Shown here: one piece after another, positions 1-64,000 of the stretch | Position numbering within the stretch: position 1 is the stretch's first letter | Layout: the number at the start of each line of letters is the position of its first letter | The notes under the pieces: model-generated | Seen by the model: only the letters and a program-made list of their open reading frames with translations | What the model was told of the DNA's origin: nothing | Databases searched by the model: none | Made by a program: the position numbers and the translations under genes | Assembly: GCF_018437235.1 (NCBI RefSeq) | Contig: NZ_JAAMFJ010000003.1 | Location: 1 to 64,000, forward strand | DNA from: Fructobacillus papyrifericola | Lineage (GTDB): Bacteria; Bacillota; Bacilli; Lactobacillales; Lactobacillaceae | Direction of reading: 5' to 3' | Length of the DNA stretch: 64,000 bases

Positions 1-102
1 AGTCCCTCGCAAGGAACAATAATTAGTATACCGGCTGCTTGGGGGTTGGTCAATGGTTTTTTTAGAAATTGTGCATAAATTGTCATTTACAGGGACTTAA
101 TA

Positions 103-138
103 AGAAAAGAGTAAAAACGTTCGTTTTTACTCTTTTCT
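103..138 (-). terminator. Intrinsic terminator after cysS
   Basis: A perfect inverted repeat with 17-bp arms, AGAAAAGAGTAAAAACG and its complement, sits about 34 bases past the cysS stop. It is A/T rich and followed by a short T-rich stretch, so it could end transcription from either side. The remaining 100 bases to the window edge show nothing I can assign. Confidence 0.75.
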
Positions 139-171
139 ATCGGATTTATTTTATCGTTTTGTTCGTGATTT

Positions 172-1578
172 TCACAACCACTCAATTGACTGGCCATCAC
201 GGCCGTCTTTAACAAGGATCCCCATGGCTTTCAGCTGATCGCGCAAGTCATCGGAAGCCGCAAAGTCTTTCTCCGCTCGAGCCGCTGCCCGTCGTTCCAA
301 CAAGACTTTCGCATCCACTGGCAAATCCCGCTTCTCCTCAAAGTCGTCCAGGCCAAAGATGTGCAACCAGTCCGCCAACTGCTTTTGCAACAACGCCGCC
401 TCAGCAGCAGAGCCCCCAGCCTGCAGAGTCTTGTTCGCCAAAGTCAGCGCCTCAAAGACAACGGTCAGCGCATTCTCCACGTTAAAGTCATCGTCCATGG
501 CGCCGATGAAACGCTCGTTCAACAAAGTCAGTTGCTCCGAAAGGGCCGCATCGACCTCGCCAGCCGACCCAGCCTTTTGGCCCAGGGCCCGCATGGTCCG
601 GTAGACTTTGTCGACTTCCTGCTGGGCCTGGTCCAAACGATCGCGAGAGTATGCAACCGGGCGGCGGTAGTGGGTCTTGACCAAAAAGTAGCGCACGCCC
701 TGCGGATCAATGGTCTCATCTGCTAACAGGTCGTGAATCGTGACGAAGTTGCCCAAGGACTTAGACATCTTTTCATCGTTCACGTTCACAAAGCCATTGT
801 GCAACCAGTAATGAACAAAAGGCTTGTCATGGTAAGAAACCGACTGGGCCAACTCGTTTGTGTGGTGCGGAAAGGCCAAGTCAATGCCGCCAGCATGAAT
901 ATCGATGGTTTCGCCCAAGAGCGAATCAATCATCACCGAGCACTCCAGGTGCCAGCCGGGGCGGCCCGGTCCCCACGGAGAAGGCCAGGCCGTCACGCCC
1001 GGACGCTCCTCTTTTTTCCAAAGGGCAAAGTCCGTGTCGTTTTGCTTTTCGTCTTGGTCGTCGCCGTCCAAACGACCAGCCGCATTCTTCTTCAACTCGG
1101 CCATGTTTTGGTGGGACAAAACGGCGTAGTCTTTGAACTGGTTGGTCTTAAAGTAGACATCGCCGTTGACCTCATAGGCCTGGCCCTGGGCCAGCAGCTT
1201 TTCGACAAAGGCCACCATCTCTTCCATATATTGGGTTGCTCTTGGCCGCGTCGTGGCTGGTTCGATATTCAAAGCCGCGGCATCCTCTAAGAAAGCATTG
1301 GCATACTTGTCAGCCACTTCGGCTTCGGTCAATCCCTCCTTTTCACCCTGGGCGATGACTTTATCACCAAGATCGGTAAAGTTGGACACGAAATTTACTT
1401 CGAAGCCACGCCATTCCAAATACTTACGGATGGTGTCAAAGGCCACCGAGGAGCGGGCGTTGCCGATGTGAATGTAGTTGTAAACCGTCGGACCACAAAG
1501 ATACATGCGCACCTTGTTCTTTTCAATAGTAGAAAAGCCTTCTTTTTCAAGGCTATAGGTGTTGTAAACCGTCTGCAT
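172..1578 (-). CDS. cysS: Cysteine--tRNA ligase
   Basis: Charges tRNA-Cys with cysteine in the cytoplasm. This class I synthetase of 468 aa has the zinc-ligand Cys28 in LCGPTVY, HIGN (residues 37-40) as its HIGH motif, a zinc-site GWHLECS, HAGGIDLAFPHH, and KMSKS near residue 267. The open frame continues 22 codons further upstream, but I start at the ATG preceded by AAAGGA nine bases away, which gives the family N-terminus MQTVYNTYS. It follows gltX on the same strand. The gltX terminator and a TATAAT -10 (1607-1612) lie between them, so cysS probably has its own promoter with a very short leader. No T-box is visible. Confidence 0.97.
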   Translation of the reverse strand: MQTVYNTYSLEKEGFSTIEKNKVRMYLCGPTVYNYIHIGNARSSVAFDTIRKYLEWRGFEVNFVSNFTDLGDKVIAQGEKEGLTEAEVADKYANAFLEDAAALNIEPATTRPRATQYMEEMVAFVEKLLAQGQAYEVNGDVYFKTNQFKDYAVLSHQNMAELKKNAAGRLDGDDQDEKQNDTDFALWKKEERPGVTAWPSPWGPGRPGWHLECSVMIDSLLGETIDIHAGGIDLAFPHHTNELAQSVSYHDKPFVHYWLHNGFVNVNDEKMSKSLGNFVTIHDLLADETIDPQGVRYFLVKTHYRRPVAYSRDRLDQAQQEVDKVYRTMRALGQKAGSAGEVDAALSEQLTLLNERFIGAMDDDFNVENALTVVFEALTLANKTLQAGGSAAEAALLQKQLADWLHIFGLDDFEEKRDLPVDAKVLLERRAAARAEKDFAASDDLRDQLKAMGILVKDGRDGQSIEWL

Positions 1579-1606
1579 GTGTCGTCGTCCTTTTACATTT
1601 TTTCTT

Positions 1607-1612
1607 ATTATA
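1607..1612 (-). promoter_or_regulatory. cysS -10 box
   Basis: TATAAT on the minus strand lies directly after the gltX terminator and about 29 bases before the chosen cysS ATG. I see no convincing -35. Confidence 0.5.
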
Positions 1613-1614
1613 AC

Positions 1615-1642
1615 AAAAAAGCGAAAGCCCTTCGGCTCTCGC
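1615..1642 (-). terminator. gltX terminator
   Basis: The hairpin GCGAGAGCC-GAA-GGGCTTTCGC, with one mismatched pair, is followed by TTTTTT on the minus strand directly after the gltX stop. Confidence 0.85.
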
Positions 1643-1649
1643 AATGAAT

Positions 1650-3146
1650 TTAGGCCAAGTACTTGGCGTTGATTTCGTCCATAGTCTTCAAAACGCTATT
1701 CTTATCCAATAGAACAAGCAGCTCTGGCAAGTTAGGACCCTGAATCTGGTGTGTCGTGGCAATCCGAATTGGGTTCCACAGTTCACGACCCTTGATTTCC
1801 AATTCGTTTTGAATGGCGCGAATCGTCTTCATGTAGGTTTCGGCATCCGCATCTTCTGGAAGGGCCCGGTAGGCGTCGTTCCAGGCAGCCAAAACCTTTT
1901 GACCAGCCTCGGAAGTCAGGTAATCCGTCATTTCATCGGTCACTTCACCCAATTGGAAGAAGGGCTCACGCATCAAGTCAACGATTTGACGGGTATAGGA
2001 GATGCCATCCACACCGGCAACGTCGATGGCTTCAGCCAACCAGTCCTGCTTGGCTTTGGCCTCTTCTTCTGAAATCAGACCGGCTTTAACCAATTCCTCG
2101 ATCAACTGTGGCATGATGCGGTCCTTGTCGCGACGAATCCACTGGTTGTTAATCCATTCCAACTTCTTTTGGTCGAACTTGGCGTTGGCCTTTGACAAAC
2201 GGTGCTCGTCAAACATGTTCTTGAATTCTTCCAGTGAGAAGATTTCGTCTTCACCCTTTGGTGACCAGCCCAAGAGGCCGATGAAGTTATCCAGGGCTTC
2301 TGGTTGGTAACCAAGTTCGCGGTACTGTTCCACGAACTGCAGGATATCGTTGTCACGCTTTGACAACTTCTTTCCCGTTGCCGCGTTGATGATCAAGGCC
2401 ATGTGACCAAACTTTGGAATATCCCAACCAAAGGCGTCATAAACCATCATCTGCTTTGGCGTGTTTGAGACGTGATCATCCCCACGCAAAACGTGAGAAA
2501 TTTTCATCAAGTGATCGTCGACAACCACGGCAAAGTTATAGGTTGGCATGCCGTCGGCCTTTTGGATAACCCAGTCGCCACCAACTTCTTTTCCACCGAT
2601 TGAAATGTGGCCCTTGACGATGTCATCCCATTCGTAGACCTTTTCCTCAGGTACACGAATGCGAACAACGGGCTTCAAGCCTTCCGCTTCAAACTTTTCG
2701 TATTCGGCTTCCCGCTCCTCTTGGCTCATGCCTTCATATTCGTAGATATAGTGAGGGGCTTGCTTGGCAGCCTGTTGTGCCTCTCGTTCGGCCTTCAACT
2801 GTTCAGAAGTCTTGTATGACTTGTAAGCCAAGCCACGCTTCAACAAATCATCGATGAAGGGTTGGTAAATGCCCTGTTCGTTTCGCTCAGATTGACGGTA
2901 AGGTCCGTATTCACCAGGGTTTTCTGGTGATTCATCCCAGTCCAAGCCCAACCACTTCAGGTTGTCTAATTGTGACTTTTCCCCATCGGCGATGTTACGA
3001 GCGGAATCAGTATCCTCGATACGGATAACGAAAGTGCCGTTGTAATGGCGGGCGAAAAGCCAGTTAAACAAAGCCGTACGGGCGTTTCCAATGTGTAAGT
3101 AGCCCGTTGGTGATGGGGCGTAGCGGACGCGAAAGTCGTCAGTCAT
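1650..3146 (-). CDS. gltX: Glutamate--tRNA ligase
   Basis: Class I glutamyl-tRNA synthetase of 498 aa. The Rossmann start RYAPSPTGYLHIGN puts the HIGH-type motif at residues 18-21, and GKKLSKRDND near residue 258 is the KMSKS-type loop. As in other Bacillota it is probably non-discriminating, charging both tRNA-Glu and tRNA-Gln before GatCAB amidation; that is family knowledge, not visible here. Its SD is GAGGAGA before the ATG. It lies downstream of dut-radA with 102 bases between, where a promoter is visible (3194-3222). Confidence 0.97.
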   Translation of the reverse strand: MTDDFRVRYAPSPTGYLHIGNARTALFNWLFARHYNGTFVIRIEDTDSARNIADGEKSQLDNLKWLGLDWDESPENPGEYGPYRQSERNEQGIYQPFIDDLLKRGLAYKSYKTSEQLKAEREAQQAAKQAPHYIYEYEGMSQEEREAEYEKFEAEGLKPVVRIRVPEEKVYEWDDIVKGHISIGGKEVGGDWVIQKADGMPTYNFAVVVDDHLMKISHVLRGDDHVSNTPKQMMVYDAFGWDIPKFGHMALIINAATGKKLSKRDNDILQFVEQYRELGYQPEALDNFIGLLGWSPKGEDEIFSLEEFKNMFDEHRLSKANAKFDQKKLEWINNQWIRRDKDRIMPQLIEELVKAGLISEEEAKAKQDWLAEAIDVAGVDGISYTRQIVDLMREPFFQLGEVTDEMTDYLTSEAGQKVLAAWNDAYRALPEDADAETYMKTIRAIQNELEIKGRELWNPIRIATTHQIQGPNLPELLVLLDKNSVLKTMDEINAKYLA

Positions 3147-3193
3147 GAATTCAGTTCTCCTCAGTCAGCTTAGCTGAAAAATTTCTATTAATT

Positions 3194-3222
3194 AGTATAC
3201 AACAAAGTGCCCGTTCTTTCAG
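3194..3222 (-). promoter_or_regulatory. gltX promoter
   Basis: On the minus strand CTGAAA (-35, 3217-3222), a 17-base spacer and TATACT (-10, 3194-3199) lie about 50 bases upstream of gltX. Confidence 0.55.
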
Positions 3223-3248
3223 GGCTAGGAAGAATGGATTAAAGTCGG

Positions 3249-4616
3249 TCAAGCAAGTGCCAGCTTCAAGGCCTCCTTGATGGTCGACACGCCGACCACC
3301 TCGAGCCCTTCCGGCACCTTCACGCCGGCCAAGTTGTTCTTTGGCACAACGGCCCGGGCGAAGCCGAGCTTTCGGGCTTCTTTCAAGCGCCCTTCCAAGT
3401 CGGAAACCGAACGGACCTCGCCGGTTAGACCCAGCTCCCCAATGAAGACGTCCAAAGCCGGCGATTCCTTATCCTGGTAAGAAGAAGCAATGGCAACGGC
3501 GATGGCCAAGTCAATGGCCGGTTCGTCCAACTTCACCCCACCGGCCGCCTTCAAATAGGCGTCTTGGTTTTGCAAGAGCAAGTTGGCCCGCTTTTCCAAA
3601 ACGGCCATGATCAGAGAAACCCGGTTACGGTCCAAACCAGTGGCCGTTCGCTGGGCGTTTCCAAAGACGGACGGCGTCACCAAGGCCTGGAGTTCAACCA
3701 AAATTGGCCGCTCCCCTTCCAAAGTCGCCACAATGGCCGAACCGGTTGCACCGGCCAACCGCTCTTCCAAGAAAATCTCGGACGGGTTGGCCACTTCGGC
3801 CAAGCCCTTTTCCCGCATCTCAAAGATGCCCAGTTCGTTGGTTGCCCCAAAGCGGTTTTTGACAGCTCGCAGAATCCGGTACTTGTAGTGCCGGTCCCCC
3901 TCAAAATAAAGGACCGTATCAACCATGTGCTCCAAAATCTTTGGACCAGCAATGGCCCCACCCTTGGTCACGTGGCCAACGATGAAAATCGAAATGTTGT
4001 TGGTCTTGGCAATCTGCAGCAGGTCGGCCGTGACTTCACGGATTTGAGCAACGGAGCCAATCGGCGAGGTCAGATCCGGTTCCTGCATGGTTTGCACGGA
4101 ATCGATCACCAAGTAGTTGGGCTTCAACTCCTCGACCTGCTTCTTAATGGCCTCCATGTCCGTTTCCGGGTAGAGGTAAAAGTCGTCGCCACCAACTTCC
4201 AAGCGGTCGGCGCGCATCTTGACTTGGGTAGCGGATTCTTCACCGGTTACGTAGAGCACCTTACCATGGCTGGCCAACTGGCCGGATACCTGCAGCAGAA
4301 GTGTCGACTTTCCAATACCCGGATCCCCACCAATGAGCACCAGGGTGCCGGCAACAACACCACCGCCAAGCACCCGGTTTAACTCCTGCAAGTCAGTGGC
4401 GACTTTGGGCGTGTCTTCTAAGGAAACCTGGTTGATCTTCTGAACCTTGGCCGCCTTACCGTCCAGGCCAACCCGGGACTTGCGCGACTGGGTTTCGGGT
4501 TGAATCTTTTCCTCAACAAAGGTCCCCCACTCCCCACAGTTTGGGCAGCGACCTAAGTAGCGGGCCGAAATAAAGTCACAGTTGGAGCAAATAAATTGTG
4601 TTTTCGTCTTGGCCAC
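3249..4616 (-). CDS. radA: DNA repair protein RadA (Sms)
   Basis: RadA/Sms branch-migration ATPase of 455 aa that processes recombination intermediates. An N-terminal C4 zinc finger (Cys10, Cys13, Cys24, Cys27) is followed by a RecA-like ATPase with Walker [11 protein letters not shown] near residue 95, the RadA-specific KNRFG motif near residue 255, and a C-terminal Lon-protease-like domain. The start is GTG, with GGGGAGG eight bases upstream inside the end of dut. Only three bases separate the two genes, so they are probably translationally coupled. Confidence 0.96.
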
Positions 4617-4619
4617 GAA

Positions 4620-5093
4620 TTAGGCCTCCCCGGTTGAACCAAAGCCGCCGGAACGAATCGTCTTGATGGCATCCCCATCCTGATCAGCCAGCAGGAATGG
4701 CAAGAAGAGTCCTTGGCCAATCCGGTCGCCCTTTTTGATTTGCAGGTCTTCGTCACCAAAGTTCAAGAACTGGAAGAAGATTTCCCCCTCGTTCTTTTCA
4801 TTGTTATAGTAATCGCCATCCACAATGCCGACCCCGTTTGGCATCATCAACTTCTTCTTGATGGGACCAGAGGAACGGGAAACCAACTGCAAGTATTCAC
4901 CTTCTTGCATGTAGGCCTTGATTCCCGTTGAAACCAAGACCGGCTTCATGGACTCTTGCAAGCCACGGGCGGGAATCACTTTGTCTTCAGCCGCTTCAAA
5001 GTCGTAGCCAGCTGCCTGAGTCGTTGAGCGCTTTGGCAGGTTCAAGTCCGCCTTTTCGTATTTTTTTACAATTTCAAATCCACGTGTGGCCAT
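4620..5093 (-). CDS. dut: dUTP diphosphatase
   Basis: Hydrolyses dUTP to dUMP and pyrophosphate, keeping uracil out of DNA and supplying dTMP synthesis. Trimeric dUTPase motifs are present: AGYDFEAAED, SRSSG, NGVGIVDGDYYNNE with a longer insert typical of Gram-positive forms, KKGDRIGQG, and the C-terminal glycine-rich RSGGFGSTGEA. I start at the ATG (157 aa, MATRGFEIVKKY) because AGGTGG lies 7-8 bases upstream; an in-frame GTG twelve bases earlier overlaps that SD. First gene of dut-radA. Confidence 0.94.
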   Translation of the reverse strand: MATRGFEIVKKYEKADLNLPKRSTTQAAGYDFEAAEDKVIPARGLQESMKPVLVSTGIKAYMQEGEYLQLVSRSSGPIKKKLMMPNGVGIVDGDYYNNEKNEGEIFFQFLNFGDEDLQIKKGDRIGQGLFLPFLLADQDGDAIKTIRSGGFGSTGEA

Positions 5094-5138
5094 GTGATTT
5101 CCCACCTTTTCTGCTAAAATTTACTTATTATCTTTCTT

Positions 5139-5144
5139 ATTATA
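5139..5144 (-). promoter_or_regulatory. dut-radA -10 box
   Basis: TATAAT on the minus strand lies about 46 bases upstream of dut, in the 85-base gap shared with the divergent acetyltransferase gene. Confidence 0.5.
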
Positions 5145-5178
5145 CGACATTGAAAAGCTTTCAAAAAGGAGGGAATCG

Positions 5179-5487
5179 ATGGCCATTGTTTCGGCACCCG
5201 GTTGGTTCTACTACGAGGAAAATAACAAGCGCCTCGGAGAAGTTTCCTATTTAATTGAAGAAAAGGGGCAGGTCCTAGCCCTGAATCACACCTACGTCGA
5301 CCCCAGCATGCGCGGCCAAAACATTGCGCAACAACTGGTCGATGCCGTCTGCGACTTGGCCCGTTCAAAAGACGCTAAAGTAAAGCCCGACTGCCGCTAT
5401 GCGGCTGTTTTATTCCGCCGTTTTGACGAGAAGTACGCTGATGTTGCGATGGAAGATGGTCCAAACGCCAATTCCTGCTCAATCTAG
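5179..5487 (+). CDS. Small GNAT-family N-acetyltransferase
   Basis: A 102-aa protein resembling the compact YjdJ-type acetyltransferases. It has a beta-rich N-terminus, then VDPSMRGQNIAQQLVDAV, which matches the acetyl-CoA-binding motif A (RGxxxA). Most GNATs are about 150 aa; this short form is a known subfamily. Substrate unknown. Strong SD AAAGGAGG precedes the ATG. It is followed 29 bases later by a small gene on the same strand and is divergent from dut. Confidence 0.82.
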   Translation: MAIVSAPGWFYYEENNKRLGEVSYLIEEKGQVLALNHTYVDPSMRGQNIAQQLVDAVCDLARSKDAKVKPDCRYAAVLFRRFDEKYADVAMEDGPNANSCSI

Positions 5488-5516
5488 CACACACCCCGAA
5501 GAAAAAAGGAGTCCCC

Positions 5517-5735
5517 ATGCAAACGTTCATGAAAGAGTTTCGCGAATTTATTCCAAACAAAAAAGGCGCTCTCATCTCTAAGGGAAAAGCTGTTGATTTG
5601 GACACGCAAGTAAACAAATATGCCGAAGAAAACAACCTTGAAATCCTTCAATTCCAAGTCCGCTACGGTTCCGGTTTTGGAGAAAGCCAAAGTCCTAAGC
5701 GCATCATGGTCCTCTTCCGCCAAATTGAAGACTAA
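5517..5735 (+). CDS. Small protein, Cse60-like
   Basis: 72 aa, no membrane segment. The C-terminal two thirds (LDTQVNKYAEENN, LEILQFQVRYGS, RIMVLFRQ) follow the pattern helix, strand, strand seen in the Cse60 family of small proteins, whose role in lactic acid bacteria is unknown. SD AAAAGGAG is clear. A 52-aa protein at 13747-13905 has a similar pattern, so the genome may hold a small family. Family assignment tentative; that it is a gene is likely. Confidence 0.65.
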   Translation: MQTFMKEFREFIPNKKGALISKGKAVDLDTQVNKYAEENNLEILQFQVRYGSGFGESQSPKRIMVLFRQIED

Positions 5736-5768
5736 TCAACAGAGAATTTTTATTTGCTTGCCACTACC

Positions 5769-5801
5769 AAAGTCGCTTTGCTGAACCACAAGCGGCTTTT
5801 C
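5769..5801 (+). terminator. Terminator after the 72-aa gene
   Basis: AAAGTCGCTT and AAGCGGCTTT form a 10-bp stem with one G-T pair, followed by TTT. The stem carries one copy of the AAAGTCG word. Confidence 0.6.
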
Positions 5802-5886
5802 ATCTGTCGATTTTTGAATTTCTAGGGCAGTATGATAACCTATCACTAAATATTCTAATCAAGAGAGAAATTTTCGAGAGGTATCC

Positions 5887-6363
5887 ATGTTTTCAGATTT
5901 CGGCTTAGCGCCCTTTATCGCACTCTTTGTCATCCTGTTTTTTATCGGCTATTTGTTCCGTAAGCAGTTGAAAAAGCCCCTTAATCTCTTGGTTATTTAC
6001 CTGCTACTATGGCTGCTGATGACTTTCTTCCTCGTCACCAATCCGTCTTCCGATGGCCGATCCTCGATGTGGCTACCCTTCTATCTATTTTCTTTTCTGA
6101 TCATTAACCAGGCTTGGATTCTTTGGAGAGACCATAAAGGCCTTCCAAAAAGGGAACCCTTGGCAGCCAAGCATCCCGTTGCGGCCTTTTTTGCCGTCTT
6201 CATCCCAGCCATTCTCATCTTGATTTACATTAATGGCTTTCTCCCATACGACGCACTGAATACTTGGTGGTCATCATTGCTCTTCCTGACCATTGCCATG
6301 CTAGGTGGGACGTGCAGTGACTTTCTTGCTAGAAAAGTCATGGACTATCTGGATGCAAAATAA
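5887..6363 (+). CDS. Hypothetical membrane protein
   Basis: 158 aa with about five hydrophobic segments (roughly residues 6-23, 32-50, 63-81, 98-117, 128-146) and few charged residues apart from a short loop, RDHKGLPKREP. I do not recognise a family. SD GAGAGG lies 5 bases before the ATG. It stands alone between two terminators and converges with clpL. Confidence 0.7.
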   Translation: MFSDFGLAPFIALFVILFFIGYLFRKQLKKPLNLLVIYLLLWLLMTFFLVTNPSSDGRSSMWLPFYLFSFLIINQAWILWRDHKGLPKREPLAAKHPVAAFFAVFIPAILILIYINGFLPYDALNTWWSSLLFLTIAMLGGTCSDFLARKVMDYLDAK

Positions 6364-6413
6364 CTATTCATCATTAAATTAGATTAGCCGTTTTGCTAAA
6401 TAATTGACAACAC

Positions 6414-6463
6414 AAAAACACGCCCCCAGCTAGAGGATGAGATCTTCTGGGAGCGCGTTTTTT
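6414..6463. terminator. Bidirectional terminator between membrane gene and clpL
   Basis: AAAAACACGCCCCCAG pairs imperfectly with CTGGGAGCGCGTTTTTT. A runs on one side and T runs on the other allow it to serve both converging genes. Confidence 0.75.
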
Positions 6464-6500
6464 ATTTATGAAAGGCAATCAGCAATTCGCTGCACCGATT

Positions 6501-8630
6501 TTATTTCTTCGCCTTCTTTTCTTCAATGGCTGAGATGACAACCTTGCCATCAACCATGTCCGCAGACAATGCCTTCTTGTCAGGGTTGTCCAGGTAGAAG
6601 TCTGTCACTTGGTCACGAATTTGCTGTTCGATGACGCGACGCAGTGGACGAGCCCCGAGGGCTTCATCGTAGCCGTCTTCGATCAAGTGTTCCTTGACTT
6701 CGTCTGAAATGGTCAAGGTCAAGTTCTTCTTGGCCAAAGTCTTATTGACATCGTCCAGCATCAAGTTGACGATTTGCTTCAAGTCGTGCTTCGTCAAAGC
6801 CGAGAATTCAACCACACCGTTGAAACGGTTCAGGAATTCTGGACGGAAGAAGTGAGACAAGCGGTCCATCAAATCGCCCTTTTCGACTTCCTTATCACCG
6901 AAGCCGGCGTTTGACGTGGCAATCACAACCGTGTTCTTGAAGTTGACGACGTTTCCTTGACCATCAGTCAAGCGACCGTCATCCAAGACCTGCAAGAGCA
7001 GCGTCAACACTTGTGGGTTGGCCTTTTCAATTTCATCCAAAAGGACGATTGAGTATGGGTTACGACGGACTTTTTCAGTCAACGTGTGGGCGTTGTCGTC
7101 ATAGCCGACGTAGCCAGCAGTAGCACCAATCAACTTTGAAACGGCCGTTTGGTCGGAGTATTCAGACATATCCAAGCGGATGATGGATTCCTTCGTACCA
7201 AAGAGGTCCTTAGCTAATTGCTTGGCCAATTCCGTCTTACCAACACCGGTTGGTCCGACGAAGAGGAAGGAACCAATTGGACGGTTTCCTTCGTCAAAGC
7301 CGGCACGGTTACGACGAATGGCCCGAGCAACCATGTTGACGGCCTCTTCTTGTCCGATGACCTTTCCGGCCAAGCGCTTGTCGATCTGCTTCAAGTGTTC
7401 AATGTCTGAAGCACCCATTTGTGAAACAGGGATTCCGGTCAAGCGTTCAACGGACTTAGCCACATCGTTTGCAGTGGCCGTGACTTTCTTAGCTTCCTTG
7501 GCGTTTTCCAATTCATGCTTAATGTCCTTGATTTGCTTCTTGATGGACAAGGCCTTTTCGTAGTCCTCTTCGGCTACGACCCGATCCTGTTCAGCCTGCA
7601 AGTCGGCCAGGCGCTTTTCCAGCGAAACCTTATCGGTTGCTGGATTTTGTGCTGACAAGTGAGCGGCCGTCATATCGATCAAGTCGATGGCCTTATCAGG
7701 CAATGAACGCTGTGGGATGTATTGAACGGAATAGTCCACGGCTGCCTTCAAGACATCGTCAGGCAAGGCCACGTTGTGGTGCTTTTCGTACAATGGGGCG
7801 ATACCCTTCAAAATCTTCAGCGTGTCTTCTGCTGAAGGGGCGTTGACTTTGACTTCGTTGAAACGACGGGCCAAAGCCGCGTTCTTCAAAATTGTGTTCC
7901 GGTATTCGTCTTGTGTAGTGGCACCAATCAAGGACAGTTCACCACGTGACAGGGCTGGCTTCAAAATGTCGGCCAAGCCCTTACCACCTTCGCCGTCACC
8001 GGTTGAACCGGCACCGAGAATTTGGTGAATTTCGTCAAAGAAGAGCACGACGTTACCGGCCTTCTTCACTTCGTCAATCAACTTCTGCACGTTTTCTTCG
8101 AAAGCACCACGGTACTGGGTACCGGCTTCCAACTGTGAAATGTCGATGGAGTAAATCTGCTTGTCTTGGATAGCGGCCGGAACATCCCCAGCCACAATGG
8201 CTTGAGCCAAACCTTCGATGACCGCCGTCTTACCAACACCGGCATCACCGACCAGAACTGGGTTGTTCTTTGTCCGACGAGACAAGATCTCGGCCGTTTC
8301 TTGAATTTCCTTGTTACGACCAATGACTGGATCGAGCAAGCCATCCTTGGCTTCTTGAGTCAAGTTACGGCCAAGCTTTTGGAGCATGCCGTCCTGCTTA
8401 ATCTTGCCAGCCTGTTGACTAACACGACCGTTACCAGCCGTTTGGCCTTCTTGGCCAGCGCCGTTTGGCAGAACCCCGGTTTGCTTGTATTGGGCAAACT
8501 CTTCGGGCGTTACTTCCCGGCCGTTGATGAGGTAACGACGGTTTTCAGAGTTCATGCCGCCGAGGCCACCCATCATGTTGTTAAAAATATCATTCATATC
8601 AGAATTAAAAGGATCGTTTTGGTATGCCAT
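6501..8630 (-). CDS. clpL: ATP-dependent chaperone ClpL (HSP100)
   Basis: AAA+ disaggregase of 709 aa. The N-terminus ([17 protein letters not shown], then [17 protein letters not shown]) is the short ClpL-specific region that replaces the ClpC N-domain. The first AAA module has Walker [10 protein letters not shown] near residue 130, a UVR-like middle segment ([20 protein letters not shown]) follows, and the second AAA module has GPTGVGKTE near residue 456. ClpL lacks the ClpP-docking loop and gives heat and acid tolerance in lactic acid bacteria (family knowledge). It lies 71 bases downstream of a tiny HTH gene with no terminator between, so both are probably one transcript. I see no CtsR box or CIRCE element upstream. 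The coding sequence has no AAAGTCG word. Confidence 0.95.
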
Positions 8631-8701
8631 AATTTTACCTACCTTTATAAAGTAATTATTTTGTCGAACTGTTTAAAAGTCTTTAGGAAGTTACCAACCG
8701 G

Positions 8702-8938
8702 TTAGCCGTCTGTTTGTTGACGGTAGCTTTCTTCCAATTCACGGAGCACCTGCCACATGGCGATGTGCTGTGCTTTGGCAAGGGCGTCCAAGTCACGCAA
8801 GTTCATGGACGTTGCTTGTGACTGCGCCTTGTTAAAGGACCGGTGAATGGTTGTGTAACCGTAACCAGAATTCTTAGACACTCGATAAATTGTTAAGGAC
8901 TTGTCGTCCAAGTATCGTTTAATATTGAAGCGGACCAT
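8702..8938 (-). CDS. Small helix-turn-helix protein upstream of clpL
   Basis: 78 aa. SLTIYRVSKNSGYGYTTIHRSF fits a helix-turn-helix of the Cro/antitoxin kind, followed by a helix (NLRDLDALAKAQHIAMWQVLRELEE). There is no sensor domain. SD GAGGAGG lies 5-6 bases before the ATG. It is probably co-transcribed with clpL, and the promoter carries two palindromes (8997-9030) that it may bind. The idea that it regulates clpL and the divergent membrane gene is inference. Confidence 0.75.
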   Translation of the reverse strand: MVRFNIKRYLDDKSLTIYRVSKNSGYGYTTIHRSFNKAQSQATSMNLRDLDALAKAQHIAMWQVLRELEESYRQQTDG

Positions 8939-8980
8939 TTTCGTCCTCCTCTTCTGTCACATTGTTAACCATTCTGTAAC

Positions 8981-9036
8981 CTCCTCGACTATTAGTATAA
9001 CACATTTGTGATATAACACAAGTGTGCTATATCTAT
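8981..9036. promoter_or_regulatory. Divergent promoters with two overlapping palindromic operators
   Basis: Two related palindromes overlap by two bases: ATAACACATTTGTGATAT (8997-9014) and ATAACACAAGTGTGCTAT (9013-9030). Minus strand: TTGTGT, 16 bases, TATACT reads toward the HTH-clpL genes. Plus strand: TTGTGA, 16 bases, TATATC reads toward the AbrB-like gene. Each palindrome covers one -10 region and part of the opposite -35, so one regulator could repress both directions. Confidence 0.6.
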
Positions 9037-9070
9037 TTTTTTAACAATCCTTTAAACTAGGTATATTGGC

Positions 9071-9111
9071 GCCGATGGTCAATTGTACCGTCCATCGGCC
9101 TTCACTTTTTT
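9071..9111 (+). terminator. Leader hairpin/attenuator before the AbrB-like gene
   Basis: GCCGATGG and CCATCGGC form a perfect 8-bp stem, followed by CTTCACTTTTTT. It lies in the 5' leader between promoter and SD, where it could act as an attenuator. Confidence 0.5.
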
Positions 9112-9131
9112 CCTATTTAAGAGGTAGCTAC

Positions 9132-10310
9132 GTGGCAAAAAAACGTTTTGAAATTGAACTTCCCGACCAAGTGGTCGATGAGTTGCATCTGGAAGATGGC
9201 GATCAGATCGACATTCAGGTGACCAACCAGGCTTTCAAAGTCCTGCCGACCAAAAAGGCCCAGGAAAACCAAAACCAGGAACTGTCCATCCGCCGTTTCC
9301 TGATTCCTTCGGTCCTTGCTACCGTGATTTTTGCCCTCTACACCATTTGGCAGAAGGAAGACTTGGTCCCCCTAACCGGGTCCGATTCGATTGCCACTTG
9401 GGTGATCTTCTTAGGTGAACTAACCGGGATGGCCACCTTTATCTACACCCATCTCCAAAAAATCACTACTCTGCACGATACGGTTAAGAAGAAAACCGCC
9501 ATTCGTCTGGCGCCCACGCTTTTTCTTTCCTTTGCCCTGATTCAGGCCTTTGTAACGATCGCCCTCTTCTGGGCCATCGGCTACCTCTTTCAGGCAGCCT
9601 CCTTCGATTCACTGACGGCCACGCTCATCTTCTTTCTCTTCATCTCGGTCGTCAACTACGTCATGATTTATTCGGCGACTTTGGTTTCAACAACTTTCAT
9701 GATGTTCTTGTTGATCATCACCATCGTTTGCGGGGTCTTGGTGGCCATGGTGACCAACTCTCGCCTGCTCTGGTGGCAGCACAACTTCTCCTTTTTAGGA
9801 ACGTCCAAGGCCGACTTTTCCTGGACCTTTAACGCGACCTTGATGATTGCCGGGTTACTCTGGGCAACCCTGATTGACTACCTCTTTGTGCCCATCCAAA
9901 AGCGGCTCCCAAAGAACTGGCGCTTAATCGTCCTGCGCCTCTTTTTGACCTTTGATGCCGGCTGCCTCTTTGCCATCGGCGCCCTGCCGAACGATCCTGG
10001 GCTGCTGCACATCGCCCACGATACGGCGGCCAACTTCTTGATTTTAGGAACCGGTCTACCCATGATTAGCATCCACTTCCTGCTGCCAAACGCCAGCAAG
10101 GAATTCAACCTCTTTTCACTGGGTGCCGCCCTTGGTATGATGCTTTCAACCATCCTCTTTTACGGGGTCCGCTACTTCTCATTAACAGCCTTCGAAATCT
10201 TCGTTTTGACCATGGGCATTTCCTGGCTCTTGCTGCTCATGCAAAACATCCACGAACTATACGAACTAAAAGACAACACCTATTCCTTTAAATTAAAAGC
10301 CATCGACTAG
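9132..10310 (+). CDS. AbrB-like domain fused to DUF998-type membrane protein
   Basis: 392 aa. The first ~45 residues (KKRFEIELPDQVVDELHLEDGDQIDIQV) match a SpoVT/AbrB swapped-hairpin domain, normally a DNA-binding fold. The rest is a membrane domain with about ten hydrophobic segments resembling DUF998 proteins. I start at the GTG because AGAGGTAG lies just upstream; an ATG 22 codons earlier would translate through the leader hairpin. rlmCD follows after 8 bases. Function unknown; a membrane-tethered regulator is possible. Confidence 0.8.
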   Translation: MAKKRFEIELPDQVVDELHLEDGDQIDIQVTNQAFKVLPTKKAQENQNQELSIRRFLIPSVLATVIFALYTIWQKEDLVPLTGSDSIATWVIFLGELTGMATFIYTHLQKITTLHDTVKKKTAIRLAPTLFLSFALIQAFVTIALFWAIGYLFQAASFDSLTATLIFFLFISVVNYVMIYSATLVSTTFMMFLLIITIVCGVLVAMVTNSRLLWWQHNFSFLGTSKADFSWTFNATLMIAGLLWATLIDYLFVPIQKRLPKNWRLIVLRLFLTFDAGCLFAIGALPNDPGLLHIAHDTAANFLILGTGLPMISIHFLLPNASKEFNLFSLGAALGMMLSTILFYGVRYFSLTAFEIFVLTMGISWLLLLMQNIHELYELKDNTYSFKLKAID

Positions 10311-10318
10311 GAGCGACC

Positions 10319-11764
10319 ATGACCGATTATCAGAAAAAAAACAATCAAAAAAAGCGTCCTGCAGGACACTTTCAAAAAAATCACCAGGGCCAAAGGCGTT
10401 CTGACGTTTCGGTCAAAGTCGGACAGAAGTTTCCGCTGACCATCAAGCGCCTTGGCATTAACGGTGAGGGGATTGGCTACTTCAAAAAGAAGATCACCTT
10501 CATTCCTGGTGCTTTACCCGGTGAAGTCGTGACTGCCAAAGTCACCAAGGTCACCGATAAGTACTTGGAGGCCAAGACCGTCACCGTGCGCGAACCCTCG
10601 CCCGACCGGGTTACTCCGGATGACCCGGCCGCGGACTTAGTTGGTGGCTTTGAACTGGCCCACTTGGCTTATCCGGCACAACTGGCCTTTAAGAAGGACC
10701 TGATTGGCCAGGCCTTAGAAAAGTTCAAGCCCCTTGGCTACGACCAAATCAAGGTGCTCGACACCTTGGGTATGGCAAACCCTGCCCACTACCGCAACAA
10801 GGCTTCACTGCCAATTCGAAAGCTAAAGGGTGAGCTGACCATCGGTTTGTACAAACGTGGTACCCACGACTTGGTTGATTTGCCTGAAATGGCGACCCAG
10901 GATCCCCGCACCCTGCACATCATCCGTACCCTTGGCCAAATTTTAGACCGACACTCCCTTTCCTTTTATAATGAAAAGACCAAGAAGGGCCTGGTTAAAA
11001 CGCTGATTGTCCGCACCAACCTGGAGGGCCTGGCACAAGCAACGATTGTGGCTACCGAGGATCGGCTACCCGACGAAGAGCTCATCGTAAACGACTTGCA
11101 AAAGCACTTGCCCGAAGTCACCGGACTCTTCTTAAATCTGCACGACGACTCATCTTCCTTAATCTGGGGTGAGGAAACCTGGAAGCTCTGGGGTGAAGAT
11201 TACTTACAAGAGGATATCTTGGGTTTGACTTTCAACTTTTCCCCAAGGGCCTTCTTGCAGCTGAACTACGAACAAATGGAAAAAACCTACGAAATTGCCC
11301 TGGCTGCCCTGGACTTGCAGCCTGAAGATCGCCTGGTTGATGCCTATGCCGGGGTCGGTACTTTAGGCCTCTCCATGGCTTACAAAGTCAGGGAAGTACG
11401 CGGCATGGAAATCATCCCCGAAGCCGTGGCAGACGCCAAGCTAAACGCAGCGGAAAACGGCATCCAAAACGCCTTTTACGAAGTTGGCTCGGCTGACCGG
11501 GTCTTCAAAAAGTGGGCCAAGGACGGCTTTAAGCCAACCGCTTTAGTCGTTGACCCACCCCGGCCCGGCTTGGAAGAGGACTTGAAAAAGGCCATTTTAA
11601 AGGCCCGTCCAGAAAAGTTTGTCTACATTTCATGCAATCCCTCGACTTTGGCACGGGACTTACGCGATCTCGATTCGGCCTACCGGGTCGACTACATCCA
11701 ACCAGTCGACATGTTCCCCCAGACCCCCCGTTGGGAAGGGGTCGTCAAGCTCTCGCTCAAATAA
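10319..11764 (+). CDS. rlmCD: 23S rRNA (uracil-C5)-methyltransferase, RlmCD type
   Basis: S-adenosylmethionine-dependent enzyme of 481 aa that methylates 23S rRNA uracils. A basic N-terminal tail precedes a TRAM domain (about residues 35-95), followed by the methyltransferase domain with DAYAGVGTLGL as SAM motif I, VVDPPRPG, and the catalytic cysteine in YISCNPSTLARD. It is the only cysteine I see, so the 4Fe-4S cluster ligands of E. coli RlmD are missing. One of the Gram-positive paralogues in this family modifies two positions; which this one uses cannot be told from sequence alone. Confidence 0.92.
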   Translation: MTDYQKKNNQKKRPAGHFQKNHQGQRRSDVSVKVGQKFPLTIKRLGINGEGIGYFKKKITFIPGALPGEVVTAKVTKVTDKYLEAKTVTVREPSPDRVTPDDPAADLVGGFELAHLAYPAQLAFKKDLIGQALEKFKPLGYDQIKVLDTLGMANPAHYRNKASLPIRKLKGELTIGLYKRGTHDLVDLPEMATQDPRTLHIIRTLGQILDRHSLSFYNEKTKKGLVKTLIVRTNLEGLAQATIVATEDRLPDEELIVNDLQKHLPEVTGLFLNLHDDSSSLIWGEETWKLWGEDYLQEDILGLTFNFSPRAFLQLNYEQMEKTYEIALAALDLQPEDRLVDAYAGVGTLGLSMAYKVREVRGMEIIPEAVADAKLNAAENGIQNAFYEVGSADRVFKKWAKDGFKPTALVVDPPRPGLEEDLKKAILKARPEKFVYISCNPSTLARDLRDLDSAYRVDYIQPVDMFPQTPRWEGVVKLSLK

Positions 11765-11842
11765 GAGCAGCTTCTAGCACGAACCGTAGAGTCGACTGCT
11801 TCGTTAATTACCGCAATTCAAACACCTAGGAGGAAAATGCTC

Positions 11843-12547
11843 ATGCACCAACACGACGGACAGTACTTTGAACTTTCCTTCAAGCAATTTCTTTTTTACT
11901 TCATTCTCTCGCTGACCTTAGATGCGCTCGGAAACGGCCTTTCCGTCTCAACCAACCTCGGTTCCGCTCCCTGGACCGCCGGCGCTGCCAACCTGGCCCA
12001 CCTAACCGGTCTACCGATTGCCCTTTACCTGGGGTTGACGACCGTTTTGGTGGCCACAGCCAACATCTTCTTCGCTCGCAAACTCGATTGGCGGCGTTTT
12101 TTCGGTAACATCCTCTTCGGCATTCTCTTTTCGTTGATGGCCGGCTTCTTTACCTCCTGGTTCATGACGCTTGGGATCAACCACTTCCCCCTCTGGTCCA
12201 AAGTCGTAATCGACATCATTGGTCTTTCCACCATCGGTGTCGGCATCTCGATTTACCAACGGGTGAACGTGATTCTCCACCCAATTGATGATTTGACCAA
12301 CATCCTGCGCTTCTCCTACTTCCATGGATCGGCGCCCAAGGCTCAGATGTCCAACTTCTTCGTGGCCATCTTCATTTCCTTGATCTGCTGGCTTCTGTCA
12401 GGAACGGTCGTTGCCCTAAACATTGGAACGGCCTTCGCCTTTCTCTGCCAGGGCTCCATCATCGCCTGGTCGGACCGCTTCGTCTTCCCGGCCCTCGTGC
12501 ACGGAAACATGGACAAGTCCCACAAGGATATTCCACAGCAAAATTAA
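11843..12547 (+). CDS. YczE/YitT-family membrane protein
   Basis: 234 aa, five to six hydrophobic segments. DALGNGLSVSTNLGSAPWTAG near the N-terminus and DDLTNILRF in the second half are typical of the YczE/YyaS group, of unknown function. An ATG two codons earlier lies only 3 bases from AGGAGG; I prefer this ATG at 9 bases. Probably co-transcribed with rlmCD, since I see no terminator in the 78 bases between them. Confidence 0.8.
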   Translation: MHQHDGQYFELSFKQFLFYFILSLTLDALGNGLSVSTNLGSAPWTAGAANLAHLTGLPIALYLGLTTVLVATANIFFARKLDWRRFFGNILFGILFSLMAGFFTSWFMTLGINHFPLWSKVVIDIIGLSTIGVGISIYQRVNVILHPIDDLTNILRFSYFHGSAPKAQMSNFFVAIFISLICWLLSGTVVALNIGTAFAFLCQGSIIAWSDRFVFPALVHGNMDKSHKDIPQQN

Positions 12548-12550
12548 TGC

Positions 12551-12590
12551 AAAAAAGCCGTTCTTTTGTTAAGAAAGAACGGCTTTTTTA
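12551..12590. terminator. Bidirectional terminator
   Basis: AAAAAAGCCGTTCTTT and AAAGAACGGCTTTTTT form a near-perfect 16-bp stem with a 7-base loop between the converging YczE-like and folate transporter genes. Confidence 0.9.
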
Positions 12591-12603
12591 ATGAGCTTTT
12601 ATT

Positions 12604-13176
12604 TTAAAAGAAGCGCTTTGACAAATCCAAGACCGCTGGATTATTCAACACCCAGTAGGTCAGAACCAGCTGGATTGGATAAAAAATCACGGACTTGATG
12701 AGCCTTGGTGACAGCATCCCCATAAAGACGGACCAGGAACGGTGGCTGGCATAGAGAATCATAATGGCCGCCGTGTTAATCAGCAAGTTCACGATAAGGG
12801 TGATGGCCAGCACCGCTAAGGCAATTGTCCACCAAGAGAGCTTCTCCTCCTTTCGTTCACGAAAGAAGAAGGCCCCGTAAATCAAACCGGATAAGGCAAC
12901 TCCCACCGCCATCACCGGCGACCAGGTGCCGCCGGAAAAGAAGCTGACTTTGATAAAGTCCGAAAGAACCATGACCAGCATGGTCCAGATTGGCCCAAAC
13001 CACTTGCCCATTAGAGACGAAGCCAGGAAAACAAAGGAGATTCGAAGAATCTGCGTTGTAATCGACAGCCGGCCCAGCAAAAAGGACAGGGCGATTAAAA
13101 CAGCCAGCAAGACCAGCTGTTGGACGGTCAAAATGGGCAAGCCCCACTTTGAAAAGCGCGTGCGTGTATTGTTCAT
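12604..13176 (-). CDS. folT: Folate ECF transporter S component
   Basis: Substrate-binding membrane subunit of an energy-coupling factor transporter, 190 aa with about six hydrophobic segments. The N-terminus (VQQLVLLAVLIALSFLLGRL) and the run RISFVFLASSLMGKWFGP match the folate S-component family. It needs a shared EcfA/A'/T module, not present in this window. I start at the ATG nine bases after AGGAGG; the open frame upstream of that runs through a THF riboswitch, which independently supports folate as the substrate. Confidence 0.9.
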   Translation of the reverse strand: MNNTRTRFSKWGLPILTVQQLVLLAVLIALSFLLGRLSITTQILRISFVFLASSLMGKWFGPIWTMLVMVLSDFIKVSFFSGGTWSPVMAVGVALSGLIYGAFFFRERKEEKLSWWTIALAVLAITLIVNLLINTAAIMILYASHRSWSVFMGMLSPRLIKSVIFYPIQLVLTYWVLNNPAVLDLSKRFF

Positions 13177-13186
13177 GTTATTGAAC

Positions 13187-13199
13187 CTCCTCAAAGGAG
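13187..13199 (-). promoter_or_regulatory. SD-sequestering hairpin of the folT riboswitch
   Basis: On the minus strand CTCCT-TTG-AGGAG folds so that the folT Shine-Dalgarno sequence is paired. This is a plausible expression platform acting on translation. Confidence 0.5.
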
Positions 13200-13207
13200 C
13201 GTCCACC

Positions 13208-13303
13208 GATTGGTGAATGCGAAACCCGTACCGCACATTAACTGTTTCGTCGCTGGCCCACATTCCGTTTCCAGCGCACTTAACGCACGGGTTCCTACCC
13301 CAT
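13208..13303 (-). ncRNA. Tetrahydrofolate (THF) riboswitch
   Basis: The minus-strand leader contains, in order, the conserved blocks of the THF-I aptamer: GGGGTAGG, GCGTTAAGTG, GGAATGT, ACGAA, GCGGT and CGCATTCACC. It sits directly upstream of the folate transporter gene, as in other lactic acid bacteria. I judged it by eye against the known aptamer pattern; the boundaries are approximate. Confidence 0.82.
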
Positions 13304-13340
13304 ATTTAATATAGCGTTCGCTAGCAAAACGCCACTCCCT

Positions 13341-13349
13341 ATTATAGCA
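13341..13349 (-). promoter_or_regulatory. folT extended -10 promoter
   Basis: TGCTATAAT on the minus strand is an extended -10 element about 40 bases upstream of the riboswitch aptamer. I see no good -35. Confidence 0.6.
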
Positions 13350-13475
13350 GGTATTTCAGTCCCCCACCTTGCCAAAGTCGCATGAGAAAAGTCCTAAATG
13401 GCATATGTTATACTATTTACCATAAATACTCTGATAAAAATTCAAAAAACTAAACATTCACAGGGAGAAGTTTAC

Positions 13476-13661
13476 ATGAAAGAATTTATTGAAAAACACA
13501 TCATCTGGTTCTTAGCTGCCATCATCATTTTAGAAGCACTGAACATCTTTAGCCCACTAGGAAAGGATGCCACGACCAGTATCATCTTAAACTTGGCTCT
13601 CTTGGTCTATTCCGCTTTCCTATTGGTTGGGGTGCGATCAAATCACAATAAAAAGAAGTAA
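13476..13661 (+). CDS. Small two-helix membrane protein
   Basis: 61 aa with two hydrophobic helices (IIWFLAAIIILEALNIF; SIILNLALLVYSAFLLVGV) and a basic tail NHNKKK. An AGGGAG SD precedes the ATG; the open frame extends 26 codons upstream through the promoter, which holds a TATACT -10 near 13408. Function unknown. Confidence 0.65.
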   Translation: MKEFIEKHIIWFLAAIIILEALNIFSPLGKDATTSIILNLALLVYSAFLLVGVRSNHNKKK

Positions 13662-13664
13662 AAC

Positions 13665-13718
13665 AAAAACCCTCTGTTTTCAATCCATTCGCAGGATAAA
13701 AGCAGAAGGGCTTTTTAA
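13665..13718 (+). terminator. Terminator after the 61-aa gene
   Basis: AAAAACCCTCTG pairs imperfectly with CAGAAGGGCTTTTT around a 26-base loop. Confidence 0.5.
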
Positions 13719-13746
13719 TTGTTTTCGAGACAGCCTTGTACTGGAA

Positions 13747-13905
13747 TTACTTGTACAAAATCAAAGCGGAAACGCGGGCCAACGATTGGGCGTATTTAAC
13801 GTCCACAATCTCGTGATCGTGGTTTTGCAACTCCTTCAAAGCCTCGTTCAACTTCTTATCAAAACGTTGTCCACTAACACTACCCGTTACTAATTGCGTT
13901 AACAT
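13747..13905 (-). CDS. 52-aa Cse60-like protein
   Basis: A complete small frame starting MLTQLVTGSVSG and ending VSALILYK, with AAAGGA eight to nine bases before the ATG. The central FDKKLNEALKEL helix followed by HEIVDVKYAQS and a terminal ALILYK strand matches the Cse60 small-protein pattern. It resembles the 72-aa protein at 5517-5735. Named for sporulation genes in bacilli, but this organism is not expected to sporulate. Confidence 0.7.
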   Translation of the reverse strand: MLTQLVTGSVSGQRFDKKLNEALKELQNHDHEIVDVKYAQSLARVSALILYK

Positions 13906-13966
13906 GCGATTGCTTCCTTTCTTCTATACACCCCAAGTCTAGCACTCTTTTTGAATAATGACGTAT

Positions 13967-14278
13967 TCAATTGAAAAAGGCCAGTATGAAATCGATTGGA
14001 TCCGGCAACTCCTTTCCATAGACAAAACGGAAATAAGCCATTAGCCATATAAAAATAAAAATCAAATAGAGAATAAGAGTAACTTGCGTTAACGAAAAAT
14101 GTGCTGGGAAAAGGGTCGCCGCACCATCAAAGGCCATTTTAACACCAGTATGTGTTTGAAAGCCTTGGCTACTGCGATTTAAAAACAGTTCAACTAGATT
14201 ATCAAGAAAAAAGATTAAAACATATACCACAGATGCAATCGAAGTTTGCTTCGTTAATTTTCTCAATACCTTTGCCAT
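13967..14278 (-). CDS. Hypothetical membrane protein
   Basis: 104 aa with two hydrophobic segments (about residues 16-34 and 66-86) separated by a polar stretch. I start at ATG (MAKVLRKL) behind GAGAAAGGG; the frame continues upstream but only through the prfC terminator. It lies downstream of prfC. Family not recognised. Confidence 0.65.
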   Translation of the reverse strand: MAKVLRKLTKQTSIASVVYVLIFFLDNLVELFLNRSSQGFQTHTGVKMAFDGAATLFPAHFSLTQVTLILYLIFIFIWLMAYFRFVYGKELPDPIDFILAFFN

Positions 14279-14320
14279 ATAAACCCTTTCTCTCCATCTA
14301 AATTCTTTTTCTATGATAAC

Positions 14321-14347
14321 AAAAAACAGCCACCAACCGGTGACTGT
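14321..14347 (-). terminator. prfC terminator
   Basis: ACAGTCACC-GGTT-GGTGGCTGT (one G-T pair) is followed by TTTTTG on the minus strand, 12 bases past the prfC stop. Confidence 0.85.
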
Positions 14348-14358
14348 CATTGCTAAAT

Positions 14359-15870
14359 TTACATTTTTGCTTCCAAGTCCACGTCGGGGTACTTGTCTTT
14401 AAACCAATTCATGGCGAACTGGTTTTCAAAGAGGAAGACGGGCCGGTCGTAGCGATCTTTGACCAAGAGGTTTCGTGACGAGGCCATTTTTTCGTTGACC
14501 TGGTCAGGGTCGACCCAGCGGGCGACTTTGGAACCAATTGGCTCGAATTGGATGGCCACGTTGTATTCGTTTTCCATTCGGAACTTGAACACTTCGAACT
14601 GCAGTTGTCCAACAGCACCCAGGATGTACTCGTTTGAGTTCCAAGACTTATAAAGCTGAATCGTCCCTTCTTGAACCAGCTGGGTGATGCCCTTGTGGTA
14701 GGACTTCTGCTTCATGACATCCTTGGCAATGACTTTGTTAAAGAATTCTGGGGTGAAGGTTGGCAAATCGGGGTAGGTCACCTTCTTTTTACCCGAATAG
14801 ATGGTGTCGCCAATTTGGAAGTTTCCCGTATCGTAGATACCAATGATGTCACCCGGAACGGCGTCTTGGACGTTTTCACGTTCCTCGGCCATAAACTGGG
14901 TCACGTTAGCCAGGCGAAGCTTCTTATCGGTCCGCGACAAAGTCACGTCCATCCCCTTCTTGAATTCACCAGAGACAATTCGCGCAAAGGCGATTCGGTC
15001 GCGGTGCCGGGGATCCATGTTGGCCTGAATCTTGAAGATAAAGGCAGAGAACTGATCGTTTGTCGGTTCCATGACTTGGTCATCGACCGTTTCAATGGCC
15101 GCTGGTTCCGGTGCGTACTGCAAGTACTGCTCCAAGAACTCCGTCACACCGAAGTTGGCCAGAGCTGAACCGAAGAAGACCGGCGTTAACTTTCCATGAG
15201 CAACAGCCTCTTTGTCAAAGTCGTTTCCCGCATCTTCTAGCAGTTCGACCTCATCCATCCCCTCTGCCATCACTTCGGGATGGTCGGAGGCGTTTTTGAA
15301 AGGAATCAATTCCTTTTGACGCAAGTCATAGATTCCTTGCAGAATCTGACCGGAACCGATTGGCCAGTTCATCGGAAAGGCTTGAATGCCAAGCGTCGAT
15401 TCCAATTCATCAACCAAATCCAATGGTGCTCGGGCGTCCCGGTCAATCTTGTTGAAGAAGGTAAAGACGGGGATTCCACGCTTTGACACGATTTCAAAGA
15501 GCTTTTTAGTCTGTGGCTCGATACCCTTGGCGGCATCAACAACCATGACAACCGAGTCCACGGCCATCAATGTTCGGTAAGTGTCTTCCGAAAAATCTTC
15601 GTGCCCAGGGGTGTCCAAGATGTTAATTCGCTTACCATCGTAGTCAAACTGCAAAACGGAAGAGGTAACCGAGATACCACGTTGCTGCTCGATGGCCATC
15701 CAATCGGAAGAGGCCATCTTCTTCGCCCCACGACCCTTGACCGTTCCGGCCTCGCGGATAACCCCTCCGTGCAGGAGGAGTTGCTCCGTCAAAGTCGTTT
15801 TACCGGCATCGGGGTGGGAAATAATGGCGAATGTTCGCCTTGTTTTCAAAGCTTGTTTAAAGTCTGTCAT
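14359..15870 (-). CDS. prfC: Peptide chain release factor 3
   Basis: GTPase that removes RF1/RF2 from the ribosome after termination. 503 aa, somewhat shorter than the usual ~525. GTP-binding motifs are intact: SHPDAGKTT (residues 18-26), the RGISVTSSV switch region, [14 protein letters not shown] and FFNKIDRD. Domain II and the C-terminal EF-G-like domain follow. Single gene between its own terminator and that of oppF. Confidence 0.95.
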
Positions 15871-15891
15871 AATGTCTTTATTTTACCGGAA

Positions 15892-15935
15892 AAAAGCAGT
15901 TAGGGCTAGACGCAATGTCTGCCTTAACTGCTTTT
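15892..15935. terminator. Terminator of the opp operon
   Basis: AAAAGCAGTTAGGG and CCTTAACTGCTTTT form a stem with one bulged base and a ~16-base loop downstream of oppF. Its symmetry means it could also stop read-through from the other side. Confidence 0.75.
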
Positions 15936-15966
15936 ACTCGTTTAAAGAATACCTTCTCAAGTCATT

Positions 15967-16902
15967 CTATCGTTGGGCGTCCTTGTACTTGACCACTTCT
16001 TCTGGCGTTGCCAAAACAAAGTGACCCGGTTCCACTTCCACCATTTCACGTTCCTGACCGTCCTTTTCAAAGGATGGGTCGTAGGTTTCAACGCGGTGGG
16101 CTTTTTCCTTAACAGGATCCGGTTCCGGAACGGCTGAAAGCAAGGACTTGGTGTAAGGGTGCAGGGCGTGGTTATAGACCTGCTCGGCCGTTCCTAACTC
16201 AACCAACTTTCCCCAGTGCAAAACACCGATTCGATCGGACAAGTACTTGACCATGGCCAAATCGTGGGCGATGAACAAGTAGGTCAGCCCGTGGTCCTTT
16301 TGCAATTGAGCCAGGAGGTTGACCACCTGGGCCTGAACGGACACATCAAGGGCCGAAATCGGTTCATCGGCAATGATGAACTTAGGCTTCACGGCCAAGG
16401 CACGGGCGATCCCGATTCGTTGCTTCTGCCCACCGGAAAATTCGTGTGGATAACGAGAAGCGTGATCCTCGTTCAAGCCAACCATTTGGAGGAGTTCCAA
16501 GACTTTCTTCCGGCGCTTTTCCTTATCTTTTGGATAACCGGCTTCATCAAGGCCTTCGCCCAAAATGTTTGAAACCGTCAAGCGACCGTTCAAAGAGGCC
16601 TGCGGATCCTGAAAGATCATCTGGGCCTGACGACGAAAGTCGCCCAGCTCCTTGCGCTTCATCTTCGTGATGTCTTGACCATCAAAGGTGATCGAACCAG
16701 ATTCTGGTTCATACAGTTTCAAGACGGAACGACCCAAAGTCGTCTTTCCCGAACCGGATTCCCCAACAAGGCCGAAGGTTTCCCCCTCGTAAATGTCGAA
16801 GGAGACGTTGTCCAAGGCCTTGTTTTCGTTTTTCTTTCCCTTGTTAAAAGTCAGGGTCAAGTTCTGAATCGCCACTTGTTTTTTTGCATCGGGATTCTGC
16901 AT
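15967..16902 (-). CDS. oppF: Oligopeptide ABC transporter, ATPase OppF
   Basis: Second of the two ATPases driving peptide import; 311 aa. Walker [11 protein letters not shown]-loop [13 protein letters not shown], signature FSGGQKQR, Walker [13 protein letters not shown], then the C-terminal Opp/Dpp extension ([16 protein letters not shown]). LNGR is the OppF-type sequence, against the LDPT of OppD. It starts 3 bases after oppD ends. Confidence 0.96.
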
Positions 16903-16905
16903 GGC

Positions 16906-17955
16906 TTACCCCTCCTTTACAAAGTTTTCCTGCCAAAAGGCTTGGCGTTTTTGAATTTCAACCGGTGGCTCCACCTTTGGTGCCCGTTCATCAAGTAACC
17001 AAGTAGCGGCTTCGTGCGTATCGGAAACCTTAAAGAACGGTGGTTGTTTCTCATGGTCAATGTCTAGTGCATAGGCATTACGGTTGGCAAAGGCATCCCC
17101 CTTTGGTGGGTAAAGCAAATCGGGTGGTGTTCCCGGAATGGCGTGCAAGGACCCGAGGGCCGTTGACGTCGTTGGCATGGATGAGAGAAGTCCCCAAGTA
17201 TAGGGGTGCTTTGGATTGTAGAAAATCTCGTTGACCGTTCCCTTTTCAACAATCTTACCGGCGTACATAACAGCCACGCGGTCGGCCACGTCAGCCACCA
17301 CACCCAAGTCGTGGGTGATGAAGATGACGGACATGTCCCGCTTCTTCTGCTGGGCCTTAATCACGTTAATGATTTGGGCCTGGATGGTCACATCCAAAGC
17401 CGTCGTTGGCTCATCGGCAATCAACACGTCCGGCTCGGCCGCCAAGGCAATGGCGATCACGGCACGCTGGCGCATTCCACCAGACCACTGGTGTGGGTAG
17501 TCGTTAATGTGCTTTTCAGCATCAGGAATCCCAACGTCTTTCATCAAGGCCAGGGCCGCTGCAAAAGCTTCCTTTTCTGACATGCCCAGGTGCTTTTCCA
17601 TGGGTTCTGCAATTTGCTTACCAATCGTCATGGTTGGGTCCAATGAGGTCATCGGATCCTGGAAAACCATGGCAATCTTAGCACCGCGCACCTGGTCCCA
17701 GTCACTTTCTTCATAACCGGCCAAGTTTTCCTCACCGAGCAAAATCTGACTTTCTTCTGAAACGGTCGCGTTTTGGGCGTTTAAACCAAGCAAGGTCTTT
17801 GTCGTAACGGACTTTCCAGAACCTGATTCCCCGACAATGGCCAAGGTTTCACCCTTCTTCAGGTCAAAGTCGACCCCGCGAATGGCTTTGACCACACCGG
17901 CGTAGGTTTGAAAGGAAACCGATAGATTTTTAACTTGTAAAACGGGAGCTGGCAT
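16906..17955 (-). CDS. oppD: Oligopeptide ABC transporter, ATPase OppD
   Basis: ATPase subunit of 349 aa with Walker A GESGSGKS, MVFQDPMTSLDPTMTIG, the signature WSGGMRQR and Walker B VLIADEPTTALD. The C-terminal oligopeptide extension contains HPYTWGLLSSMP. Follows oppC by 9 bases in an oppABCDF order, in which the ATPases pair on the cytoplasmic face of OppBC. Confidence 0.96.
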   Translation of the reverse strand: MPAPVLQVKNLSVSFQTYAGVVKAIRGVDFDLKKGETLAIVGESGSGKSVTTKTLLGLNAQNATVSEESQILLGEENLAGYEESDWDQVRGAKIAMVFQDPMTSLDPTMTIGKQIAEPMEKHLGMSEKEAFAAALALMKDVGIPDAEKHINDYPHQWSGGMRQRAVIAIALAAEPDVLIADEPTTALDVTIQAQIINVIKAQQKKRDMSVIFITHDLGVVADVADRVAVMYAGKIVEKGTVNEIFYNPKHPYTWGLLSSMPTTSTALGSLHAIPGTPPDLLYPPKGDAFANRNAYALDIDHEKQPPFFKVSDTHEAATWLLDERAPKVEPPVEIQKRQAFWQENFVKEG

Positions 17956-17964
17956 AAAAGCCTC

Positions 17965-18987
17965 CTATTCGTCTAACATCTTTGGATCAAAGGCGTCCCG
18001 CAAGCCATCGCCCAAGAGGATGAAGGCCAGGGAAACCAGAACCAAGATGGTAGCTGGAATGAGAATTTGGTATGGGTAATACTGAAGCATCGACTGTGAA
18101 TCGGCAATCAGCGTTCCAAGGGAAGCCGTTGGCGCCTTCACACCCAGGTTAATGGCGGACAAAACGGCTTCGAACATGATGGCTGATGGAATCGTCATCA
18201 TCACTTGCACGATGATTGTACCGGCCATGTTTGGCACCAAGTGCTTAACGGCAATCTTTGGTCCAGAACCGCCAAGGGTCTTGGCAGCCAGAACAAAGTC
18301 ACGTTCCTTCAAGGTCAAAGTTTGGTTTCGCACCTGCCGAGCCATGGAGACCCAGTTTGTCAGGGCGATGGCCAGAATGATGGAACCAATTCCGGAACCA
18401 AAGAGCATGGCCAAGAGGGTCACGACAACCAAAGTCGGGATGGCCGAAATCACTTCGATGATACGCTGCATGAGTGTGTCAACCCAGCCACCAAACCACC
18501 CGGAAATCAATCCGTAGGAAACACCGAAGACCAAGTCAATGGCCGTGGCGGCTAAGGCAACGAAGAGCGAGATACGAAGACCAACCGTCACACGCTTTCC
18601 AAGTGAACGACCCAAGTTATCGGTTCCAAAAAGGAAATTCTGCTTAACGTCGTTCTTTTCATAAACGTCGACTTTATCAGCGGAACCAAGGACCGTTCCC
18701 TTTCCATCCCAGAGTGGAATGGGCAGACCGGACTTTGGTGGCAAGCTCTTATACTTAGCCCCCGCGTTTGTATTAAATTGGTTGGCATCGCTTTGTGAAA
18801 CGACCGCGGTCGAAGCCAAAGCAAAGATGGCCACAGCCGCCAAGAAGTAAAGGGACACAACGGCCAACTTATTCTTCTTCAAGCGGTGCCAAACCGACTG
18901 CCAGAAAGTCAGTGTGGGCTTGTTAATTTTTTCCGTGGCGGCTTCGTTTTTGATGCCGACCAGGGTAAATTCTTGACTTGCTTCCAT
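17965..18987 (-). CDS. oppC: Oligopeptide ABC transporter, permease OppC
   Basis: 340 aa with six predicted membrane segments. A first helix (about residues 41-62) is followed by an extracytoplasmic insert (about 65-140), then the permease core. The coupling loop contains LAAKTLGGSGPKIAVKHLVPN, the EAA-type motif that contacts the ATPases. Ends 10 bases before oppD. Confidence 0.95.
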   Translation of the reverse strand: MEASQEFTLVGIKNEAATEKINKPTLTFWQSVWHRLKKNKLAVVSLYFLAAVAIFALASTAVVSQSDANQFNTNAGAKYKSLPPKSGLPIPLWDGKGTVLGSADKVDVYEKNDVKQNFLFGTDNLGRSLGKRVTVGLRISLFVALAATAIDLVFGVSYGLISGWFGGWVDTLMQRIIEVISAIPTLVVVTLLAMLFGSGIGSIILAIALTNWVSMARQVRNQTLTLKERDFVLAAKTLGGSGPKIAVKHLVPNMAGTIIVQVMMTIPSAIMFEAVLSAINLGVKAPTASLGTLIADSQSMLQYYPYQILIPATILVLVSLAFILLGDGLRDAFDPKMLDE

Positions 18988-18997
18988 GACTTTCCTC

Positions 18998-19915
18998 CTA
19001 GTCTAAGCGGACACGTGGGTCAACAAAGGCCGTCAAAATGTCGGTGATCAAAATCATCACCATCAACATCAGGGCGTAAACAATGGTCGTTCCCATGATA
19101 ACGGGGTAATCCTTTGTCGGAATCGATGACACAAACTGCTGCCCAATTCCAGGGATTGAGAAGATGTTTTCAACCAGGGTTGAACCCGTCAACAGGTTGG
19201 CCGTCATTGGGCCAATCAGGGTCAAGATTGGAATCATCGAGTTACGGTAGGCGTGTTTTTGAATAACCTGACCTTCACCAATTCCCTTTGCCCGGGCTAA
19301 TTGGATGTAGTCGGAATGCAACACTTCAATCATTTCAGACCGAACAAAGCGCGTCGTAATCGCGGCTGGTCCAACAGCCAAAGCAATCGTTGGCAAAACC
19401 GTCTGGGAGAACGAATCACCCCAGCCAGAAACCGGCAGCCAGTTTAATTGGTAGCCGAAGACGAAGAGCAAGACAATGGCCAAAATAAAGGAAGGTGTTG
19501 AAATTCCAAGGGTTGAAACAACTCCCAGGAAGCCATCCAACTTTTGGTTTTGGTGACGGGCCGAAAGGGCACCAAACCAAAGACCAAACAAGACACCAAC
19601 AATCAAGGCCTGGACACCCAGCTGAGCTGAAATTGGCAGACGCTGCCCAATCAGCATCGAAACGGACTGGTTTTGGTACTGGAAAGAAGTTCCCAAATCC
19701 CCGTGCAAGAGGTTAATCAGGTAGTCCCAGTATTGAACGATGACCGGCTTATCCAGCCCGTAGGTGGCGTTCAACTGTTCAATGGCAGAAGCCGTCAGCT
19801 TGGGGTTGTTGTAAGGTGTTCCCGGCAGAATCTGCATCAGGAAGAAGGTGGACGTGACCACGATCCATAGAGTGATAACCAGGATCAATACACGTTTCAA
19901 TATATAGCGGGCCAT
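18998..19915 (-). CDS. oppB: Oligopeptide ABC transporter, permease OppB
   Basis: 305 aa. It starts with the family N-terminus MARYILKRVLILVITLWIVV, giving a first helix, and has the EAA loop near LARAKGIGEGQVIQKHAYRN. I start at the ATG after AAAGGAG; the open frame runs 22 codons further, into an intercistronic hairpin. Followed by oppC after 10 bases. Confidence 0.95.
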   Translation of the reverse strand: MARYILKRVLILVITLWIVVTSTFFLMQILPGTPYNNPKLTASAIEQLNATYGLDKPVIVQYWDYLINLLHGDLGTSFQYQNQSVSMLIGQRLPISAQLGVQALIVGVLFGLWFGALSARHQNQKLDGFLGVVSTLGISTPSFILAIVLLFVFGYQLNWLPVSGWGDSFSQTVLPTIALAVGPAAITTRFVRSEMIEVLHSDYIQLARAKGIGEGQVIQKHAYRNSMIPILTLIGPMTANLLTGSTLVENIFSIPGIGQQFVSSIPTKDYPVIMGTTIVYALMLMVMILITDILTAFVDPRVRLD

Positions 19916-19949
19916 AAGGTCTCTCCTTTTAGTTACGAATATGTACGAA

Positions 19950-19967
19950 AGTCGGCTTTCGCCGACT
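19950..19967 (-). promoter_or_regulatory. Intercistronic hairpin between oppA and oppB
   Basis: AGTCGGC-GAAA-GCCGACT on the minus strand forms a perfect 7-bp stem with a GNRA-type tetraloop. Only TTTCGT follows, so it is probably a weak terminator or an mRNA 3' stabiliser that lets oppA be expressed above oppBCDF. Confidence 0.6.
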
Positions 19968-19981
19968 CTCTTATCTTTCAA

Positions 19982-21622
19982 TTACTTACGGTGTGCGTAA
20001 GTCAAATCAAGTGTTAATCCAACTGGGCTTTCAACAACACCCTTCACGTTTGAACGAACCAGTGAGCTGGCCTTCCATGAGTAAAGTGGATTGATGTTAG
20101 CATCGTCCATCAAGGCCTTTTCAGCGTCCTTGAAGTCGTCTTGACGAGCAGATGCGTTGGTTGCATCCGTCGTGTCTGCCTTCTTTACGGCTGCGAAGTA
20201 AGATTCGTTAGTGAACTTACCGTCGTTGTAGCCGGCATCCTTGCTTGCGAACAGGTCGTAGAAAGTAGAACCGTCTTGGTAATCACCGTTCCAGTTCGTA
20301 ACCACAACATCAAAGTCGCCAGATTGTGAATCCTTCAAACGTTGCTTGAATGGCACAACCTTTTCAGTCACTTCGATGTCAGATCCGAAGGTTGATTCCC
20401 AAGCCTGCTTGATGTAGTCAACCGTGTTCTTTGAGATGACGGAATCGGCATCAGTTTCAAGGCTGATCTTCATCTTGCCTTGGTTCACTTCGGCCAAACC
20501 TTCCTTGAAGAGCTGTTGGGCCTTCTTCTTGTCGTAAGTGTAGCCAGGCTTTACGTAGGCAGCCAAGTCTTCACCAGAAGTCGTCTTCGTCAATCCCTTT
20601 GAAACGAGGGAAACGGCGGCGTCACGAGTTCCACCAGTTGCCTGTGAAGCCAATTCCGTACGGTTCGTTGCCAAGTTCAAGGCTTGACGAATCTTTTGGT
20701 TCTTCAAAAAGGCGTTGTTGGCCTGGTTGTATTCAAGGTAAGTAGCAGCGGCAACGGCCGCTGACTTAACATCCTTGTTGTTCTTGTTAGCTGAGTACAT
20801 TTCAGGTGAGTTCGAGATTGAAACGCGGTCGATCTTACCTTGCTTGTAAAGCTTCAAAGCCGTGTCTGGGTTCTTAACAACTTGCCAGTTAACCGTCTTC
20901 GTCTTCACGTTCTTGGCATCCCAGTAGTTGTCGTTTTTGACCATCTTGAACTTACCGTTGGTTCCGTTCCAACCTTCGAACTTGTAAGCACCAGAGTAGA
21001 TTTGCTTGTCAGCAGTCGTTCCGTACTTGTCGCCTTCTTTGTTCACAACAGATTCTTTTTGTGGAGCGAAGTTCGCAAAGGCCAAGAGGTACTTGAACTG
21101 TGGCATTGCGTGGTCCAACTTGAAGGTAATCGTGTTACCAGAAGCTGAAACGCCCAATTCAGAAACGTCCTTCTTGCCTGCCATAATATCGTCAGCGTTC
21201 AAAACACCGGAAGCCAGGTATGAGTATTGTGAAGCTGTCTTAGGGTTAACCATTCGCTGCCATGAGTAAACAACATCTTTGGCAGTTAACTTTGAACCGT
21301 CTGACCACTTCAAACCTGAACGCAATTCAACTGTATAAGTCAAACCGTCATCGGAAACCTTGTATGACTTTGCCAAGTCAGGCGCTGGTTCACCCTTTGA
21401 GTTCACACGCAACAAGTTTGATTCCGTGTTACCCAAAACCAAGTTTGAATATTGGTCGGTTGCTTTTGACGTATCCAATGTCTGCACATCAGCAGACATC
21501 GCATAGTTCAACGTATTCTTATCGGAGCTGGGGTTACTGCCCCACCATCCGGCTGCTTTGGTTCCACCCGCCACAGCAGCGACAACAACAACGGCTGTTG
21601 TCCACTTCTGCCATTTCTTCAT
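19982..21622 (-). CDS. oppA: Oligopeptide ABC transporter, substrate-binding protein OppA
   Basis: Extracytoplasmic peptide receptor of 546 aa, SBP family 5 (SDGLTYTVELRSGLKWSDG, then TAKDVVYSWQRM). The N-terminus MKKWQKWTTAVVVVAAVAGG is a membrane-spanning signal, but there is no lipobox cysteine; I see no cysteine anywhere in the protein. Most Gram-positive OppA proteins are lipoproteins, so this one is either anchored by an uncleaved helix or released. First gene of oppABCDF, with a near-consensus promoter. Confidence 0.95.
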   Translation of the reverse strand: MKKWQKWTTAVVVVAAVAGGTKAAGWWGSNPSSDKNTLNYAMSADVQTLDTSKATDQYSNLVLGNTESNLLRVNSKGEPAPDLAKSYKVSDDGLTYTVELRSGLKWSDGSKLTAKDVVYSWQRMVNPKTASQYSYLASGVLNADDIMAGKKDVSELGVSASGNTITFKLDHAMPQFKYLLAFANFAPQKESVVNKEGDKYGTTADKQIYSGAYKFEGWNGTNGKFKMVKNDNYWDAKNVKTKTVNWQVVKNPDTALKLYKQGKIDRVSISNSPEMYSANKNNKDVKSAAVAAATYLEYNQANNAFLKNQKIRQALNLATNRTELASQATGGTRDAAVSLVSKGLTKTTSGEDLAAYVKPGYTYDKKKAQQLFKEGLAEVNQGKMKISLETDADSVISKNTVDYIKQAWESTFGSDIEVTEKVVPFKQRLKDSQSGDFDVVVTNWNGDYQDGSTFYDLFASKDAGYNDGKFTNESYFAAVKKADTTDATNASARQDDFKDAEKALMDDANINPLYSWKASSLVRSNVKGVVESPVGLTLDLTYAHRK

Positions 21623-21657
21623 TTTCCTGACCTCCCGGCGTTTTTAATGTTGAATTA

Positions 21658-21686
21658 ATAATATCAGATAAATATTTAACTTTCAA
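21658..21686 (-). promoter_or_regulatory. opp operon promoter
   Basis: Minus strand TTGAAA (21681-21686), a 17-base spacer and TATTAT (21658-21663), in A/T-rich DNA about 36 bases upstream of oppA. Confidence 0.75.
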
Positions 21687-21786
21687 ATAATTTTCTAATA
21701 ATTAACTAATAAAAATTCATTAAGGTCGATAAGAGCAGCTTAACGTCCGCTATCAAAGGGCTTTTTTACCGTTTTATTACAAAATA

Positions 21787-21811
21787 AAAAAGGGGCTTTT
21801 AGCCCCTTTTT
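21787..21811 (-). terminator. MFS transporter gene terminator
   Basis: AAAAAGGGGCT-TTT-AGCCCCTTTTT, a perfect stem directly after the MFS gene stop. Confidence 0.85.
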
Positions 21812-21819
21812 ATCCTTTG

Positions 21820-23088
21820 TTACGCTTTTTGCTCCTTTAAACGGACAAAACGCACGTAAAAAATCAGCACAATCGTATAGGCTGCCATCAGGCCGAAGGA
21901 TAGTTGGACCGACCAAAGATTGGCCACCGACATGAAAATTAATTGCCCGACCGGCAGTGTAAAAGTCGTCGCTGTCGAAATGATGCTCATCGAAAGGGCC
22001 AGGCGTTGGTCCTTGGTATTGTTCACCACCCAGGCCGACAGCTTGGGTTGCACCTGTCCCTGGCAAAAGGCGCAGATAAACATTAGCAAAAAAGTGATGT
22101 AGAAGGGACAAGTGTAGAAAAAGGCCAAAACAACAGCTAGAATGCTCATCATCTGAAGGCTTAGTGCCTCTGCAATCGTCTTCTGTCTCATAAAGGGCAG
22201 AGGCAGCAGGGCACCAAGAATGGCGCCGACGGCAAAAACCGTTTCCATGGTCGCCACCGAAAAACCAAAGTTCACAATTTGCATGCTTGGTCGACGCAGG
22301 AAGGCCAAGACCGACACTTCGCCAATCGCAGCGCCAATAAAGCCCGACAGCGTGTAGATGGACACGTACCAGCCAAGCAACCGAACAGAAAAAACGTCTT
22401 TTAGGGCAGCCAGCAGAGCAACCAAGAACTTTGGTTTGGCTTCCTGATCGCTGACTTTTGCTGACTCAGCAGGATTGCTGGCTGGTAAAGCCTTCTTTAT
22501 CCGAAACAAGAAGAGAGCACTCAAGACAAAGAGGAGGGCGTTCATGATGGCAAAGGATGCGTAGTTATAGGCCAGTAACACAATCACGGTCGACCCAAGG
22601 AACTGGCCGGCCAAAGAAGCGGTCTGCAGCACGCCATTGGCAAAGCCGGTCATCCGTTCTCGGTCATCGTTTCGAATCGACTTTTGTAGAATGGGCATCA
22701 GTAGGGAGGTGCTGTAGTTGCCAATCGAATCCGAAAAGACGTTCACGAAAATGATGAGGGCAAAGAGCAACCAGCTAAAGGGCTGGTTAATGAAGAGCGC
22801 TAGGAAAAAGTAGGCCAGAGCCTGCACAAACTTTAACCGGCGGGCCGAACGGACTTTTTCGGGCTTTTGATCAGCAAAGTAGCCGGTTAGCATTTGATAG
22901 AGGCCGGGGACGAAGTTGGCAATGCCAACAATCGTTAGCGCCCAGCCCTGTTCTGCGTGACTGGGCATCATACCGGCGTAAATGACCATCGTAATGTTGA
23001 AGAGACTAGCCCCCAACGCTTCTGCAACGTTTGAAAACAGTAAAGACCGATAAGTCGGTTTTCTTAAGTAATCCTGGATAATTCCCAT
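21820..23088 (-). CDS. MFS transporter
   Basis: 422 aa with about twelve membrane segments and a cytoplasmic loop near residues 200-220 (KKALPASNPAESAKVSDQE). YQMLTGYFADQKPEK between helices 2 and 3 is the MFS loop motif A region. A TTG two codons upstream touches the SD, so I start at the ATG six bases after AGGGGGG. Substrate unknown; it might export drugs or metabolites. Confidence 0.85.
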   Translation of the reverse strand: MGIIQDYLRKPTYRSLLFSNVAEALGASLFNITMVIYAGMMPSHAEQGWALTIVGIANFVPGLYQMLTGYFADQKPEKVRSARRLKFVQALAYFFLALFINQPFSWLLFALIIFVNVFSDSIGNYSTSLLMPILQKSIRNDDRERMTGFANGVLQTASLAGQFLGSTVIVLLAYNYASFAIMNALLFVLSALFLFRIKKALPASNPAESAKVSDQEAKPKFLVALLAALKDVFSVRLLGWYVSIYTLSGFIGAAIGEVSVLAFLRRPSMQIVNFGFSVATMETVFAVGAILGALLPLPFMRQKTIAEALSLQMMSILAVVLAFFYTCPFYITFLLMFICAFCQGQVQPKLSAWVVNNTKDQRLALSMSIISTATTFTLPVGQLIFMSVANLWSVQLSFGLMAAYTIVLIFYVRFVRLKEQKA

Positions 23089-23158
23089 TTTCAACCCCCC
23101 TCTTCATTTTTCTCTCATTTTAAGAAACATTATACGGGTGCATTAAGAAAAGTCCACA

Positions 23159-23186
23159 AAAAAAGCACACCTGCGTGTGCTTTTTG
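23159..23186 (-). terminator. ABC-F gene terminator
   Basis: AAAAAGCACAC-CTGC-GTGTGCTTTTT, a perfect stem overlapping the downstream edge of the ABC-F gene. Confidence 0.85.
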
Positions 23187-24746
23187 CTATCCTTCCGGAT
23201 TTTCCTTGTAAGACAAAGCGGCGACGTTCAAAGTCTGATCCGCCAAGTCCTTGGTAAAGGAAACTTCGTGGGAAACGATGATGGCGTTTCCTGGGAAGGC
23301 CTTGATGGCCTTGTACAAAGCATTCTTCGTTTCTTCGTCCAAGTGGTTGGTTGGCTCATCTAGAATCAAGAAGTTCGATGGCTTCATTTCCATAATGGCC
23401 AGCTTGACCTTCGTCTGCTCCCCTCCTGAAAGTTGGAAGAGTGGCTTTTGGGCGTTTTCGGAATTGATTCCAGCCCCGGCCAAACGCTGCCGGAGCTCCT
23501 TTGGCAAGATGGTTGGGAAAAGGTCCTGCATGGCCTGCAAAGGCGTTTGCTGGTCATTGTCCCAATCCAGGTCCTGGTCAAAGTAGTTCACGACGGCGGA
23601 TGGGGAGAACTCAACCGTTCCACCCAGCTTTGGAATGTCACCCAGAATTGATTTAATCAAAGTAGACTTACCCGCCCCGTTAAAGCCGGCAAAGACCAGC
23701 TTCTTTTCGGTAGTAATGGAGAAGGATACGGGTTCCAGGATTGGCTGATCGTAGCCAACCGAGAGCTTGGTCACCGTTAAGGCCGCGGCCGATTGCGTGT
23801 TGACGTATGGGAAGTTAAACTTGGCCTTCAGGTTTTCCTGAGGCGGTTCGAGTTTATCCATTCGAGCCAGCATCTTTTCGCGGGAACGGGCCTGCTTGGA
23901 AGTTGAGGCACGGGCCTTGTTTTTGGCAATAAACTTCTCAGCCTTGGCGATTTCTTCCTGCTGCTTTTCGTACTGGCGGATCTGTTGGTCCGTCCGCTCC
24001 GCCTTTTGCCGCATGGCCTTTTGGAAAGAACCACGGTACTTGGTAATCTTCCCAAAGGAAACGTCAGCAATGGCGTTGGTGACTTTGTCCAAGAAGTCAA
24101 AGTCGTGGGAAATGATCATGGCAGCGCCTTCAAAGTTTTGCAAGAAGCCTTCCAGCCATTCAATGTGAGAAACATCGAGGTAGTTGGTTGGCTCATCCAA
24201 AATGATGACGTCATCGTTTTCAAGCAGAAGCTTGGCCAAAATCACCTTGGCACGCTGCCCACCGGACATGTGTTCCAGTTCGCGGTCGCGCCCAATTACT
24301 TCCAGACCAAGCCCGGAGATCACCCGCTCAATTTCGGTATCGACGTCATAGAAGCCGGCGGCATCCAGCTCTTCTTGGATTCGCCCAGCCTTTTCGAGCA
24401 GCTTGTCATCTGCCGTCGCCGCGTACTTTTCGTAGAGCGCCGTCATCTTGTCCTGCTTGTCGTAGAGGTCCTGGTAGGCGGTGTGCAAAAAGTCCACCAG
24501 GGTCATCCCCGCAGGAATTTCGGCGTACTGATCCAGGTAACCAATCTTCAGGTTCTTGGCCCACTCGATTTTTCCGGAAAGGGGCAAGACCTGACCGGTC
24601 AAAATCCTGATCAAGGTTGACTTGCCGGCCCCGTTTTGACCGACAATGCCCATGTGTTCACCGGCCTGGAGTTCCAGTTCCGCGTTTTCGTATAAGGTTT
24701 TTTCTGCGTAGGCCATTGACAGCCCACTTACTTCTAATAATGCCAT
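23187..24746 (-). CDS. ABC-F family ATPase
   Basis: 519 aa with two ABC domains and no membrane part, so it acts on the ribosome rather than as a transporter. Walker A GQNGAGKST and signature MSGGQRAKV in the first half, GFNGAGKST and LSGGEQTKV in the second. The linker (about residues 240-310, with FIAKNKARASTSKQARSREK) is the P-site tRNA interaction motif, similar to YdiF/Uup-like housekeeping members. It lacks the long linkers usual in antibiotic-resistance ABC-F proteins, so a translation factor role is more likely. Confidence 0.92.
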   Translation of the reverse strand: MALLEVSGLSMAYAEKTLYENAELELQAGEHMGIVGQNGAGKSTLIRILTGQVLPLSGKIEWAKNLKIGYLDQYAEIPAGMTLVDFLHTAYQDLYDKQDKMTALYEKYAATADDKLLEKAGRIQEELDAAGFYDVDTEIERVISGLGLEVIGRDRELEHMSGGQRAKVILAKLLLENDDVIILDEPTNYLDVSHIEWLEGFLQNFEGAAMIISHDFDFLDKVTNAIADVSFGKITKYRGSFQKAMRQKAERTDQQIRQYEKQQEEIAKAEKFIAKNKARASTSKQARSREKMLARMDKLEPPQENLKAKFNFPYVNTQSAAALTVTKLSVGYDQPILEPVSFSITTEKKLVFAGFNGAGKSTLIKSILGDIPKLGGTVEFSPSAVVNYFDQDLDWDNDQQTPLQAMQDLFPTILPKELRQRLAGAGINSENAQKPLFQLSGGEQTKVKLAIMEMKPSNFLILDEPTNHLDEETKNALYKAIKAFPGNAIIVSHEVSFTKDLADQTLNVAALSYKENPEG

Positions 24747-24787
24747 AGCCCTAATTCTAGCACATTTTGGCCCATTTCCATAGCAAA

Positions 24788-24809
24788 GCCAAGACGCTTG
24801 GCCTATACT
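24788..24809 (+). promoter_or_regulatory. Promoter with inverted repeat, VOC-like gene
   Basis: GCCAAG-ACG-CTTGGC (24788-24802) is a perfect 6-bp inverted repeat directly upstream of a TATACT -10 (24804-24809). Its position overlapping the promoter suggests an operator for an unknown regulator. Confidence 0.45.
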
Positions 24810-24836
24810 AGAAGAAAGATCCTCGAGGAGTTTTTT

Positions 24837-25169
24837 ATGAAAGTCCGTAAACTAAACCACAAAACCATCCCCGCCACCGATAAAAACCGGGCCTACCGCT
24901 TCTGGCGGGACGTTTTTGACCTGCCCCAAGTAGGCCAACAAGACGAGCGACGACTTGCGGTCGATCACGAAGAATTAACCTTTGTCGAAGGGCCAGTCGA
25001 AAAGGACTTTGAACTCCTGGTTCGCGACCACGAAAGTTCCTTACAGCAGCATTTAAAGAACAACTTCGTGCCCGTTTTGGAGCGCGAGGAGCGCTTTTCC
25101 AACAAGGTCGCCCTGACGGTCGAAGATTCCGAAGGAAACCGGATCGTGATTGAAGGAAACTTGGACTAA
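24837..25169 (+). CDS. VOC-like small protein (glyoxalase fold)
   Basis: 110 aa. The start KLNHKTIPATDKNRAYRFWRDVFDLPQV resembles the first half of a vicinal-oxygen-chelate domain (His, then a helix with RFWRDVFDL), followed by beta strands ending in SEGNRIVIEG. Possibly a dioxygenase- or glyoxalase-like protein; the metal ligands cannot be assigned with certainty. SD GAGGAG lies 6 bases before the ATG. Divergent from the ABC-F gene. Confidence 0.65.
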   Translation: MKVRKLNHKTIPATDKNRAYRFWRDVFDLPQVGQQDERRLAVDHEELTFVEGPVEKDFELLVRDHESSLQQHLKNNFVPVLEREERFSNKVALTVEDSEGNRIVIEGNLD

Positions 25170-25197
25170 TTTTTTTCGATTTTTTTCGCTAAAAACC

Positions 25198-25226
25198 TTG
25201 CCTGGCCCTAGCCGCCATGCTACAAT
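25198..25226 (+). promoter_or_regulatory. tRNA-Lys promoter
   Basis: TTGCCT (25198-25203), 17 bases, TACAAT (25221-25226), about 25 bases before the tRNA. Confidence 0.65.
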
Positions 25227-25250
25227 AATATCTGTTGTTTGAAACAAACT

Positions 25251-25323
25251 GGTTAGTTAGCTCAGTTGGTAGAGCAACGGACTCTTAATCCGTGGGTCCA
25301 GGGTTCGAGCCCCTGACTGACCA
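25251..25323 (+). tRNA. tRNA-Lys (anticodon CTT)
   Basis: A full cloverleaf. The acceptor GGTTAGT/ACTGACC has one G-T pair, the D arm contains AGCTCAGTTGGTAGAGC, the anticodon arm ACGGACTCTTAATCCGT has CTT in the loop (reads AAG), and the T arm contains GGTTCGAGCC. CCA is not encoded. Genes here strongly prefer AAG for lysine, so this is probably a heavily used tRNA. Confidence 0.97.
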
Positions 25324-25330
25324 CTAAATG

Positions 25331-25362
25331 AAAAGACCAACACTACGGTGTTGGTCTTTTTT
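25331..25362. terminator. Terminator after tRNA-Lys
   Basis: AAAAGACCAACAC-TACG-GTGTTGGTCTTTTTT, a perfect stem. It can also terminate the converging minus-strand XRE gene. Confidence 0.9.
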
Positions 25363-25365
25363 CTT

Positions 25366-25976
25366 TTACATTTTCTTTTTTAGCCATTCTGGTACTTGAG
25401 GAAGGAAGTAGGCTGAACTGGTCAAAATTAAGACATGCGTCACCTCACCCAGCCAATGGCCCATGTCAAAGGAACTCTTAATCGAGCCGGCCGTTGTCGT
25501 CAGTCCAATTGATAGGAAATAGAGGAAGGCGGCCAAGATGGCCAACATTGACCACTTGTTTTCATAAAGCACGACCGGTTGTTTAACCGCCAAATAAAGG
25601 GCGATCACTGCAGCCACAAGGACGAGGTTCAGTATCCCGGTCACCTTTGGTAAGAAGTTTAGGTAGTGGTTCAAGATAAGGACCGTTAAAGTCAATCCGT
25701 TGATAACATAGGCCAGGGCGTAGACTTTGTCCTGACGGTCTTCCTTGCGATCGGCCTCTTCAATCTTGTTGCGCATTTGCTGGTCCTCCTTGATTAGTTC
25801 GTCCAGTGAAATCCCATAGGAATCACTAATCGTCACCACGTCTTGAAGACTGGGTAGGCTTTTGCCCTGTTCCCAGTTGGAAACCGTTTGCCGCGTCAGG
25901 TGAAGAGCTTGCCCCAGGTCTTCCTGCGTTAAGCCCTGTTGCTTTCGGATTTCTTTAATTTTTCAGCAATTTGCAT
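25366..25976 (-). pseudogene. Frameshifted XRE regulator with membrane domain
   Basis: The intact C-terminal part (about 157 aa, reading VTISDSYGISLDELIKED then four hydrophobic segments) is preceded in the same frame by a full helix-turn-helix (LTQEDLGQALHLTRQTVSNW). The natural ATG (25974-25976, with an AAGGAGGA SD upstream) opens MQIAEKLK and then runs out of frame to a stop after 15 codons. Adding one A in the run at about 25954-25956 restores a continuous XRE protein of about 203 aa. It may be a real loss, a sequencing error, or slippage on the A run. Confidence 0.75.
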
Positions 25977-26073
25977 GTGATTCGTCCTCCTTGGCTTTTA
26001 CCATAGCAAGATTTCAGGCTTTTTAGTAGCAAAGAATCTTAACATTGCCCCTCCTTGCCCTTTTTACAAAGAA

Positions 26074-26110
26074 AAAACAGCCCCCGTTCATATGAACGAA
26101 GCGCTGCTTT
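26074..26110 (-). terminator. Terminator after the cell-wall hydrolase gene
   Basis: AAAACAGC and GCTGCTTTT pair around an inner CGTTCA/TGAACG stem, just past the stop. Confidence 0.7.
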
Positions 26111-26123
26111 TGACTTTGTTTGA

Positions 26124-27515
26124 TTACTGACGGTAAACGTAGTAGGCCAAGCTACCACCATTTGCCTTTTGGTTATAGTAGTAGGCGTTGTCGTAATTCC
26201 AAACGGAAACGGCCGCACCGGCTTGATCACCATGAGCGTAGTTTACGGAGATGGCGTTTGTATCATCCGTCATGATTTGCACGTGACCGGCGGAACCACC
26301 AGAGGCCCCCTGCTGACCCCAGATGACGATGTCACCTCGTTCAGCATCCCAAGGTGTGTTGGTTGAAATCAAGTGGTAGCCATTGGCTTGCAGGTAGCTG
26401 TGCATGGAGTCCGTGTTGTACAGGTAAGCTGGCTTTGATGCACCGGCTTCGTACAAGGCTTCGACCATGGAGCCGGAACAGTCGGCGGTGCCATCGGTAC
26501 CGTTTCGTGAACCAGACATGTCGTATGTCAGCTGGCCCATGTGGTTGTAGAACCAGTTGATGACGGCGTTTGAATCCACCCGGTTCGTCTGGGCTGGGGC
26601 CTGGTTAGCCGCCTGGCTGTTGTCAACGTTGTTGGCAGCTGGCGTGTAGGCGGTTGGTGCGACAGAACCCTGGGTATCCACGGCATAGTTGTTCGCCTGA
26701 GTATCCGCTTGCTCGTTATCGTCACCCATTCGCGTTGAGATGCCATTGTTTTCGTCATTAGCATCCGTCGCGTTGTTTGCCTCAGACGTTGCGCTTTGGC
26801 TGTTTGACGTTGCCTGACTTTGGCTAGCGGCTGGGGCCTGACTAGCTTGCGTCTGCAAGGCAGCTTGGGAAGCTGCTTGTGATGAAGCCTGGGAAGCCGC
26901 TTGGCTATCTGCAGCAGCCTGGGAAGCTTGCTGGTAGGCAGCTTCTGAACCTGACTGTGAGCCAGTCTGGTTGTTCACAACGGCTGCATCCTGGTTGGCT
27001 TGGGCAGCATCTTGGCTATCCAAAGTAGGCGTTCCCTGCTGCAAAACGATCAAGTTCTGATCGCCGTTACCCAAGTCGGCTTGCGTGGTCTTTTGACCCT
27101 CTTGCAAGTAGCCGGCATCCTTCAAGCCTTGGATGATTTCGGCTTGCTGGCCCATCTTTTGACCAGCCACCAAAAGGCCGTGATCAGCCAAGCCCAGTTG
27201 GTTGGCTGCATCATCAGTTGTCGTTCCAAACGCATCGGCAATGGCAGACAAAGTGTCACCCCATTGGACGTGGTAGTCGGCCAGGTTCTTGGCCCCCTGC
27301 TTTTGGATTGCTGCTTGAACATGGTCAACTGAATTGGCTGACCATTGGTTCTGGTTTTCCGTCTGGCTTGTTTGCCCCGAAACATCGTTAGCGGAAACGG
27401 ATTGTGCGTTTCCAATAACGTTAGCCCCCAGGACAGCGCCCGTGGCTGCCAAAGTCGTGGCTCCGGCAGTGACCATCAGGCGCTTGCTGAGTTGCTTCAT
27501 TGTGTTATTTTCCAT
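26124..27515 (-). CDS. Secreted LysM/Amidase_5 peptidoglycan hydrolase
   Basis: 463 aa. A signal peptide (MKQLSKRLMVTAGATTLAATG, cleaved near QSVSA-ND) is followed by one LysM domain (YHVQWGDTLSAIADAFGTT, about residues 80-125), a long low-complexity Ala/Ser/Gln linker (about 185-300), and a C-terminal NlpC/P60-like Amidase_5 domain. DCSGSMVEALYEAGAS supplies the catalytic Cys and GGSAGHVQIM the His. It probably cuts peptide cross-links at the cell surface. I start at the ATG eight bases after GGAGG. Confidence 0.9.
   Translation of the reverse strand: MENNTMKQLSKRLMVTAGATTLAATGAVLGANVIGNAQSVSANDVSGQTSQTENQNQWSANSVDHVQAAIQKQGAKNLADYHVQWGDTLSAIADAFGTTTDDAANQLGLADHGLLVAGQKMGQQAEIIQGLKDAGYLQEGQKTTQADLGNGDQNLIVLQQGTPTLDSQDAAQANQDAAVVNNQTGSQSGSEAAYQQASQAAADSQAASQASSQAASQAALQTQASQAPAASQSQATSNSQSATSEANNATDANDENNGISTRMGDDNEQADTQANNYAVDTQGSVAPTAYTPAANNVDNSQAANQAPAQTNRVDSNAVINWFYNHMGQLTYDMSGSRNGTDGTADCSGSMVEALYEAGASKPAYLYNTDSMHSYLQANGYHLISTNTPWDAERGDIVIWGQQGASGGSAGHVQIMTDDTNAISVNYAHGDQAGAAVSVWNYDNAYYYNQKANGGSLAYYVYRQ
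26818..26962 (-). repeat. Low-complexity Ala/Ser/Gln linker
   Basis: Coding for runs such as QASQAAADSQAASQASSQAAS, an imperfect AASQ-type repeat that separates the LysM and catalytic domains. Typical of cell-wall proteins and prone to length variation. Confidence 0.7.
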
Positions 27516-27596
27516 AACAATAACCTCCATTTCAATCTAGCGCTTCTCCACTATAGATTAGCAGAGAAGAGCCGAGAGAAAAGGGATTCGCGCCAT

Positions 27597-27615
27597 GCTT
27601 AACCTTTGCTTAAGC
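27597..27615. promoter_or_regulatory. Inverted repeat upstream of the hydrolase gene
   Basis: GCTTAA-CCTTTGC-TTAAGC, perfect 6-bp arms, about 85 bases upstream of the hydrolase ATG. Could be an operator; no regulator assigned. I see no clear WalR box here. Confidence 0.3.
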
Positions 27616-27665
27616 ATCTTTTACAAATCGAAAGAAGCCCGTGACTTTTGTATCAGCAGCCAACC

Positions 27666-27693
27666 AAAAAAGCAGTGCCATGGCACTGCTTTT
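27666..27693 (-). terminator. Terminator of the FNR-like gene
   Basis: AAAAAAGCAGTGCC paired with GGCACTGCTTTT, nearly no loop in the drawn form, immediately after the stop. Confidence 0.85.
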
Positions 27694-27694
27694 C

Positions 27695-28711
27695 TTAAGG
27701 TTCGATCACTAATGATGAGGAATGACCGGGGCCGCCCTTTTCCGGAGCAACCAGGGCCAAAGCAGCATTCACCGCTGCCGGTGCCTGGCCAAAGCCCGTG
27801 GCAATCAAATCGACGTGTTCGGGGTAGGAAGTCAAATCACCAATGGCAAAGAGCCCTTCCTGCTTGGTCTTGACCTGCTCAGAAACCAGGAGGCCGGCCT
27901 TATCCCAGTCGACGTCGATCGACCACTGCCGCTCCGCCTGGCCCGCCGTCTTAAAGCCGTACTGGACGATCAGTTGATCAACCGTCAAACTTTCTTTCTG
28001 CTGTTCATCTTTTGGGTTGACCAAAGAAAGAGTGAGTTGTCCCCCTTTTTCATCGACCCGGGCGACTTTGTATGGGGTCTTTTTTATGACAGCAGAAGCC
28101 TGCAGCTCTTTGACCGACTGCTCCATGGCCCGAAAAGTCTCCCGGCGGTGAATCAGATAGGTCTGACTAGCCCTTTCCGCCAACTCATTGGCCAGGTCCA
28201 CGGCCGAATCGCCACCACCGAGCACGGCGACCTTCTGACCGGCGTAGTTAGCCAAATTATCCGCCACGTATGAAAGCCCCTTTTCAACTAAGGCCGCTTC
28301 GTTTTCAACCTGCAGGCGCCGAGGTTCAAAGGCCCCCTTCCCCGTGGCCAGGATGACGGTTTTAGCCGCTTTCTTTGCCGCACCATCATTAATCACAACG
28401 GTAAAAGTCCCGTCGGCCTCTTTTTGAAGGTCGGTCACCCGGGCACCGGTCTGCATTTCTAAATCAAAACGCTTGGCCTGTTCAACCAGCCCGTCAATCA
28501 GCTGTCGACCACTTTCACCGGCCAGACCGGCCACGTCCCAAATTTTCTTATCCGGGTAGAGCGTGGCCACTTGGCCGCCAAATGTTTCTTGGGCTTCCAA
28601 CAATAAGACCTTAGCAGCCCGCAAGGAAGCATAATAACCAGCAAAGAGGCCGACTGGTCCGGCACCAATCACTATAATATCGTACATTTCTTTATGTTTT
28701 GTATCATTCAT
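27695..28711 (-). CDS. Ferredoxin/flavodoxin--NADP reductase-like flavoprotein
   Basis: 338 aa, thioredoxin-reductase fold. FAD-binding GAGPVGLFAGYYASLR at the N-terminus, NADP-binding VLGGGDSAVDLANELA (about residue 165), and FAIGDLTSYPEHVDLIATGFGQ at the C-terminus. The redox CxxC pair of thioredoxin reductase is absent, placing it with the YumC-type reductases. An alternative ATG lies eight codons downstream (28687); neither has a clear SD. Divergent from the nucleoside hydrolase gene. Confidence 0.9.
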   Translation of the reverse strand: MNDTKHKEMYDIIVIGAGPVGLFAGYYASLRAAKVLLLEAQETFGGQVATLYPDKKIWDVAGLAGESGRQLIDGLVEQAKRFDLEMQTGARVTDLQKEADGTFTVVINDGAAKKAAKTVILATGKGAFEPRRLQVENEAALVEKGLSYVADNLANYAGQKVAVLGGGDSAVDLANELAERASQTYLIHRRETFRAMEQSVKELQASAVIKKTPYKVARVDEKGGQLTLSLVNPKDEQQKESLTVDQLIVQYGFKTAGQAERQWSIDVDWDKAGLLVSEQVKTKQEGLFAIGDLTSYPEHVDLIATGFGQAPAAVNAALALVAPEKGGPGHSSSLVIEP

Positions 28712-28750
28712 TCGGAATTTACCAAATCTTTCTCAGAATAAACGCCTTTT

Positions 28751-28778
28751 TTGCACGTTTTTTTGCTATACTTATTGT
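28751..28778 (+). promoter_or_regulatory. Nucleoside hydrolase gene promoter
   Basis: TTGCAC, a 16-base spacer and TATTGT, ending about 23 bases before the SD-bearing start. Confidence 0.45.
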
Positions 28779-28800
28779 ACCGAAACAAAGGAGACTTTCA

Positions 28801-29757
28801 ATGCCACGCTACAAAATGATTTTAGATCTCGATACCGGTATCGATGACGCTCTGGCCCTGGCTTATGCCGTTGGCCACGAAGACATCGACCTGATTGGGA
28901 TCATTGCCTCATACGGAAACAATCTAACACCCGTGACTGCTCAGAACTCCCTTGATTTGCTCAATCTCTTGGGCGCATCTGACGTGCCTGTTTTCTACGG
29001 GGCCAGCCACTCAACGACGACGGACGACTTTACCGTGATGGAAGTGTCCAAAACGATTCACGGTCAAAACGGCCTCGGGGACGTCACGGTGCCAAAATCC
29101 GAACGGTCCGTGTCTGACCAATCCGGCATCGACTTCTTAATCGAGGCTGCTCACCAATACAAAGACGACTTAGTCTACCTGCCAACCGGTCCATTGACGA
29201 ACCTGGCCTTGGCCTTGGAAAAGGATCCGGCGATTGCCAAGTTGATTGGTCAGACGACTTTGATGGGTGGGGCCTTGACGGTCCCTGGCAACGTGACCCC
29301 CTTTACGGAAGCCAACATTAACCAGGATCCCGAAGCAGCCAACACCGTCTTCCAAGAGCAGCAAAAGCTGACCATGGTGGGCTTGGACGTGACCCTTCGG
29401 ACCCTTTTGACCAAGAAGGAAACCGCTGAGTGGCGGGCCCTTGGCACAAAGAAGGCCGAACTATACGCTGATATCATGGATTACTACATCGATGCCTACT
29501 ACAACTTGGACATTGATAAGCGTGGTGCGGCTCTCCACGATCCCTTGGCCGTGGCCGTGGCTGTTCAACCCGACTACATTGATACCTTACCATTGAACAT
29601 GAAGGTCACGACCGACCGCGTCAGTGGTGATTACGGTCGGACCATCGGTGATACCGACAAGCTCTTAGATGAAACGACTTCTAAGGCGGCTGTTTTAGTT
29701 GACCAGGAACGCTTCGTTTCCGACTTCCAAAACATGATGCTCAAGGTCCTTGGCTAA
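28801..29757 (+). CDS. Ribonucleoside hydrolase (IunH family)
   Basis: Cleaves the N-glycosidic bond of nucleosides to free base and ribose. 318 aa with the calcium-binding DLDTGIDDALAL motif near the N-terminus, the LPTGPLTNLALAL motif, and HDPLAVAVAV near the C-terminus. Which base it prefers is not clear from sequence. I start at the ATG 7 bases after AAAGGAG; the open frame extends 34 codons upstream through the promoter. Ribose from it could feed rbsK in this window. Confidence 0.93.
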   Translation: MPRYKMILDLDTGIDDALALAYAVGHEDIDLIGIIASYGNNLTPVTAQNSLDLLNLLGASDVPVFYGASHSTTTDDFTVMEVSKTIHGQNGLGDVTVPKSERSVSDQSGIDFLIEAAHQYKDDLVYLPTGPLTNLALALEKDPAIAKLIGQTTLMGGALTVPGNVTPFTEANINQDPEAANTVFQEQQKLTMVGLDVTLRTLLTKKETAEWRALGTKKAELYADIMDYYIDAYYNLDIDKRGAALHDPLAVAVAVQPDYIDTLPLNMKVTTDRVSGDYGRTIGDTDKLLDETTSKAAVLVDQERFVSDFQNMMLKVLG

Positions 29758-29764
29758 TCTGAAT

Positions 29765-29796
29765 AAAAAAGCTTAACCCGACGGTTAAGCTTTTTT
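29765..29796. terminator. Bidirectional terminator
   Basis: AAAAAAGCTTAACC-CGAC-GGTTAAGCTTTTTT, a perfect 14-bp stem between the convergent nucleoside hydrolase and deoxynucleoside kinase genes. Confidence 0.92.
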
Positions 29797-29800
29797 ATTT

Positions 29801-30442
29801 TTAGCTTGCCTTCACTTCGGCCAGCTTATCATCAATCATCTTCAAAACCGTTTCACGAGCCGCTGCATCTTCAACAAAGTTTAATTCATCGCCGTTGATA
29901 ATCAACTTTGGTGAACGGTCATATTCTTCAATCCAGTCTTCGTAACGCTGGTTCAAGTCCTTGTAGTACTGGTACAAGTCCGGATCCTGCTCCACTTGTT
30001 CGTAAGGACGGCCACGCTTGGCAATCCGTTCCAACATGGTATCCAAGGAAACGCGAACGTGAATCAACAGGTCTGGCGTCTTCAACTGGTGTTCTTCATC
30101 GACTTCTTGCAAGACGTTGTTCACGAGGTCCTGGTAAATATTCACTTCGGTCTGCGTTGCACGACCCAGGTCGGCATTTAGCTTAAAGAGCAGAGCATCT
30201 TCGAAGATGGAACGGTCAATAATGGCCTTTTCTTCTTTTTGAGCGGCCATAATTTGGTCCAATCGGCTGTTTAGGAAGTAAACCTGCAAGAGGAAGGCGT
30301 ACTTTTTTGGATCCTTGTAAAAGAGGGGCAAAATAGGGTTGTTATCCACACTTTCGTAAAAGGCCTTCGCCTCCAAGTGCTCGGCCAGGATATCCGTCAA
30401 CGACGTCTTTCCAGCCCCAATTGTTCCTGCCATTACAATCAT
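29801..30442 (-). CDS. Deoxynucleoside kinase
   Basis: 213 aa, phosphorylates deoxynucleosides (deoxyadenosine/deoxyguanosine-type in lactic acid bacteria) in salvage. Walker A GTIGAGKTS at residues 6-14, the catalytic DRSIFED motif, and the LID region RIAKRGRPYEQ. Its -10 is probably TATACT with an upstream TG just before the SD region. Single gene converging with the nucleoside hydrolase. Confidence 0.93.
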   Translation of the reverse strand: MIVMAGTIGAGKTSLTDILAEHLEAKAFYESVDNNPILPLFYKDPKKYAFLLQVYFLNSRLDQIMAAQKEEKAIIDRSIFEDALLFKLNADLGRATQTEVNIYQDLVNNVLQEVDEEHQLKTPDLLIHVRVSLDTMLERIAKRGRPYEQVEQDPDLYQYYKDLNQRYEDWIEEYDRSPKLIINGDELNFVEDAAARETVLKMIDDKLAEVKAS

Positions 30443-30535
30443 GATTTTTCTCCTAAACTTTCGCTTTTTTTAGTATAGCAAAATTCATATCGAACCAGTA
30501 GTCTTGACTTTTCAAAAGTCAGGCAAATCCGCACC

Positions 30536-30571
30536 AAAAAACAGCCCAAGCATTCAGCTTAGGCTGTTTTT
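30536..30571 (-). terminator. htrA terminator
   Basis: AAAAACAGCCCAAGC-ATTCA-GCTTAGGCTGTTTTT, one mismatch, downstream of htrA. Confidence 0.88.
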
Positions 30572-30591
30572 AATTCGATATTACCGTTTCT

Positions 30592-31725
30592 TTACGATTG
30601 CAAAGTCTGGTTCAACTTGATAGTCACCGTCTTCTTATCGCTACCGCGGTAGTAGGTCAGCTTAATCTTATCGCCTACCTTGTGCTGGTAGAGCTTTTCG
30701 CGCAAGTCGGCCTGGTTGGAGACCGTCTTGCCATCGATTCCGACAATCAAGTCGTACTTCTTCAGGCCAGCCTTATCCGCCGGTGAATCATCGTTCACCT
30801 TGTAGACAACGACACCGCCCGACACATCGGTTGGCAGTTTCAAAGTTGACTTTTGCTCGTCTGCTGGCACCTGGGTCAGGTTGATCATCGAAATCCCAAG
30901 AGCGGGACGGGTGACCTTGCCGTACTTGACCAGCTTGTTGACGATGTTAACCACCTGATCGGAAGGAATGGCGAAGCCAATCCCTTCAACGGCCGTTCCC
31001 GATGAGGAAGAGGACAGCTTCATCGAGTTAATTCCGACAATCTGACCAGCGAAGTTAATCAAGGGCCCACCGGAATTTCCGGGGTTGATGGCGGCGTCGG
31101 TCTGAATAACCGTCGAGCCACCGTAGTTGGCGTTTGACGTGTCATCAGAATTAACCAGGCGCTTGGTAGCCGAAATAATTCCCTCCGTCACAGACGAAGC
31201 GTATTCGGAGCCAAGTGGCGAACCAATGGCCAGCACCTTTTGTCCAACGGCAATCTTTTCGGAATCACCAAAGGAGGCGGCGGACAAATCGTCTGCATCG
31301 GTCACCTTCAAAACGGCCAAATCCGTCAGTGAATCCTTACCAACCAAATCAGCCACGACGGTTCGATTACTGTTGGTAATAATCTGAATCTTCGCCGCCC
31401 CGTCAATCACGTGGTTGTTGGTCACGATGAAGGCAGAGCCATCGGCCTTCTTGTAGACAACACCGGATCCTTCGGAGGACTCTTCAAAAGTCGACCCGGA
31501 CTTTTTGAAGTTCACAACCGAAACGACGGCGTTGGCGACTTTGGAATAGGCCGTTGAGGCAGTGTCTGAGGAATTCAACTGTTTGGTGGTGTTTGCTTCG
31601 GTCAGGACCTTTGAATGGGTGACCTGATAGTTTTGGTAGATTTCCTGACCAGCTAGGACGGCCGATCCACCAATTAAGCCAGCAAAGGCACCAGCCAAAA
31701 TTAATTTTGTGAGCTTACTTTCCAT
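30592..31725 (-). CDS. htrA: HtrA-type serine protease
   Basis: Membrane-anchored quality-control protease, 377 aa. N-terminal hydrophobic anchor (LILAGAFAGLIGGSAVLAG), trypsin-like domain with the triad His in TNNHVIDG, Asp in DSLTDLAVLKV and Ser in NPGNSGGPL, then one PDZ domain (about residues 285-375). I start at the ATG after TTGGAG; an in-frame TTG four codons upstream is less likely. It follows walK by about 70 bases, as in other Bacillota, but without walH/walI/walJ between. Confidence 0.95.
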   Translation of the reverse strand: MESKLTKLILAGAFAGLIGGSAVLAGQEIYQNYQVTHSKVLTEANTTKQLNSSDTASTAYSKVANAVVSVVNFKKSGSTFEESSEGSGVVYKKADGSAFIVTNNHVIDGAAKIQIITNSNRTVVADLVGKDSLTDLAVLKVTDADDLSAASFGDSEKIAVGQKVLAIGSPLGSEYASSVTEGIISATKRLVNSDDTSNANYGGSTVIQTDAAINPGNSGGPLINFAGQIVGINSMKLSSSSSGTAVEGIGFAIPSDQVVNIVNKLVKYGKVTRPALGISMINLTQVPADEQKSTLKLPTDVSGGVVVYKVNDDSPADKAGLKKYDLIVGIDGKTVSNQADLREKLYQHKVGDKIKLTYYRGSDKKTVTIKLNQTLQS

Positions 31726-31794
31726 AATGCACTCCAAGTTTTTGCTCTCATTAGCTTAGCCGACACGCATTAATCTAAGATTAACGCGGTCCTT

Positions 31795-33642
31795 CTACTC
31801 ATCCCACAGTGTATCGTCGGACAACAAATCGTCATCAACATAGTTCAGTTCGAAACTGAAGACCGAGCCAACGCCCTCTTTCGAATCAACCCAAATCCGA
31901 CCACCAAAGGTTTCAATGACTTCCTTTGAAATGGCCAAACCAAGTCCGGTTCCGCCCATGGCTCTAGACCGGGACTTGTCAACACGGAAGAAACGGTTGA
32001 AGACTTGTTGCTGGTCTTTTACCGGAATTCCAAGTCCTTGGTCGGCCACACTAATGCGGGCCTTATCTCCGACTTTGTTAAGCGAAACCGTAATCGTTCC
32101 ACCATCCGGTGAGTATTTAAAGGCGTTGTTCAACAGGTTATCCAAGACCTGCATGATCTTATCGTGATCGACGTCAGCCCAGAGCTCTTCATCAAGAATC
32201 TGTCGGTCAATCTTCAAGGGGTGTTTGGTCTCCTTAGTGTTGTCCGTTCGAATCATCATGTCGAAACGGTCCAAGACGAAGTTGACCATTTTATTCAAGT
32301 TAACCAGTTCAGTCTTCAGTTCCATGGTGCCCTGATCAATCCGCGAAAGTTCGAGCAAGTCGGCGACCATTCGAGACATTCGCTCCGTTTCGTTTTGAAT
32401 AACGGACAAAAAGGCGTCCAGCGTTTCGGGATTATCTTTGGCACCATCGACCAGTGCCTCAATGTAAGAGGTAACCGATGTTAAAGGCGTACGCAGTTCG
32501 TGGGAGACGTTTGAAACAAAGTTCTTCCGGTCCGATTCGGTCTTCAATTGCAAAGTCACATCGTGCAAAATCAAAATCAACGCGTTAATCATTCCCGATG
32601 GATCTTTGATCATTGAGATCCGGACTTCGATGATTCGGTCGCCCAAGTCCATCGTAAAGGGCTTCTTCGTTTTAATTAGGTCACGAATGTTTTGGTACTC
32701 TGGCATGTCCAAAATATCAAAGACCGGTTGCCCAAGGGCCTCGTACTCATTGACTTTTAAGTAGTCCGAAGCGGCCTGGTTAATAATCGTTAAGCGGCCA
32801 CGCGCGTCAGTCAACAGTACCCCATCGGTCATGTGGTGCAAGACCGAGTAAAGTCGGTTCTTTTCATTCGAGATCATCTCGGTCGATGAGGCAATCTTTT
32901 GTGACATCACGTTGACCGACTGGGCCAGTGTCGCGATTTCATTCGAACCGGCAATCTTGTTGACCATGGCATAGTCACCAGCCGTAATGCGGGCCGTTTG
33001 CTTAGCAATCTGTTCGATTGGTTTCGTCACCGTCCGGGACAGAATATAGGCCAAGTAGATGGCAGCCACAACCGTCAGGACACCGGCCAAGATGAAGAGC
33101 CACATGACCCGGCGCGCATTTGAATAAACTTCATGCAGGTTGCCATAGACCACAACGGCCCCGACAACCTTCCCTTCGCTCTTCAAGGGGGTAGTCACAA
33201 TCACTTCTTGCCCTACAGAACCGTCGTTTGTCCGGACTTTCCGGTAAGCCGAACTATTTTTTAGCGCTAACACGGTATTAGCATCAATGCCCCGATTACT
33301 AGCTGACCTCACCGTGGGGTGCTTTCTTTGACTAACAATATTGCCAGCCGCATTATAGACCACAACGTTGTCAATCATCTTGTCATCAAAATTGCTGACT
33401 GATTGATTCATGGCCTTTTTCGCAGCGGCATCATCTGGATTCTTTAATCCCTGCACAACGCCGTTTTGCATATAGGAAGGCATCGTCAACCGGCTACCGG
33501 AATTAATCAGGTCGGTTGATTCAATTTGGTGAACAAAGAAAATGCCGACCGATTCGAATAAGACAACAAAAAAGAGGACAAAGACGAGCGCCAGCCGGAA
33601 TCGAATCGATTGTATCGTTTTAACAAGAAAATTCATATTCAC
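31795..33642 (-). CDS. walK: Sensor histidine kinase WalK
   Basis: 615 aa. TM1 (about residues 16-38), an extracytoplasmic sensor loop, TM2 (about 180-202), HAMP (TVTKPIEQIAKQTARI), PAS, HisKA with the phospho-acceptor His in VSHELRTPLTS, and HATPase (NNAFKYSPDGG, GLGIP, GTGLGLAIS). It controls cell-wall turnover genes through WalR. The start is odd: the nearest SD (GAGGAGG) is about 19 bases before a GTG and 25 before an ATG two codons later, with a stop in frame just upstream. Confidence 0.95.
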   Translation of the reverse strand: MNMNFLVKTIQSIRFRLALVFVLFFVVLFESVGIFFVHQIESTDLINSGSRLTMPSYMQNGVVQGLKNPDDAAAKKAMNQSVSNFDDKMIDNVVVYNAAGNIVSQRKHPTVRSASNRGIDANTVLALKNSSAYRKVRTNDGSVGQEVIVTTPLKSEGKVVGAVVVYGNLHEVYSNARRVMWLFILAGVLTVVAAIYLAYILSRTVTKPIEQIAKQTARITAGDYAMVNKIAGSNEIATLAQSVNVMSQKIASSTEMISNEKNRLYSVLHHMTDGVLLTDARGRLTIINQAASDYLKVNEYEALGQPVFDILDMPEYQNIRDLIKTKKPFTMDLGDRIIEVRISMIKDPSGMINALILILHDVTLQLKTESDRKNFVSNVSHELRTPLTSVTSYIEALVDGAKDNPETLDAFLSVIQNETERMSRMVADLLELSRIDQGTMELKTELVNLNKMVNFVLDRFDMMIRTDNTKETKHPLKIDRQILDEELWADVDHDKIMQVLDNLLNNAFKYSPDGGTITVSLNKVGDKARISVADQGLGIPVKDQQQVFNRFFRVDKSRSRAMGGTGLGLAISKEVIETFGGRIWVDSKEGVGSVFSFELNYVDDDLLSDDTLWDE

Positions 33643-33677
33643 AGACGGGCGTTTGCCTTGTCCTCCTCAATTGTAAT

Positions 33678-34388
33678 TTATTGACCCTGCTTACCTGATG
33701 AAAGGAAGTAACCAACCCCACGACGGGTTCCCAACCAAACGGGGTGGGATGGCACGTCTTCAATCTTTTCACGAAGGCGGCGAACCGTTACATCAACGGC
33801 ACGAACATCGCCAAAATAGTCGTAACCCCAAACCTGTCGAAGCAAGTTTTCACGGTTCATGACTTGGCCAATGTGTTGGGCCATGTAGGCCAACAATTCA
33901 AATTCACGGTGTGTCAATTCAACATCAACACCGTCCTTTGTCACCATGTAAGTCTTTGTGTGGATGACCAAATTACCCAACTGGATATCGTCTTGGTTCA
34001 ATGCCGATTCATCGTTACGACCAGCGGAGTGACGATTACGTAAGTTCGCCTTTACTCGAGCAACCATTTCACGATTTGAGAATGGCTTCGTAATGTAGTC
34101 ATCAGCACCCATTTCGAGCCCAATCACCTTATCGATTTCGGAGTCCTTAGCCGTCACCATGATGACCGGCGTCTTATCCTTGGCGCGGATCTGACGCAAA
34201 ACTTCAATTCCTTCGATTTCAGGCAGCATTTGATCGAGTAGGACCAGGTCGGGTTTTTCGGACTGGTACATATCCAAAGCTTCCTGGCCATCACTTGCTG
34301 TTACAACTTCGTAACCTTCTTTGACCAAGTTGAATTTGATGATATCTGAAATTGGTTTTTCGTCATCAACGACTATGATTTTATACAT
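33678..34388 (-). CDS. walR: Response regulator WalR
   Basis: OmpR/PhoB-family regulator, 237 aa. The receiver has acidic DDE near the N-terminus, phospho-Asp in [10 protein letters not shown] and Lys in [10 protein letters not shown]. The winged-helix part reads [14 protein letters not shown] and [14 protein letters not shown] start at the ATG ([11 protein letters not shown]) behind GGAGATGG. First gene of walR-walK-htrA; essential in most relatives. Confidence 0.96.
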
Positions 34389-34480
34389 GAACCCCATCTC
34401 CATATAAAAAAATTAATACATATGGCTTATTGTAACATACTTGCGTCCCATGTGAACTCTTTTACTGATAAAGGAAATAG

Positions 34481-34524
34481 AAAAGCCGACCACTGTATTA
34501 TATGAATACGGTGGTCGGGCTTTT
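34481..34524 (-). terminator. prs terminator
   Basis: AAAAGCCGACCACTGTATT pairs with AATACGGTGGTCGGGCTTTT with a G-T pair and a bulge; the loop is 5 bases. Confidence 0.88.
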
Positions 34525-34587
34525 GACATATCAAGATTTTTAAATGCTAGCGCACCACCGCTTTATTTCGTGCAAAGCCACACGAAA

Positions 34588-35568
34588 TTACTGGTTACGA
34601 CGGCGGAAGCGGTGCTTGAACAATGGGCTAATGGCTTCGTTCATCGATACACGACGAATGGCTTCACCAATCAATTCACCAACGGAAACGATTTCCAACT
34701 TATCGAATTTCTTTGAGTCCGGCAAGTTAATCGAGTCGGTCACAATGACTTTGGTAAAGACGGAGTTTTGCAGGCGTTCCAAGGCAGGCCCGGAGAAGAC
34801 GGCGTGGGAAGCAGCCACATAAACTTCCTTGGCCCCGTGTTCCAGAACCAATTGTGCTCCTTGCGTGATGGTTCCAGCCGTGTCGATCATGTCATCAACC
34901 ATGATGGCCGTCTTACCAGCAACATCACCGACAATTGAACCAACCTCGGCAACGTTTGGCTTTGGCCGACGCTTATCGATAACAGCAACCGGCGCATCCA
35001 AGCCAAGCATGTTGTTCAAGTTACGGGCACGAGTCATCCCACCGTGATCCGGTGAGACAACCACGGCGTTTTCCTTGTCCGCAATGCCCGTTTCAATCAG
35101 GTAGTCAGCCAAAAGTGGCGCCCCCTGCAAGTGATCCATTGGCAAATCGAAGAATCCTTGAATCTGTGCAGCGTGCAAGTCCAAAGCCATGACACGGGTT
35201 GCCCCGGCACGTTCAATCATGTTGGCAACCAACTTAGCCGTGATTGGTTCGCGTGAGCGGGCCTTACGATCCTGTCGAGCATAGCCATAGTAAGGCAAAA
35301 CCACGTTAATCTGTTCGGCAGATGCCCGCTTCAAGGCATCAATCATGATCAACAATTCCATCAAGTTATCGTTAACCGGCTGTGACGTTGACTGAATAAC
35401 AAAAACGTTCGCACCACGAACAGATTCTTCAATGTTAATCTGAACTTCCCCATCGGCAAAGCGCTTAACCGAAATATCGGAAAGGGGCACGCCAACTTCA
35501 GCCGCGACTTTTTCGGCTAAGGGGTGGTTGGATGAGAGAGAAAAGAGCTTAATATTTGACTGTGACAT
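34588..35568 (-). CDS. prs: Ribose-phosphate pyrophosphokinase
   Basis: Makes PRPP from ribose-5-phosphate and ATP for nucleotide and histidine synthesis. 326 aa. ATP-binding part around the [11 protein letters not shown] flexible loop, the PRPP-binding loop [13 protein letters not shown], and [16 protein letters not shown] near the N-terminus. I start at MSQSNIKLF, which matches the family; an ATG eight codons upstream is possible. Its leader has an extended -10 TGTTATAAT (35611-35619). Confidence 0.95.
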
Positions 35569-35610
35569 AGATTCATTTACTCCAAGCATCATTTGCGAGA
35601 TTACCCTTCT

Positions 35611-35619
35611 ATTATAACA
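35611..35619 (-). promoter_or_regulatory. prs extended -10
   Basis: Minus strand TGTTATAAT, about 45 bases upstream of prs. Confidence 0.55.
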
Positions 35620-35630
35620 AAATTAGGCTA

Positions 35631-35659
35631 AAAAAGAGGACCGCTTTTCAGCAGTCCTC
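35631..35659 (-). terminator. HAD phosphatase gene terminator
   Basis: GAGGACTGCTGAAAAGCGGTCCTC on the minus strand folds with one mismatch and is followed by TTTTT. Confidence 0.8.
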
Positions 35660-35668
35660 CAATCATCA

Positions 35669-36490
35669 TCAATTGTCCGTCAGTGCGTATTTTTTAATGG
35701 CTTCTGCCACACCGTCATGGTTGTTATCCGTCGTTTGCACATCGGCGGCTTCTTGAATCATGGCAACGGCATTGCCCATGGCCACACCAATGCCGGCCTG
35801 GCGAATCATCGTAACGTCGTTTTCCTGATCGCCAATGGCCATGGTTTCGTCTTTTTCAATGCCCAATTCCTTGGCAAGGGCCAGCATAGCCGCCCCCTTC
35901 GAGGCATCGCGGTTCATAAATTCCAAATTATTTGGCGTTGAGCGCACCACATTTGCCTTTTCGAGCAGATCTTCCGGAACCTTTTTCTGAACCCCATCGA
36001 TAAAATCTTTCTCACCAATTAGCATGGCCTTTACAAAGGGCACCGCCTGCATGTCGGCAATGGAGTCAACGACTTTTAAAGGCAACTGAACAACATAGTT
36101 TTCTTGTGAAACGAAAACGTTTTGTTCACGAGCCATCGTATAGGCATATTCGTCTGATTCGATTTGGAGGTAAGCACCCTGTGTCATGGCAAAGGCTTCG
36201 GCTTCCTTAAAGAGCTCCCAGGGAAGCGACTCGTGGTAGACCATTTTTGAATGGTCCGTCGATTGCGCCATTCCCCCGTTGTGAGTAATCACGTACTGGT
36301 TTTCAGAAACCAGTCCAAGTTCCTCAATCACTTTTTTGACACCAGTAGCCGGCCGCCCCGTCGTAATCACAACGTAGATTCCTTGTTCGCTTGCCAGTTG
36401 AACGGCTGCTTTAACAGCCGGCGTAATCTCACGGTTATCGTTTAAAAGCGTACCATCAATGTCAATTGAAATTAATTTGATCTTTTTCAT
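35669..36490 (-). CDS. HAD-superfamily phosphatase, Cof type
   Basis: 273 aa. Motif I ISIDIDGTLL at the N-terminus, motif II VITTGRP, and motif IV AIGDQENDVTMI near the C-terminus; a type C2B cap lies between. Members dephosphorylate sugar phosphates or other small metabolites; the substrate is not predictable here. I start at the ATG after AAAGGGA. Single gene with its own terminator. Confidence 0.9.
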   Translation of the reverse strand: MKKIKLISIDIDGTLLNDNREITPAVKAAVQLASEQGIYVVITTGRPATGVKKVIEELGLVSENQYVITHNGGMAQSTDHSKMVYHESLPWELFKEAEAFAMTQGAYLQIESDEYAYTMAREQNVFVSQENYVVQLPLKVVDSIADMQAVPFVKAMLIGEKDFIDGVQKKVPEDLLEKANVVRSTPNNLEFMNRDASKGAAMLALAKELGIEKDETMAIGDQENDVTMIRQAGIGVAMGNAVAMIQEAADVQTTDNNHDGVAEAIKKYALTDN

Positions 36491-36570
36491 GAATGAGTCC
36501 CTTTCCAATTAGGGCTATTATAGCAAATTTCCTTAAAGTCGCCTGGACTTTTTCACTGCTTTTACCCACA

Positions 36571-36603
36571 AAAAAAGAACGAGCGCAGGGCTCGTTCTCT
36601 TTG
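36571..36603 (-). terminator. Phosphoketolase gene terminator
   Basis: AAAAGAACGAGC-GCAGG-GCTCGTTCTCTTT, a perfect stem just past the stop. Confidence 0.85.
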
Positions 36604-36616
36604 AAGGGTGTTCAGC

Positions 36617-39070
36617 TTACTTCAAAGGTGACCATTGCCACTTCGTGAATTCTTCGATGTCTCGACCTTCTTCACGGGTAACCTTCATGTGCTTTGCCAA
36701 GATGTCATCCATCTTTGAGATGAACGTATCAGCAGCAGCTTGATCGATTACGCCACGTCCTGAAAGGACTTCGACAGCTTCCTTCGCTTGGTGGAAGCGG
36801 TCAAGGTGTGAGTAGACACGCATGTCATAAGTCGTCGTGATGTCACCATCTTCACGGTATCCGTGAACGTATACATCACCGCGGAACTTGCGTTCGAAGA
36901 AGAATGATTCAACCAAGTTTTCGTAACCGTGGAATCCGAAGATAACAGGTGTGTCAGCTTGGAAGAACTTGTTGAATTCGTCAGCAGACAATTCACGTTC
37001 GTCGTTTCCGGCTGCTTCAGACTTCTTTTGCAAACGAAGCAATTCAACAACGTTAACGTAACGGAACTTAACGTCTGGGAATTCTTGGTTAACCAACCAG
37101 AGGGCAGCCAACGTTTCGATCGTAGGTTCAGTACCTGCAGATGCGAAGGTAATGTCAACCTTAGCAGAAGGTGCAGTAGAAGCCCAGTCGATTACGGCCA
37201 AACCTTCGTTAGCAAGAACTTCAGCTTCAGCAGCTGAGAACCATTGCTGACGTGGTTGCTTAGAGATAACCATGTGGTTAACCTTTGAGTGCTCTGAGAA
37301 GGCACGGTCCATCACGGCCAAAGTAGCGTTACCATCGGCTGGCAAGTACTGGCGGATGAAGTTTGACTTCTTTTCGGCCAAGTGAGTCAACATACCAGGA
37401 TCCTGGTGAGTGTAACCGTTGTGGTCCTGCTGGAAAGCAGTTGAAGTAGAAATCAAGTTCAATGATGGGTAGTCATTACGCCATGCTTGTTCTGAGGCGT
37501 GACGCAACCACTTGAAGTGCTGAGTGATCATTGAGTCGACAACGCGGAGGAATGATTCGTATGAAGCGAAGATTCCAACACGACCAGTCAACGTGTAACC
37601 TTCCAACCAACCTTCAGCTTGGTGTTCTGACAATTGAGCATCCAAGATACGGCCTTCTGGGGCTTCGTATTGGTCGTTTGGCGTCTTGACTTCTTCCATC
37701 CACTGACGGTTCGTCGTGTCAAACAATGACCAGAGACGGTTTGACATGGTTTCGTCAGGTCCGAAGAAACGGAATGACTTAGGGTTCATTTGCATTACCT
37801 TTTCAAGGTAAGTTGACAAAGTGAACATGTCCATGTTGTGGTTACCGTCTGGCAACAAAGTTCCACGGTTGTCGGCAGTAATGTTGTTCGTGTATTCGTG
37901 CCAGTCTGGCAAGTCAAGATCCTTAAGATCTTCACCGCGCTTACGTCCACCGTTCGTGATTGGGTTAGCAGACATACGCTTGTCGCCCTTAGGAGCGATT
38001 GCCTTCAATTCATCCTTCAATGAACCATCAGCGTTGAACAATTCTTCAGGCTTGTATGAGTTCATCCATTCTTCGAATTGTGGCAACGTTTCCAAGTTGT
38101 TTTGGCCAAGTGGCAATGGAACTTGGTGGGCACGGAATGAATCTTCGATTGGCATTCCCTTTTGGTCGTGCGTTGGTCCACCCCATCCCTTAGGAAGGCG
38201 AGCAATAATTACAGGCCATGCAGGGATCGTACCATCTTCATACTTACCGTCTTCACGGGCAGCCTTTTGGATGGCTTGGATATCTTCGATGGCTTGGTCA
38301 AAGATTGACGCAGCCTTTTCGTGATATGCCATGTAGTCGTGGATGTCGTCGTTTTCGATGAAACGAGCTGAGTAGCCAAGACCCTTGAAGAAGTTTGTGA
38401 TTTCTTCATCTGACATACGTGAGAAGATCGTTGGGTTTGAAATCTTAAATCCGTTCAAGTCCAAGATTGGCAAAACGGCACCGTCGTTCTTGGCGTTCAA
38501 GAACTTGATTGAGTGCCATGACGTCATTGATGGACCAGTTTCGGCTTCACCATCACCAACAACCGCGAAAGCGATTTGGTCAGGGTTATCCAAAACAGCA
38601 CCGAAGGCGTGGGACAATGAGTATCCCAATTCGCCACCTTCGTGCAAAGAACCTGGCGTCTGGGCCGTCATGTGCGAACCAATTCCACCTGGGAATGAGA
38701 AGCGCTTGAACAACGTTGACATACCCTTCAAGTCTTGCGTAACTTCTGGGTAATCTTCCGTATATTCACCATCAAGGTAGGCGTTGGTAACCATTACCTG
38801 GCCACCGTGTCCTGGTCCACCGATGTAGAACATGTTCAAGTCATACTTGTTGATCAGACGGTTTGCGTGAGCGTACAAGAAAGTTTGACCAGAGATCGTA
38901 CCCCAGTGCCCGATAGGCTTAACCTTCACGTCTTCAGCTTGAATTGGCGTCTTAGTTACTGAGAACAATGGGTTTGACTTCAAAAAAATCATCCCAGCTG
39001 ACAGATAGTTGGTAGCACGCCACCACTTGTCAACGAGTTCCAAGTACTCTTTTGAGTTGTAATCAACCAT
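36617..39070 (-). CDS. xfp: Xylulose-5-phosphate/fructose-6-phosphate phosphoketolase
   Basis: Thiamine-diphosphate enzyme of 817 aa that splits xylulose-5-P (or fructose-6-P) with phosphate into acetyl-P and glyceraldehyde-3-P; the central step of heterofermentation. The ThDP site includes [16 protein letters not shown], and [16 protein letters not shown] and YIGGPGHGG are phosphoketolase signatures. Very high use of preferred codons and a near-perfect promoter suggest strong expression. I start at the ATG behind AAAGGAG. The AAAGTCG word is absent from this 2.4-kb gene. Confidence 0.97.
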
Positions 39071-39141
39071 GTAAATAGTACTCCTTTTTCTTTCCACGAA
39101 GGGTGCTTATGCACACCTCCGGTTAAATATTTACAAGTATT

Positions 39142-39170
39142 ATTATATCTGCAGATTAAATGGGTTTCAA
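39142..39170 (-). promoter_or_regulatory. Phosphoketolase gene promoter
   Basis: TTGAAA (39165-39170), exactly 17 bases, TATAAT (39142-39147) on the minus strand; the best promoter in the window. Leader about 65 bases. Confidence 0.85.
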
Positions 39171-39217
39171 GGTAATTGGGTCGATGGGACGAACTTTCTC
39201 GATTTTGGTTACACCTG

Positions 39218-39249
39218 TTTTTATAATTGGAGCGGTCCAATTATAAAAA
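39218..39249. promoter_or_regulatory. 32-bp palindrome between gntR and xfp (candidate GntR operator)
   Basis: TTTTTATAATTGGA and its exact complement flank GCGG. It lies about 50 bases upstream of the xfp -35 and carries GGTCCAA, also found twice at the gntR promoter (40045-40076). It overlaps by five bases with the gntR terminator, so a role in termination is also possible. Confidence 0.5.
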
Positions 39250-39288
39250 GGACGACTTTTCCATTTTAATCTGAAAAAGTCGCCCTTC
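39245..39288 (-). terminator. gntR terminator, AAAGTCG-type stem
   Basis: Minus strand AAGGGCGACTTTTT and GAAAAGTCGTCCTTTTT form a stem with one G-T pair; each arm contains the AAAGTCG word. Confidence 0.75.
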
Positions 39289-39297
39289 TTGCTCTTT

Positions 39298-40026
39298 TTA
39301 TTCCGATGAAATCGACACAAAGGCGTTATAGCGAAGGTACTGATAATGCAGGCGCATGTTGGCGTATTCCAAGGGCGTGCCGTCGTCCATGAAGAAGATT
39401 CCTTCCATGATCCCAACCGGTTCCGTTTTCTTGAGCTTCAACAGCTGCTGCTCCTCTTCGTTTGACGGGGCCGCCATAATCGTCATGAAAGACCGGGTCA
39501 CCTTCTTTTGCTTTTCTTTTTCCACGTAGCCGTATATCGATTGCGTCACGTTTTCTTTTTTCAGACCGGGTAAAAGCGAAATCGGCACGTAACCGTACTC
39601 GATCATGAAGGGCACGCCGTCTAACTTCCTCAAGCGCTTAATCTCGTAGACAAAGTCCCCGTCGTTTAAGAAAAGGGCCGACTGCTGTTCGGGATTGGCC
39701 TGAATCACGCGAAAGTCAAGCAGCTCAATCGACGGCGCCTGCCCGTTAATCCGAAAGGAGTCCGAAACCCCCAAGTTCGATCCCTCGTGCTGAAAAATGG
39801 CCTGGTTTTTCAAGTAAAGCGGGTTCACAAAAGTCCCGGAACCACGCTTCTTAAAAATAATCCCCTGCTGGACTAAGACACTCAAGGCCCGTTTGATGGA
39901 TGAACGAGAAACCCCGTAGTCTTCTGCCATCGACCGTTCATCCGGCAGCTTCAAATCGGGGTAGGCCCCCTGGTAGATTTTTGATTTAATGTCGGCTTGC
40001 ACCGTTACGTATTTTGATTCTGTCAT
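39298..40026 (-). CDS. GntR-family regulator (HutC/UTRA type)
   Basis: 242 aa. N-terminal winged helix (LPDERSMAEDYGVSRSSIKRALSVLVQQG, about residues 27-55, with RGSGTFV), then a UTRA ligand-binding domain (about 95-235). Such regulators bind sugar phosphates or related ligands. Located directly upstream of phosphoketolase with the same orientation; shared GGTCCAA repeats suggest it controls that gene and itself. No good SD precedes the ATG. Confidence 0.88.
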   Translation of the reverse strand: MTESKYVTVQADIKSKIYQGAYPDLKLPDERSMAEDYGVSRSSIKRALSVLVQQGIIFKKRGSGTFVNPLYLKNQAIFQHEGSNLGVSDSFRINGQAPSIELLDFRVIQANPEQQSALFLNDGDFVYEIKRLRKLDGVPFMIEYGYVPISLLPGLKKENVTQSIYGYVEKEKQKKVTRSFMTIMAAPSNEEEQQLLKLKKTEPVGIMEGIFFMDDGTPLEYANMRLHYQYLRYNAFVSISSE

Positions 40027-40044
40027 AGGCTGATTTTACCACAA

Positions 40045-40076
40045 ATTGGTCCGACCAGTTTTACCATTGGACCAAC
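40045..40076. promoter_or_regulatory. GGTCC repeats upstream of gntR and ybaK-like gene
   Basis: TTGGTCCGACCAG and ATTGGACCAAC form two GGTCC half-site clusters with inverted symmetry in the 83-base divergent spacer. Likely autoregulatory operator, matching the palindrome at 39218-39249. Confidence 0.5.
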
Positions 40077-40109
40077 TCAGCTCCTTGACGGCTATGCTAG
40101 AATAAAACT

Positions 40110-40607
40110 ATGGCAAAGAAGAAAAAAGATAAAAAAACGTTACCAGAACAAGTCTTGGATAAGCACGGCCTTTCGTATGAGTCCCTGGCCATCAACGCCC
40201 TTGATTTAACCGAAGAAGAAAAACAGGCCAAGTTTGCAGAACTCCGAATTAAGGAATCCGACATCTACAAAACACTGGCAGCAAAGGGCGACAAGACCGG
40301 CCCAGTGGTTGCCGTTGTCCCACTGACCGAGCGCTTGGACATGAAAAAACTGGCGGCCGTGTCCGGCAACAAAAAGGCGCACATGTTGCCGATGAAAGAA
40401 CTCGAAAAGACCACCGGCTACATTCATGGGGCCAATAACCCGGTTGGCATTTGGCAAAACAAGCACTTCCCCATCTACATCGACAAACATGCGGAAAATG
40501 CCGACTTTATTTTGGTATCAGCGGGCGAACTTGGGCGCTCGGATAAACTAAATCCAGTTGAACTGGCCGAAATGATTGGCGCTTCCTTTGAAGAATTAAC
40601 CGAATAA
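40110..40607 (+). CDS. YbaK/EbsC-type Cys-tRNA(Pro) deacylase
   Basis: 165 aa editing protein that hydrolyses mis-charged tRNA. Family signature features include VVAVVPLTERLDMKKLAAVSG and a GYIHGANNPVGI segment where the family has GGISPxG. No SD is present; a TATGCT/TAGAAT -10 ends only 6-11 bases before the ATG, suggesting a leaderless or near-leaderless mRNA. Divergent from gntR, shares its operator region. Confidence 0.88.
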   Translation: MAKKKKDKKTLPEQVLDKHGLSYESLAINALDLTEEEKQAKFAELRIKESDIYKTLAAKGDKTGPVVAVVPLTERLDMKKLAAVSGNKKAHMLPMKELEKTTGYIHGANNPVGIWQNKHFPIYIDKHAENADFILVSAGELGRSDKLNPVELAEMIGASFEELTE

Positions 40608-40640
40608 AAAACGACCTGTGTTTTCACAGGTCGTTTTTCT
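40606..40640. terminator. Bidirectional terminator
   Basis: AAAAACGACCTGTG-TTTT-CACAGGTCGTTTTT between convergent ybaK-like and dnaB genes, perfect stem. Confidence 0.93.
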
Positions 40641-42128
40641 TTACCATGAATTATTAAGGTTAGCCGGTGGGATCGGGCCGTTTTCGGGACCACCCGCTCG
40701 GTATTCCGGCGCACGGTCAGCAAACTTGAAGGTTGGCTTATTAAACATCAAGGTCGCCGTACCACGGGCTCCTGCACGGTTCTTTTCCAAAATGACATCA
40801 ATTGGAACGGAATCCTGCTCCGGCTCGGCCGGTCCAGGTGCCCCGTCTTCGCCATCGTCGTTTCGGTAGTAATCGTCACGGTAGAGGAAGGCCACGATAT
40901 CGGCATCCTGTTCGATCGAACCAGATTCACGCAAGTCCGAAAGAACCGGCCGCTTGTCCGTTCGCTGTTCCACACCACGGGAAAGCTGGGCCAGGGCAAT
41001 GATTGGCGTGTGCAATTCCTTGGCCAACTTCTTGATGGAACGAGAAACTTCAGAAACCGCCTGCTGACGACTTTCCGTGTTCCCAGATTCAATCAAACCA
41101 AGGTAGTCAATCATGACCATCCCCAGGGGATGGGGATTCTCATCACGTTCTTCTTCTGACATGTTGGCCAGCAAATCCTTTTCCAGTTGCCGCAGCTTTG
41201 AAGCAATCTGGTTAATTCGGATACCCGGCGTGTCGTCCATGTAGATTTTCATGTTAGAAAGGGACTGCGTCGCCACCGTCAGCGATGCCCAGTCCTCATC
41301 ATCCATCTGACCGGTCGTCAGGTGGTTGGAATCAATCGATCCCTCGGCAGCCACCAGACGGGTCACCAGATCGACCGCCCCCATTTCAAGGGAGAAGATA
41401 ACCACGGGGACTTTTTCGGACTTGGCGGCGTTTTTCGCCACGTTCAAGACAAAGGCCGTCTTTCCAACGGCTGGACGGGCACCAATGACAATCATCTGAT
41501 CTTCGCGAAAGCCGTGCGTTAACTTGTCCAACTCGGGATAGCCCGTTGCCAGGCCAACGATGTCAGAATCGTTTTCGGAAGCCGCTTCCAAATTGTCCTG
41601 GAATTCGTGAATGACGTCTTGGATGCGCCGAAGGTCATCGTTCCCCCGATTTTGTGCTAACTGATCGACTTCGTGGGAAACTTCTTCCAGCAATTCCGTC
41701 GAGTCCGTTGCCCCATCGTAGGCCAAAGACATGTTCTTCGTCAGCGTTTCGATCAAGCGTCGAAGGACGGCTTTTTCGTGAACGATGTTAGCATAGTGCT
41801 TCAGGTTAGCGGCCGATGCCGTTGATTCGGCCAATTCAGCCAAATAAGCAATGCCACCGACGTTTTCCAACTGTTGGTTGGCATTCAACTTGTCTTGTAA
41901 AGTCAACACATCAATTGGTCGACCATCGTTAACCAAGGCCTGCATGGCCTTGAAAATTTCCTGGTGGGCCGTTCGGTAAAAGTCTTTCGGTTCCAGGATG
42001 GCTTGGGCCGATACCATGGCAGTGTCTGACTTAACATCAAAGAAAATCGCCCCGAAGACGGCTTTTTCAGCTTCGATGTCTTGGGGCGCCTGCCGGTATT
42101 CATTGGCCATGAGTAAAACGTCGGCCAT
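40641..42128 (-). CDS. dnaB: Replicative DNA helicase DnaB
   Basis: Hexameric fork helicase, 495 aa, slightly longer than the usual 450-470 because of C-terminal insert and tail (DDGEDGAPGPAEPEQ). N-terminal domain QDIEAEKAVFGAIFF, Walker A GARPAVGKTAF, Walker B VMIDYLGLIE and LSRGVEQR. AGAGGGG SD before the first ATG; it begins 2 bases after rplI ends. Third gene of gdpP-rplI-dnaB. Confidence 0.96.
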   Translation of the reverse strand: MADVLLMANEYRQAPQDIEAEKAVFGAIFFDVKSDTAMVSAQAILEPKDFYRTAHQEIFKAMQALVNDGRPIDVLTLQDKLNANQQLENVGGIAYLAELAESTASAANLKHYANIVHEKAVLRRLIETLTKNMSLAYDGATDSTELLEEVSHEVDQLAQNRGNDDLRRIQDVIHEFQDNLEAASENDSDIVGLATGYPELDKLTHGFREDQMIVIGARPAVGKTAFVLNVAKNAAKSEKVPVVIFSLEMGAVDLVTRLVAAEGSIDSNHLTTGQMDDEDWASLTVATQSLSNMKIYMDDTPGIRINQIASKLRQLEKDLLANMSEEERDENPHPLGMVMIDYLGLIESGNTESRQQAVSEVSRSIKKLAKELHTPIIALAQLSRGVEQRTDKRPVLSDLRESGSIEQDADIVAFLYRDDYYRNDDGEDGAPGPAEPEQDSVPIDVILEKNRAGARGTATLMFNKPTFKFADRAPEYRAGGPENGPIPPANLNNSW

Positions 42129-42130
42129 GA

Positions 42131-42583
42131 TTACCCCTCTTTTACGTGAACGCGCAGGTCAGCTTGGACTTGCTTGTGCAGCTTAACTGGAATGGTTGAA
42201 AAGCCCATGGCGTGAATTGGCTGGTTCATCAGCAACTTACGCTTGTCCAACTTCACTTGGTACTGCTTTTCCAAAGCCGCCACCACTTGCTTAGATGAAA
42301 CGGCACCGAACAAACGGCCGTCCGTTCCGGCTTTTCCAGGAATCGCGACAATCGTTTTTTCGTCTTCGAGAAAGGCCTTTAAATCGTTTGCGGCGGCCAG
42401 TTCAGCAGCGGCCTGCTTTTCTTCGGCCTTCTGACGGCCCTTGACAGCACCCAGGTTCTTACCAGTTGCTGGTTCGGCCTTCTTGTTCTTGATTAAGAAG
42501 TTGTTGGCGTAGCCATCGGGCACTTCCTTCACTTCACCCTTCTTACCGCGACCCTTTACATCTTCCAAAAATACAACTTTCAT
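42131..42583 (-). CDS. rplI: Ribosomal protein L9
   Basis: 150 aa. The N-terminal rRNA-binding domain has [21 protein letters not shown] and DGYANNFLI, followed by the long central helix rich in Ala/Glu/Lys and the C-terminal domain ([10 protein letters not shown]). Strong SD GGAGG. Lies between gdpP and dnaB, the common Bacillota order. Confidence 0.97.
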
Positions 42584-42632
42584 TTCTGCCTCCTTTTGGG
42601 GACGAGGTCCCGAGTCTTTCCTTTATTATAAC

Positions 42633-44657
42633 TTAAATAGACGCTTCTTCAGCTTCTTGTCCTTCAATTGCTTGTACCAATTGATCGTAAGCATCATTTG
42701 TTGTGACATCTGCCATCTGTGTGGCGGCGTTTGACAAGTGGCCACCCCCACCGAGGTCTTCCATCACCGTCTGGACGTTAAAGTCGCCGTTGGAACGGGC
42801 CGAAATCCCGACCCGGCCATCTTGGCGCTTAGTCAAGACAAAGGAAGCCTTGACCCCCTTGATTTGCAAGAGTTCATCGGCGGCCTGGGCAGTGATAACA
42901 CCAGGGTAAACCGTGTCGTTATCGCCAACCGAAATGGCGGCATCATCGCGAATTTCCGCCTGGGAAATCAATTCAGCCCGGGCCTTAAAATCTCCGAACT
43001 TCTCCTTCAGGAAGGATTGAATCAATTCGTTATCAGCCCCGTTCGCCCGTAAGTAAGAGGCCGCATCGAAGGTTCGCGATCCCGTCCGCAAGACAAAGTT
43101 TTTCGTATCAACTTGGATACCACCCAACATGGCGGTCGCTTCCAATCGGGTAATCGGTGCCCCCTTCTGGTTTTGGTACTGGAGCAATTCCGTGACCAGT
43201 TCAGAAGTCGAGGAGGCGTATGGTTCAATGTAAGTCAACATTGGCTTTTCAGACAAACCATCCTCTGCCAAACGGTGGTGGTCAATGACAACCAAACGGT
43301 TGCCTAAGGCGTCCAATAGTTCTGGCGCACCCGTCAACTGTTCCTTGGCGTGATCCACCAAAATCAAGAGTGACTGATCCGTCATGCGTTCCAGAGCGTC
43401 TTTTTCAGAGACAATGGATGCGCCCAAGTTCACCCCTGGTTCGGCATCTTCAGGGTCCGTGTTGCGAACCGCCTGCAAAAGTGACTGAATGTCTGAGAAA
43501 ATATGCTCTTCATCAACGACGACAAAGGCTTTCTTTTCCCGGGTCTGAGCAAAGCGCCAAAGACCCATGGCAGAACCAACGGCATCCAGATCAGGCATCT
43601 TGTGCCCGACCACAAAAATCTGATCCGATTGGTCCATCAATTCGGCAATGGTCTGAGAAATCACACGTGCCCGAACGCGGGTCCGCTTTTCCATCGGGTT
43701 GGTTGTTCCACCATAGAAACGAGCTGGTGCGTCTTCTGATTTCACCACCACCTGGTCACCACCACGACCCAGGGCCAAGTCCAAGTTGGTCTGGGCCAAC
43801 TGAACCAAGGAGGCGATGTTCTTTTCGCCATAGGCGATTCCCATCGACAAAGTCAGCGGCGAATTCTGCTGCGCCGTTGCTTCGCGAATGGCTTTCACAA
43901 CGGAAAACTTATCGTCTTCGGCCCGCTTCAAATCTTGCTGGTAGCCCATTAACAGGTAGGAAACCGGCGACAAACGACGAACGTACAAATCGTAGTTCTT
44001 TGCCCAGTCGGTTAATTGACCGGTCACTTCCGTTCGTAACTTCGACGTTTCGGAATCCGGCATACCTTCAGTCACTTCTTCATAGTTATCGACCGAAACA
44101 ATCCCCGTTACCAAACGGTGATCGGCCAGGTTCTTTTCCAAGGCCACGTTTTCCGTTGCGTCCAATAGGTACAAAGCACCCAAGTCTTCTTGGTAGTCGA
44201 CCGTAAAGGAGCGATCAAGCCATTGAATGGTTGATTCCCCCTCGTCTTCCAATGCAGATTTGATTTCCGCCTCATCATCCAAAAGATTGCTGCCGATAAT
44301 GTCTCGTTCACCCAGCAGCTCTTGCAGATAGGGGTTCACCCAAACAACACGCTTGTCGTCGAAGAGAACGATACCGACTGGCATCTGCAAAACGGCCTCT
44401 TGCTGCCCCGTTTTGACCCGGTAAGTCAGTTCTTCCAAGTAGGATTCCGAATCCTGGCTCGACAAAATCAACTGGCGAACTAAGCCGGCCGCCATGACAA
44501 CGAGCACTAACAGCCAAACAAGTCCAAAGACCCAATTGACATAAATGGCCAGCACCAAAGAAAGCACGGTCACAACAGCCGCCATGACCGTCGACATGAC
44601 AAAAGTCTTATTTTGTTGGTAGCGGGACAGGGCCCCGATGTTCAAAAACGTTTTCAT
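42633..44657 (-). CDS. gdpP: Cyclic-di-AMP phosphodiesterase GdpP
   Basis: 674 aa. Two N-terminal helices (about residues 20-58), a PAS domain (about 70-145), a degenerate GGDEF domain (about 170-305), and DHH/DHHA1 phosphodiesterase domains (VGHKMPDLDAVGSAMG, VIDHHRL, GGGGHLSNAA). It breaks down c-di-AMP and so tunes osmotic and cell-wall stress. Its extended -10 TGGTAAAAT (44691-44699) lies 36-44 bases upstream. First gene of gdpP-rplI-dnaB. Confidence 0.95.
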   Translation of the reverse strand: MKTFLNIGALSRYQQNKTFVMSTVMAAVVTVLSLVLAIYVNWVFGLVWLLVLVVMAAGLVRQLILSSQDSESYLEELTYRVKTGQQEAVLQMPVGIVLFDDKRVVWVNPYLQELLGERDIIGSNLLDDEAEIKSALEDEGESTIQWLDRSFTVDYQEDLGALYLLDATENVALEKNLADHRLVTGIVSVDNYEEVTEGMPDSETSKLRTEVTGQLTDWAKNYDLYVRRLSPVSYLLMGYQQDLKRAEDDKFSVVKAIREATAQQNSPLTLSMGIAYGEKNIASLVQLAQTNLDLALGRGGDQVVVKSEDAPARFYGGTTNPMEKRTRVRARVISQTIAELMDQSDQIFVVGHKMPDLDAVGSAMGLWRFAQTREKKAFVVVDEEHIFSDIQSLLQAVRNTDPEDAEPGVNLGASIVSEKDALERMTDQSLLILVDHAKEQLTGAPELLDALGNRLVVIDHHRLAEDGLSEKPMLTYIEPYASSTSELVTELLQYQNQKGAPITRLEATAMLGGIQVDTKNFVLRTGSRTFDAASYLRANGADNELIQSFLKEKFGDFKARAELISQAEIRDDAAISVGDNDTVYPGVITAQAADELLQIKGVKASFVLTKRQDGRVGISARSNGDFNVQTVMEDLGGGGHLSNAATQMADVTTNDAYDQLVQAIEGQEAEEASI

Positions 44658-44690
44658 GTTTTCCTCAACAATCTATATATCCTTAGGGCT

Positions 44691-44699
44691 ATTTTACCA
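44691..44699 (-). promoter_or_regulatory. gdpP extended -10
   Basis: Minus strand TGGTAAAAT between the rpsR terminator and gdpP. Confidence 0.5.
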
Positions 44700-44756
44700 T
44701 AACTTGCCCCATTAAAATCGGCACCCAAATCGGCGCACAACCGAAAAAAGGATAAA

Positions 44757-44785
44757 GAAAAAGCAGGACCGAAGTCCTGCTTTAA
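44757..44785 (-). terminator. rpsF-ssb-rpsR terminator
   Basis: AAAAAGCAGGAC-CGAA-GTCCTGCTTTA, perfect stem after rpsR; minus strand runs into TTTTTC. Confidence 0.88.
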
Positions 44786-44790
44786 AACCA

Positions 44791-45054
44791 TTAGTCTTCA
44801 GTGACGAATGGCAACAACGCCATGATACGGGCGCGCTTGATAGCGGCCGTAACCTTACGTTGGTTCTTTGCTGACGTTCCAGTCACACGACGTGGCAAAA
44901 TCTTACCACGTTCTGAGATGAAGCGTTCCAACAATTCCGTGTCCTTGTAGTCAACGTTTTCGATGTGGTTGGCTGCAATGTAGTCAACCTTACGGCGACG
45001 ACGTGGGCCGCCTTGTGGGCGACGACGTTGTGGACGTGCGTTTTGTTCTGACAT
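44791..45054 (-). CDS. rpsR: Ribosomal protein S18
   Basis: 87 aa, basic. [21 protein letters not shown] is the family N-terminal block and [18 protein letters not shown] the RNA-binding core, followed by [18 protein letters not shown]. Third gene after rpsF and ssb; S6 and S18 bind each other on the 30S platform. Confidence 0.97.
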
Positions 45055-45081
45055 GAAGATGCTCCTTTCTGAAAAGAATTT

Positions 45082-45612
45082 TTAGAATGGCAAATCGTCA
45101 TCTGAGATGTCGATTTCCGAATTCGTGTTGGCGGCAAATGGGTTAGCACTTTGGCTGCCAGCTTGATTGTTGTTTTGGTTGTTGCTTGCAAATGGGTCAG
45201 CTGCGGCAGAACCGTAGTTGTTGTTCCCACCAAACGAAGCGCCCTGACTCTGGTCAGATGAACCGTTTTGTGCACGGCGACGTTCTGAATCAGCCTTTGA
45301 CTCCAACAATGAGAAGTTATCGACTGAAACTTCGGTCACGTAGACACGTTGGCCGGCGTTGTTTTCGTAGTTACGGGTTTGCAAACGACCTTCGATGGCA
45401 ACCAGGGCACCCTTACCAGTAAAGTTGGCAAAGTTTTCCGCTGCCTTCCGCCAGATAACGGCGTTGATAAAGTCAGCTTCCCGGTCGCCATTGGCGTTGG
45501 TGAAGTTCCGGTTTACGGCAAGCGTAAAGGAACCAACCGCCACCCCAGACTGGGTATAGCGCAATTCCACATCACGGGTCAACCGTCCAATTAAAACTAC
45601 TCGATTAATCAT
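45082..45612 (-). CDS. ssb: Single-stranded DNA-binding protein
   Basis: 176 aa. OB fold (residues 1-105: [37 protein letters not shown]), a Gln/Asn/Ser-rich linker, and the acidic tip DISDDDLPF that recruits repair and replication partners. Between rpsF and rpsR, as in Bacillus. Confidence 0.97.
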
Positions 45613-45642
45613 CTATTAGGTCCCTCCCGGTGGAATTTCGTT

Positions 45643-45942
45643 TTACTTTTCGTCTGCTTTAACGATCATGTGACGCAAGATGTCGGCTGAGATCTTTGCC
45701 AAACGGTCGAATTCGTTTGCTGCTTCGTTAGAATCGGCAGTAAATTCAACAACGTGGTAAGTACCTTCGCGGTAACCAGCGATTTCGTAAGCGAAACGGC
45801 GGTTAGCGGCCCAGTCAGCTGACTTCGTCAGGTTCGCACCGTTGTCAGACAAGATACCGTCGAAGCGTTCTACGAGCGCCTTCTTAGCATCGGCTTCCAT
45901 GTCGGGGCGAATAATGTAAGTTAATTCGTATGCTGTGGTCAT
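45643..45942 (-). CDS. rpsF: Ribosomal protein S6
   Basis: 99 aa. [16 protein letters not shown], GRRxxAYEI-type [21 protein letters not shown] and a C-terminal helix are family features. I start at the ATG after AAAGGAGG; the longer open frame reads through the leader. First gene of rpsF-ssb-rpsR. Confidence 0.97.
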
Positions 45943-45949
45943 CGATTTT

Positions 45950-46013
45950 TCCTCCTTTTGGTCTCTGGCAACCAGCTGGTTGCAAGGAGTGCGTGCAATG
46001 TCTGCACTCACGT
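45950..46013 (-). promoter_or_regulatory. Structured rpsF leader (possible S6:S18 autoregulatory RNA)
   Basis: Two hairpins are visible on the minus strand: GAGTGC...GCACTC enclosing GTGCA...TGCAC, and GCAACCAGCTGGTTGC just before the SD. Many bacteria regulate rpsF-rpsR through S6:S18 binding to such a leader; I cannot confirm the exact consensus by eye. Confidence 0.4.
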
Positions 46014-46019
46014 CTATTA

Positions 46020-46048
46020 AATATACTAAATTTCACGGCATTTCGCAA
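46020..46048 (-). promoter_or_regulatory. rpsF operon promoter
   Basis: TTGCGA (46043-46048), 17 bases, TATATT (46020-46025) on the minus strand. Confidence 0.7.
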
Positions 46049-46098
46049 GGGGAATCCAAACCTCCACCGTAGCTTCTTCCCCTACACCTAATCATACG

Positions 46099-46128
46099 AA
46101 AAAAGTCGGTGAAATACACCGACTTTTT
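46099..46128 (-). terminator. nhaC terminator, AAAGTCG-type stem
   Basis: AAAAAGTCGGTG-AAATA-CACCGACTTTTT. Both arms consist of the AAAGTCG word in inverted orientation. Confidence 0.9.
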
Positions 46129-46140
46129 GATGACAATTAT

Positions 46141-47511
46141 TTATTTTTGGTCGGCGTCTTCTTTTGCCTGTCGCAAACCAATTCCGGTCAAGGCTGACAA
46201 GAGTGAAAAGACTGGCGAAAAGAGGGCCAAGAAGGTGAAGGGAACGAAGGCCAAGACCGAGACGTGCAAGGTCTGGCTGGCAAAGGCCCCGGCAACACCC
46301 CAGGGAACCAAGTAATTGGCAATCGCTCCAGAATCTTCCATCGCCCGGGACAAGGCCAGTGGCGAAAGACCGAAACGCTTGTAGTCTTCTTTGAAGAGCT
46401 GGCCCGGCAACATCGTTGACAGGTACTGTTCGCCAACCAAGAAGTTCGTGGCAATTCCGGTAACCAAAGTGGCAAAGACCAAGGAACGTTGAGACTTTAG
46501 CTTGGAAACCAAGGGGTTCATCACCGCCCGCAAAATGCCTAAGTTGGAAAGCAGCCCACCCAGTCCAAGGGCCAACATGATCAACATGATAGTATCCATC
46601 ATCGCCACCATGCCGCCCCGGTTTAACAGTGCCATCAAAGTAGCGTTGTGCGAAGTCGTCTTGAACCCGTTAACCACCAGGTTCGACCAAGTCGTTAAGG
46701 AGTGGCCGGAGAAAAGGAAGTACAGGGAGGTCACGGAAACGTTGATTAAGAGGGAAGGAATGGCGGGGACTTTTTTCAAGGCCGTCACGAAGATTAAGGC
46801 AATCGGTACAATGGCCCACCAAGTTGGCTGAATCAAATTCGTTAAGCTAGCCCCTTCAGCGGCTAAGTTTCCGCTGTGCCCACCGGTCAATCCGAAGACA
46901 AAGGCCAGCAAAAGGCTGACCAAAAGGGCCGGGATGGTCGTCCACATCAAATTCTTCAAATGTGAAAAGAGGTCGACCTCGGCCACGGCCGCCGCCAAGT
47001 TGGTTGAATCGGACAAGGGCGAGCTCTTATCACCAAAGATGGCACCGGAAATGATAAAGCCGGCCACCATGGCTGGGTGAAAGCCAATCGTCGTTCCAAT
47101 GCCCATCAAGGCCACCCCGACGGTTGACATCGTTGTAAAGGCCGAGCCAATCATCATCCCCACCAAGGCACAGGTCAACAGCGCGGTTGGCAAGAACCAC
47201 TGCGGATTAATCAGCTTAAAGCCGACCCAGATCATGGTTGGGATGACCCCCGTTCCAATCCAGAGGGCAATCATCGCCCCAATCAAGAGGAACAAGAAAA
47301 GCGGCGCAATGCCCGCTTCAATCCCCTTAATCAATGCCGCCTGGGCATCTTTAAAGGAAACCCCGGTCAGGCGCATGCACATCACCACCCAGGCAATGGC
47401 CACAAGCAGCGGGGCAATGGGCGCCAGACCCAGGCCGATAATGCCGCCAGCCAAAATAAAGACGACCCCCAAAAGGAGAATCGTTGCAAAAGTTCGATTT
47501 AACGTTTTCAT
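46141..47511 (-). CDS. Na+/H+ antiporter, NhaC family
   Basis: 456 aa, about eleven to twelve hydrophobic segments. ISGAIFGDKSSPLSDSTNLAAA is the NhaC hallmark, and GVAGAFASQTLHVSVLAFVPF ends the transport domain. Exchanges Na+ (possibly with malate/lactate in relatives) for H+. Only a weak SD is visible, and it lies 42 bases after an MFS gene on the same strand with no terminator between, so it may be the second gene of a pair. Confidence 0.9.
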   Translation of the reverse strand: MKTLNRTFATILLLGVVFILAGGIIGLGLAPIAPLLVAIAWVVMCMRLTGVSFKDAQAALIKGIEAGIAPLFLFLLIGAMIALWIGTGVIPTMIWVGFKLINPQWFLPTALLTCALVGMMIGSAFTTMSTVGVALMGIGTTIGFHPAMVAGFIISGAIFGDKSSPLSDSTNLAAAVAEVDLFSHLKNLMWTTIPALLVSLLLAFVFGLTGGHSGNLAAEGASLTNLIQPTWWAIVPIALIFVTALKKVPAIPSLLINVSVTSLYFLFSGHSLTTWSNLVVNGFKTTSHNATLMALLNRGGMVAMMDTIMLIMLALGLGGLLSNLGILRAVMNPLVSKLKSQRSLVFATLVTGIATNFLVGEQYLSTMLPGQLFKEDYKRFGLSPLALSRAMEDSGAIANYLVPWGVAGAFASQTLHVSVLAFVPFTFLALFSPVFSLLSALTGIGLRQAKEDADQK

Positions 47512-47553
47512 TTTCTATTCACACCAATCAGCGATTCGAATCGCCATTCATTT

Positions 47554-48786
47554 TTACGCGTTTTTCTTCGACTGCCTAGCCGCAATCAAATAGAGGCCGA
47601 GGTTGACCAAGACCATGCCGAAAAAGACCGAAAAGAAGAGGCCGGCAAACCAGCCATGGTCCAACATGATACCACCGTAAACCGGTCCGAGCATTCGGCC
47701 AAGGGAAATCATCATCCCAACAAAGCCCTGGGCTTGGCCGGAAACTTCTCTTGGCGTCATCTGTGCCACCCAGGCGGGAACCTGGGGTGAGGCCAGCATC
47801 TCGCCCACTGTCAACAATTCGAAAACCAGGACAATTTGCCAGAATTGGTTCACAAAGAGCATGAGCAAAAAGGAGGTCGCAAAGATCAGCCCACCGGCGA
47901 TGACCGAAATCGCATAGTTACGCTTGTTGGCCCAGTTTGAGATCATCTTCTGAAAGACGATAATCGTCAGCCCATTTAAGACCCAGAGGTTGGCGTAGTG
48001 AGCCGTCGAAATCCCAATGCGGTGCAGGTAGGTCGCCATGACCGTTTCCCAAAGCATGTAGGACAGATACATTAATAGAAGAAAGGCGGCAATCCAAACG
48101 AGCAGAACCGTGATTTTTAACTTTGGTCGACCGCCTTGCGAAGCGACTTTGTCATCGGCTACTTCTGCCAGGGCCGTCTTGTTTTCTGTTTCTTCAAGAA
48201 CAGGTTCGGCAGTTGTCACGGGATTGGTGTCAACGTTGAAGAAGATGGCCACCACAATCCCCAGAGTTAAGTAGAGCAAGGCGGCAATCAGCATCAGCCA
48301 GGAAAAACCGTAGTCAAAGAGGTAGCCGACGACCAGCGTCCCGAGAACCACCCCGATGTTCAAAACGATGTACATGTTGTTAAAGATGACCCGGGTGTTC
48401 TTGCCAGTCACCGTCGTGGCAAAGGCGTTTAGCAAAGTCGTGATCGACCCAAGCCCAAGCGAGGTCAGCCAAATCAAAAAGGCAAAGACTGGCCAACCAT
48501 TATAAAAGAAAAGGGTTGAAACAGCGAAAAAGGCGATGGCCGAAGCAATCAATAAAGCTGGGTAAGGTCGCCATCGATCAAAGAGCTGACCGGCAACAAA
48601 GGACCCCAGAACGTTCATTAAAGCCGCAACCAAAAGCACTAGCCCAGAAGTCGTCAGCGTCTGTCCCAGTGACAGGGTCATGTGCAGGGTCGTGACCGGC
48701 CAAATCATGGCGTGACCGGTGTTGGCCGCCAAATTAGCCAACAGGAGCCATTTTTCATTCAGTTTTTTTGCTGGATTAATCGCCAT
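47554..48786 (-). CDS. MFS transporter
   Basis: 410 aa, about twelve hydrophobic segments with a cytoplasmic linker (residues about 190-220). GSFVAGQLFDRWRPYPAL is the loop 2-3 motif A; GIGIMLDHG-like GPVYGGIMLDHGWFAGLFF is common in multidrug-type members. Substrate unknown. AGGGGG SD. Probably co-transcribed with nhaC. Confidence 0.85.
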   Translation of the reverse strand: MAINPAKKLNEKWLLLANLAANTGHAMIWPVTTLHMTLSLGQTLTTSGLVLLVAALMNVLGSFVAGQLFDRWRPYPALLIASAIAFFAVSTLFFYNGWPVFAFLIWLTSLGLGSITTLLNAFATTVTGKNTRVIFNNMYIVLNIGVVLGTLVVGYLFDYGFSWLMLIAALLYLTLGIVVAIFFNVDTNPVTTAEPVLEETENKTALAEVADDKVASQGGRPKLKITVLLVWIAAFLLLMYLSYMLWETVMATYLHRIGISTAHYANLWVLNGLTIIVFQKMISNWANKRNYAISVIAGGLIFATSFLLMLFVNQFWQIVLVFELLTVGEMLASPQVPAWVAQMTPREVSGQAQGFVGMMISLGRMLGPVYGGIMLDHGWFAGLFFSVFFGMVLVNLGLYLIAARQSKKNA

Positions 48787-48927
48787 TTCACGCCCCCTAA
48801 CCGTTTTTCATTAGTATAGCACAGCTTTTTCTCATTTTTTGAAATCGTTAAAAGTCTATAAAGACCATTCTAACAGGCTTGTCCCCCTCCCGTCTCGGAT
48901 TTTCGAAAAAAGCCGGCCCATAAATAA

Positions 48928-48941
48928 AGTAAACGGTTTCA
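48928..48941 (+). promoter_or_regulatory. cre-like site upstream of zwf
   Basis: AGTAAACGGTTTCA matches the CcpA catabolite-response consensus TGWAANCGNTNWCA at every position except the first. It lies about 50 bases upstream of the zwf -10, in the region where CcpA can activate. Confidence 0.5.
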
Positions 48942-48991
48942 TTTTCTGATTTTTTTGGGATTCACCCCTGTTTTTTTAGCCCCGTATCGTT

Positions 48992-48997
48992 TATAAT
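48992..48997 (+). promoter_or_regulatory. zwf -10
   Basis: TATAAT about 38 bases before the zwf ATG; no strong -35. Confidence 0.6.
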
Positions 48998-49034
48998 GTA
49001 GTGGATAGAGAAAAAGAGAAAAAAGGGGAATCTT

Positions 49035-50495
49035 ATGGTGAATGAATTACAAACCTTAGTTACGTTCTTCGGTGCCACGGGTGATCTTGCCAAGCGCCTG
49101 CTGTACCCATCCGTCTTTAACTTGTACAAGAAGGGTTACCTGAAGGAACACTTCGCCATCGTTGGTACTTCCCGTCAGAAATTGTCTGACGCCGAATACC
49201 AAGACATGGTCCGCACATCGATTTCAGAAGGCCAGGACAAGGACCAGGTTGAAGGATTCTTGAAGCACTTCTCCTACATCGCTTCCGATGTAACCGACGC
49301 TGCTGGCTACGCTGGTCTGCACGACCAAATCGAAGCCGCTTCTGATAAGTTTGGCGTGGAAGGCAACCGGATCTTCTACTTGGCCGTTGCCCCACGCTTC
49401 TTCGGAACAATCGCGCAATACCTCAAGTCCGAAGGCCTGATGGCCGACAAGGGCTACAACCGCATCATGATTGAAAAGCCTTTCGGAACGTCATACGAAA
49501 CGGCCGAACAATTGCAAAACGAATTAACGACGGCCTTTAACGAAGACCAGGTTTACCGTATCGACCACTTCATGGGTAAGGAAATGGTCATGAACATTGC
49601 CCCACTTCGTTTCGGCAACCCAATGTTGAACACGGCCTGGAACAAGGATTACATCAAGAACGTCCAAGTGACTTTGGCCGAAACACTCGGTGTTGAAGAA
49701 CGAGCTGGCTACTACGACACGGCCGGTGCCCTTTTGGACATGATCCAAAACCACACGATGCAAATCATCGGTTGGTTGGCCATGGAAGAACCAAAGGACT
49801 TCTCCGACGTTGCCATTCGCGATGCCAAAAACGCGGCCTTCTCATCTTTGGAAATCTACGATGAAAAGGGTGCTAACCGCTACTTTGTTCGCGGACAGTA
49901 CGAAGCAAGCAAGACGGTTGCTGGTCACGTGGCCTACACGGACGAACCCGATGTGCCAAAGGATTCCAAGACCAACACCTACATCGCCGGCGAGTTGCAC
50001 TTCAACACGCCACGTTGGGAAGGCGTTCCCTTCTACATTCGTTCCGGTAAGCGCATGGCCGCTAAGACGACCCGTATTGACGTTGTCTTCAAGGCCGGTG
50101 CCTTCAAGTTCGGTGGCCAACAGGAACCACAAGAAACAGTGCTTTCAATCGTAGTTTCACCAGACGCCCACATCACCATGTCAATGAACGCCAAGGAAGT
50201 TTCCGACAACTTCTCAACGCAGCTGATTGATTTGAACTGGGCCCCAACGGACAAGCAAAAGGCGGAAACGCCAGCGCCATACGAACGGATGTTGCACGAT
50301 GCCATGGACGGTAACGGTTCAAACTTTGCCGACTGGCACGGTGTGGCAACGGCCTGGAAGTTTGTTGACGCTCTGTCTGATGTTTATGCCGAAGACAAAG
50401 CCCCACTCTTCCCTTACGATTCCGACACGATGGGACCAAAGGAAGCCGACGACTTGCTCGCCCAAAACGGCGATGCCTGGGTTTTCAAGGGTTAA
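49035..50495 (+). CDS. zwf: Glucose-6-phosphate dehydrogenase
   Basis: First step of the oxidative pentose/phosphoketolase route: glucose-6-P to 6-phosphogluconolactone. 486 aa, the size of the Leuconostoc enzyme. Dinucleotide-binding GATGDLAKR at residues 13-21, active-site RIDHFMGKE near residue 175, and IRSGKRMAAKTT. The Leuconostoc enzyme uses NAD and NADP (family knowledge). AAAGGGG SD. Divergent from the MFS gene, bounded by its own terminator. Confidence 0.97.
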   Translation: MVNELQTLVTFFGATGDLAKRLLYPSVFNLYKKGYLKEHFAIVGTSRQKLSDAEYQDMVRTSISEGQDKDQVEGFLKHFSYIASDVTDAAGYAGLHDQIEAASDKFGVEGNRIFYLAVAPRFFGTIAQYLKSEGLMADKGYNRIMIEKPFGTSYETAEQLQNELTTAFNEDQVYRIDHFMGKEMVMNIAPLRFGNPMLNTAWNKDYIKNVQVTLAETLGVEERAGYYDTAGALLDMIQNHTMQIIGWLAMEEPKDFSDVAIRDAKNAAFSSLEIYDEKGANRYFVRGQYEASKTVAGHVAYTDEPDVPKDSKTNTYIAGELHFNTPRWEGVPFYIRSGKRMAAKTTRIDVVFKAGAFKFGGQQEPQETVLSIVVSPDAHITMSMNAKEVSDNFSTQLIDLNWAPTDKQKAETPAPYERMLHDAMDGNGSNFADWHGVATAWKFVDALSDVYAEDKAPLFPYDSDTMGPKEADDLLAQNGDAWVFKG

Positions 50496-50508
50496 TTTCA
50501 AACAAAAT

Positions 50509-50541
50509 AAAAAAGCGGTTCACAATGTGAATCGCTTTTTT
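50509..50541. terminator. Bidirectional terminator
   Basis: AAAAAAGCGGTTCACA-ATG-TGAATCGCTTTTTT with one G-T pair, between converging zwf and the CadD-like gene. Confidence 0.9.
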
Positions 50542-50547
50542 GCTGTC

Positions 50548-51123
50548 TTAAAGAACTTTTACGATGATTTTGTATAGGTGTGCCAGAAAGCCGGAATCAA
50601 TCAGTACGTAAAGTCCGATTAAAATGTAGCAAAGCTTCATGAGCTTTTCACCGAAACGATCAATCAAAGCTGTCACGACTTTGTGATTGGCAATGGCCCA
50701 CAGGATGAAAACAATGATGACCGTCAGCATGCCAATGTAGAGGAGCGTTTCACCAAAAATGAGCCAACTTTCACTAAGCAATACCGGTAAGAAAATAGCG
50801 AGGTTGCAGCCAGCACAAACCGACAGGTAAGTAAAAAGAACCAAGCTGAAGGGCGACTTTCCCTTAACCTTCCCTTCCTCCTCGTCATCATCGAAAAGGG
50901 CCAAGTAAATCGGAATGAAGCCAAGCAGGCCAAGCAACCATTCCGGAAAGAAAGCCTGTAAAAGCTGCCCGGCCAGGAAGCTGACCAGCATTAAGAGAAG
51001 GTTTCCCGCCAGATAGGCCGATAGGACGGCAGCGAAGGGGTACTTTTTTAGTAGGAAAAGCAGCATGATAAAGAAATCGAGGTTAACTGCTAAAAAGGTC
51101 AGTGTCAGGAGTGAAATGTTCAT
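50548..51123 (-). CDS. CadD-family cadmium resistance-type transporter
   Basis: 191 aa, about five hydrophobic segments. AGNLLLMLVSFLAGQLLQAFFPEWLLGLLGFIPIYLALF matches the CadD signature region, followed by an acidic patch DDDEEEG and CAGCN. Relatives give modest cadmium resistance in staphylococci, though cation or amine export has also been suggested. The promoter carries a perfect ATGAATTTAAATTCAT palindrome, suggesting metal-sensor (ArsR/CadC-type) control. Confidence 0.85.
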   Translation of the reverse strand: MNISLLTLTFLAVNLDFFIMLLFLLKKYPFAAVLSAYLAGNLLLMLVSFLAGQLLQAFFPEWLLGLLGFIPIYLALFDDDEEEGKVKGKSPFSLVLFTYLSVCAGCNLAIFLPVLLSESWLIFGETLLYIGMLTVIIVFILWAIANHKVVTALIDRFGEKLMKLCYILIGLYVLIDSGFLAHLYKIIVKVL

Positions 51124-51145
51124 TTAGTCCTCTTGCATCCAATTC

Positions 51146-51161
51146 ATGAATTTAAATTCAT
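51146..51161. promoter_or_regulatory. 16-bp palindrome, candidate ArsR/CadC-type operator
   Basis: ATGAATTTAAATTCAT, perfectly symmetric, lies just downstream of the probable start site of the CadD-like gene. TGAA...TTCA is the half-site style of metal-responsive ArsR repressors. No such repressor gene is in the window. Confidence 0.5.
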
Positions 51162-51178
51162 CTGTTTATTGCATGAAT

Positions 51179-51206
51179 ATTTTATCATATATTGCTCAGC
51201 TGTCAA
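51179..51206 (-). promoter_or_regulatory. CadD-like gene promoter
   Basis: TTGACA (51201-51206), 16 bases, TAAAAT (51179-51184) on the minus strand. Confidence 0.75.
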
Positions 51207-51217
51207 TTTCTCAAAAT

Positions 51218-51241
51218 AAAAAAGACCTTTCGGTCCTTTTT
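51218..51241 (-). terminator. HD-domain gene terminator
   Basis: AAAAAGACC-TTTC-GGTCCTTTTT, perfect short stem. Confidence 0.8.
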
Positions 51242-51255
51242 CAACAAAGTATTTT

Positions 51256-51942
51256 TTAGACTTTATCCAAATCAAAAGCCGGGTCGGCCAAGAGGCCGGT
51301 TTCAGCATTCAAGGTCTTCAAGAAGTCCTTCATGAATTCCTTGCGCTTTTCACCCTCAACACGGGCGGCCGGCGTGTTCAGCTGGGCAGGCAATTTGAAA
51401 ATCTTCTCGTAAAAGTGATTGACAGACGGATTCTCGTTCTTTCGGTAGGTTGCCTTGTCTTTCAGGTCCTTGACTGGGAGGACTTTGGGGTCGGCCAAGA
51501 CTCGGCCCTTGGCACCACCATAGGCAAAAGTCCGGGCAATGGCAATGGCACCAAGCGATTCAATCCGGTCGGCATCCTGCACGTACTGGCCCAATTTCGA
51601 AAGTTCATAATGCTGCACCAAGTTAGCCGAATAGGACATGTGCTGAATCGTATCCATGACGTCGGCCGCTTCTTCTTTGGAAAAGTCGTTTTCAATCAAC
51701 AGCTTTTCCACCTTTTCAATCTGCCCAGGCACGTCATCGACCACCTTATCGTCAATAGTGTCATGCAAGAGACCACCGGCCCGAATAACCGCCTCTTCTT
51801 CTGCCGTGATTTTTCCATGGTCTTCTAAGAAGAATTTCACGCCCCAGTCCGCCACGCGCTGCGCGTGGTAAAAGTCATGGCCGGAGGCATCCCCGCCCAA
51901 AGTCGCCTCTGAAAATGCTACGATACGATCCAAATTTGCCAT
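51256..51942 (-). CDS. HD-superfamily phosphohydrolase
   Basis: 228 aa. DASGHDFYHAQRVADWG contains the first His, GGLLHDTIDDKV the HD dyad, and YVQDADRIESLG the late Asp: a full metal-site set. Similar to YedJ/YpgQ-type proteins that hydrolyse nucleotides. I start at the ATG (MANLDRIVAFSEATLGG) after GGAGAGAG; the frame continues 36 codons further upstream without support. Confidence 0.9.
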   Translation of the reverse strand: MANLDRIVAFSEATLGGDASGHDFYHAQRVADWGVKFFLEDHGKITAEEEAVIRAGGLLHDTIDDKVVDDVPGQIEKVEKLLIENDFSKEEAADVMDTIQHMSYSANLVQHYELSKLGQYVQDADRIESLGAIAIARTFAYGGAKGRVLADPKVLPVKDLKDKATYRKNENPSVNHFYEKIFKLPAQLNTPAARVEGEKRKEFMKDFLKTLNAETGLLADPAFDLDKV

Positions 51943-52175
51943 TTTGCTTCTCTCTCCATTTTCTCTGCCAAAACGTTTTTCTAATTTTAGTACGAGAAAG
52001 GCTAAGATACAAGAGACTTTCTTTAAATCGTATTGAAAAAAGGCAAACAATTAACTAGACACCATTTTGTCGTTCGGATTTTTGCGATGTTTGGATTTCT
52101 TGCGCCCAAACCAGCCCTTCTTCTTGTAAAATTTGTTACACTGTTAGGGAATTTGAAGAAAGAAAAGGAAAAAGC

Positions 52176-54143
52176 ATGGCATTTTTAGAACTGAAAAACA
52201 TTCATAAGTCCTACTTCTTGGGCAGCCAAGAATTTCCGGTCTTAAAGGGAATCGACCTCGACTTTGATTTGGGCGACTTCGTTTCCATTCTCGGGGAATC
52301 CGGTGGTGGTAAGTCGACGTTGATGAACATCATCGGCGGCCTTGATCGCAACTTCGATGGTGAAGTGCTTGTTGATGGCAAGAAGCTCGACCACAAGCAG
52401 GAAAAAGCCCTGGATAAGTACCGTCGGGAAACGATTGGTTACATTTACCAGTCTTACAACCTGATTGCCCACCTGTCCGTCTTGGACAACGTCTTGGTTT
52501 CACTTGACATGACGACTTTGTCAAAGAAGGAACGAGAACAACGGGCCAAGGACCTCTTGACCAAGGTTGGCTTAGACGGCCAGATGAAAAAGTACCCGAA
52601 CCAGCTCTCTGGTGGCCAGAAACAGCGTGTCGCCATCGCCCGCGCCTTGGCTTCCGACCCCAAAGTCATCATCGCCGATGAACCGACCGGTGCCCTGGAT
52701 GCCCAAAACACCAAGGAAGTCCTCGCGCTCTTGAACGAAATCGCTTCCGAAGGTCGCCTGGTCATTACGGTTACCCACTCGCAGGCCGTTGCTGATGCTG
52801 GTACGCGAATCGTTCGCTTAGCCGATGGCCAAATTGAGTCAGACGACCGCATCAAGCCAGCCTATGAAAAGCAGGATAAGGAAATGATTCCTTCCCGTGC
52901 CCTGCCACGTCGTGCTTCCATCAAGACGGCCTTCAAGCACTTCCGCCATAACTTGGGTACCAACTCCCTGATTATCTTGGGAACCTCGATTGGCCTCTTT
53001 GCCGTCATCCTCTTCTCCGGATTGGGTAACGGGATTTCTGGCTACATGTCTAGCCAAATCACGAAGTTGGCCAACCCACAGGTCATGTCGGTTAGCCGCT
53101 ACGTCAAATCCGATGATGACGATTCCGCAACTGCATTCGGTTCTAGCACCGATACGCCAGCCTTCACAACGGCTCAGCTAAACCAAATTAAGAAACAAAA
53201 GCACGTTTCAAAGGTGGAAGCCTCTTACACAGCGGCAAACGTTAACGTTTCCTATAACAACCAAAACGTGAAGATGCGCTCCCTTTCCAACTGGAACGAC
53301 TCCTTCTCCAAGGACTCAATCAAGGCTGGTCACGCCCCTACTAAGGACGGCGAGATTCTGTTGGATCAGTCAGCAGTCGCTGAAAAGTTCAACAAGAACA
53401 ATTACAAGGACCTCATTGGTAAGCAGGTAACGCTGTCTTATCAGACACAAAATGCTCAGGGTGCTGCAGTCACTGTTAACATCACGGCCACTGTTTCCGG
53501 TATTGGTCACTCAGATGGCAAGGCTGCTCAAATTAATGCAATCAACACGCAAACCCTTCAAAAGGCCCTCCAGGCTGCTGGTGTTAGCGCTGATCCGACG
53601 GAAATCGATGTCAAGGTTGACGACTTGAACAATGTCGAAGAAACGGCCAAGGCCATCGATAAAATCAAGGATGGTTCAACCCGACTTTACAAGACATCAA
53701 CCATTCAAAGCTTGATTAGCCAAATTCAAACCTACGTCAACCTGGCCACGTCCATTCTTTCAACGATTGCCGGCATCTCCTTGATTGTTTCGGCACTGAT
53801 GATTATCGTGACCATGTTCATGTCCGTTGCCGCCCGTACCAAGGAAATTGGTATCCTGCGTGCCTTGGGTGAATCCAAGCGTGACATCCGCTGGCTCTTC
53901 ATCTCTGAATCATTGATTACCGGATTGCTTTCGGCAACCTTGGCAACCATCATTGCCTATCTGGCACAGGCCGGTATCAACGGCCTGCTCAAGGGCACAG
54001 CCGATTACGCCTTCGTTCAGATTACGTCAGGCAACATCATCAACGCCTTCGTCATCGCCCTGATCATTTCCCTCCTGGCTGCTTTGCTTCCCGCACGACG
54101 CGCCGCAAAGCTCAACCCAATTGACGCTCTGGCTGCGGAATAA
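52176..54143 (+). CDS. MacB-like ABC exporter, fused ATPase and permease
   Basis: 655 aa. An ABC domain (1-230) with Walker A GESGGGKST, signature LSGGQKQRVAIARALA and Walker B VIIADEPTGALD, then four membrane segments with a large extracellular MacB-PCD domain between TM1 (about 265-285) and TM2-4 (about 530-650, FtsX type; LRALGESKRDIRWLF and LPARRAAKLNPIDALAAE). Such exporters work mechanically on peptides or cell-envelope targets. No accessory protein or two-component system is adjacent. AAAGGA SD. Confidence 0.93.
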   Translation: MAFLELKNIHKSYFLGSQEFPVLKGIDLDFDLGDFVSILGESGGGKSTLMNIIGGLDRNFDGEVLVDGKKLDHKQEKALDKYRRETIGYIYQSYNLIAHLSVLDNVLVSLDMTTLSKKEREQRAKDLLTKVGLDGQMKKYPNQLSGGQKQRVAIARALASDPKVIIADEPTGALDAQNTKEVLALLNEIASEGRLVITVTHSQAVADAGTRIVRLADGQIESDDRIKPAYEKQDKEMIPSRALPRRASIKTAFKHFRHNLGTNSLIILGTSIGLFAVILFSGLGNGISGYMSSQITKLANPQVMSVSRYVKSDDDDSATAFGSSTDTPAFTTAQLNQIKKQKHVSKVEASYTAANVNVSYNNQNVKMRSLSNWNDSFSKDSIKAGHAPTKDGEILLDQSAVAEKFNKNNYKDLIGKQVTLSYQTQNAQGAAVTVNITATVSGIGHSDGKAAQINAINTQTLQKALQAAGVSADPTEIDVKVDDLNNVEETAKAIDKIKDGSTRLYKTSTIQSLISQIQTYVNLATSILSTIAGISLIVSALMIIVTMFMSVAARTKEIGILRALGESKRDIRWLFISESLITGLLSATLATIIAYLAQAGINGLLKGTADYAFVQITSGNIINAFVIALIISLLAALLPARRAAKLNPIDALAAE

Positions 54144-54162
54144 AGCTTTTAGTAAACAAATG

Positions 54163-54202
54163 AAAAAGTCGTCACCGTTTCATCACCGGTGACGACTTTT
54201 TT
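54163..54202 (+). terminator. Terminator of MacB-like gene, AAAGTCG-type stem
   Basis: AAAAAGTCGTCACCG-(9 bases)-CGGTGACGACTTTTTT. The stem base is an inverted pair of the AAAGTCG word; could also serve the converging XRE gene. Confidence 0.92.
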
Positions 54203-54207
54203 ACTGC

Positions 54208-54525
54208 TTAAATTTCCGTGGGTGGCAAATCCTCTAAGTAGGTCCGAAAGAAGGGGCAGTCAAAGAAGGCAGCCAATTCGTTGCCATAGAGATGGCAGAA
54301 AGTCAGCAAGACCAACAGGTCTGGCATCACCTGCCCCGACTCGTACTTAGAGATGGCCGATTGGGATAAGTGCAGGCTATTGGCCACCTCGGTTTGCGAA
54401 TAACCGCGTATCAGGCGGGCCTTCTTTAGTCGATTCGCCACCTCTTCTTGGATTTCTTGGCGGAAGGAAAGTTCCATCCATTTGTGATCAAACTGTTCAA
54501 TTGCTGCGGGATGTACAAGAACCAT
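54208..54525 (-). CDS. XRE-family transcriptional regulator
   Basis: 105 aa. N-terminal ~30 residues of unknown fold, then a Cro/CI helix-turn-helix (KKARLIRGYSQTEVANSLHLSQSAISKYESGQ, about residues 35-66). I start at the ATG six bases after AGGAGG; an ATG twelve codons upstream lacks a good SD. Faces the MacB-like gene across the shared terminator. Target unknown. Confidence 0.85.
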   Translation of the reverse strand: MVLVHPAAIEQFDHKWMELSFRQEIQEEVANRLKKARLIRGYSQTEVANSLHLSQSAISKYESGQVMPDLLVLLTFCHLYGNELAAFFDCPFFRTYLEDLPPTEI

Positions 54526-54684
54526 TTCTCTCCTCCTATCATGGTACTTGTTTGATTCCATTTCCTAATCACTGTCTCGGCCCTATTATAACCAGGCATA
54601 CCCGCTTTGCAAAGAAAAAGCACGAACAAGCGTTCGTTTTATTCAAAACATTCATAAGTTTGAACAAAGCGACTTTTTCCGTAT

Positions 54685-54711
54685 AAAAAAAAGTCGACCG
54701 GTGGGTCGACT
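54685..54711 (-). terminator. Terminator of the 144-aa membrane gene
   Basis: Minus strand AGTCGACC-CACC-GGTCGACT then TTTTTTT. Carries one AAAGTCG word. Confidence 0.85.
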
Positions 54712-54722
54712 GCTGTTTAAAT

Positions 54723-55157
54723 TTAAAAGTAAACGCCTGAAATGGGCAATCCAATCGCTACCAAGTACATAGTCCAGCCCCAGAGCAAGAAACCGATGAT
54801 TTCGACAACGGTCTGTTGCCATGGCAGGTGCCAGAAGAAGGGCTTTTGCTTTGTAACGACCTTGTAATTCTGGTCAATGACAATCCAAACAATCAAGCCA
54901 AAGAGCGTCCCCGATCCTTGCGTAATGCTGGAATCATAGTTAGCCCAGATGATGAAGACGATGATTAAAACAATCGACATGAGCAAGAAAAGCCCCCGAC
55001 TAAAGTCGATAAAGACACCGCCCCCAATCGAGAGCGCCTCCGTTTTTGTGGCTTCTTCCGTGCGGAAGAGTTGCTGCCAGCCCGCACGAACAAGGGAGGC
55101 TAAGACGCCACCCAGAAAACCAACCCAGAGGGCGTTAAAAATAATGGTTGCCAACAT
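54723..55157 (-). CDS. Hypothetical membrane protein
   Basis: 144 aa, four hydrophobic segments (about residues 4-26, 53-73, 82-98, 112-136). TKTEALSIGGGVFIDFSRGLF lies between the first two. Not recognised as a known family. GGAG-type SD (AAAGGAGATTTTC) before the ATG. Stands alone with its own terminator. Confidence 0.7.
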   Translation of the reverse strand: MLATIIFNALWVGFLGGVLASLVRAGWQQLFRTEEATKTEALSIGGGVFIDFSRGLFLLMSIVLIIVFIIWANYDSSITQGSGTLFGLIVWIVIDQNYKVVTKQKPFFWHLPWQQTVVEIIGFLLWGWTMYLVAIGLPISGVYF

Positions 55158-55248
55158 AGAAAATCTCCTTTAATCACTTCCCTAATCTTAACACTTCTCC
55201 GTTCTAATGAAAACGGCTAGTCAAGGGACCCTTCAGACGGGACTTTTT

Positions 55249-55356
55249 GGTATAATAGGGAACTGAGGAGTTCAGCAACGAGGCGCTTTTCTCGCCTTTT
55301 AAGACTTCTCCGACTAGCGCCGGAAGATTTTTCGGATTCAAACGGAGGTTTTTCTT
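55249..55356 (+). promoter_or_regulatory. Promoter and long structured leader of the HTH/coiled-coil gene
   Basis: Extended -10 TGGTATAAT (55247-55255) followed by a leader of about 95 bases with three possible hairpins: GAACT-GAGG-AGTTC, GGCG-CTTTTCT-CGCC followed by TTTT, and CTCCG...CGGAG, the last covering the SD CGGAGG. This could allow attenuation or SD masking. I do not recognise a known riboswitch. Confidence 0.4.
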
Positions 55357-55848
55357 TTGAAAGTCAAACGCGAAAACATGATTGATTATTACACCTTCGG
55401 CTCAACCGCCGAACTTTTACTATACCTGGGCATTGAACGAGAAACACTCTTTCACCGGGCCAAGTTACGTGGCATCGATTTAAACGGGACTTATACGGAA
55501 GCCGATTTAGCGGCTTTAAAGCCCCAAAAGGACGCTTATCTCGGTTCATTAAACGCCGAAACGGAAGCCGAAATCGAAGTGCTCAAGATGAAGCTGCAGA
55601 TGCTCGAATCCCAACTGGGCTTTAAGGATCAGCAACTCGAAGATCGCCAAGATCACATCGACACCCTGCGTTCTTCTCTCGAACAGGCCGAACGCAACCT
55701 GGAAAAGACCCAAACAACGGTCGACCAGCAGCAACACCTGCAGATGGCTACCCTCTCCCAGCTGGACAAAGTCACATCCCGCGTCCAACGTATCGAAATG
55801 GAAGAAGACCAAAAGAAGCACTGGTGGTCGAGAAAGAAAAAAGATTAA
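55357..55848 (+). CDS. HTH plus coiled-coil protein (DUF536-like layout)
   Basis: 163 aa. N-terminal helix-turn-helix-like segment (FGSTAELLLYLGIERETLFHRAKLRG), then a long coiled coil (about residues 70-135; EIEVLKMKLQMLESQLGFKDQQLEDRQ) with a QQ-rich patch, and a basic tail KKHWWSRKKKD. This layout resembles DUF536 proteins seen near plasmid replication genes, but I see no replication gene here. Start TTG eight bases after GGAGG; an ATG at codon 8 is the alternative. Function unknown. Confidence 0.75.
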   Translation: MKVKRENMIDYYTFGSTAELLLYLGIERETLFHRAKLRGIDLNGTYTEADLAALKPQKDAYLGSLNAETEAEIEVLKMKLQMLESQLGFKDQQLEDRQDHIDTLRSSLEQAERNLEKTQTTVDQQQHLQMATLSQLDKVTSRVQRIEMEEDQKKHWWSRKKKD

Positions 55849-55851
55849 ACG

Positions 55852-55883
55852 AAAAAGAGCGATGAATACTCATCGCTCTTTTT
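55852..55883 (+). terminator. Terminator after the coiled-coil gene
   Basis: AAAAAGAGCGATGA-ATAC-TCATCGCTCTTTTT, perfect 14-bp stem. Confidence 0.93.
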
Positions 55884-55977
55884 AATTGTCATCGATTTGT
55901 CCGCTACAGAATGTACAGTCAATGGTAGCACCGAGATAACACTGAACTCTAGGCGCTTATCAATTATTTAGCGACAC

Positions 55978-56010
55978 AAAACCAGCCATTCGAAACGAAT
56001 GGCTGGTTTT
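55978..56010 (-). terminator. lepB terminator
   Basis: AAAACCAGCCATTCG-AAA-CGAATGGCTGGTTTT. The 94 bases between this and the previous terminator show nothing I can assign. Confidence 0.9.
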
Positions 56011-56030
56011 ATTTTATGACATTTGTCATC

Positions 56031-56654
56031 CTAAGCAAAGTAATGTTGATCTTGCTTTGAGATGTTGTTCTTTACGGTTGTTGAGTACCAGAATGGGACG
56101 TGAATCTTTCCGATGACGTGCTTCTTTGAAACGAAACCGAAGTAACGGGAATCGTTTGAAACCGAACGGTGATCACCCAAAACGAAGTAGCTATCCTTTG
56201 GCACGACCGACTTGTTCTGGTCGCTCTTCTCCCAGAGGCCGGTTGAAGACAAAGTCTTCAATGACCAGGAAGAACCAAATGAGGAAGCCGTTCCGGCGTT
56301 TTGCTCTTCTGTACTAATGTAGGATTCGTCCACCTTCTTATTATTGACGTAGAGGGTGCCGTCCTTGTATTCAACCGTGTCGCCGGCAACGGCAATCACA
56401 CGCTTGACGTAGTCCTTGTTACCAGCCTTGATGCGGGGGTCTTCTTGCCGGGCATCAAAGACGACGACATCCCCACGCTTCAAATTCTGTGTTTTTTGCA
56501 CCACGACTTTTTGCTGGTCGAGCAGGTTGGGATCCATCGAATCACCATTAATGGTCACCACGTTCACCCAGAAAGTCGTAATCGCCAGGTAGGCGAGAAT
56601 GCCAATGGCAATCGGCACCACCCAGTTCCAAATAAATAAGAATAGTTTCTTCAT
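56031..56654 (-). CDS. lepB: Signal peptidase I
   Basis: Removes signal peptides from secreted proteins outside the membrane. 207 aa with one N-terminal membrane anchor (about residues 8-30), the catalytic Ser39 in GDSMDPNL, general-base Lys84 in DYVKRVIAVAGD, and GDHRSVSNDSRYFG. GAGG-type SD before the ATG. Follows an unknown gene and rbsK on the same strand with 91 bases between, including a possible promoter. Confidence 0.95.
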   Translation of the reverse strand: MKKLFLFIWNWVVPIAIGILAYLAITTFWVNVVTINGDSMDPNLLDQQKVVVQKTQNLKRGDVVVFDARQEDPRIKAGNKDYVKRVIAVAGDTVEYKDGTLYVNNKKVDESYISTEEQNAGTASSFGSSWSLKTLSSTGLWEKSDQNKSVVPKDSYFVLGDHRSVSNDSRYFGFVSKKHVIGKIHVPFWYSTTVKNNISKQDQHYFA

Positions 56655-56745
56655 AGTCTTAACCTCAATCCCTAGCTTACTCGTCTAAACGCCTATGTCA
56701 AGCGTTCAAAACAAATGAGCCCTGGAAAAATTACATTAGATTACC

Positions 56746-57090
56746 TTAGGAACGAACCGTGTTAATCCTTACCCGATAGGTAGCCCGATCACGAACGCCC
56801 GGCGTTTCAAAGGAGATGATGCCATGGGACTTGGTCAGATTGGTCAAGTCGGCATTTTGCAGGCGCGACCCAATCAAGTTCAGCGGGTTTGGCCCAGGAT
56901 AAGTCTTGGTCCAATCAATTACCAAGTAATCCTCGTATGAAAAGCAAAGCACGCGGTAATCGAGCACGGCTTCCTCTTCTGATTCGGCATCGTCGTCGCC
57001 CCTTGCCCAAGTCTCATCATCTGCTCGATCAATTGCTTGCAGTGACAGCCAGTATTCCTTGCGTCTCAGTTGTAGCTCTTCAATCTTCAT
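56746..57090 (-). CDS. Hypothetical protein downstream of rbsK
   Basis: 114 aa, soluble, acidic N-terminal half (RADDETWARGDDDAESEEEA), then LDYRVLCFSYEDYLVIDWTKTYPGP and a strand-rich C-terminus. Not recognised. GGAGGG SD sits 3 bases before its ATG, 15 bases after the rbsK stop, so it is probably translated from the same mRNA. Confidence 0.6.
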   Translation of the reverse strand: MKIEELQLRRKEYWLSLQAIDRADDETWARGDDDAESEEEAVLDYRVLCFSYEDYLVIDWTKTYPGPNPLNLIGSRLQNADLTNLTKSHGIISFETPGVRDRATYRVRINTVRS

Positions 57091-57105
57091 GAACCCTCCG
57101 ACCGC

Positions 57106-58041
57106 TTAGTTTGTCTTTGGCAGTTGCGACAGCACCGCTTCTTCCTTTGGAATTGAAGGCAAGGCGCCGGCCGAGGCCACCGTGATGGAGGAGGCAGCCA
57201 CCGCATAGCGAATGGCCCCTTCGATGTTATCAAAGGAAGGGGACAAGCGGGAGAGCAAGGCGCCGATGAAGGTGTCGCCCGCCGCGGTCGTGTCAATGGC
57301 CGTCGTCTTAATTGCCGACACCATCACTTCTTTGCCGTCCTTAGCCTTGTAAAAGGCCCCCTTGTCACCCAGAGTAATCAGCACGTGCTTGAGCCCCAGC
57401 CCAAAGAAAAAGTCGGCGTTGGCAATCAACGAAGCCCGGTCCGTTACCGGAATATCGGTAATCAAAGCCGCCTCGTGTTCATTTGGAATGATCAGGTCAG
57501 TTTGTTCCAATAGGGACGTTGGTAAGTCCTCCTGGTCCGGTACCGGTGCTGGATTCAAAACGGTGGTCACCCCAGCCTTCTTCGCTTCCTTAAAAGCCGT
57601 CAAGGCCGTCTCCAAGGAAATCTCCAGTTGGGTCAGGCAAAAGTCTGACCCTTGCAAGGCCGCCTGCTGATCCCAGATATCCTTGGCGGACAGGTCACCA
57701 TTGGCCCCTTCATAGACGTAAATGATGTTATCACCGGTCGCCTTTGACACCGTGATGTAGGCCTGCCCAGTCTGAAACTTTTCTGAGTGCAAGACATAGT
57801 CCAGGTTGAGGTTTTCTTCTTGAACTTGTGCACCCAAGTCAAAGTCCCTGCCGACTTTGGTAATAAAGTTGGCCTTGGCTCCGGAACGGGCGATGGCAAC
57901 GGCCTGGTTCAAGCCCTTGCCACCCATCACTTCTTCTTGGTGCTGTCCAATCGACAGCGTCTCTCCCGACTGTGCCAAACGGGGCACGCGGGTTACCCGG
58001 TCCAAGTTCGTTGAACCGACAATCGTTACTTGCTTTTTCAT
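57106..58041 (-). CDS. rbsK: Ribokinase
   Basis: Phosphorylates D-ribose to ribose-5-P. PfkB-family, 311 aa. GSTNLDRVTRVPRLAQSGET and GGKGLNQAVAIAR at the N-terminus, and the anion-hole motif DTTAAGDTFIGAL near residue 250. I start at the ATG after AAAGGGA; two in-frame starts lie 2-8 codons upstream. Divergent from rpiA, which interconverts its product. Confidence 0.93.
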   Translation of the reverse strand: MKKQVTIVGSTNLDRVTRVPRLAQSGETLSIGQHQEEVMGGKGLNQAVAIARSGAKANFITKVGRDFDLGAQVQEENLNLDYVLHSEKFQTGQAYITVSKATGDNIIYVYEGANGDLSAKDIWDQQAALQGSDFCLTQLEISLETALTAFKEAKKAGVTTVLNPAPVPDQEDLPTSLLEQTDLIIPNEHEAALITDIPVTDRASLIANADFFFGLGLKHVLITLGDKGAFYKAKDGKEVMVSAIKTTAIDTTAAGDTFIGALLSRLSPSFDNIEGAIRYAVAASSITVASAGALPSIPKEEAVLSQLPKTN

Positions 58042-58152
58042 AGTCATCCCTTTTTCGTCTGACAACGTTTTTCTTCTCTCCCTATTTTACTAGAAAGTAC
58101 CGACTTTGACAGTAAAAATGGTCAAAGTCGTCGAAGGACGGACCGTCCGTCT

Positions 58153-58158
58153 GCTATA
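58153..58158 (+). promoter_or_regulatory. rpiA extended -10 with upstream inverted repeat
   Basis: TGCTATAAT gives the -10 (58153-58158 for TATAAT). GGACGGACCGTCC just upstream is nearly symmetric and overlaps the -35 region; a possible operator for the rbsK-rpiA divergent pair. Confidence 0.4.
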
Positions 58159-58197
58159 ATAGATGGTAGATTACGTGACTTTAATGGAGGATTTGCT

Positions 58198-58872
58198 GTG
58201 AATGACCATAAAGTAAAAGCTGCTCAAATGGCCGTTGACCTGATTCCGAACCAGGCCATCGTCGGCCTTGGATCCGGTTCGACCGCTTCCATTTTCATCG
58301 ATTTGCTGGCCAAAAAGGCCCACGAGGAGAGCATGGACATTACCTGCGTGGCTACTTCGGGTCAAACGCAGCAGTTGGCCCTTGGCTTTGGCTTAAAAGT
58401 CGTCGACATCGACGCGGTTGACCGCATCGACGTGACTGTGGACGGGGCCGATGAAGTCGACCCTAACCTAAACGGCATCAAGGGTGGCGGTGCTGCCCTA
58501 CTCTTTGAGAAGATCGTGGCCATGAATTCCCAGAAAAACATCTGGGTGGTTGATTCTTCCAAGCGTCATCCACGGCTCGGTTCCTACAAATTACCCGTTG
58601 AGGTTGTCAAGTTTGGTGTCCATCACGTCTACAACCACTTGAAGGAACTTGACCTAAAGCCCGTCTACCGCCAGCAAGAAGACGGCAACTACCTAACGAC
58701 TGACTCCGGCAACTACATCATCGACATCGATATTTCCCGTGTCGATGACTTGGCCAAGTTAGCCAATGACTTGAAGGCCCTGACTGGCGTCGTCGAGCAC
58801 GGCCTCTTCATTAACGTCTGCGACGTCCTGCTCGTCGGCAACACCGGTGAAGCGATTTACCGAAAAGGGTAA
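58198..58872 (+). CDS. rpiA: Ribose-5-phosphate isomerase A
   Basis: Interconverts ribose-5-P and ribulose-5-P. 224 aa. GLGSGSTASIFID near the N-terminus, DGADEVDPNLNGIKGGGAALLFEKIVA (phosphate loop and catalytic region, about residues 81-107), and HGLFINVCDVLLVG at the C-terminus. GTG start with GGAGG seven bases upstream. Links rbsK with the phosphoketolase route. Confidence 0.96.
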   Translation: MNDHKVKAAQMAVDLIPNQAIVGLGSGSTASIFIDLLAKKAHEESMDITCVATSGQTQQLALGFGLKVVDIDAVDRIDVTVDGADEVDPNLNGIKGGGAALLFEKIVAMNSQKNIWVVDSSKRHPRLGSYKLPVEVVKFGVHHVYNHLKELDLKPVYRQQEDGNYLTTDSGNYIIDIDISRVDDLAKLANDLKALTGVVEHGLFINVCDVLLVGNTGEAIYRKG

Positions 58873-58966
58873 GGGTTCAGTAAATTTTAAGCACTTCAAC
58901 TGATGATAAAAATGATGTTATCATATGGATACAGTATGAAGAATTAGCGTTTTCACTCTTATTCCA

Positions 58967-58996
58967 AACCACCACCAGCCAGCGGTGGTTTTTTTT
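58967..58996 (+). terminator. rpiA terminator
   Basis: AACCACC and GGTGGTT around a 10-base loop, then TTTTTT. Confidence 0.78.
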
Positions 58997-59107
58997 GATC
59001 GAATTACCGCTACCAACGCCCTTTCCTCCTTGAAAATCACCCTCGAGAAGCCTATCATAAAGCTATATCCTTCTACTTTAGAAAGAAGAGGAATTGGGGT
59101 TTCAAGC

Positions 59108-60469
59108 ATGCATTCGACAACAACACAGTCGGCCTTAAACGACACGGCCCATCCTGAACGTTTGCACCAGCACATGGCGGTTCGCTGGGAAAAAGTCATC
59201 GAAAAGGAAGACCATCCTGCTCGAGAAGCGGCACTGCCAGTCCGAGCATCGATTGTTGGTCGTGTCGGCATTCAATTATTATCGACCGGAACCGGGGCCT
59301 GGCGCGTCCGCTCGGCCATGAACAAGGTGGCGCGCGCCCTAGAATTAACCATTTCGGCTGATATCGGTTTTACAGCCATCACCGTCACCTGCTTCGACGG
59401 GGCCGATTCCTTTACCGAGTCGCTTTCCTTAGCGGCGACCGGCGTGAACACACACAAAATGACCTTGATCGAAGACTTTGTCGAACAATTTGCCGTGAAG
59501 TACGCCGACCAAAAGCCACAAGTTGCTCACAAAGAACTGGATAAAATTCAAAAGCGCCCCGGTAACTACGGGCCCGTTCGCGCAGGCCTCGCAGCGGGTC
59601 TTGCCTGCTGCGGCTTTATCTTTTTACTCGGTGGTGGACCAGTCGAGATGCTCGGTTGTTTCATCGGTGCCTTTTTCGGACAATTCACGAGAAAACGTCT
59701 TGGACAAAAGCATTGGAACGCGGTTGCCACAACGGTAATTGGCGTTGCCGCGGCCTGCCTGGCCTATGTGCTGACTTTCTTCTTGTTGCGGTCACTCTTT
59801 CCACTGTCTTCTGCTCACGAAGCCGGCTACATCGGTGCCATGCTCTTCGTGATTCCAGGATTTCCCTTCATCACCTCCATCTTGGACTTGTCTAAAAACG
59901 ATATGCGTTCCGGTCTGGAACGATTGGCCTTTGCTCTGATGATCATCTTCTCAGCAACCCTTGTCGGCTGGCTCTTGGCCATGCTCTTTGGGCTGCGGCC
60001 GCAGAACTTTTTGCCACAGGGACTGAGTTTGTATCCACTGATTGCCTGCCGCCTCTTGGCCTCCTTTGCCGGGGTCTTCGGCTTCTCCTTGATGTTTAAC
60101 TCCAAGCTCAAAATGGCCGCGACGGCCGGTTTAATCGGAGCGGTGGCTAACACCACCCGACTCGAATTGGTTGACCTGTCCCAGCTACCACCCGCAGCCG
60201 CTGCCTTCATCGGCGCCTTGATCGCTGGTCTGGCCGCTTCTTACATCAACCGTTACACCGTCTTCCCACGCATTTCCTTGACGGTGCCGGCCATCGTCAT
60301 CATGGTGCCCGGCCTTTACATCTACCGCGGTATTTACAACCTTGGCCTGAACGCCATCGGGGTTGGTGCCACCTGGTTGATCAAGGCAGCCCTAATCATG
60401 ATTTTCCTACCATTTGGCCTCTACGTGGCCCGCTTCATCATGGATAAGGATTGGCGCAAGGTGGATTAA
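59108..60469 (+). CDS. Threonine/serine exporter, ThrE family (YjjP-YjjB fused)
   Basis: 453 aa. A soluble N-terminal domain (1-165) is followed by five-TM YjjP-like and YjjB-like halves (ten segments in all); FVIPGFPFITSILDL lies in the first half and VPAIVIMVPGLYIYRGIYN in the second. The fused form exports Thr/Ser; homologous split pairs transport other dicarboxylates such as succinate. I start at MHSTTTQ after GGGG; the open frame extends 41 codons upstream without support. Confidence 0.88.
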   Translation: MHSTTTQSALNDTAHPERLHQHMAVRWEKVIEKEDHPAREAALPVRASIVGRVGIQLLSTGTGAWRVRSAMNKVARALELTISADIGFTAITVTCFDGADSFTESLSLAATGVNTHKMTLIEDFVEQFAVKYADQKPQVAHKELDKIQKRPGNYGPVRAGLAAGLACCGFIFLLGGGPVEMLGCFIGAFFGQFTRKRLGQKHWNAVATTVIGVAAACLAYVLTFFLLRSLFPLSSAHEAGYIGAMLFVIPGFPFITSILDLSKNDMRSGLERLAFALMIIFSATLVGWLLAMLFGLRPQNFLPQGLSLYPLIACRLLASFAGVFGFSLMFNSKLKMAATAGLIGAVANTTRLELVDLSQLPPAAAAFIGALIAGLAASYINRYTVFPRISLTVPAIVIMVPGLYIYRGIYNLGLNAIGVGATWLIKAALIMIFLPFGLYVARFIMDKDWRKVD

Positions 60470-60481
60470 GTATTCCAAAAC

Positions 60482-60523
60482 AAAAGTCGTTCGAACGGAA
60501 TTAACCGTTCGAACGACTTTTTT
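60482..60523. terminator. ThrE gene terminator, AAAGTCG-type stem
   Basis: AAAAGTCGTTCGAACGG-AATTAA-CCGTTCGAACGACTTTT, a perfect 17-bp stem with an inverted AAAGTCG pair at its base. Confidence 0.93.
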
Positions 60524-60540
60524 ATTTAACCAAAGACACA

Positions 60541-60572
60541 AAAAAAGAACCGCCGCAAGGCGATTCCTTTTT
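60541..60572 (-). terminator. mleA terminator
   Basis: AAAAAGAACCGCC-GCAA-GGCGATTCCTTTTT with one mismatch, directly after mleA. Confidence 0.85.
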
Positions 60573-60591
60573 GTAAACGAAGAGCGAACTC

Positions 60592-62217
60592 TTAGTACTT
60601 AGGTTCCCACTTCAAAGCTTCGATAGCAGCCTTGACGTCAGAAATCTTTTCCTTCGTGATGCCTTGGTCAACGGCTGATTGTGCAACCGCGATGGCAACG
60701 TCTTCAGAGAACTTCGTCAACTGTGAAACTGGAGGCAAAACAGCAGCACCTGGCTTTGATGCATCAACCAAACCACCCAATGAGTGAGCAGCAGCTGAGA
60801 TCATTTCGTCGTTCAAGACCGTAGCCGTTGAAGCGATCGTTCCGAGTCCAAGACCTGGGTAAACCAACGCGTTGTTAGCTTGTCCGATGTTGTACGTTAC
60901 ACCCTTGTATTCGATTGGGTCAACAGGGATACCGTTGGCAACCAATGCCTTACCATCAGTCCATTCAAGCAAGTCCTTAGCCGTTGCTTCAACCAACTTC
61001 GTTGGGTTAGACAATGGGAAGATGATTGGGCGTTCTACGTGAGAAGCCATTTCTTGAACGATTTCCTTAGTGAAGGCACCAGGAACAGTTGAAGTACCAA
61101 CCAAGATCGTTGGGTGGATTTCCTTAACAACTGACATCAAGTCAGTCAATTGGTCGTTGTTAGCAAACTCTGAACGCTTGCGAGCAAATGGTGCTTGTTC
61201 TGGCGTCAAGTCGTCCATGTCGTCGAAGAGCAAACCTTGCTTGTCAACCAAGTAGATGTGTGACTTGGCTTCTTCTTCTGACAAACCTTCTTGCAACATT
61301 TCGTCGAAGATACGAGCAGCGATACCACATCCGGCTGATCCGGCACCAAATGACAAGTATGTCTGGTCTGACAACTTTTCACCAGTGATGTTCATGGCAC
61401 CCAATGCAGCGGCCAACGTGATGATTCCAGTTCCTTGGATGTCATCGTTGAACGTCGTGATGTCGTTCTTGTACTTGTTCAAGATCTTAGCACCGTTTTG
61501 ACGGGCAAAGTCTTCCCAGTGCAAGTACAAGTTAGGGAATGTCTTTTCAGCAGCTTGTACGAAGTCGTCAACAAACTTGTCGTACTTTTCGCCGCGAACA
61601 CGTTCGTGACGGTTACCCAAGTAGTTAGGGTTTTCCAACAATTCCTTGTTGTTCGTTCCGTTGTCCAAGACAACTGGCAAAACGTCGGCTGGGTTAACAC
61701 CTGCGGCTGCAGTATAAACCATCAACTTACCAACGGCGATGTCAACACCGTTGACACCCCAGTCACCAATACCCAAGATACCTTCGGCATCCGTTACAAC
61801 GATCAACTTGATGTCGCGACCGTTAGCGGCGTTCTTCAAGCTCGTTTCGAAGTCTTCGTCGTTGTCGATTGAGAAGTAAACGGCGTTTTGTGGGTCAACG
61901 AACAAATCTGAGTAGTTTTCGATCGTGTCAGCGATAACTGGATCGTAAACGATTGGCATAAATTCAACCACGTGTTGTGAGAACATGTAGTAGAACAATG
62001 TGTGGTTCGTGTTAAAGATTTCCATCAAGAACAAGCGCTTTTCCAAGTCAGAAGGCTTTGATTGGAATTGTGCGTAAGTTTGTGCTTCTTGTTCTTCCAG
62101 AGTTTGCACGCGTGGAGGCAAGAGCCCGGCTACGCCGAGTTCCTTACGTTCTTCCATCGTGAACCCTGTCCCCTTGTTCAAGAAGGGGTTGTTCAAAATC
62201 TCGATTGGTGTCGTCAT
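60592..62217 (-). CDS. mleA: Malolactic enzyme (or NAD-malic enzyme)
   Basis: Converts L-malate to L-lactate and CO2. 541 aa, the length of the Oenococcus/Leuconostoc malolactic enzyme. Malic-enzyme motifs: [32 protein letters not shown], and dinucleotide-binding [11 protein letters not shown]. Malic and malolactic enzymes are hard to tell apart by sequence; length, family and the divergent LysR gene favour malolactic. High codon bias, SD AAAGGAG. The AAAGTCG word is absent. Confidence 0.9.
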
Positions 62218-62275
62218 GTGAGATGAACTCCTTTTTCTGTCTACTTTAGGCCACCTTGACAGTGTGTTTTTATGC

Positions 62276-62292
62276 CTAAGTTATGGCCTTAG
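62276..62292. promoter_or_regulatory. Inverted repeat in the mleA-LysR spacer
   Basis: CTAAG-TTATGGC-CTTAG, perfect 5-bp arms, 17 bases in all. LysR-type regulators bind this style of interrupted dyad, so it is a candidate site for the divergent LysR protein. Confidence 0.45.
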
Positions 62293-62390
62293 TTTACGCT
62301 TTTCAGGCCTTTTCGTCAAATAGAATGACTCTCTTTTCCCGGACATTTTCCTTGATATGTCGCTTTTTCGCCCCTTTTTTCTGCTATACT

Positions 62391-62396
62391 TTAAGT
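62391..62396 (+). promoter_or_regulatory. LysR gene extended -10
   Basis: TGCTATACT, about 45 bases before the gene. Confidence 0.5.
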
Positions 62397-62441
62397 ACTT
62401 TTTTCACTAGTGAACGGATTTCCCTTTGAAAGGATAAAATG

Positions 62442-63110
62442 ATGCGGATTCAAGACTTACAGTATTATCTAGCACTGGCCGAACTCGGTTCCTTTTCGAA
62501 GGTCTCCAAGCAATTTAAGGTTTCCCAGCCAACCGTTTCATTGGCCATGCAACGCCTGGAAAAGGAATTGGGCACGGAATTAATCTGGCGTGATCCCGGC
62601 CACCAACAATTAGCCCTAACCCACCCTGGTCGAATCCTGCAGCAGCATGCCGAGCAGATGGTCAACCACTACTTCTTAGCCGAAGAAGAAATCAAGAAGG
62701 AGGCCGAGCAAAAACTGGTTCTGCTGCTCTCGGAATTGGCCGAACTCGCCTATTTCCCAGCCATTCAAGAACACCTTTCCGACCACTTCTTCACCCACTT
62801 ACAGCAGCGCCAGGCCAGTACCGAAGAAGCCCTGCAAGCGCTAAAAGTCGGCCAGGCCGACGCCGCCATCCTCACCAGCTCCTTTCCTATAGAAGAAAAG
62901 CTTGTCGCAGAAGAAATTCCCCACCCAGATCTGCAGCTGTCAGAAGACAAAGTTCTCCCGGCCTTCCCGCTGACCTTTGTCTACCGAGAGGACCGGCTGC
63001 AAGGCCCCGACCTGACCCGTATCTTGGCCGAATTAAAGGCGGCGATTGCCACTGCTTCGGCCCGCGACTTTACCCTTATAAGCAAAGGCAATAAGCCCTC
63101 CGGTGTTTGA
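62442..63110 (+). CDS. Short LysR-family regulator, MleR-like position
   Basis: 222 aa from this ATG, against about 290-300 for the family. The winged HTH is intact (QDLQYYLALAELGSFSKVSKQFKVSQPTVSLAMQRLEKELGTELIWR), but the effector-binding domain is short: the first subdomain is present (about residues 90-160) and the second appears largely missing or collapsed into PLTFVYREDRLQGPDLTRILAELK. No obvious frameshift. An ATG one codon earlier is also possible. Divergent from mleA, as mleR is in relatives. Confidence 0.85.
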   Translation: MRIQDLQYYLALAELGSFSKVSKQFKVSQPTVSLAMQRLEKELGTELIWRDPGHQQLALTHPGRILQQHAEQMVNHYFLAEEEIKKEAEQKLVLLLSELAELAYFPAIQEHLSDHFFTHLQQRQASTEEALQALKVGQADAAILTSSFPIEEKLVAEEIPHPDLQLSEDKVLPAFPLTFVYREDRLQGPDLTRILAELKAAIATASARDFTLISKGNKPSGV

Positions 63111-63136
63111 CTATAAGTTTTTCGGTTCGCTATGCT
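63107..63136 (+). promoter_or_regulatory. Metal-binding protein gene promoter
   Basis: TTGACT (63107-63112, overlapping the LysR stop), 18 bases, TATGCT (63131-63136). Confidence 0.6.
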
Positions 63137-63179
63137 TAGCTCGTTGTTAAAAAACGCTTTTTGCGAAAGGAAATCCACC

Positions 63180-64000
63180 ATGAAAAAAACTGGTCTACTA
63201 ATCGGGGGAATGTCCGTCATTCTCCTTGTGGTTTTTGTCATTGTACTCTGGCCAAAGTCGGCCCACAAAGATGACAGCAGCCATTCCGATGGCAAGCTAA
63301 CCATCGTCGCCTCAACCAACGTATACGTCGAAGTCGCCAAAACGGTGGCCGGCGACAAGGCCAACGTTTCGGCCATCATCTCTAAGCAATCCGTCTCACC
63401 GGAAGACTACGAGCCCACCAACGATGTGGCTAAAAAAGTCGCCCACGCCAACATCGCCTTGGGCAACGGGCTTGGCTACGACGCCTGGTTGAACAAACTG
63501 TCCAAGTCATCCAAGTCGACCAAGCTCCTTTTGGCATCCGACATGCTCAACAAGGATAGCAAGGCCAACCCCCACCTCTGGAACGATCCGGACAACATGA
63601 TCCAGGTTGCCCAGAAGTTGGCCGACGAATTGTCCAAGAAGGACCCGGACAACAAGGCTTACTACCAGCAAAATGCGCAAGCCTACCAAGAAAAGCTCAA
63701 GCCCGTCACGGACAAGGTAGCCGAACTGAAGGAAAAGACCCAAAACAAGAGCGTCTTTGAAACTGAGTCTGTCTACGAATACATGCTGAAGAATCTGGGG
63801 CTGAACATCGTCGGTGACGACTTTGCCGAAGCAGTGGCAGAAGACACCGACCCAACCCCTGCCGTGCTAAAGGAAGTCCAAAACGCCCTGAAGGCGCACA
63901 AGGTGGACTTCGTCGTCCAAAACACCCAAACGACCGGTGGTGACGTCTCCAAGTTGGTCAAGTTGGCCAAGCAGGAGAGCATCCCCGTTGTCAACGTGAC
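63180..64000 (+). CDS. Metal ABC transporter substrate-binding protein (partial)
   Basis: ZnuA/TroA family, at least 273 residues visible; the 3' end is cut by the window edge. AAAGGA SD eight bases before the ATG. It has an N-terminal membrane segment (LLIGGMSVILLVVFVIVLW) but no lipobox cysteine. Expected metal ligands differ: the first His of the PHxYEP motif reads PEDYEP, the second is present in NPHLWNDP, and the third lies in FETES (Glu, as in Mn-type PsaA). Substrate metal therefore uncertain. Permease and ATPase are presumably beyond the edge. Confidence 0.88.
   Translation, partial: MKKTGLLIGGMSVILLVVFVIVLWPKSAHKDDSSHSDGKLTIVASTNVYVEVAKTVAGDKANVSAIISKQSVSPEDYEPTNDVAKKVAHANIALGNGLGYDAWLNKLSKSSKSTKLLLASDMLNKDSKANPHLWNDPDNMIQVAQKLADELSKKDPDNKAYYQQNAQAYQEKLKPVTDKVAELKEKTQNKSVFETESVYEYMLKNLGLNIVGDDFAEAVAEDTDPTPAVLKEVQNALKAHKVDFVVQNTQTTGGDVSKLVKLAKQESIPVVNV

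Follow-up and report, generated by a model that had tools for sequence, protein, structure and literature searches.

The choice of DNA by a sequence word at the uptake step has been described in two families, the Neisseriaceae and the Pasteurellaceae, named as the only ones known in a 2025 paper (PMC12616744). Paired uptake words act as terminators in Neisseria and in the Pasteurellaceae, as reported in a survey of 343 prokaryotes, which gives 1,471 copies of the uptake words for H. influenzae (PMC1852404). The known uptake dialects share a constant part (PMC3630211), and the neisserial DUS is read by the minor pilin ComP (background in PMC6370729).

Here we describe two short words, AAAGTCG and AAATCAG, in Fructobacillus, on the basis of a 64-kb stretch of DNA (the window), the 1.30-Mb genome to which it belongs (G000, contig C3), and twelve further genomes of the genus, 13 in all. 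Eleven of the twelve bear presumptive names, assigned by agreement of their word counts with those of named loci. AAAGTCG resembles the DUS of the Neisseriaceae in its copy number, on the order of 1,000 or higher in a genome, and in its inverted pairs in putative terminators (PMC1852404, PMC3630211); the two words together resemble the DUS dialects, which track the species tree and have a constant part in common (PMC3630211). The Pasteurellaceae USS offers a parallel in its A-rich 5' end, which gives A/T-tailed hairpins when paired, and in its density of ~1 per kb (PMC1852404); AAAGTCG occurs in G000 at about 1 per kb, a frequency similar to that of the known uptake words. The USS comes in two types (PMC12616744), and two words likewise occur in Fructobacillus. 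However, the USS cores, AAGTGCGGT and ACAAGCGGT, differ from the Fructobacillus words, and no position-specific AT-rich blocks such as those of the USS were found within 25 bases past the word, where a background drawn from the same flank could hide a broad AT bias. Unlike the DUS, which has 10 to 13 bases, the Fructobacillus word has a core of 7 bases and a weakly preferred flank; its sequence is unrelated to the DUS, its host is Gram-positive, and its role in uptake is putative. To our knowledge, DNA uptake by Gram-positive bacteria is regarded as not sequence-specific. DNA binding by a monoderm competence pilus has been explained in one study through positively charged residues of the minor pilins (PMC12040237).

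Abundance of AAAGTCG in the window and its genome

AAAGTCG is over-represented in the window (first row of Table 1), where the expectation was derived from dinucleotide shuffles (sd 3.4), none of which held more than 20 copies. Throughout G000, the word occurs 1,288 times (655 + 633), against 374 (188 + 186) for the reversed word. It was the top 7-mer of a 464-kb sample of this genome, with 447 copies where a trinucleotide model predicted 119.5, and 370 of the 447 (83%) lay within predicted genes. Synonymous-codon shuffling within each of 379 genes, predicted with a purpose-made simple codon-score method, gave 89.3 coding copies (sd 8.5), and a repeat estimate gave 93; this shuffle preserves codons, not codon neighbors, and leaves a residual spread (the sd of z was 2.4 over all words). 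The 86 kb of noncoding DNA in the sample held 76 copies versus 19.7 expected, and the densities in genes and in noncoding DNA were almost equal (0.98 and 0.88 per kb, respectively). The strongest coding form, CAAAGTCG, was found 191 times, compared with 36 after codon shuffling. Measured against codon-shuffled coding DNA, the final G is the least strict position of AAAGTCG, and a fuller form of the word can be written TGn(A/C)AAAGTC(G). In all five genomes of this dialect (dialect 1), the most over-represented coding 7-mers were words containing AAAGTC. Other coding words of the CAAAG type in G000 (CAAAGAG, CTTTGCC, CTTTGGC, and others) ran 2- to 3-fold above codon shuffling, CAAAGAG at 148 versus 47.7.

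AAAGTCG is not a palindrome. With GC skew as a guide to the replication strand, and with loci having a GC skew of ≤0.02 left out, 195 copies in G000 fell on the G-rich strand and 252 on the other, a mild bias. A large excess of one short word, present on both strands and over the whole genome, is characteristic of uptake sequences of the DUS/USS class, and AAAGTCG displays it.

The density of AAAGTCG followed GC content in G000 (Spearman 0.67, 24 pieces), and no significant trend was found in five other genomes (5 to 6 pieces each). Two stretches of low GC content held the word at chance level: L052 (G000:C1:180001-200000; 39.8% GC), with 2 words versus 3.3 expected from local composition and with frames that we read as glycosyltransferase-like and surface-protein-like genes, and the 20-kb L137 of F. 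parabroussonetiae (G009:C12:60001-80000; 35.3% GC), with 2 versus 2.6. At 42.8% GC, L061 had 6 words versus 3.3 by composition, and L120 of F. tropaeoli, at 38% GC, still had 17 versus 5.8. Regular spacing between words had weak support: a slight tendency toward evenness appeared in two closely related genomes of the second dialect (47 and 37 of 1,000 simulations) and was not seen in the other four genomes tested.

Inverted pairs and terminator-like hairpins

The preliminary description of the window had listed seven stems, four of them with AAAGTCG on one arm and its complement on the other. In these four, the first hairpins of Table 1, both words are present at the positions given. A stem thought to hold a single copy (54685-54711) is in fact the right half of a double-word site, with a second, inverted copy at 54670-54676. 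The stem at 5769-5801 does contain the one copy assigned to it; being weak and imperfect, without a proper T-run, and placed between divergent frames (called at ≥120 aa, with shorter genes between them outside that scope), it is probably not a terminator. At 19950-19967, where AGTCGG had been noted, the word proved to be present in full (19948-19954), in a hairpin that lacks the T-tail of a terminator. Elsewhere in the window, a THF riboswitch lies on the minus strand at 13209-13304 (Rfam RF01831, 73.8 bits).

Table 1. Positions of AAAGTCG features in the window, with the loci of split competence genes
Feature	Position	Strand	Stem and word positions	Setting
AAAGTCG copies	1-64000	both	74 versus 12.2 expected	
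Terminator-like hairpin, inverted pair	39245-39288	-	CGACTTT 39253-39259, AAAGTCG 39276-39282 (arm order reversed, CGACTTT first); - strand fold of -25.8 kcal/mol, ending in TTTTTAT	Downstream of GntR/UTRA gene 39298-40026 (-)
Terminator-like hairpin, word pair	46099-46128	-	46102-46108, 46120-46126; -16.3 kcal/mol	Downstream of NhaC-like gene 46141-47511 (-)
Terminator-like hairpin, word pair	54163-54202	+	54165-54171, 54193-54199; -24.3 kcal/mol, T6 tail	Downstream of MacB-like ABC transporter gene 52176-54143 (+)
Terminator-like hairpin, word pair	60482-60523	both	60483-60489, 60514-60520; -26.7/-27.7 kcal/mol	ThrE-like gene 58985-60469 (+) converging with malolactic enzyme gene 60592-62217 (-)
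Double-word site	54670-54711	-	CGACTTT 54670-54676, AAAGTCG 54690-54696; - strand stem, then T8	
Inverted pair CGACTTT ... AAAGTCG, absent from the preliminary description	58101-58130			Noncoding DNA
Hairpin with one full word	19948-19967		19948-19954; no T-tail	Between OppA-like and OppB-like genes
Single word in weak, imperfect stem	5769-5801	+	-11.3 kcal/mol	Between divergent open frames
Split competence genes	L157, L071, L146, L153, G009:C10:73530-74142			Other loci

The site 3' of the malolactic enzyme gene has word pairs at the same place in G000 and in F. parabroussonetiae, with different inner stems; by eye, the hairpins at this site in F. papyriferae, F. broussonetiae, F. durionis, and CRL 2054 are without the word. 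The malolactic enzyme of G000 is 98% identical to those of F. parabroussonetiae and F. papyriferae.

Over the whole of G000, inverted AAAGTCG pairs with 2 to 30 bases between them numbered 32, versus 9.3 expected from word frequency, and the reversed-word control gave none. The same spacing in the other four dialect-1 genomes yielded 31 versus 6.8, 22 versus 5.0, 22 versus 3.6, and 18 versus 3.3, with expectations for relatives based on rounded genome sizes. The remaining eight genomes of the genus have 1 to 8 pairs each, with ratios of 2.4 to 10.3, so the ratio alone is no marker of dialect. Within 50 bases, pairs in the reverse order (CGACTTT first) were also in excess, at 13 versus about 4.7, with 9 of them inside genes; the usual order accounted for 15 pairs, and another 6 had both words on the same strand.

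The preliminary description had proposed that the frequency of paired AAAGTCG in all predicted terminators of the genome be compared with that in shuffled stems of equal composition. In the 464-kb sample, a purpose-made scan, with pairing and T-tails read from the sequence, found 221 noncoding terminator-like hairpins, of which 15 hold AAAGTCG, 9 of them as pairs; eleven composition-matched words (AAA-permutations) were held by a mean of 2.3 of the same hairpins (maximum, 6) and paired in 0.45 (maximum, 2), placing AAAGTCG above the control. The share of 15 in 221 stands against about 55% for the DUS, a value obtained by another method. AAAGTCG thus forms inverted pairs in predicted terminators, as uptake sequences do, and terminators account for the smaller part of its copies. 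The second word behaves differently in this respect: none of the 45, 46, and 37 terminator-like hairpins in the samples of its three genomes holds an AAATCAG pair, intergenic stems with the word number 3 in F. tropaeoli and 2 in EFB-N1, and its inverted pairs reach merely 1.2 to 1.8 times expectation. AAATCAG does not show the inverted-pair terminators of uptake sequences.

A second word and its flank across the genus

AAATCAG is the abundant word of a second group (dialect 2). Its whole-genome copies number 2,384 in F. tropaeoli, 2,183 in EFB-N1, and 1,628 in G001, and 253 to 558 in the other ten genomes of the genus. In coding DNA, 166 copies were found versus 29.8 after codon shuffling, 158 versus 28.7, and 90 versus 26.6, respectively, and its density in its clade exceeds that of AAAGTCG in dialect 1. 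The F. tropaeoli and EFB-N1 genomes have 95% identical DNA and are therefore not independent cases. Copies were split 103:109, 94:115, and 50:56 between the G-rich and the opposite strand in the three genomes. AAAGTCG shows no clear excess in dialect-2 coding DNA (24 versus 15.1, 19 versus 17.8, and 13 versus 10.3, in the same order; 1.1- to 1.6-fold), and AAATCAG is slightly raised in coding DNA of AAAGTCG genomes (75 versus 59 in G000 and 27 versus 19 in F. fructosus). Neither word is strong in F. ficulneus or ESL0958, where AAATCAG in the latter stands at 39 versus 25.4, and a weak excess of AAAGTCG (1.6- to 1.8-fold) is present in F. papyriferae, F. pseudoficulneus, and F. broussonetiae.

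Both words are preceded by the same flank: relative to a codon-shuffled background, position -4 is enriched in T and position -3 in G. In coding DNA, TGnnAAAGTCG was found 78 times versus 8.8 in G000 and 50 times versus 5.6 in the four other dialect-1 genomes (8.9-fold each), and AAAGTCG copies lacking this flank were in 3.6-fold excess; TGnnAAATCAG was found 45 times versus 5.3 in F. tropaeoli and G001 (8.4-fold), the remaining AAATCAG copies being in 4.2-fold excess. Bare TGnnAAA was 1.1- to 1.4-fold in excess in all 14 samples, word-bearing or not. In dialect 2, G is enriched at -4 alongside T, and noncoding support for the flank is weak (z of 2.5 and 1.6). By analogy with the known dialects, we read the shared flank as suggesting a single recognition system whose 3' half varies. 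A scan for a third dialect, with TGnnAAA followed by any 3 to 4 bases, found nothing comparable in F. ficulneus, F. pseudoficulneus, F. papyriferae, ESL0958, or Convivina and a weak AAAGTC signal in F. broussonetiae (18 versus 4.3).

A tree built from ComGA, ComGB, and ComGC places the words in two separate clades: the dialect-1 genomes, together with the weak F. papyriferae, are split from the rest with a support of 0.999, and dialect 2 forms a single clade with a support of 1.000. Dialect and clade thus coincide in the genomes of the genus, and related species differ in dialect while keeping a constant part, as is the case for uptake sequences.

Conservation was expressed as the words kept among all those in aligned DNA, beside a control fraction. 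Over 40.8 kb of aligned sample DNA, G000 and F. parabroussonetiae share 80.7% identity, which points to G000 as a species of its own within that group; 26 of 50 AAAGTCG copies are kept between them (control, 0.33). From G000, 15 of 45 are kept in F. fructosus (0.28) and 17 of 55 in F. durionis (0.23); from F. durionis, 21 of 32 are kept in CRL 2054 (0.48). AAATCAG was retained in 143 of 160 cases between F. tropaeoli and EFB-N1 (0.77) and in 20 of 22 between G001 and F. tropaeoli (0.42). Conservation only equaled the control or fell below it from G000 to F. papyriferae (10/50; 0.26), from G000 to F. broussonetiae (3/32; 0.25), and from F. parabroussonetiae to F. papyriferae (1/15; 0.25). The words are therefore conserved beyond the control in most, not all, sister comparisons. 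Toward species without the word, 2 of 44 AAAGTCG copies of G000 are kept in F. tropaeoli (0.14) and 2 of 93 AAATCAG copies of F. tropaeoli in F. ficulneus (0.20).

Outside the genus, 34 stretches of 17 to 20 kb from 33 genera and ten loci of other groups had neither word among the top-ranking ones listed; 40 stretches had been fetched, six being too short and dropped, and stretches of 20 kb reveal dense words only. For 87 genomes from other genera, the comparison of whole-genome counts of the two words was by eye only. Top words with a z of >8 were present in 5 of the 34 stretches (G016, G020, G032, G037, and G046). In 20-kb stretches from three other genera of the family, CACCGCC (L167), CATCCTC (L179), and CTCCACC (L193) were very over-represented, and these excesses are likely local repeats.

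Competence genes and the weighing of explanations

Our coverage of competence genes took in the comG operon, comEA, comEC, and dprA. In G000, comGA to comGG form one operon of open frames, in which comGA, comGB, and comGC were assigned by Pfam and comGD to comGG by operon position, the start of GE being uncertain; comEA (Pfam) adjoins comEC, dprA is also present, and all three have open frames. Within the genes covered, the window's genome thus has the predicted competence machinery that an uptake sequence calls for. The ComEC, ComGA, and DprA families were found in all 13 genomes of the genus, including those without the word, so their presence fails to separate the word-bearers. Some frames are broken: ComEC and DprA each lie in two frames in F. 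parabroussonetiae, ComEC/ComEA is split into several in G001, a stop falls within ComGA of F. tropaeoli, and the ComEC frame of F. ficulneus is interrupted, which may reflect real, recent decay or assembly errors. In F. fructosus, of dialect 1, the comG and comEC frames seem to be open. The ComP receptor family (PF16732) had no match in the 13 genomes, nor in the control genomes. ComGD to ComGG are only 40 to 43% identical between G000 and F. parabroussonetiae (L150 2928-6526 and relatives), compared with 98% for the malolactic enzyme, a fast divergence of ComG pilins.

The main rival explanation takes AAAGTCG and AAATCAG for Chi-like recombination signals that are read by a RexAB/AddAB nuclease and also mark self DNA. 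Chi sites are short and occur often, with a preference for core DNA; the words resemble those of AddAB/RexAB in being short and abundant, and each of the 13 genomes encodes a RexB-like protein (open frame of 1,063 to 1,288 aa), below the curated cut-off in all. However, Chi is usually strand-polar and is not built into terminators, where inverted pairs would be unexpected of it, whereas the bias of the words is small in every genome counted (195:252, 103:109, 94:115, and 50:56). The strong replication-orientation bias of Chi or KOPS is lacking in both words and present in GGGGATG, which has 76 to 100% of its copies on the G-rich strand in each of the 13 genus samples, as well as in Convivina, whichever words are present; owing to this polarity, GGGGATG is a better candidate for Chi or KOPS in the genus than AAAGTCG or AAATCAG. 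The word also differs between sister clades, and F. ficulneus and ESL0958 have no strong word despite their RexB-like proteins. We judge a Chi-like role of the two words unlikely, and KOPS is ruled out for them by the small strand bias. Strand counts of GGGGATG and CATCCCC are, for example, 82:24, 46:5, 29:1, and 14:0, and coding copies exceed codon shuffling 1.7- to 6-fold.

Iterated words of unknown role exist elsewhere, such as the cyanobacterial HIP1, and AAAGTCG might be a frequent genomic word serving another function, as the site of a nucleoid protein or in methylation or repair, with no link to uptake. The 2- to 3-fold coding excess of CAAAG-type words in G000 fits such a view, but AAAGTCG is not a palindrome, and the terminator pairs, the two words with a shared flank, the chance-level low-GC stretches, and the open competence genes together make up the pattern of uptake; we consider this alternative fairly unlikely. 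That AAAGTCG is merely a preferred stem of A/T-ended hairpins is a view in keeping with AAAGCAG, which equals it in intergenic AAA-based stems (12 versus 11). Yet 370 of 447 copies lie inside predicted genes, and AAATCAG, equally abundant in its clade, occurs in no paired hairpin; AAAGCAG itself is just 1.6-fold enriched in genes (120 versus 74), and what singles out AAAGTCG is its genome-wide excess, not stem use alone. This origin is highly improbable, and as a full explanation it is refuted by the coding excess (370 versus 89.3). An excess due to codon usage or composition is scarcely conceivable: in the reading frames concerned, AAA, GTC, GAC, and TTT are unremarkable codons, but synonymous shuffling yields 89 or 93 copies instead of 370 and the noncoding density is nearly equal. 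Codon usage is accordingly refuted by both shuffling runs on the G000 sample, and trinucleotide composition is ruled out by the 447 copies versus 119.5. A repeat element (REP/MITE) was also rejected, because the flanks show no conservation beyond weak preferences.

An uptake word with two dialects is the most economical account of these data, with a Chi-like role as its chief rival, weakened by strand bias, terminator pairs, and GGGGATG. The proposal of the preliminary description, that independent terminators sharing one word follow the uptake-sequence pattern, is supported by paired use above that of matched words, by the codon-independent excess, and by a second TG-flanked word; it is narrowed by the minority of copies that terminators hold, by two of the seven stems, which are unconvincing, and by the near absence of AAATCAG from terminators. 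AAAGTCG is most likely the uptake, or self-recognition, word of a naturally transformable bacterium of the Fructobacillus group. On balance, we also favor the broader view that Fructobacillus has a putative sequence-specific uptake system, the first in a Gram-positive organism, independent of those in Neisseriaceae and Pasteurellaceae, and comprising two or more dialects (TGnnAAAGTCG and TGnnAAATCAG). What we infer from this pattern is competence as such, binding, biased uptake, the identity of the receptor, and drive. The matches listed from the literature searched, mostly outside subscription journals, included neither uptake experiments on Fructobacillus nor reports of uptake words in Fructobacillus or lactic acid bacteria; among the matches listed for AAAGTCG as a term, all seem unrelated, judging from the title and the start of the abstract.

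In competent cells, double-stranded DNA that bears the word would be bound better than DNA without it by a receptor belonging to the Com machinery, which may be ComEA or a minor pilin located at the ComG pilus tip. DNA of the cell's own kind would then be imported preferentially via ComEC, and DprA and RecA would assist its recombination. Alleles bearing the word would be taken up more often, and words would build up where they are tolerated, at synonymous sites, on both strands, and in intergenic DNA; words paired in opposite directions could fold into hairpins and be retained as terminators. An altered receptor specificity would give rise to a new dialect, for which the F. tropaeoli clade, with AAATCAG behind the same TGnn flank, is the candidate case.

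If this account is true, Fructobacillus would represent a third independent case, in a different envelope, and would indicate that an outer membrane is no prerequisite for the evolution of self-DNA recognition. Related species with two dialects would then serve as a harmless model for comparing the receptor, the dialect switch, and molecular drive, and the dialects would impede the exchange of genes among sister clades. On the practical side, the finding suggests a route to making transforming DNA acceptable to fructophilic bacteria.
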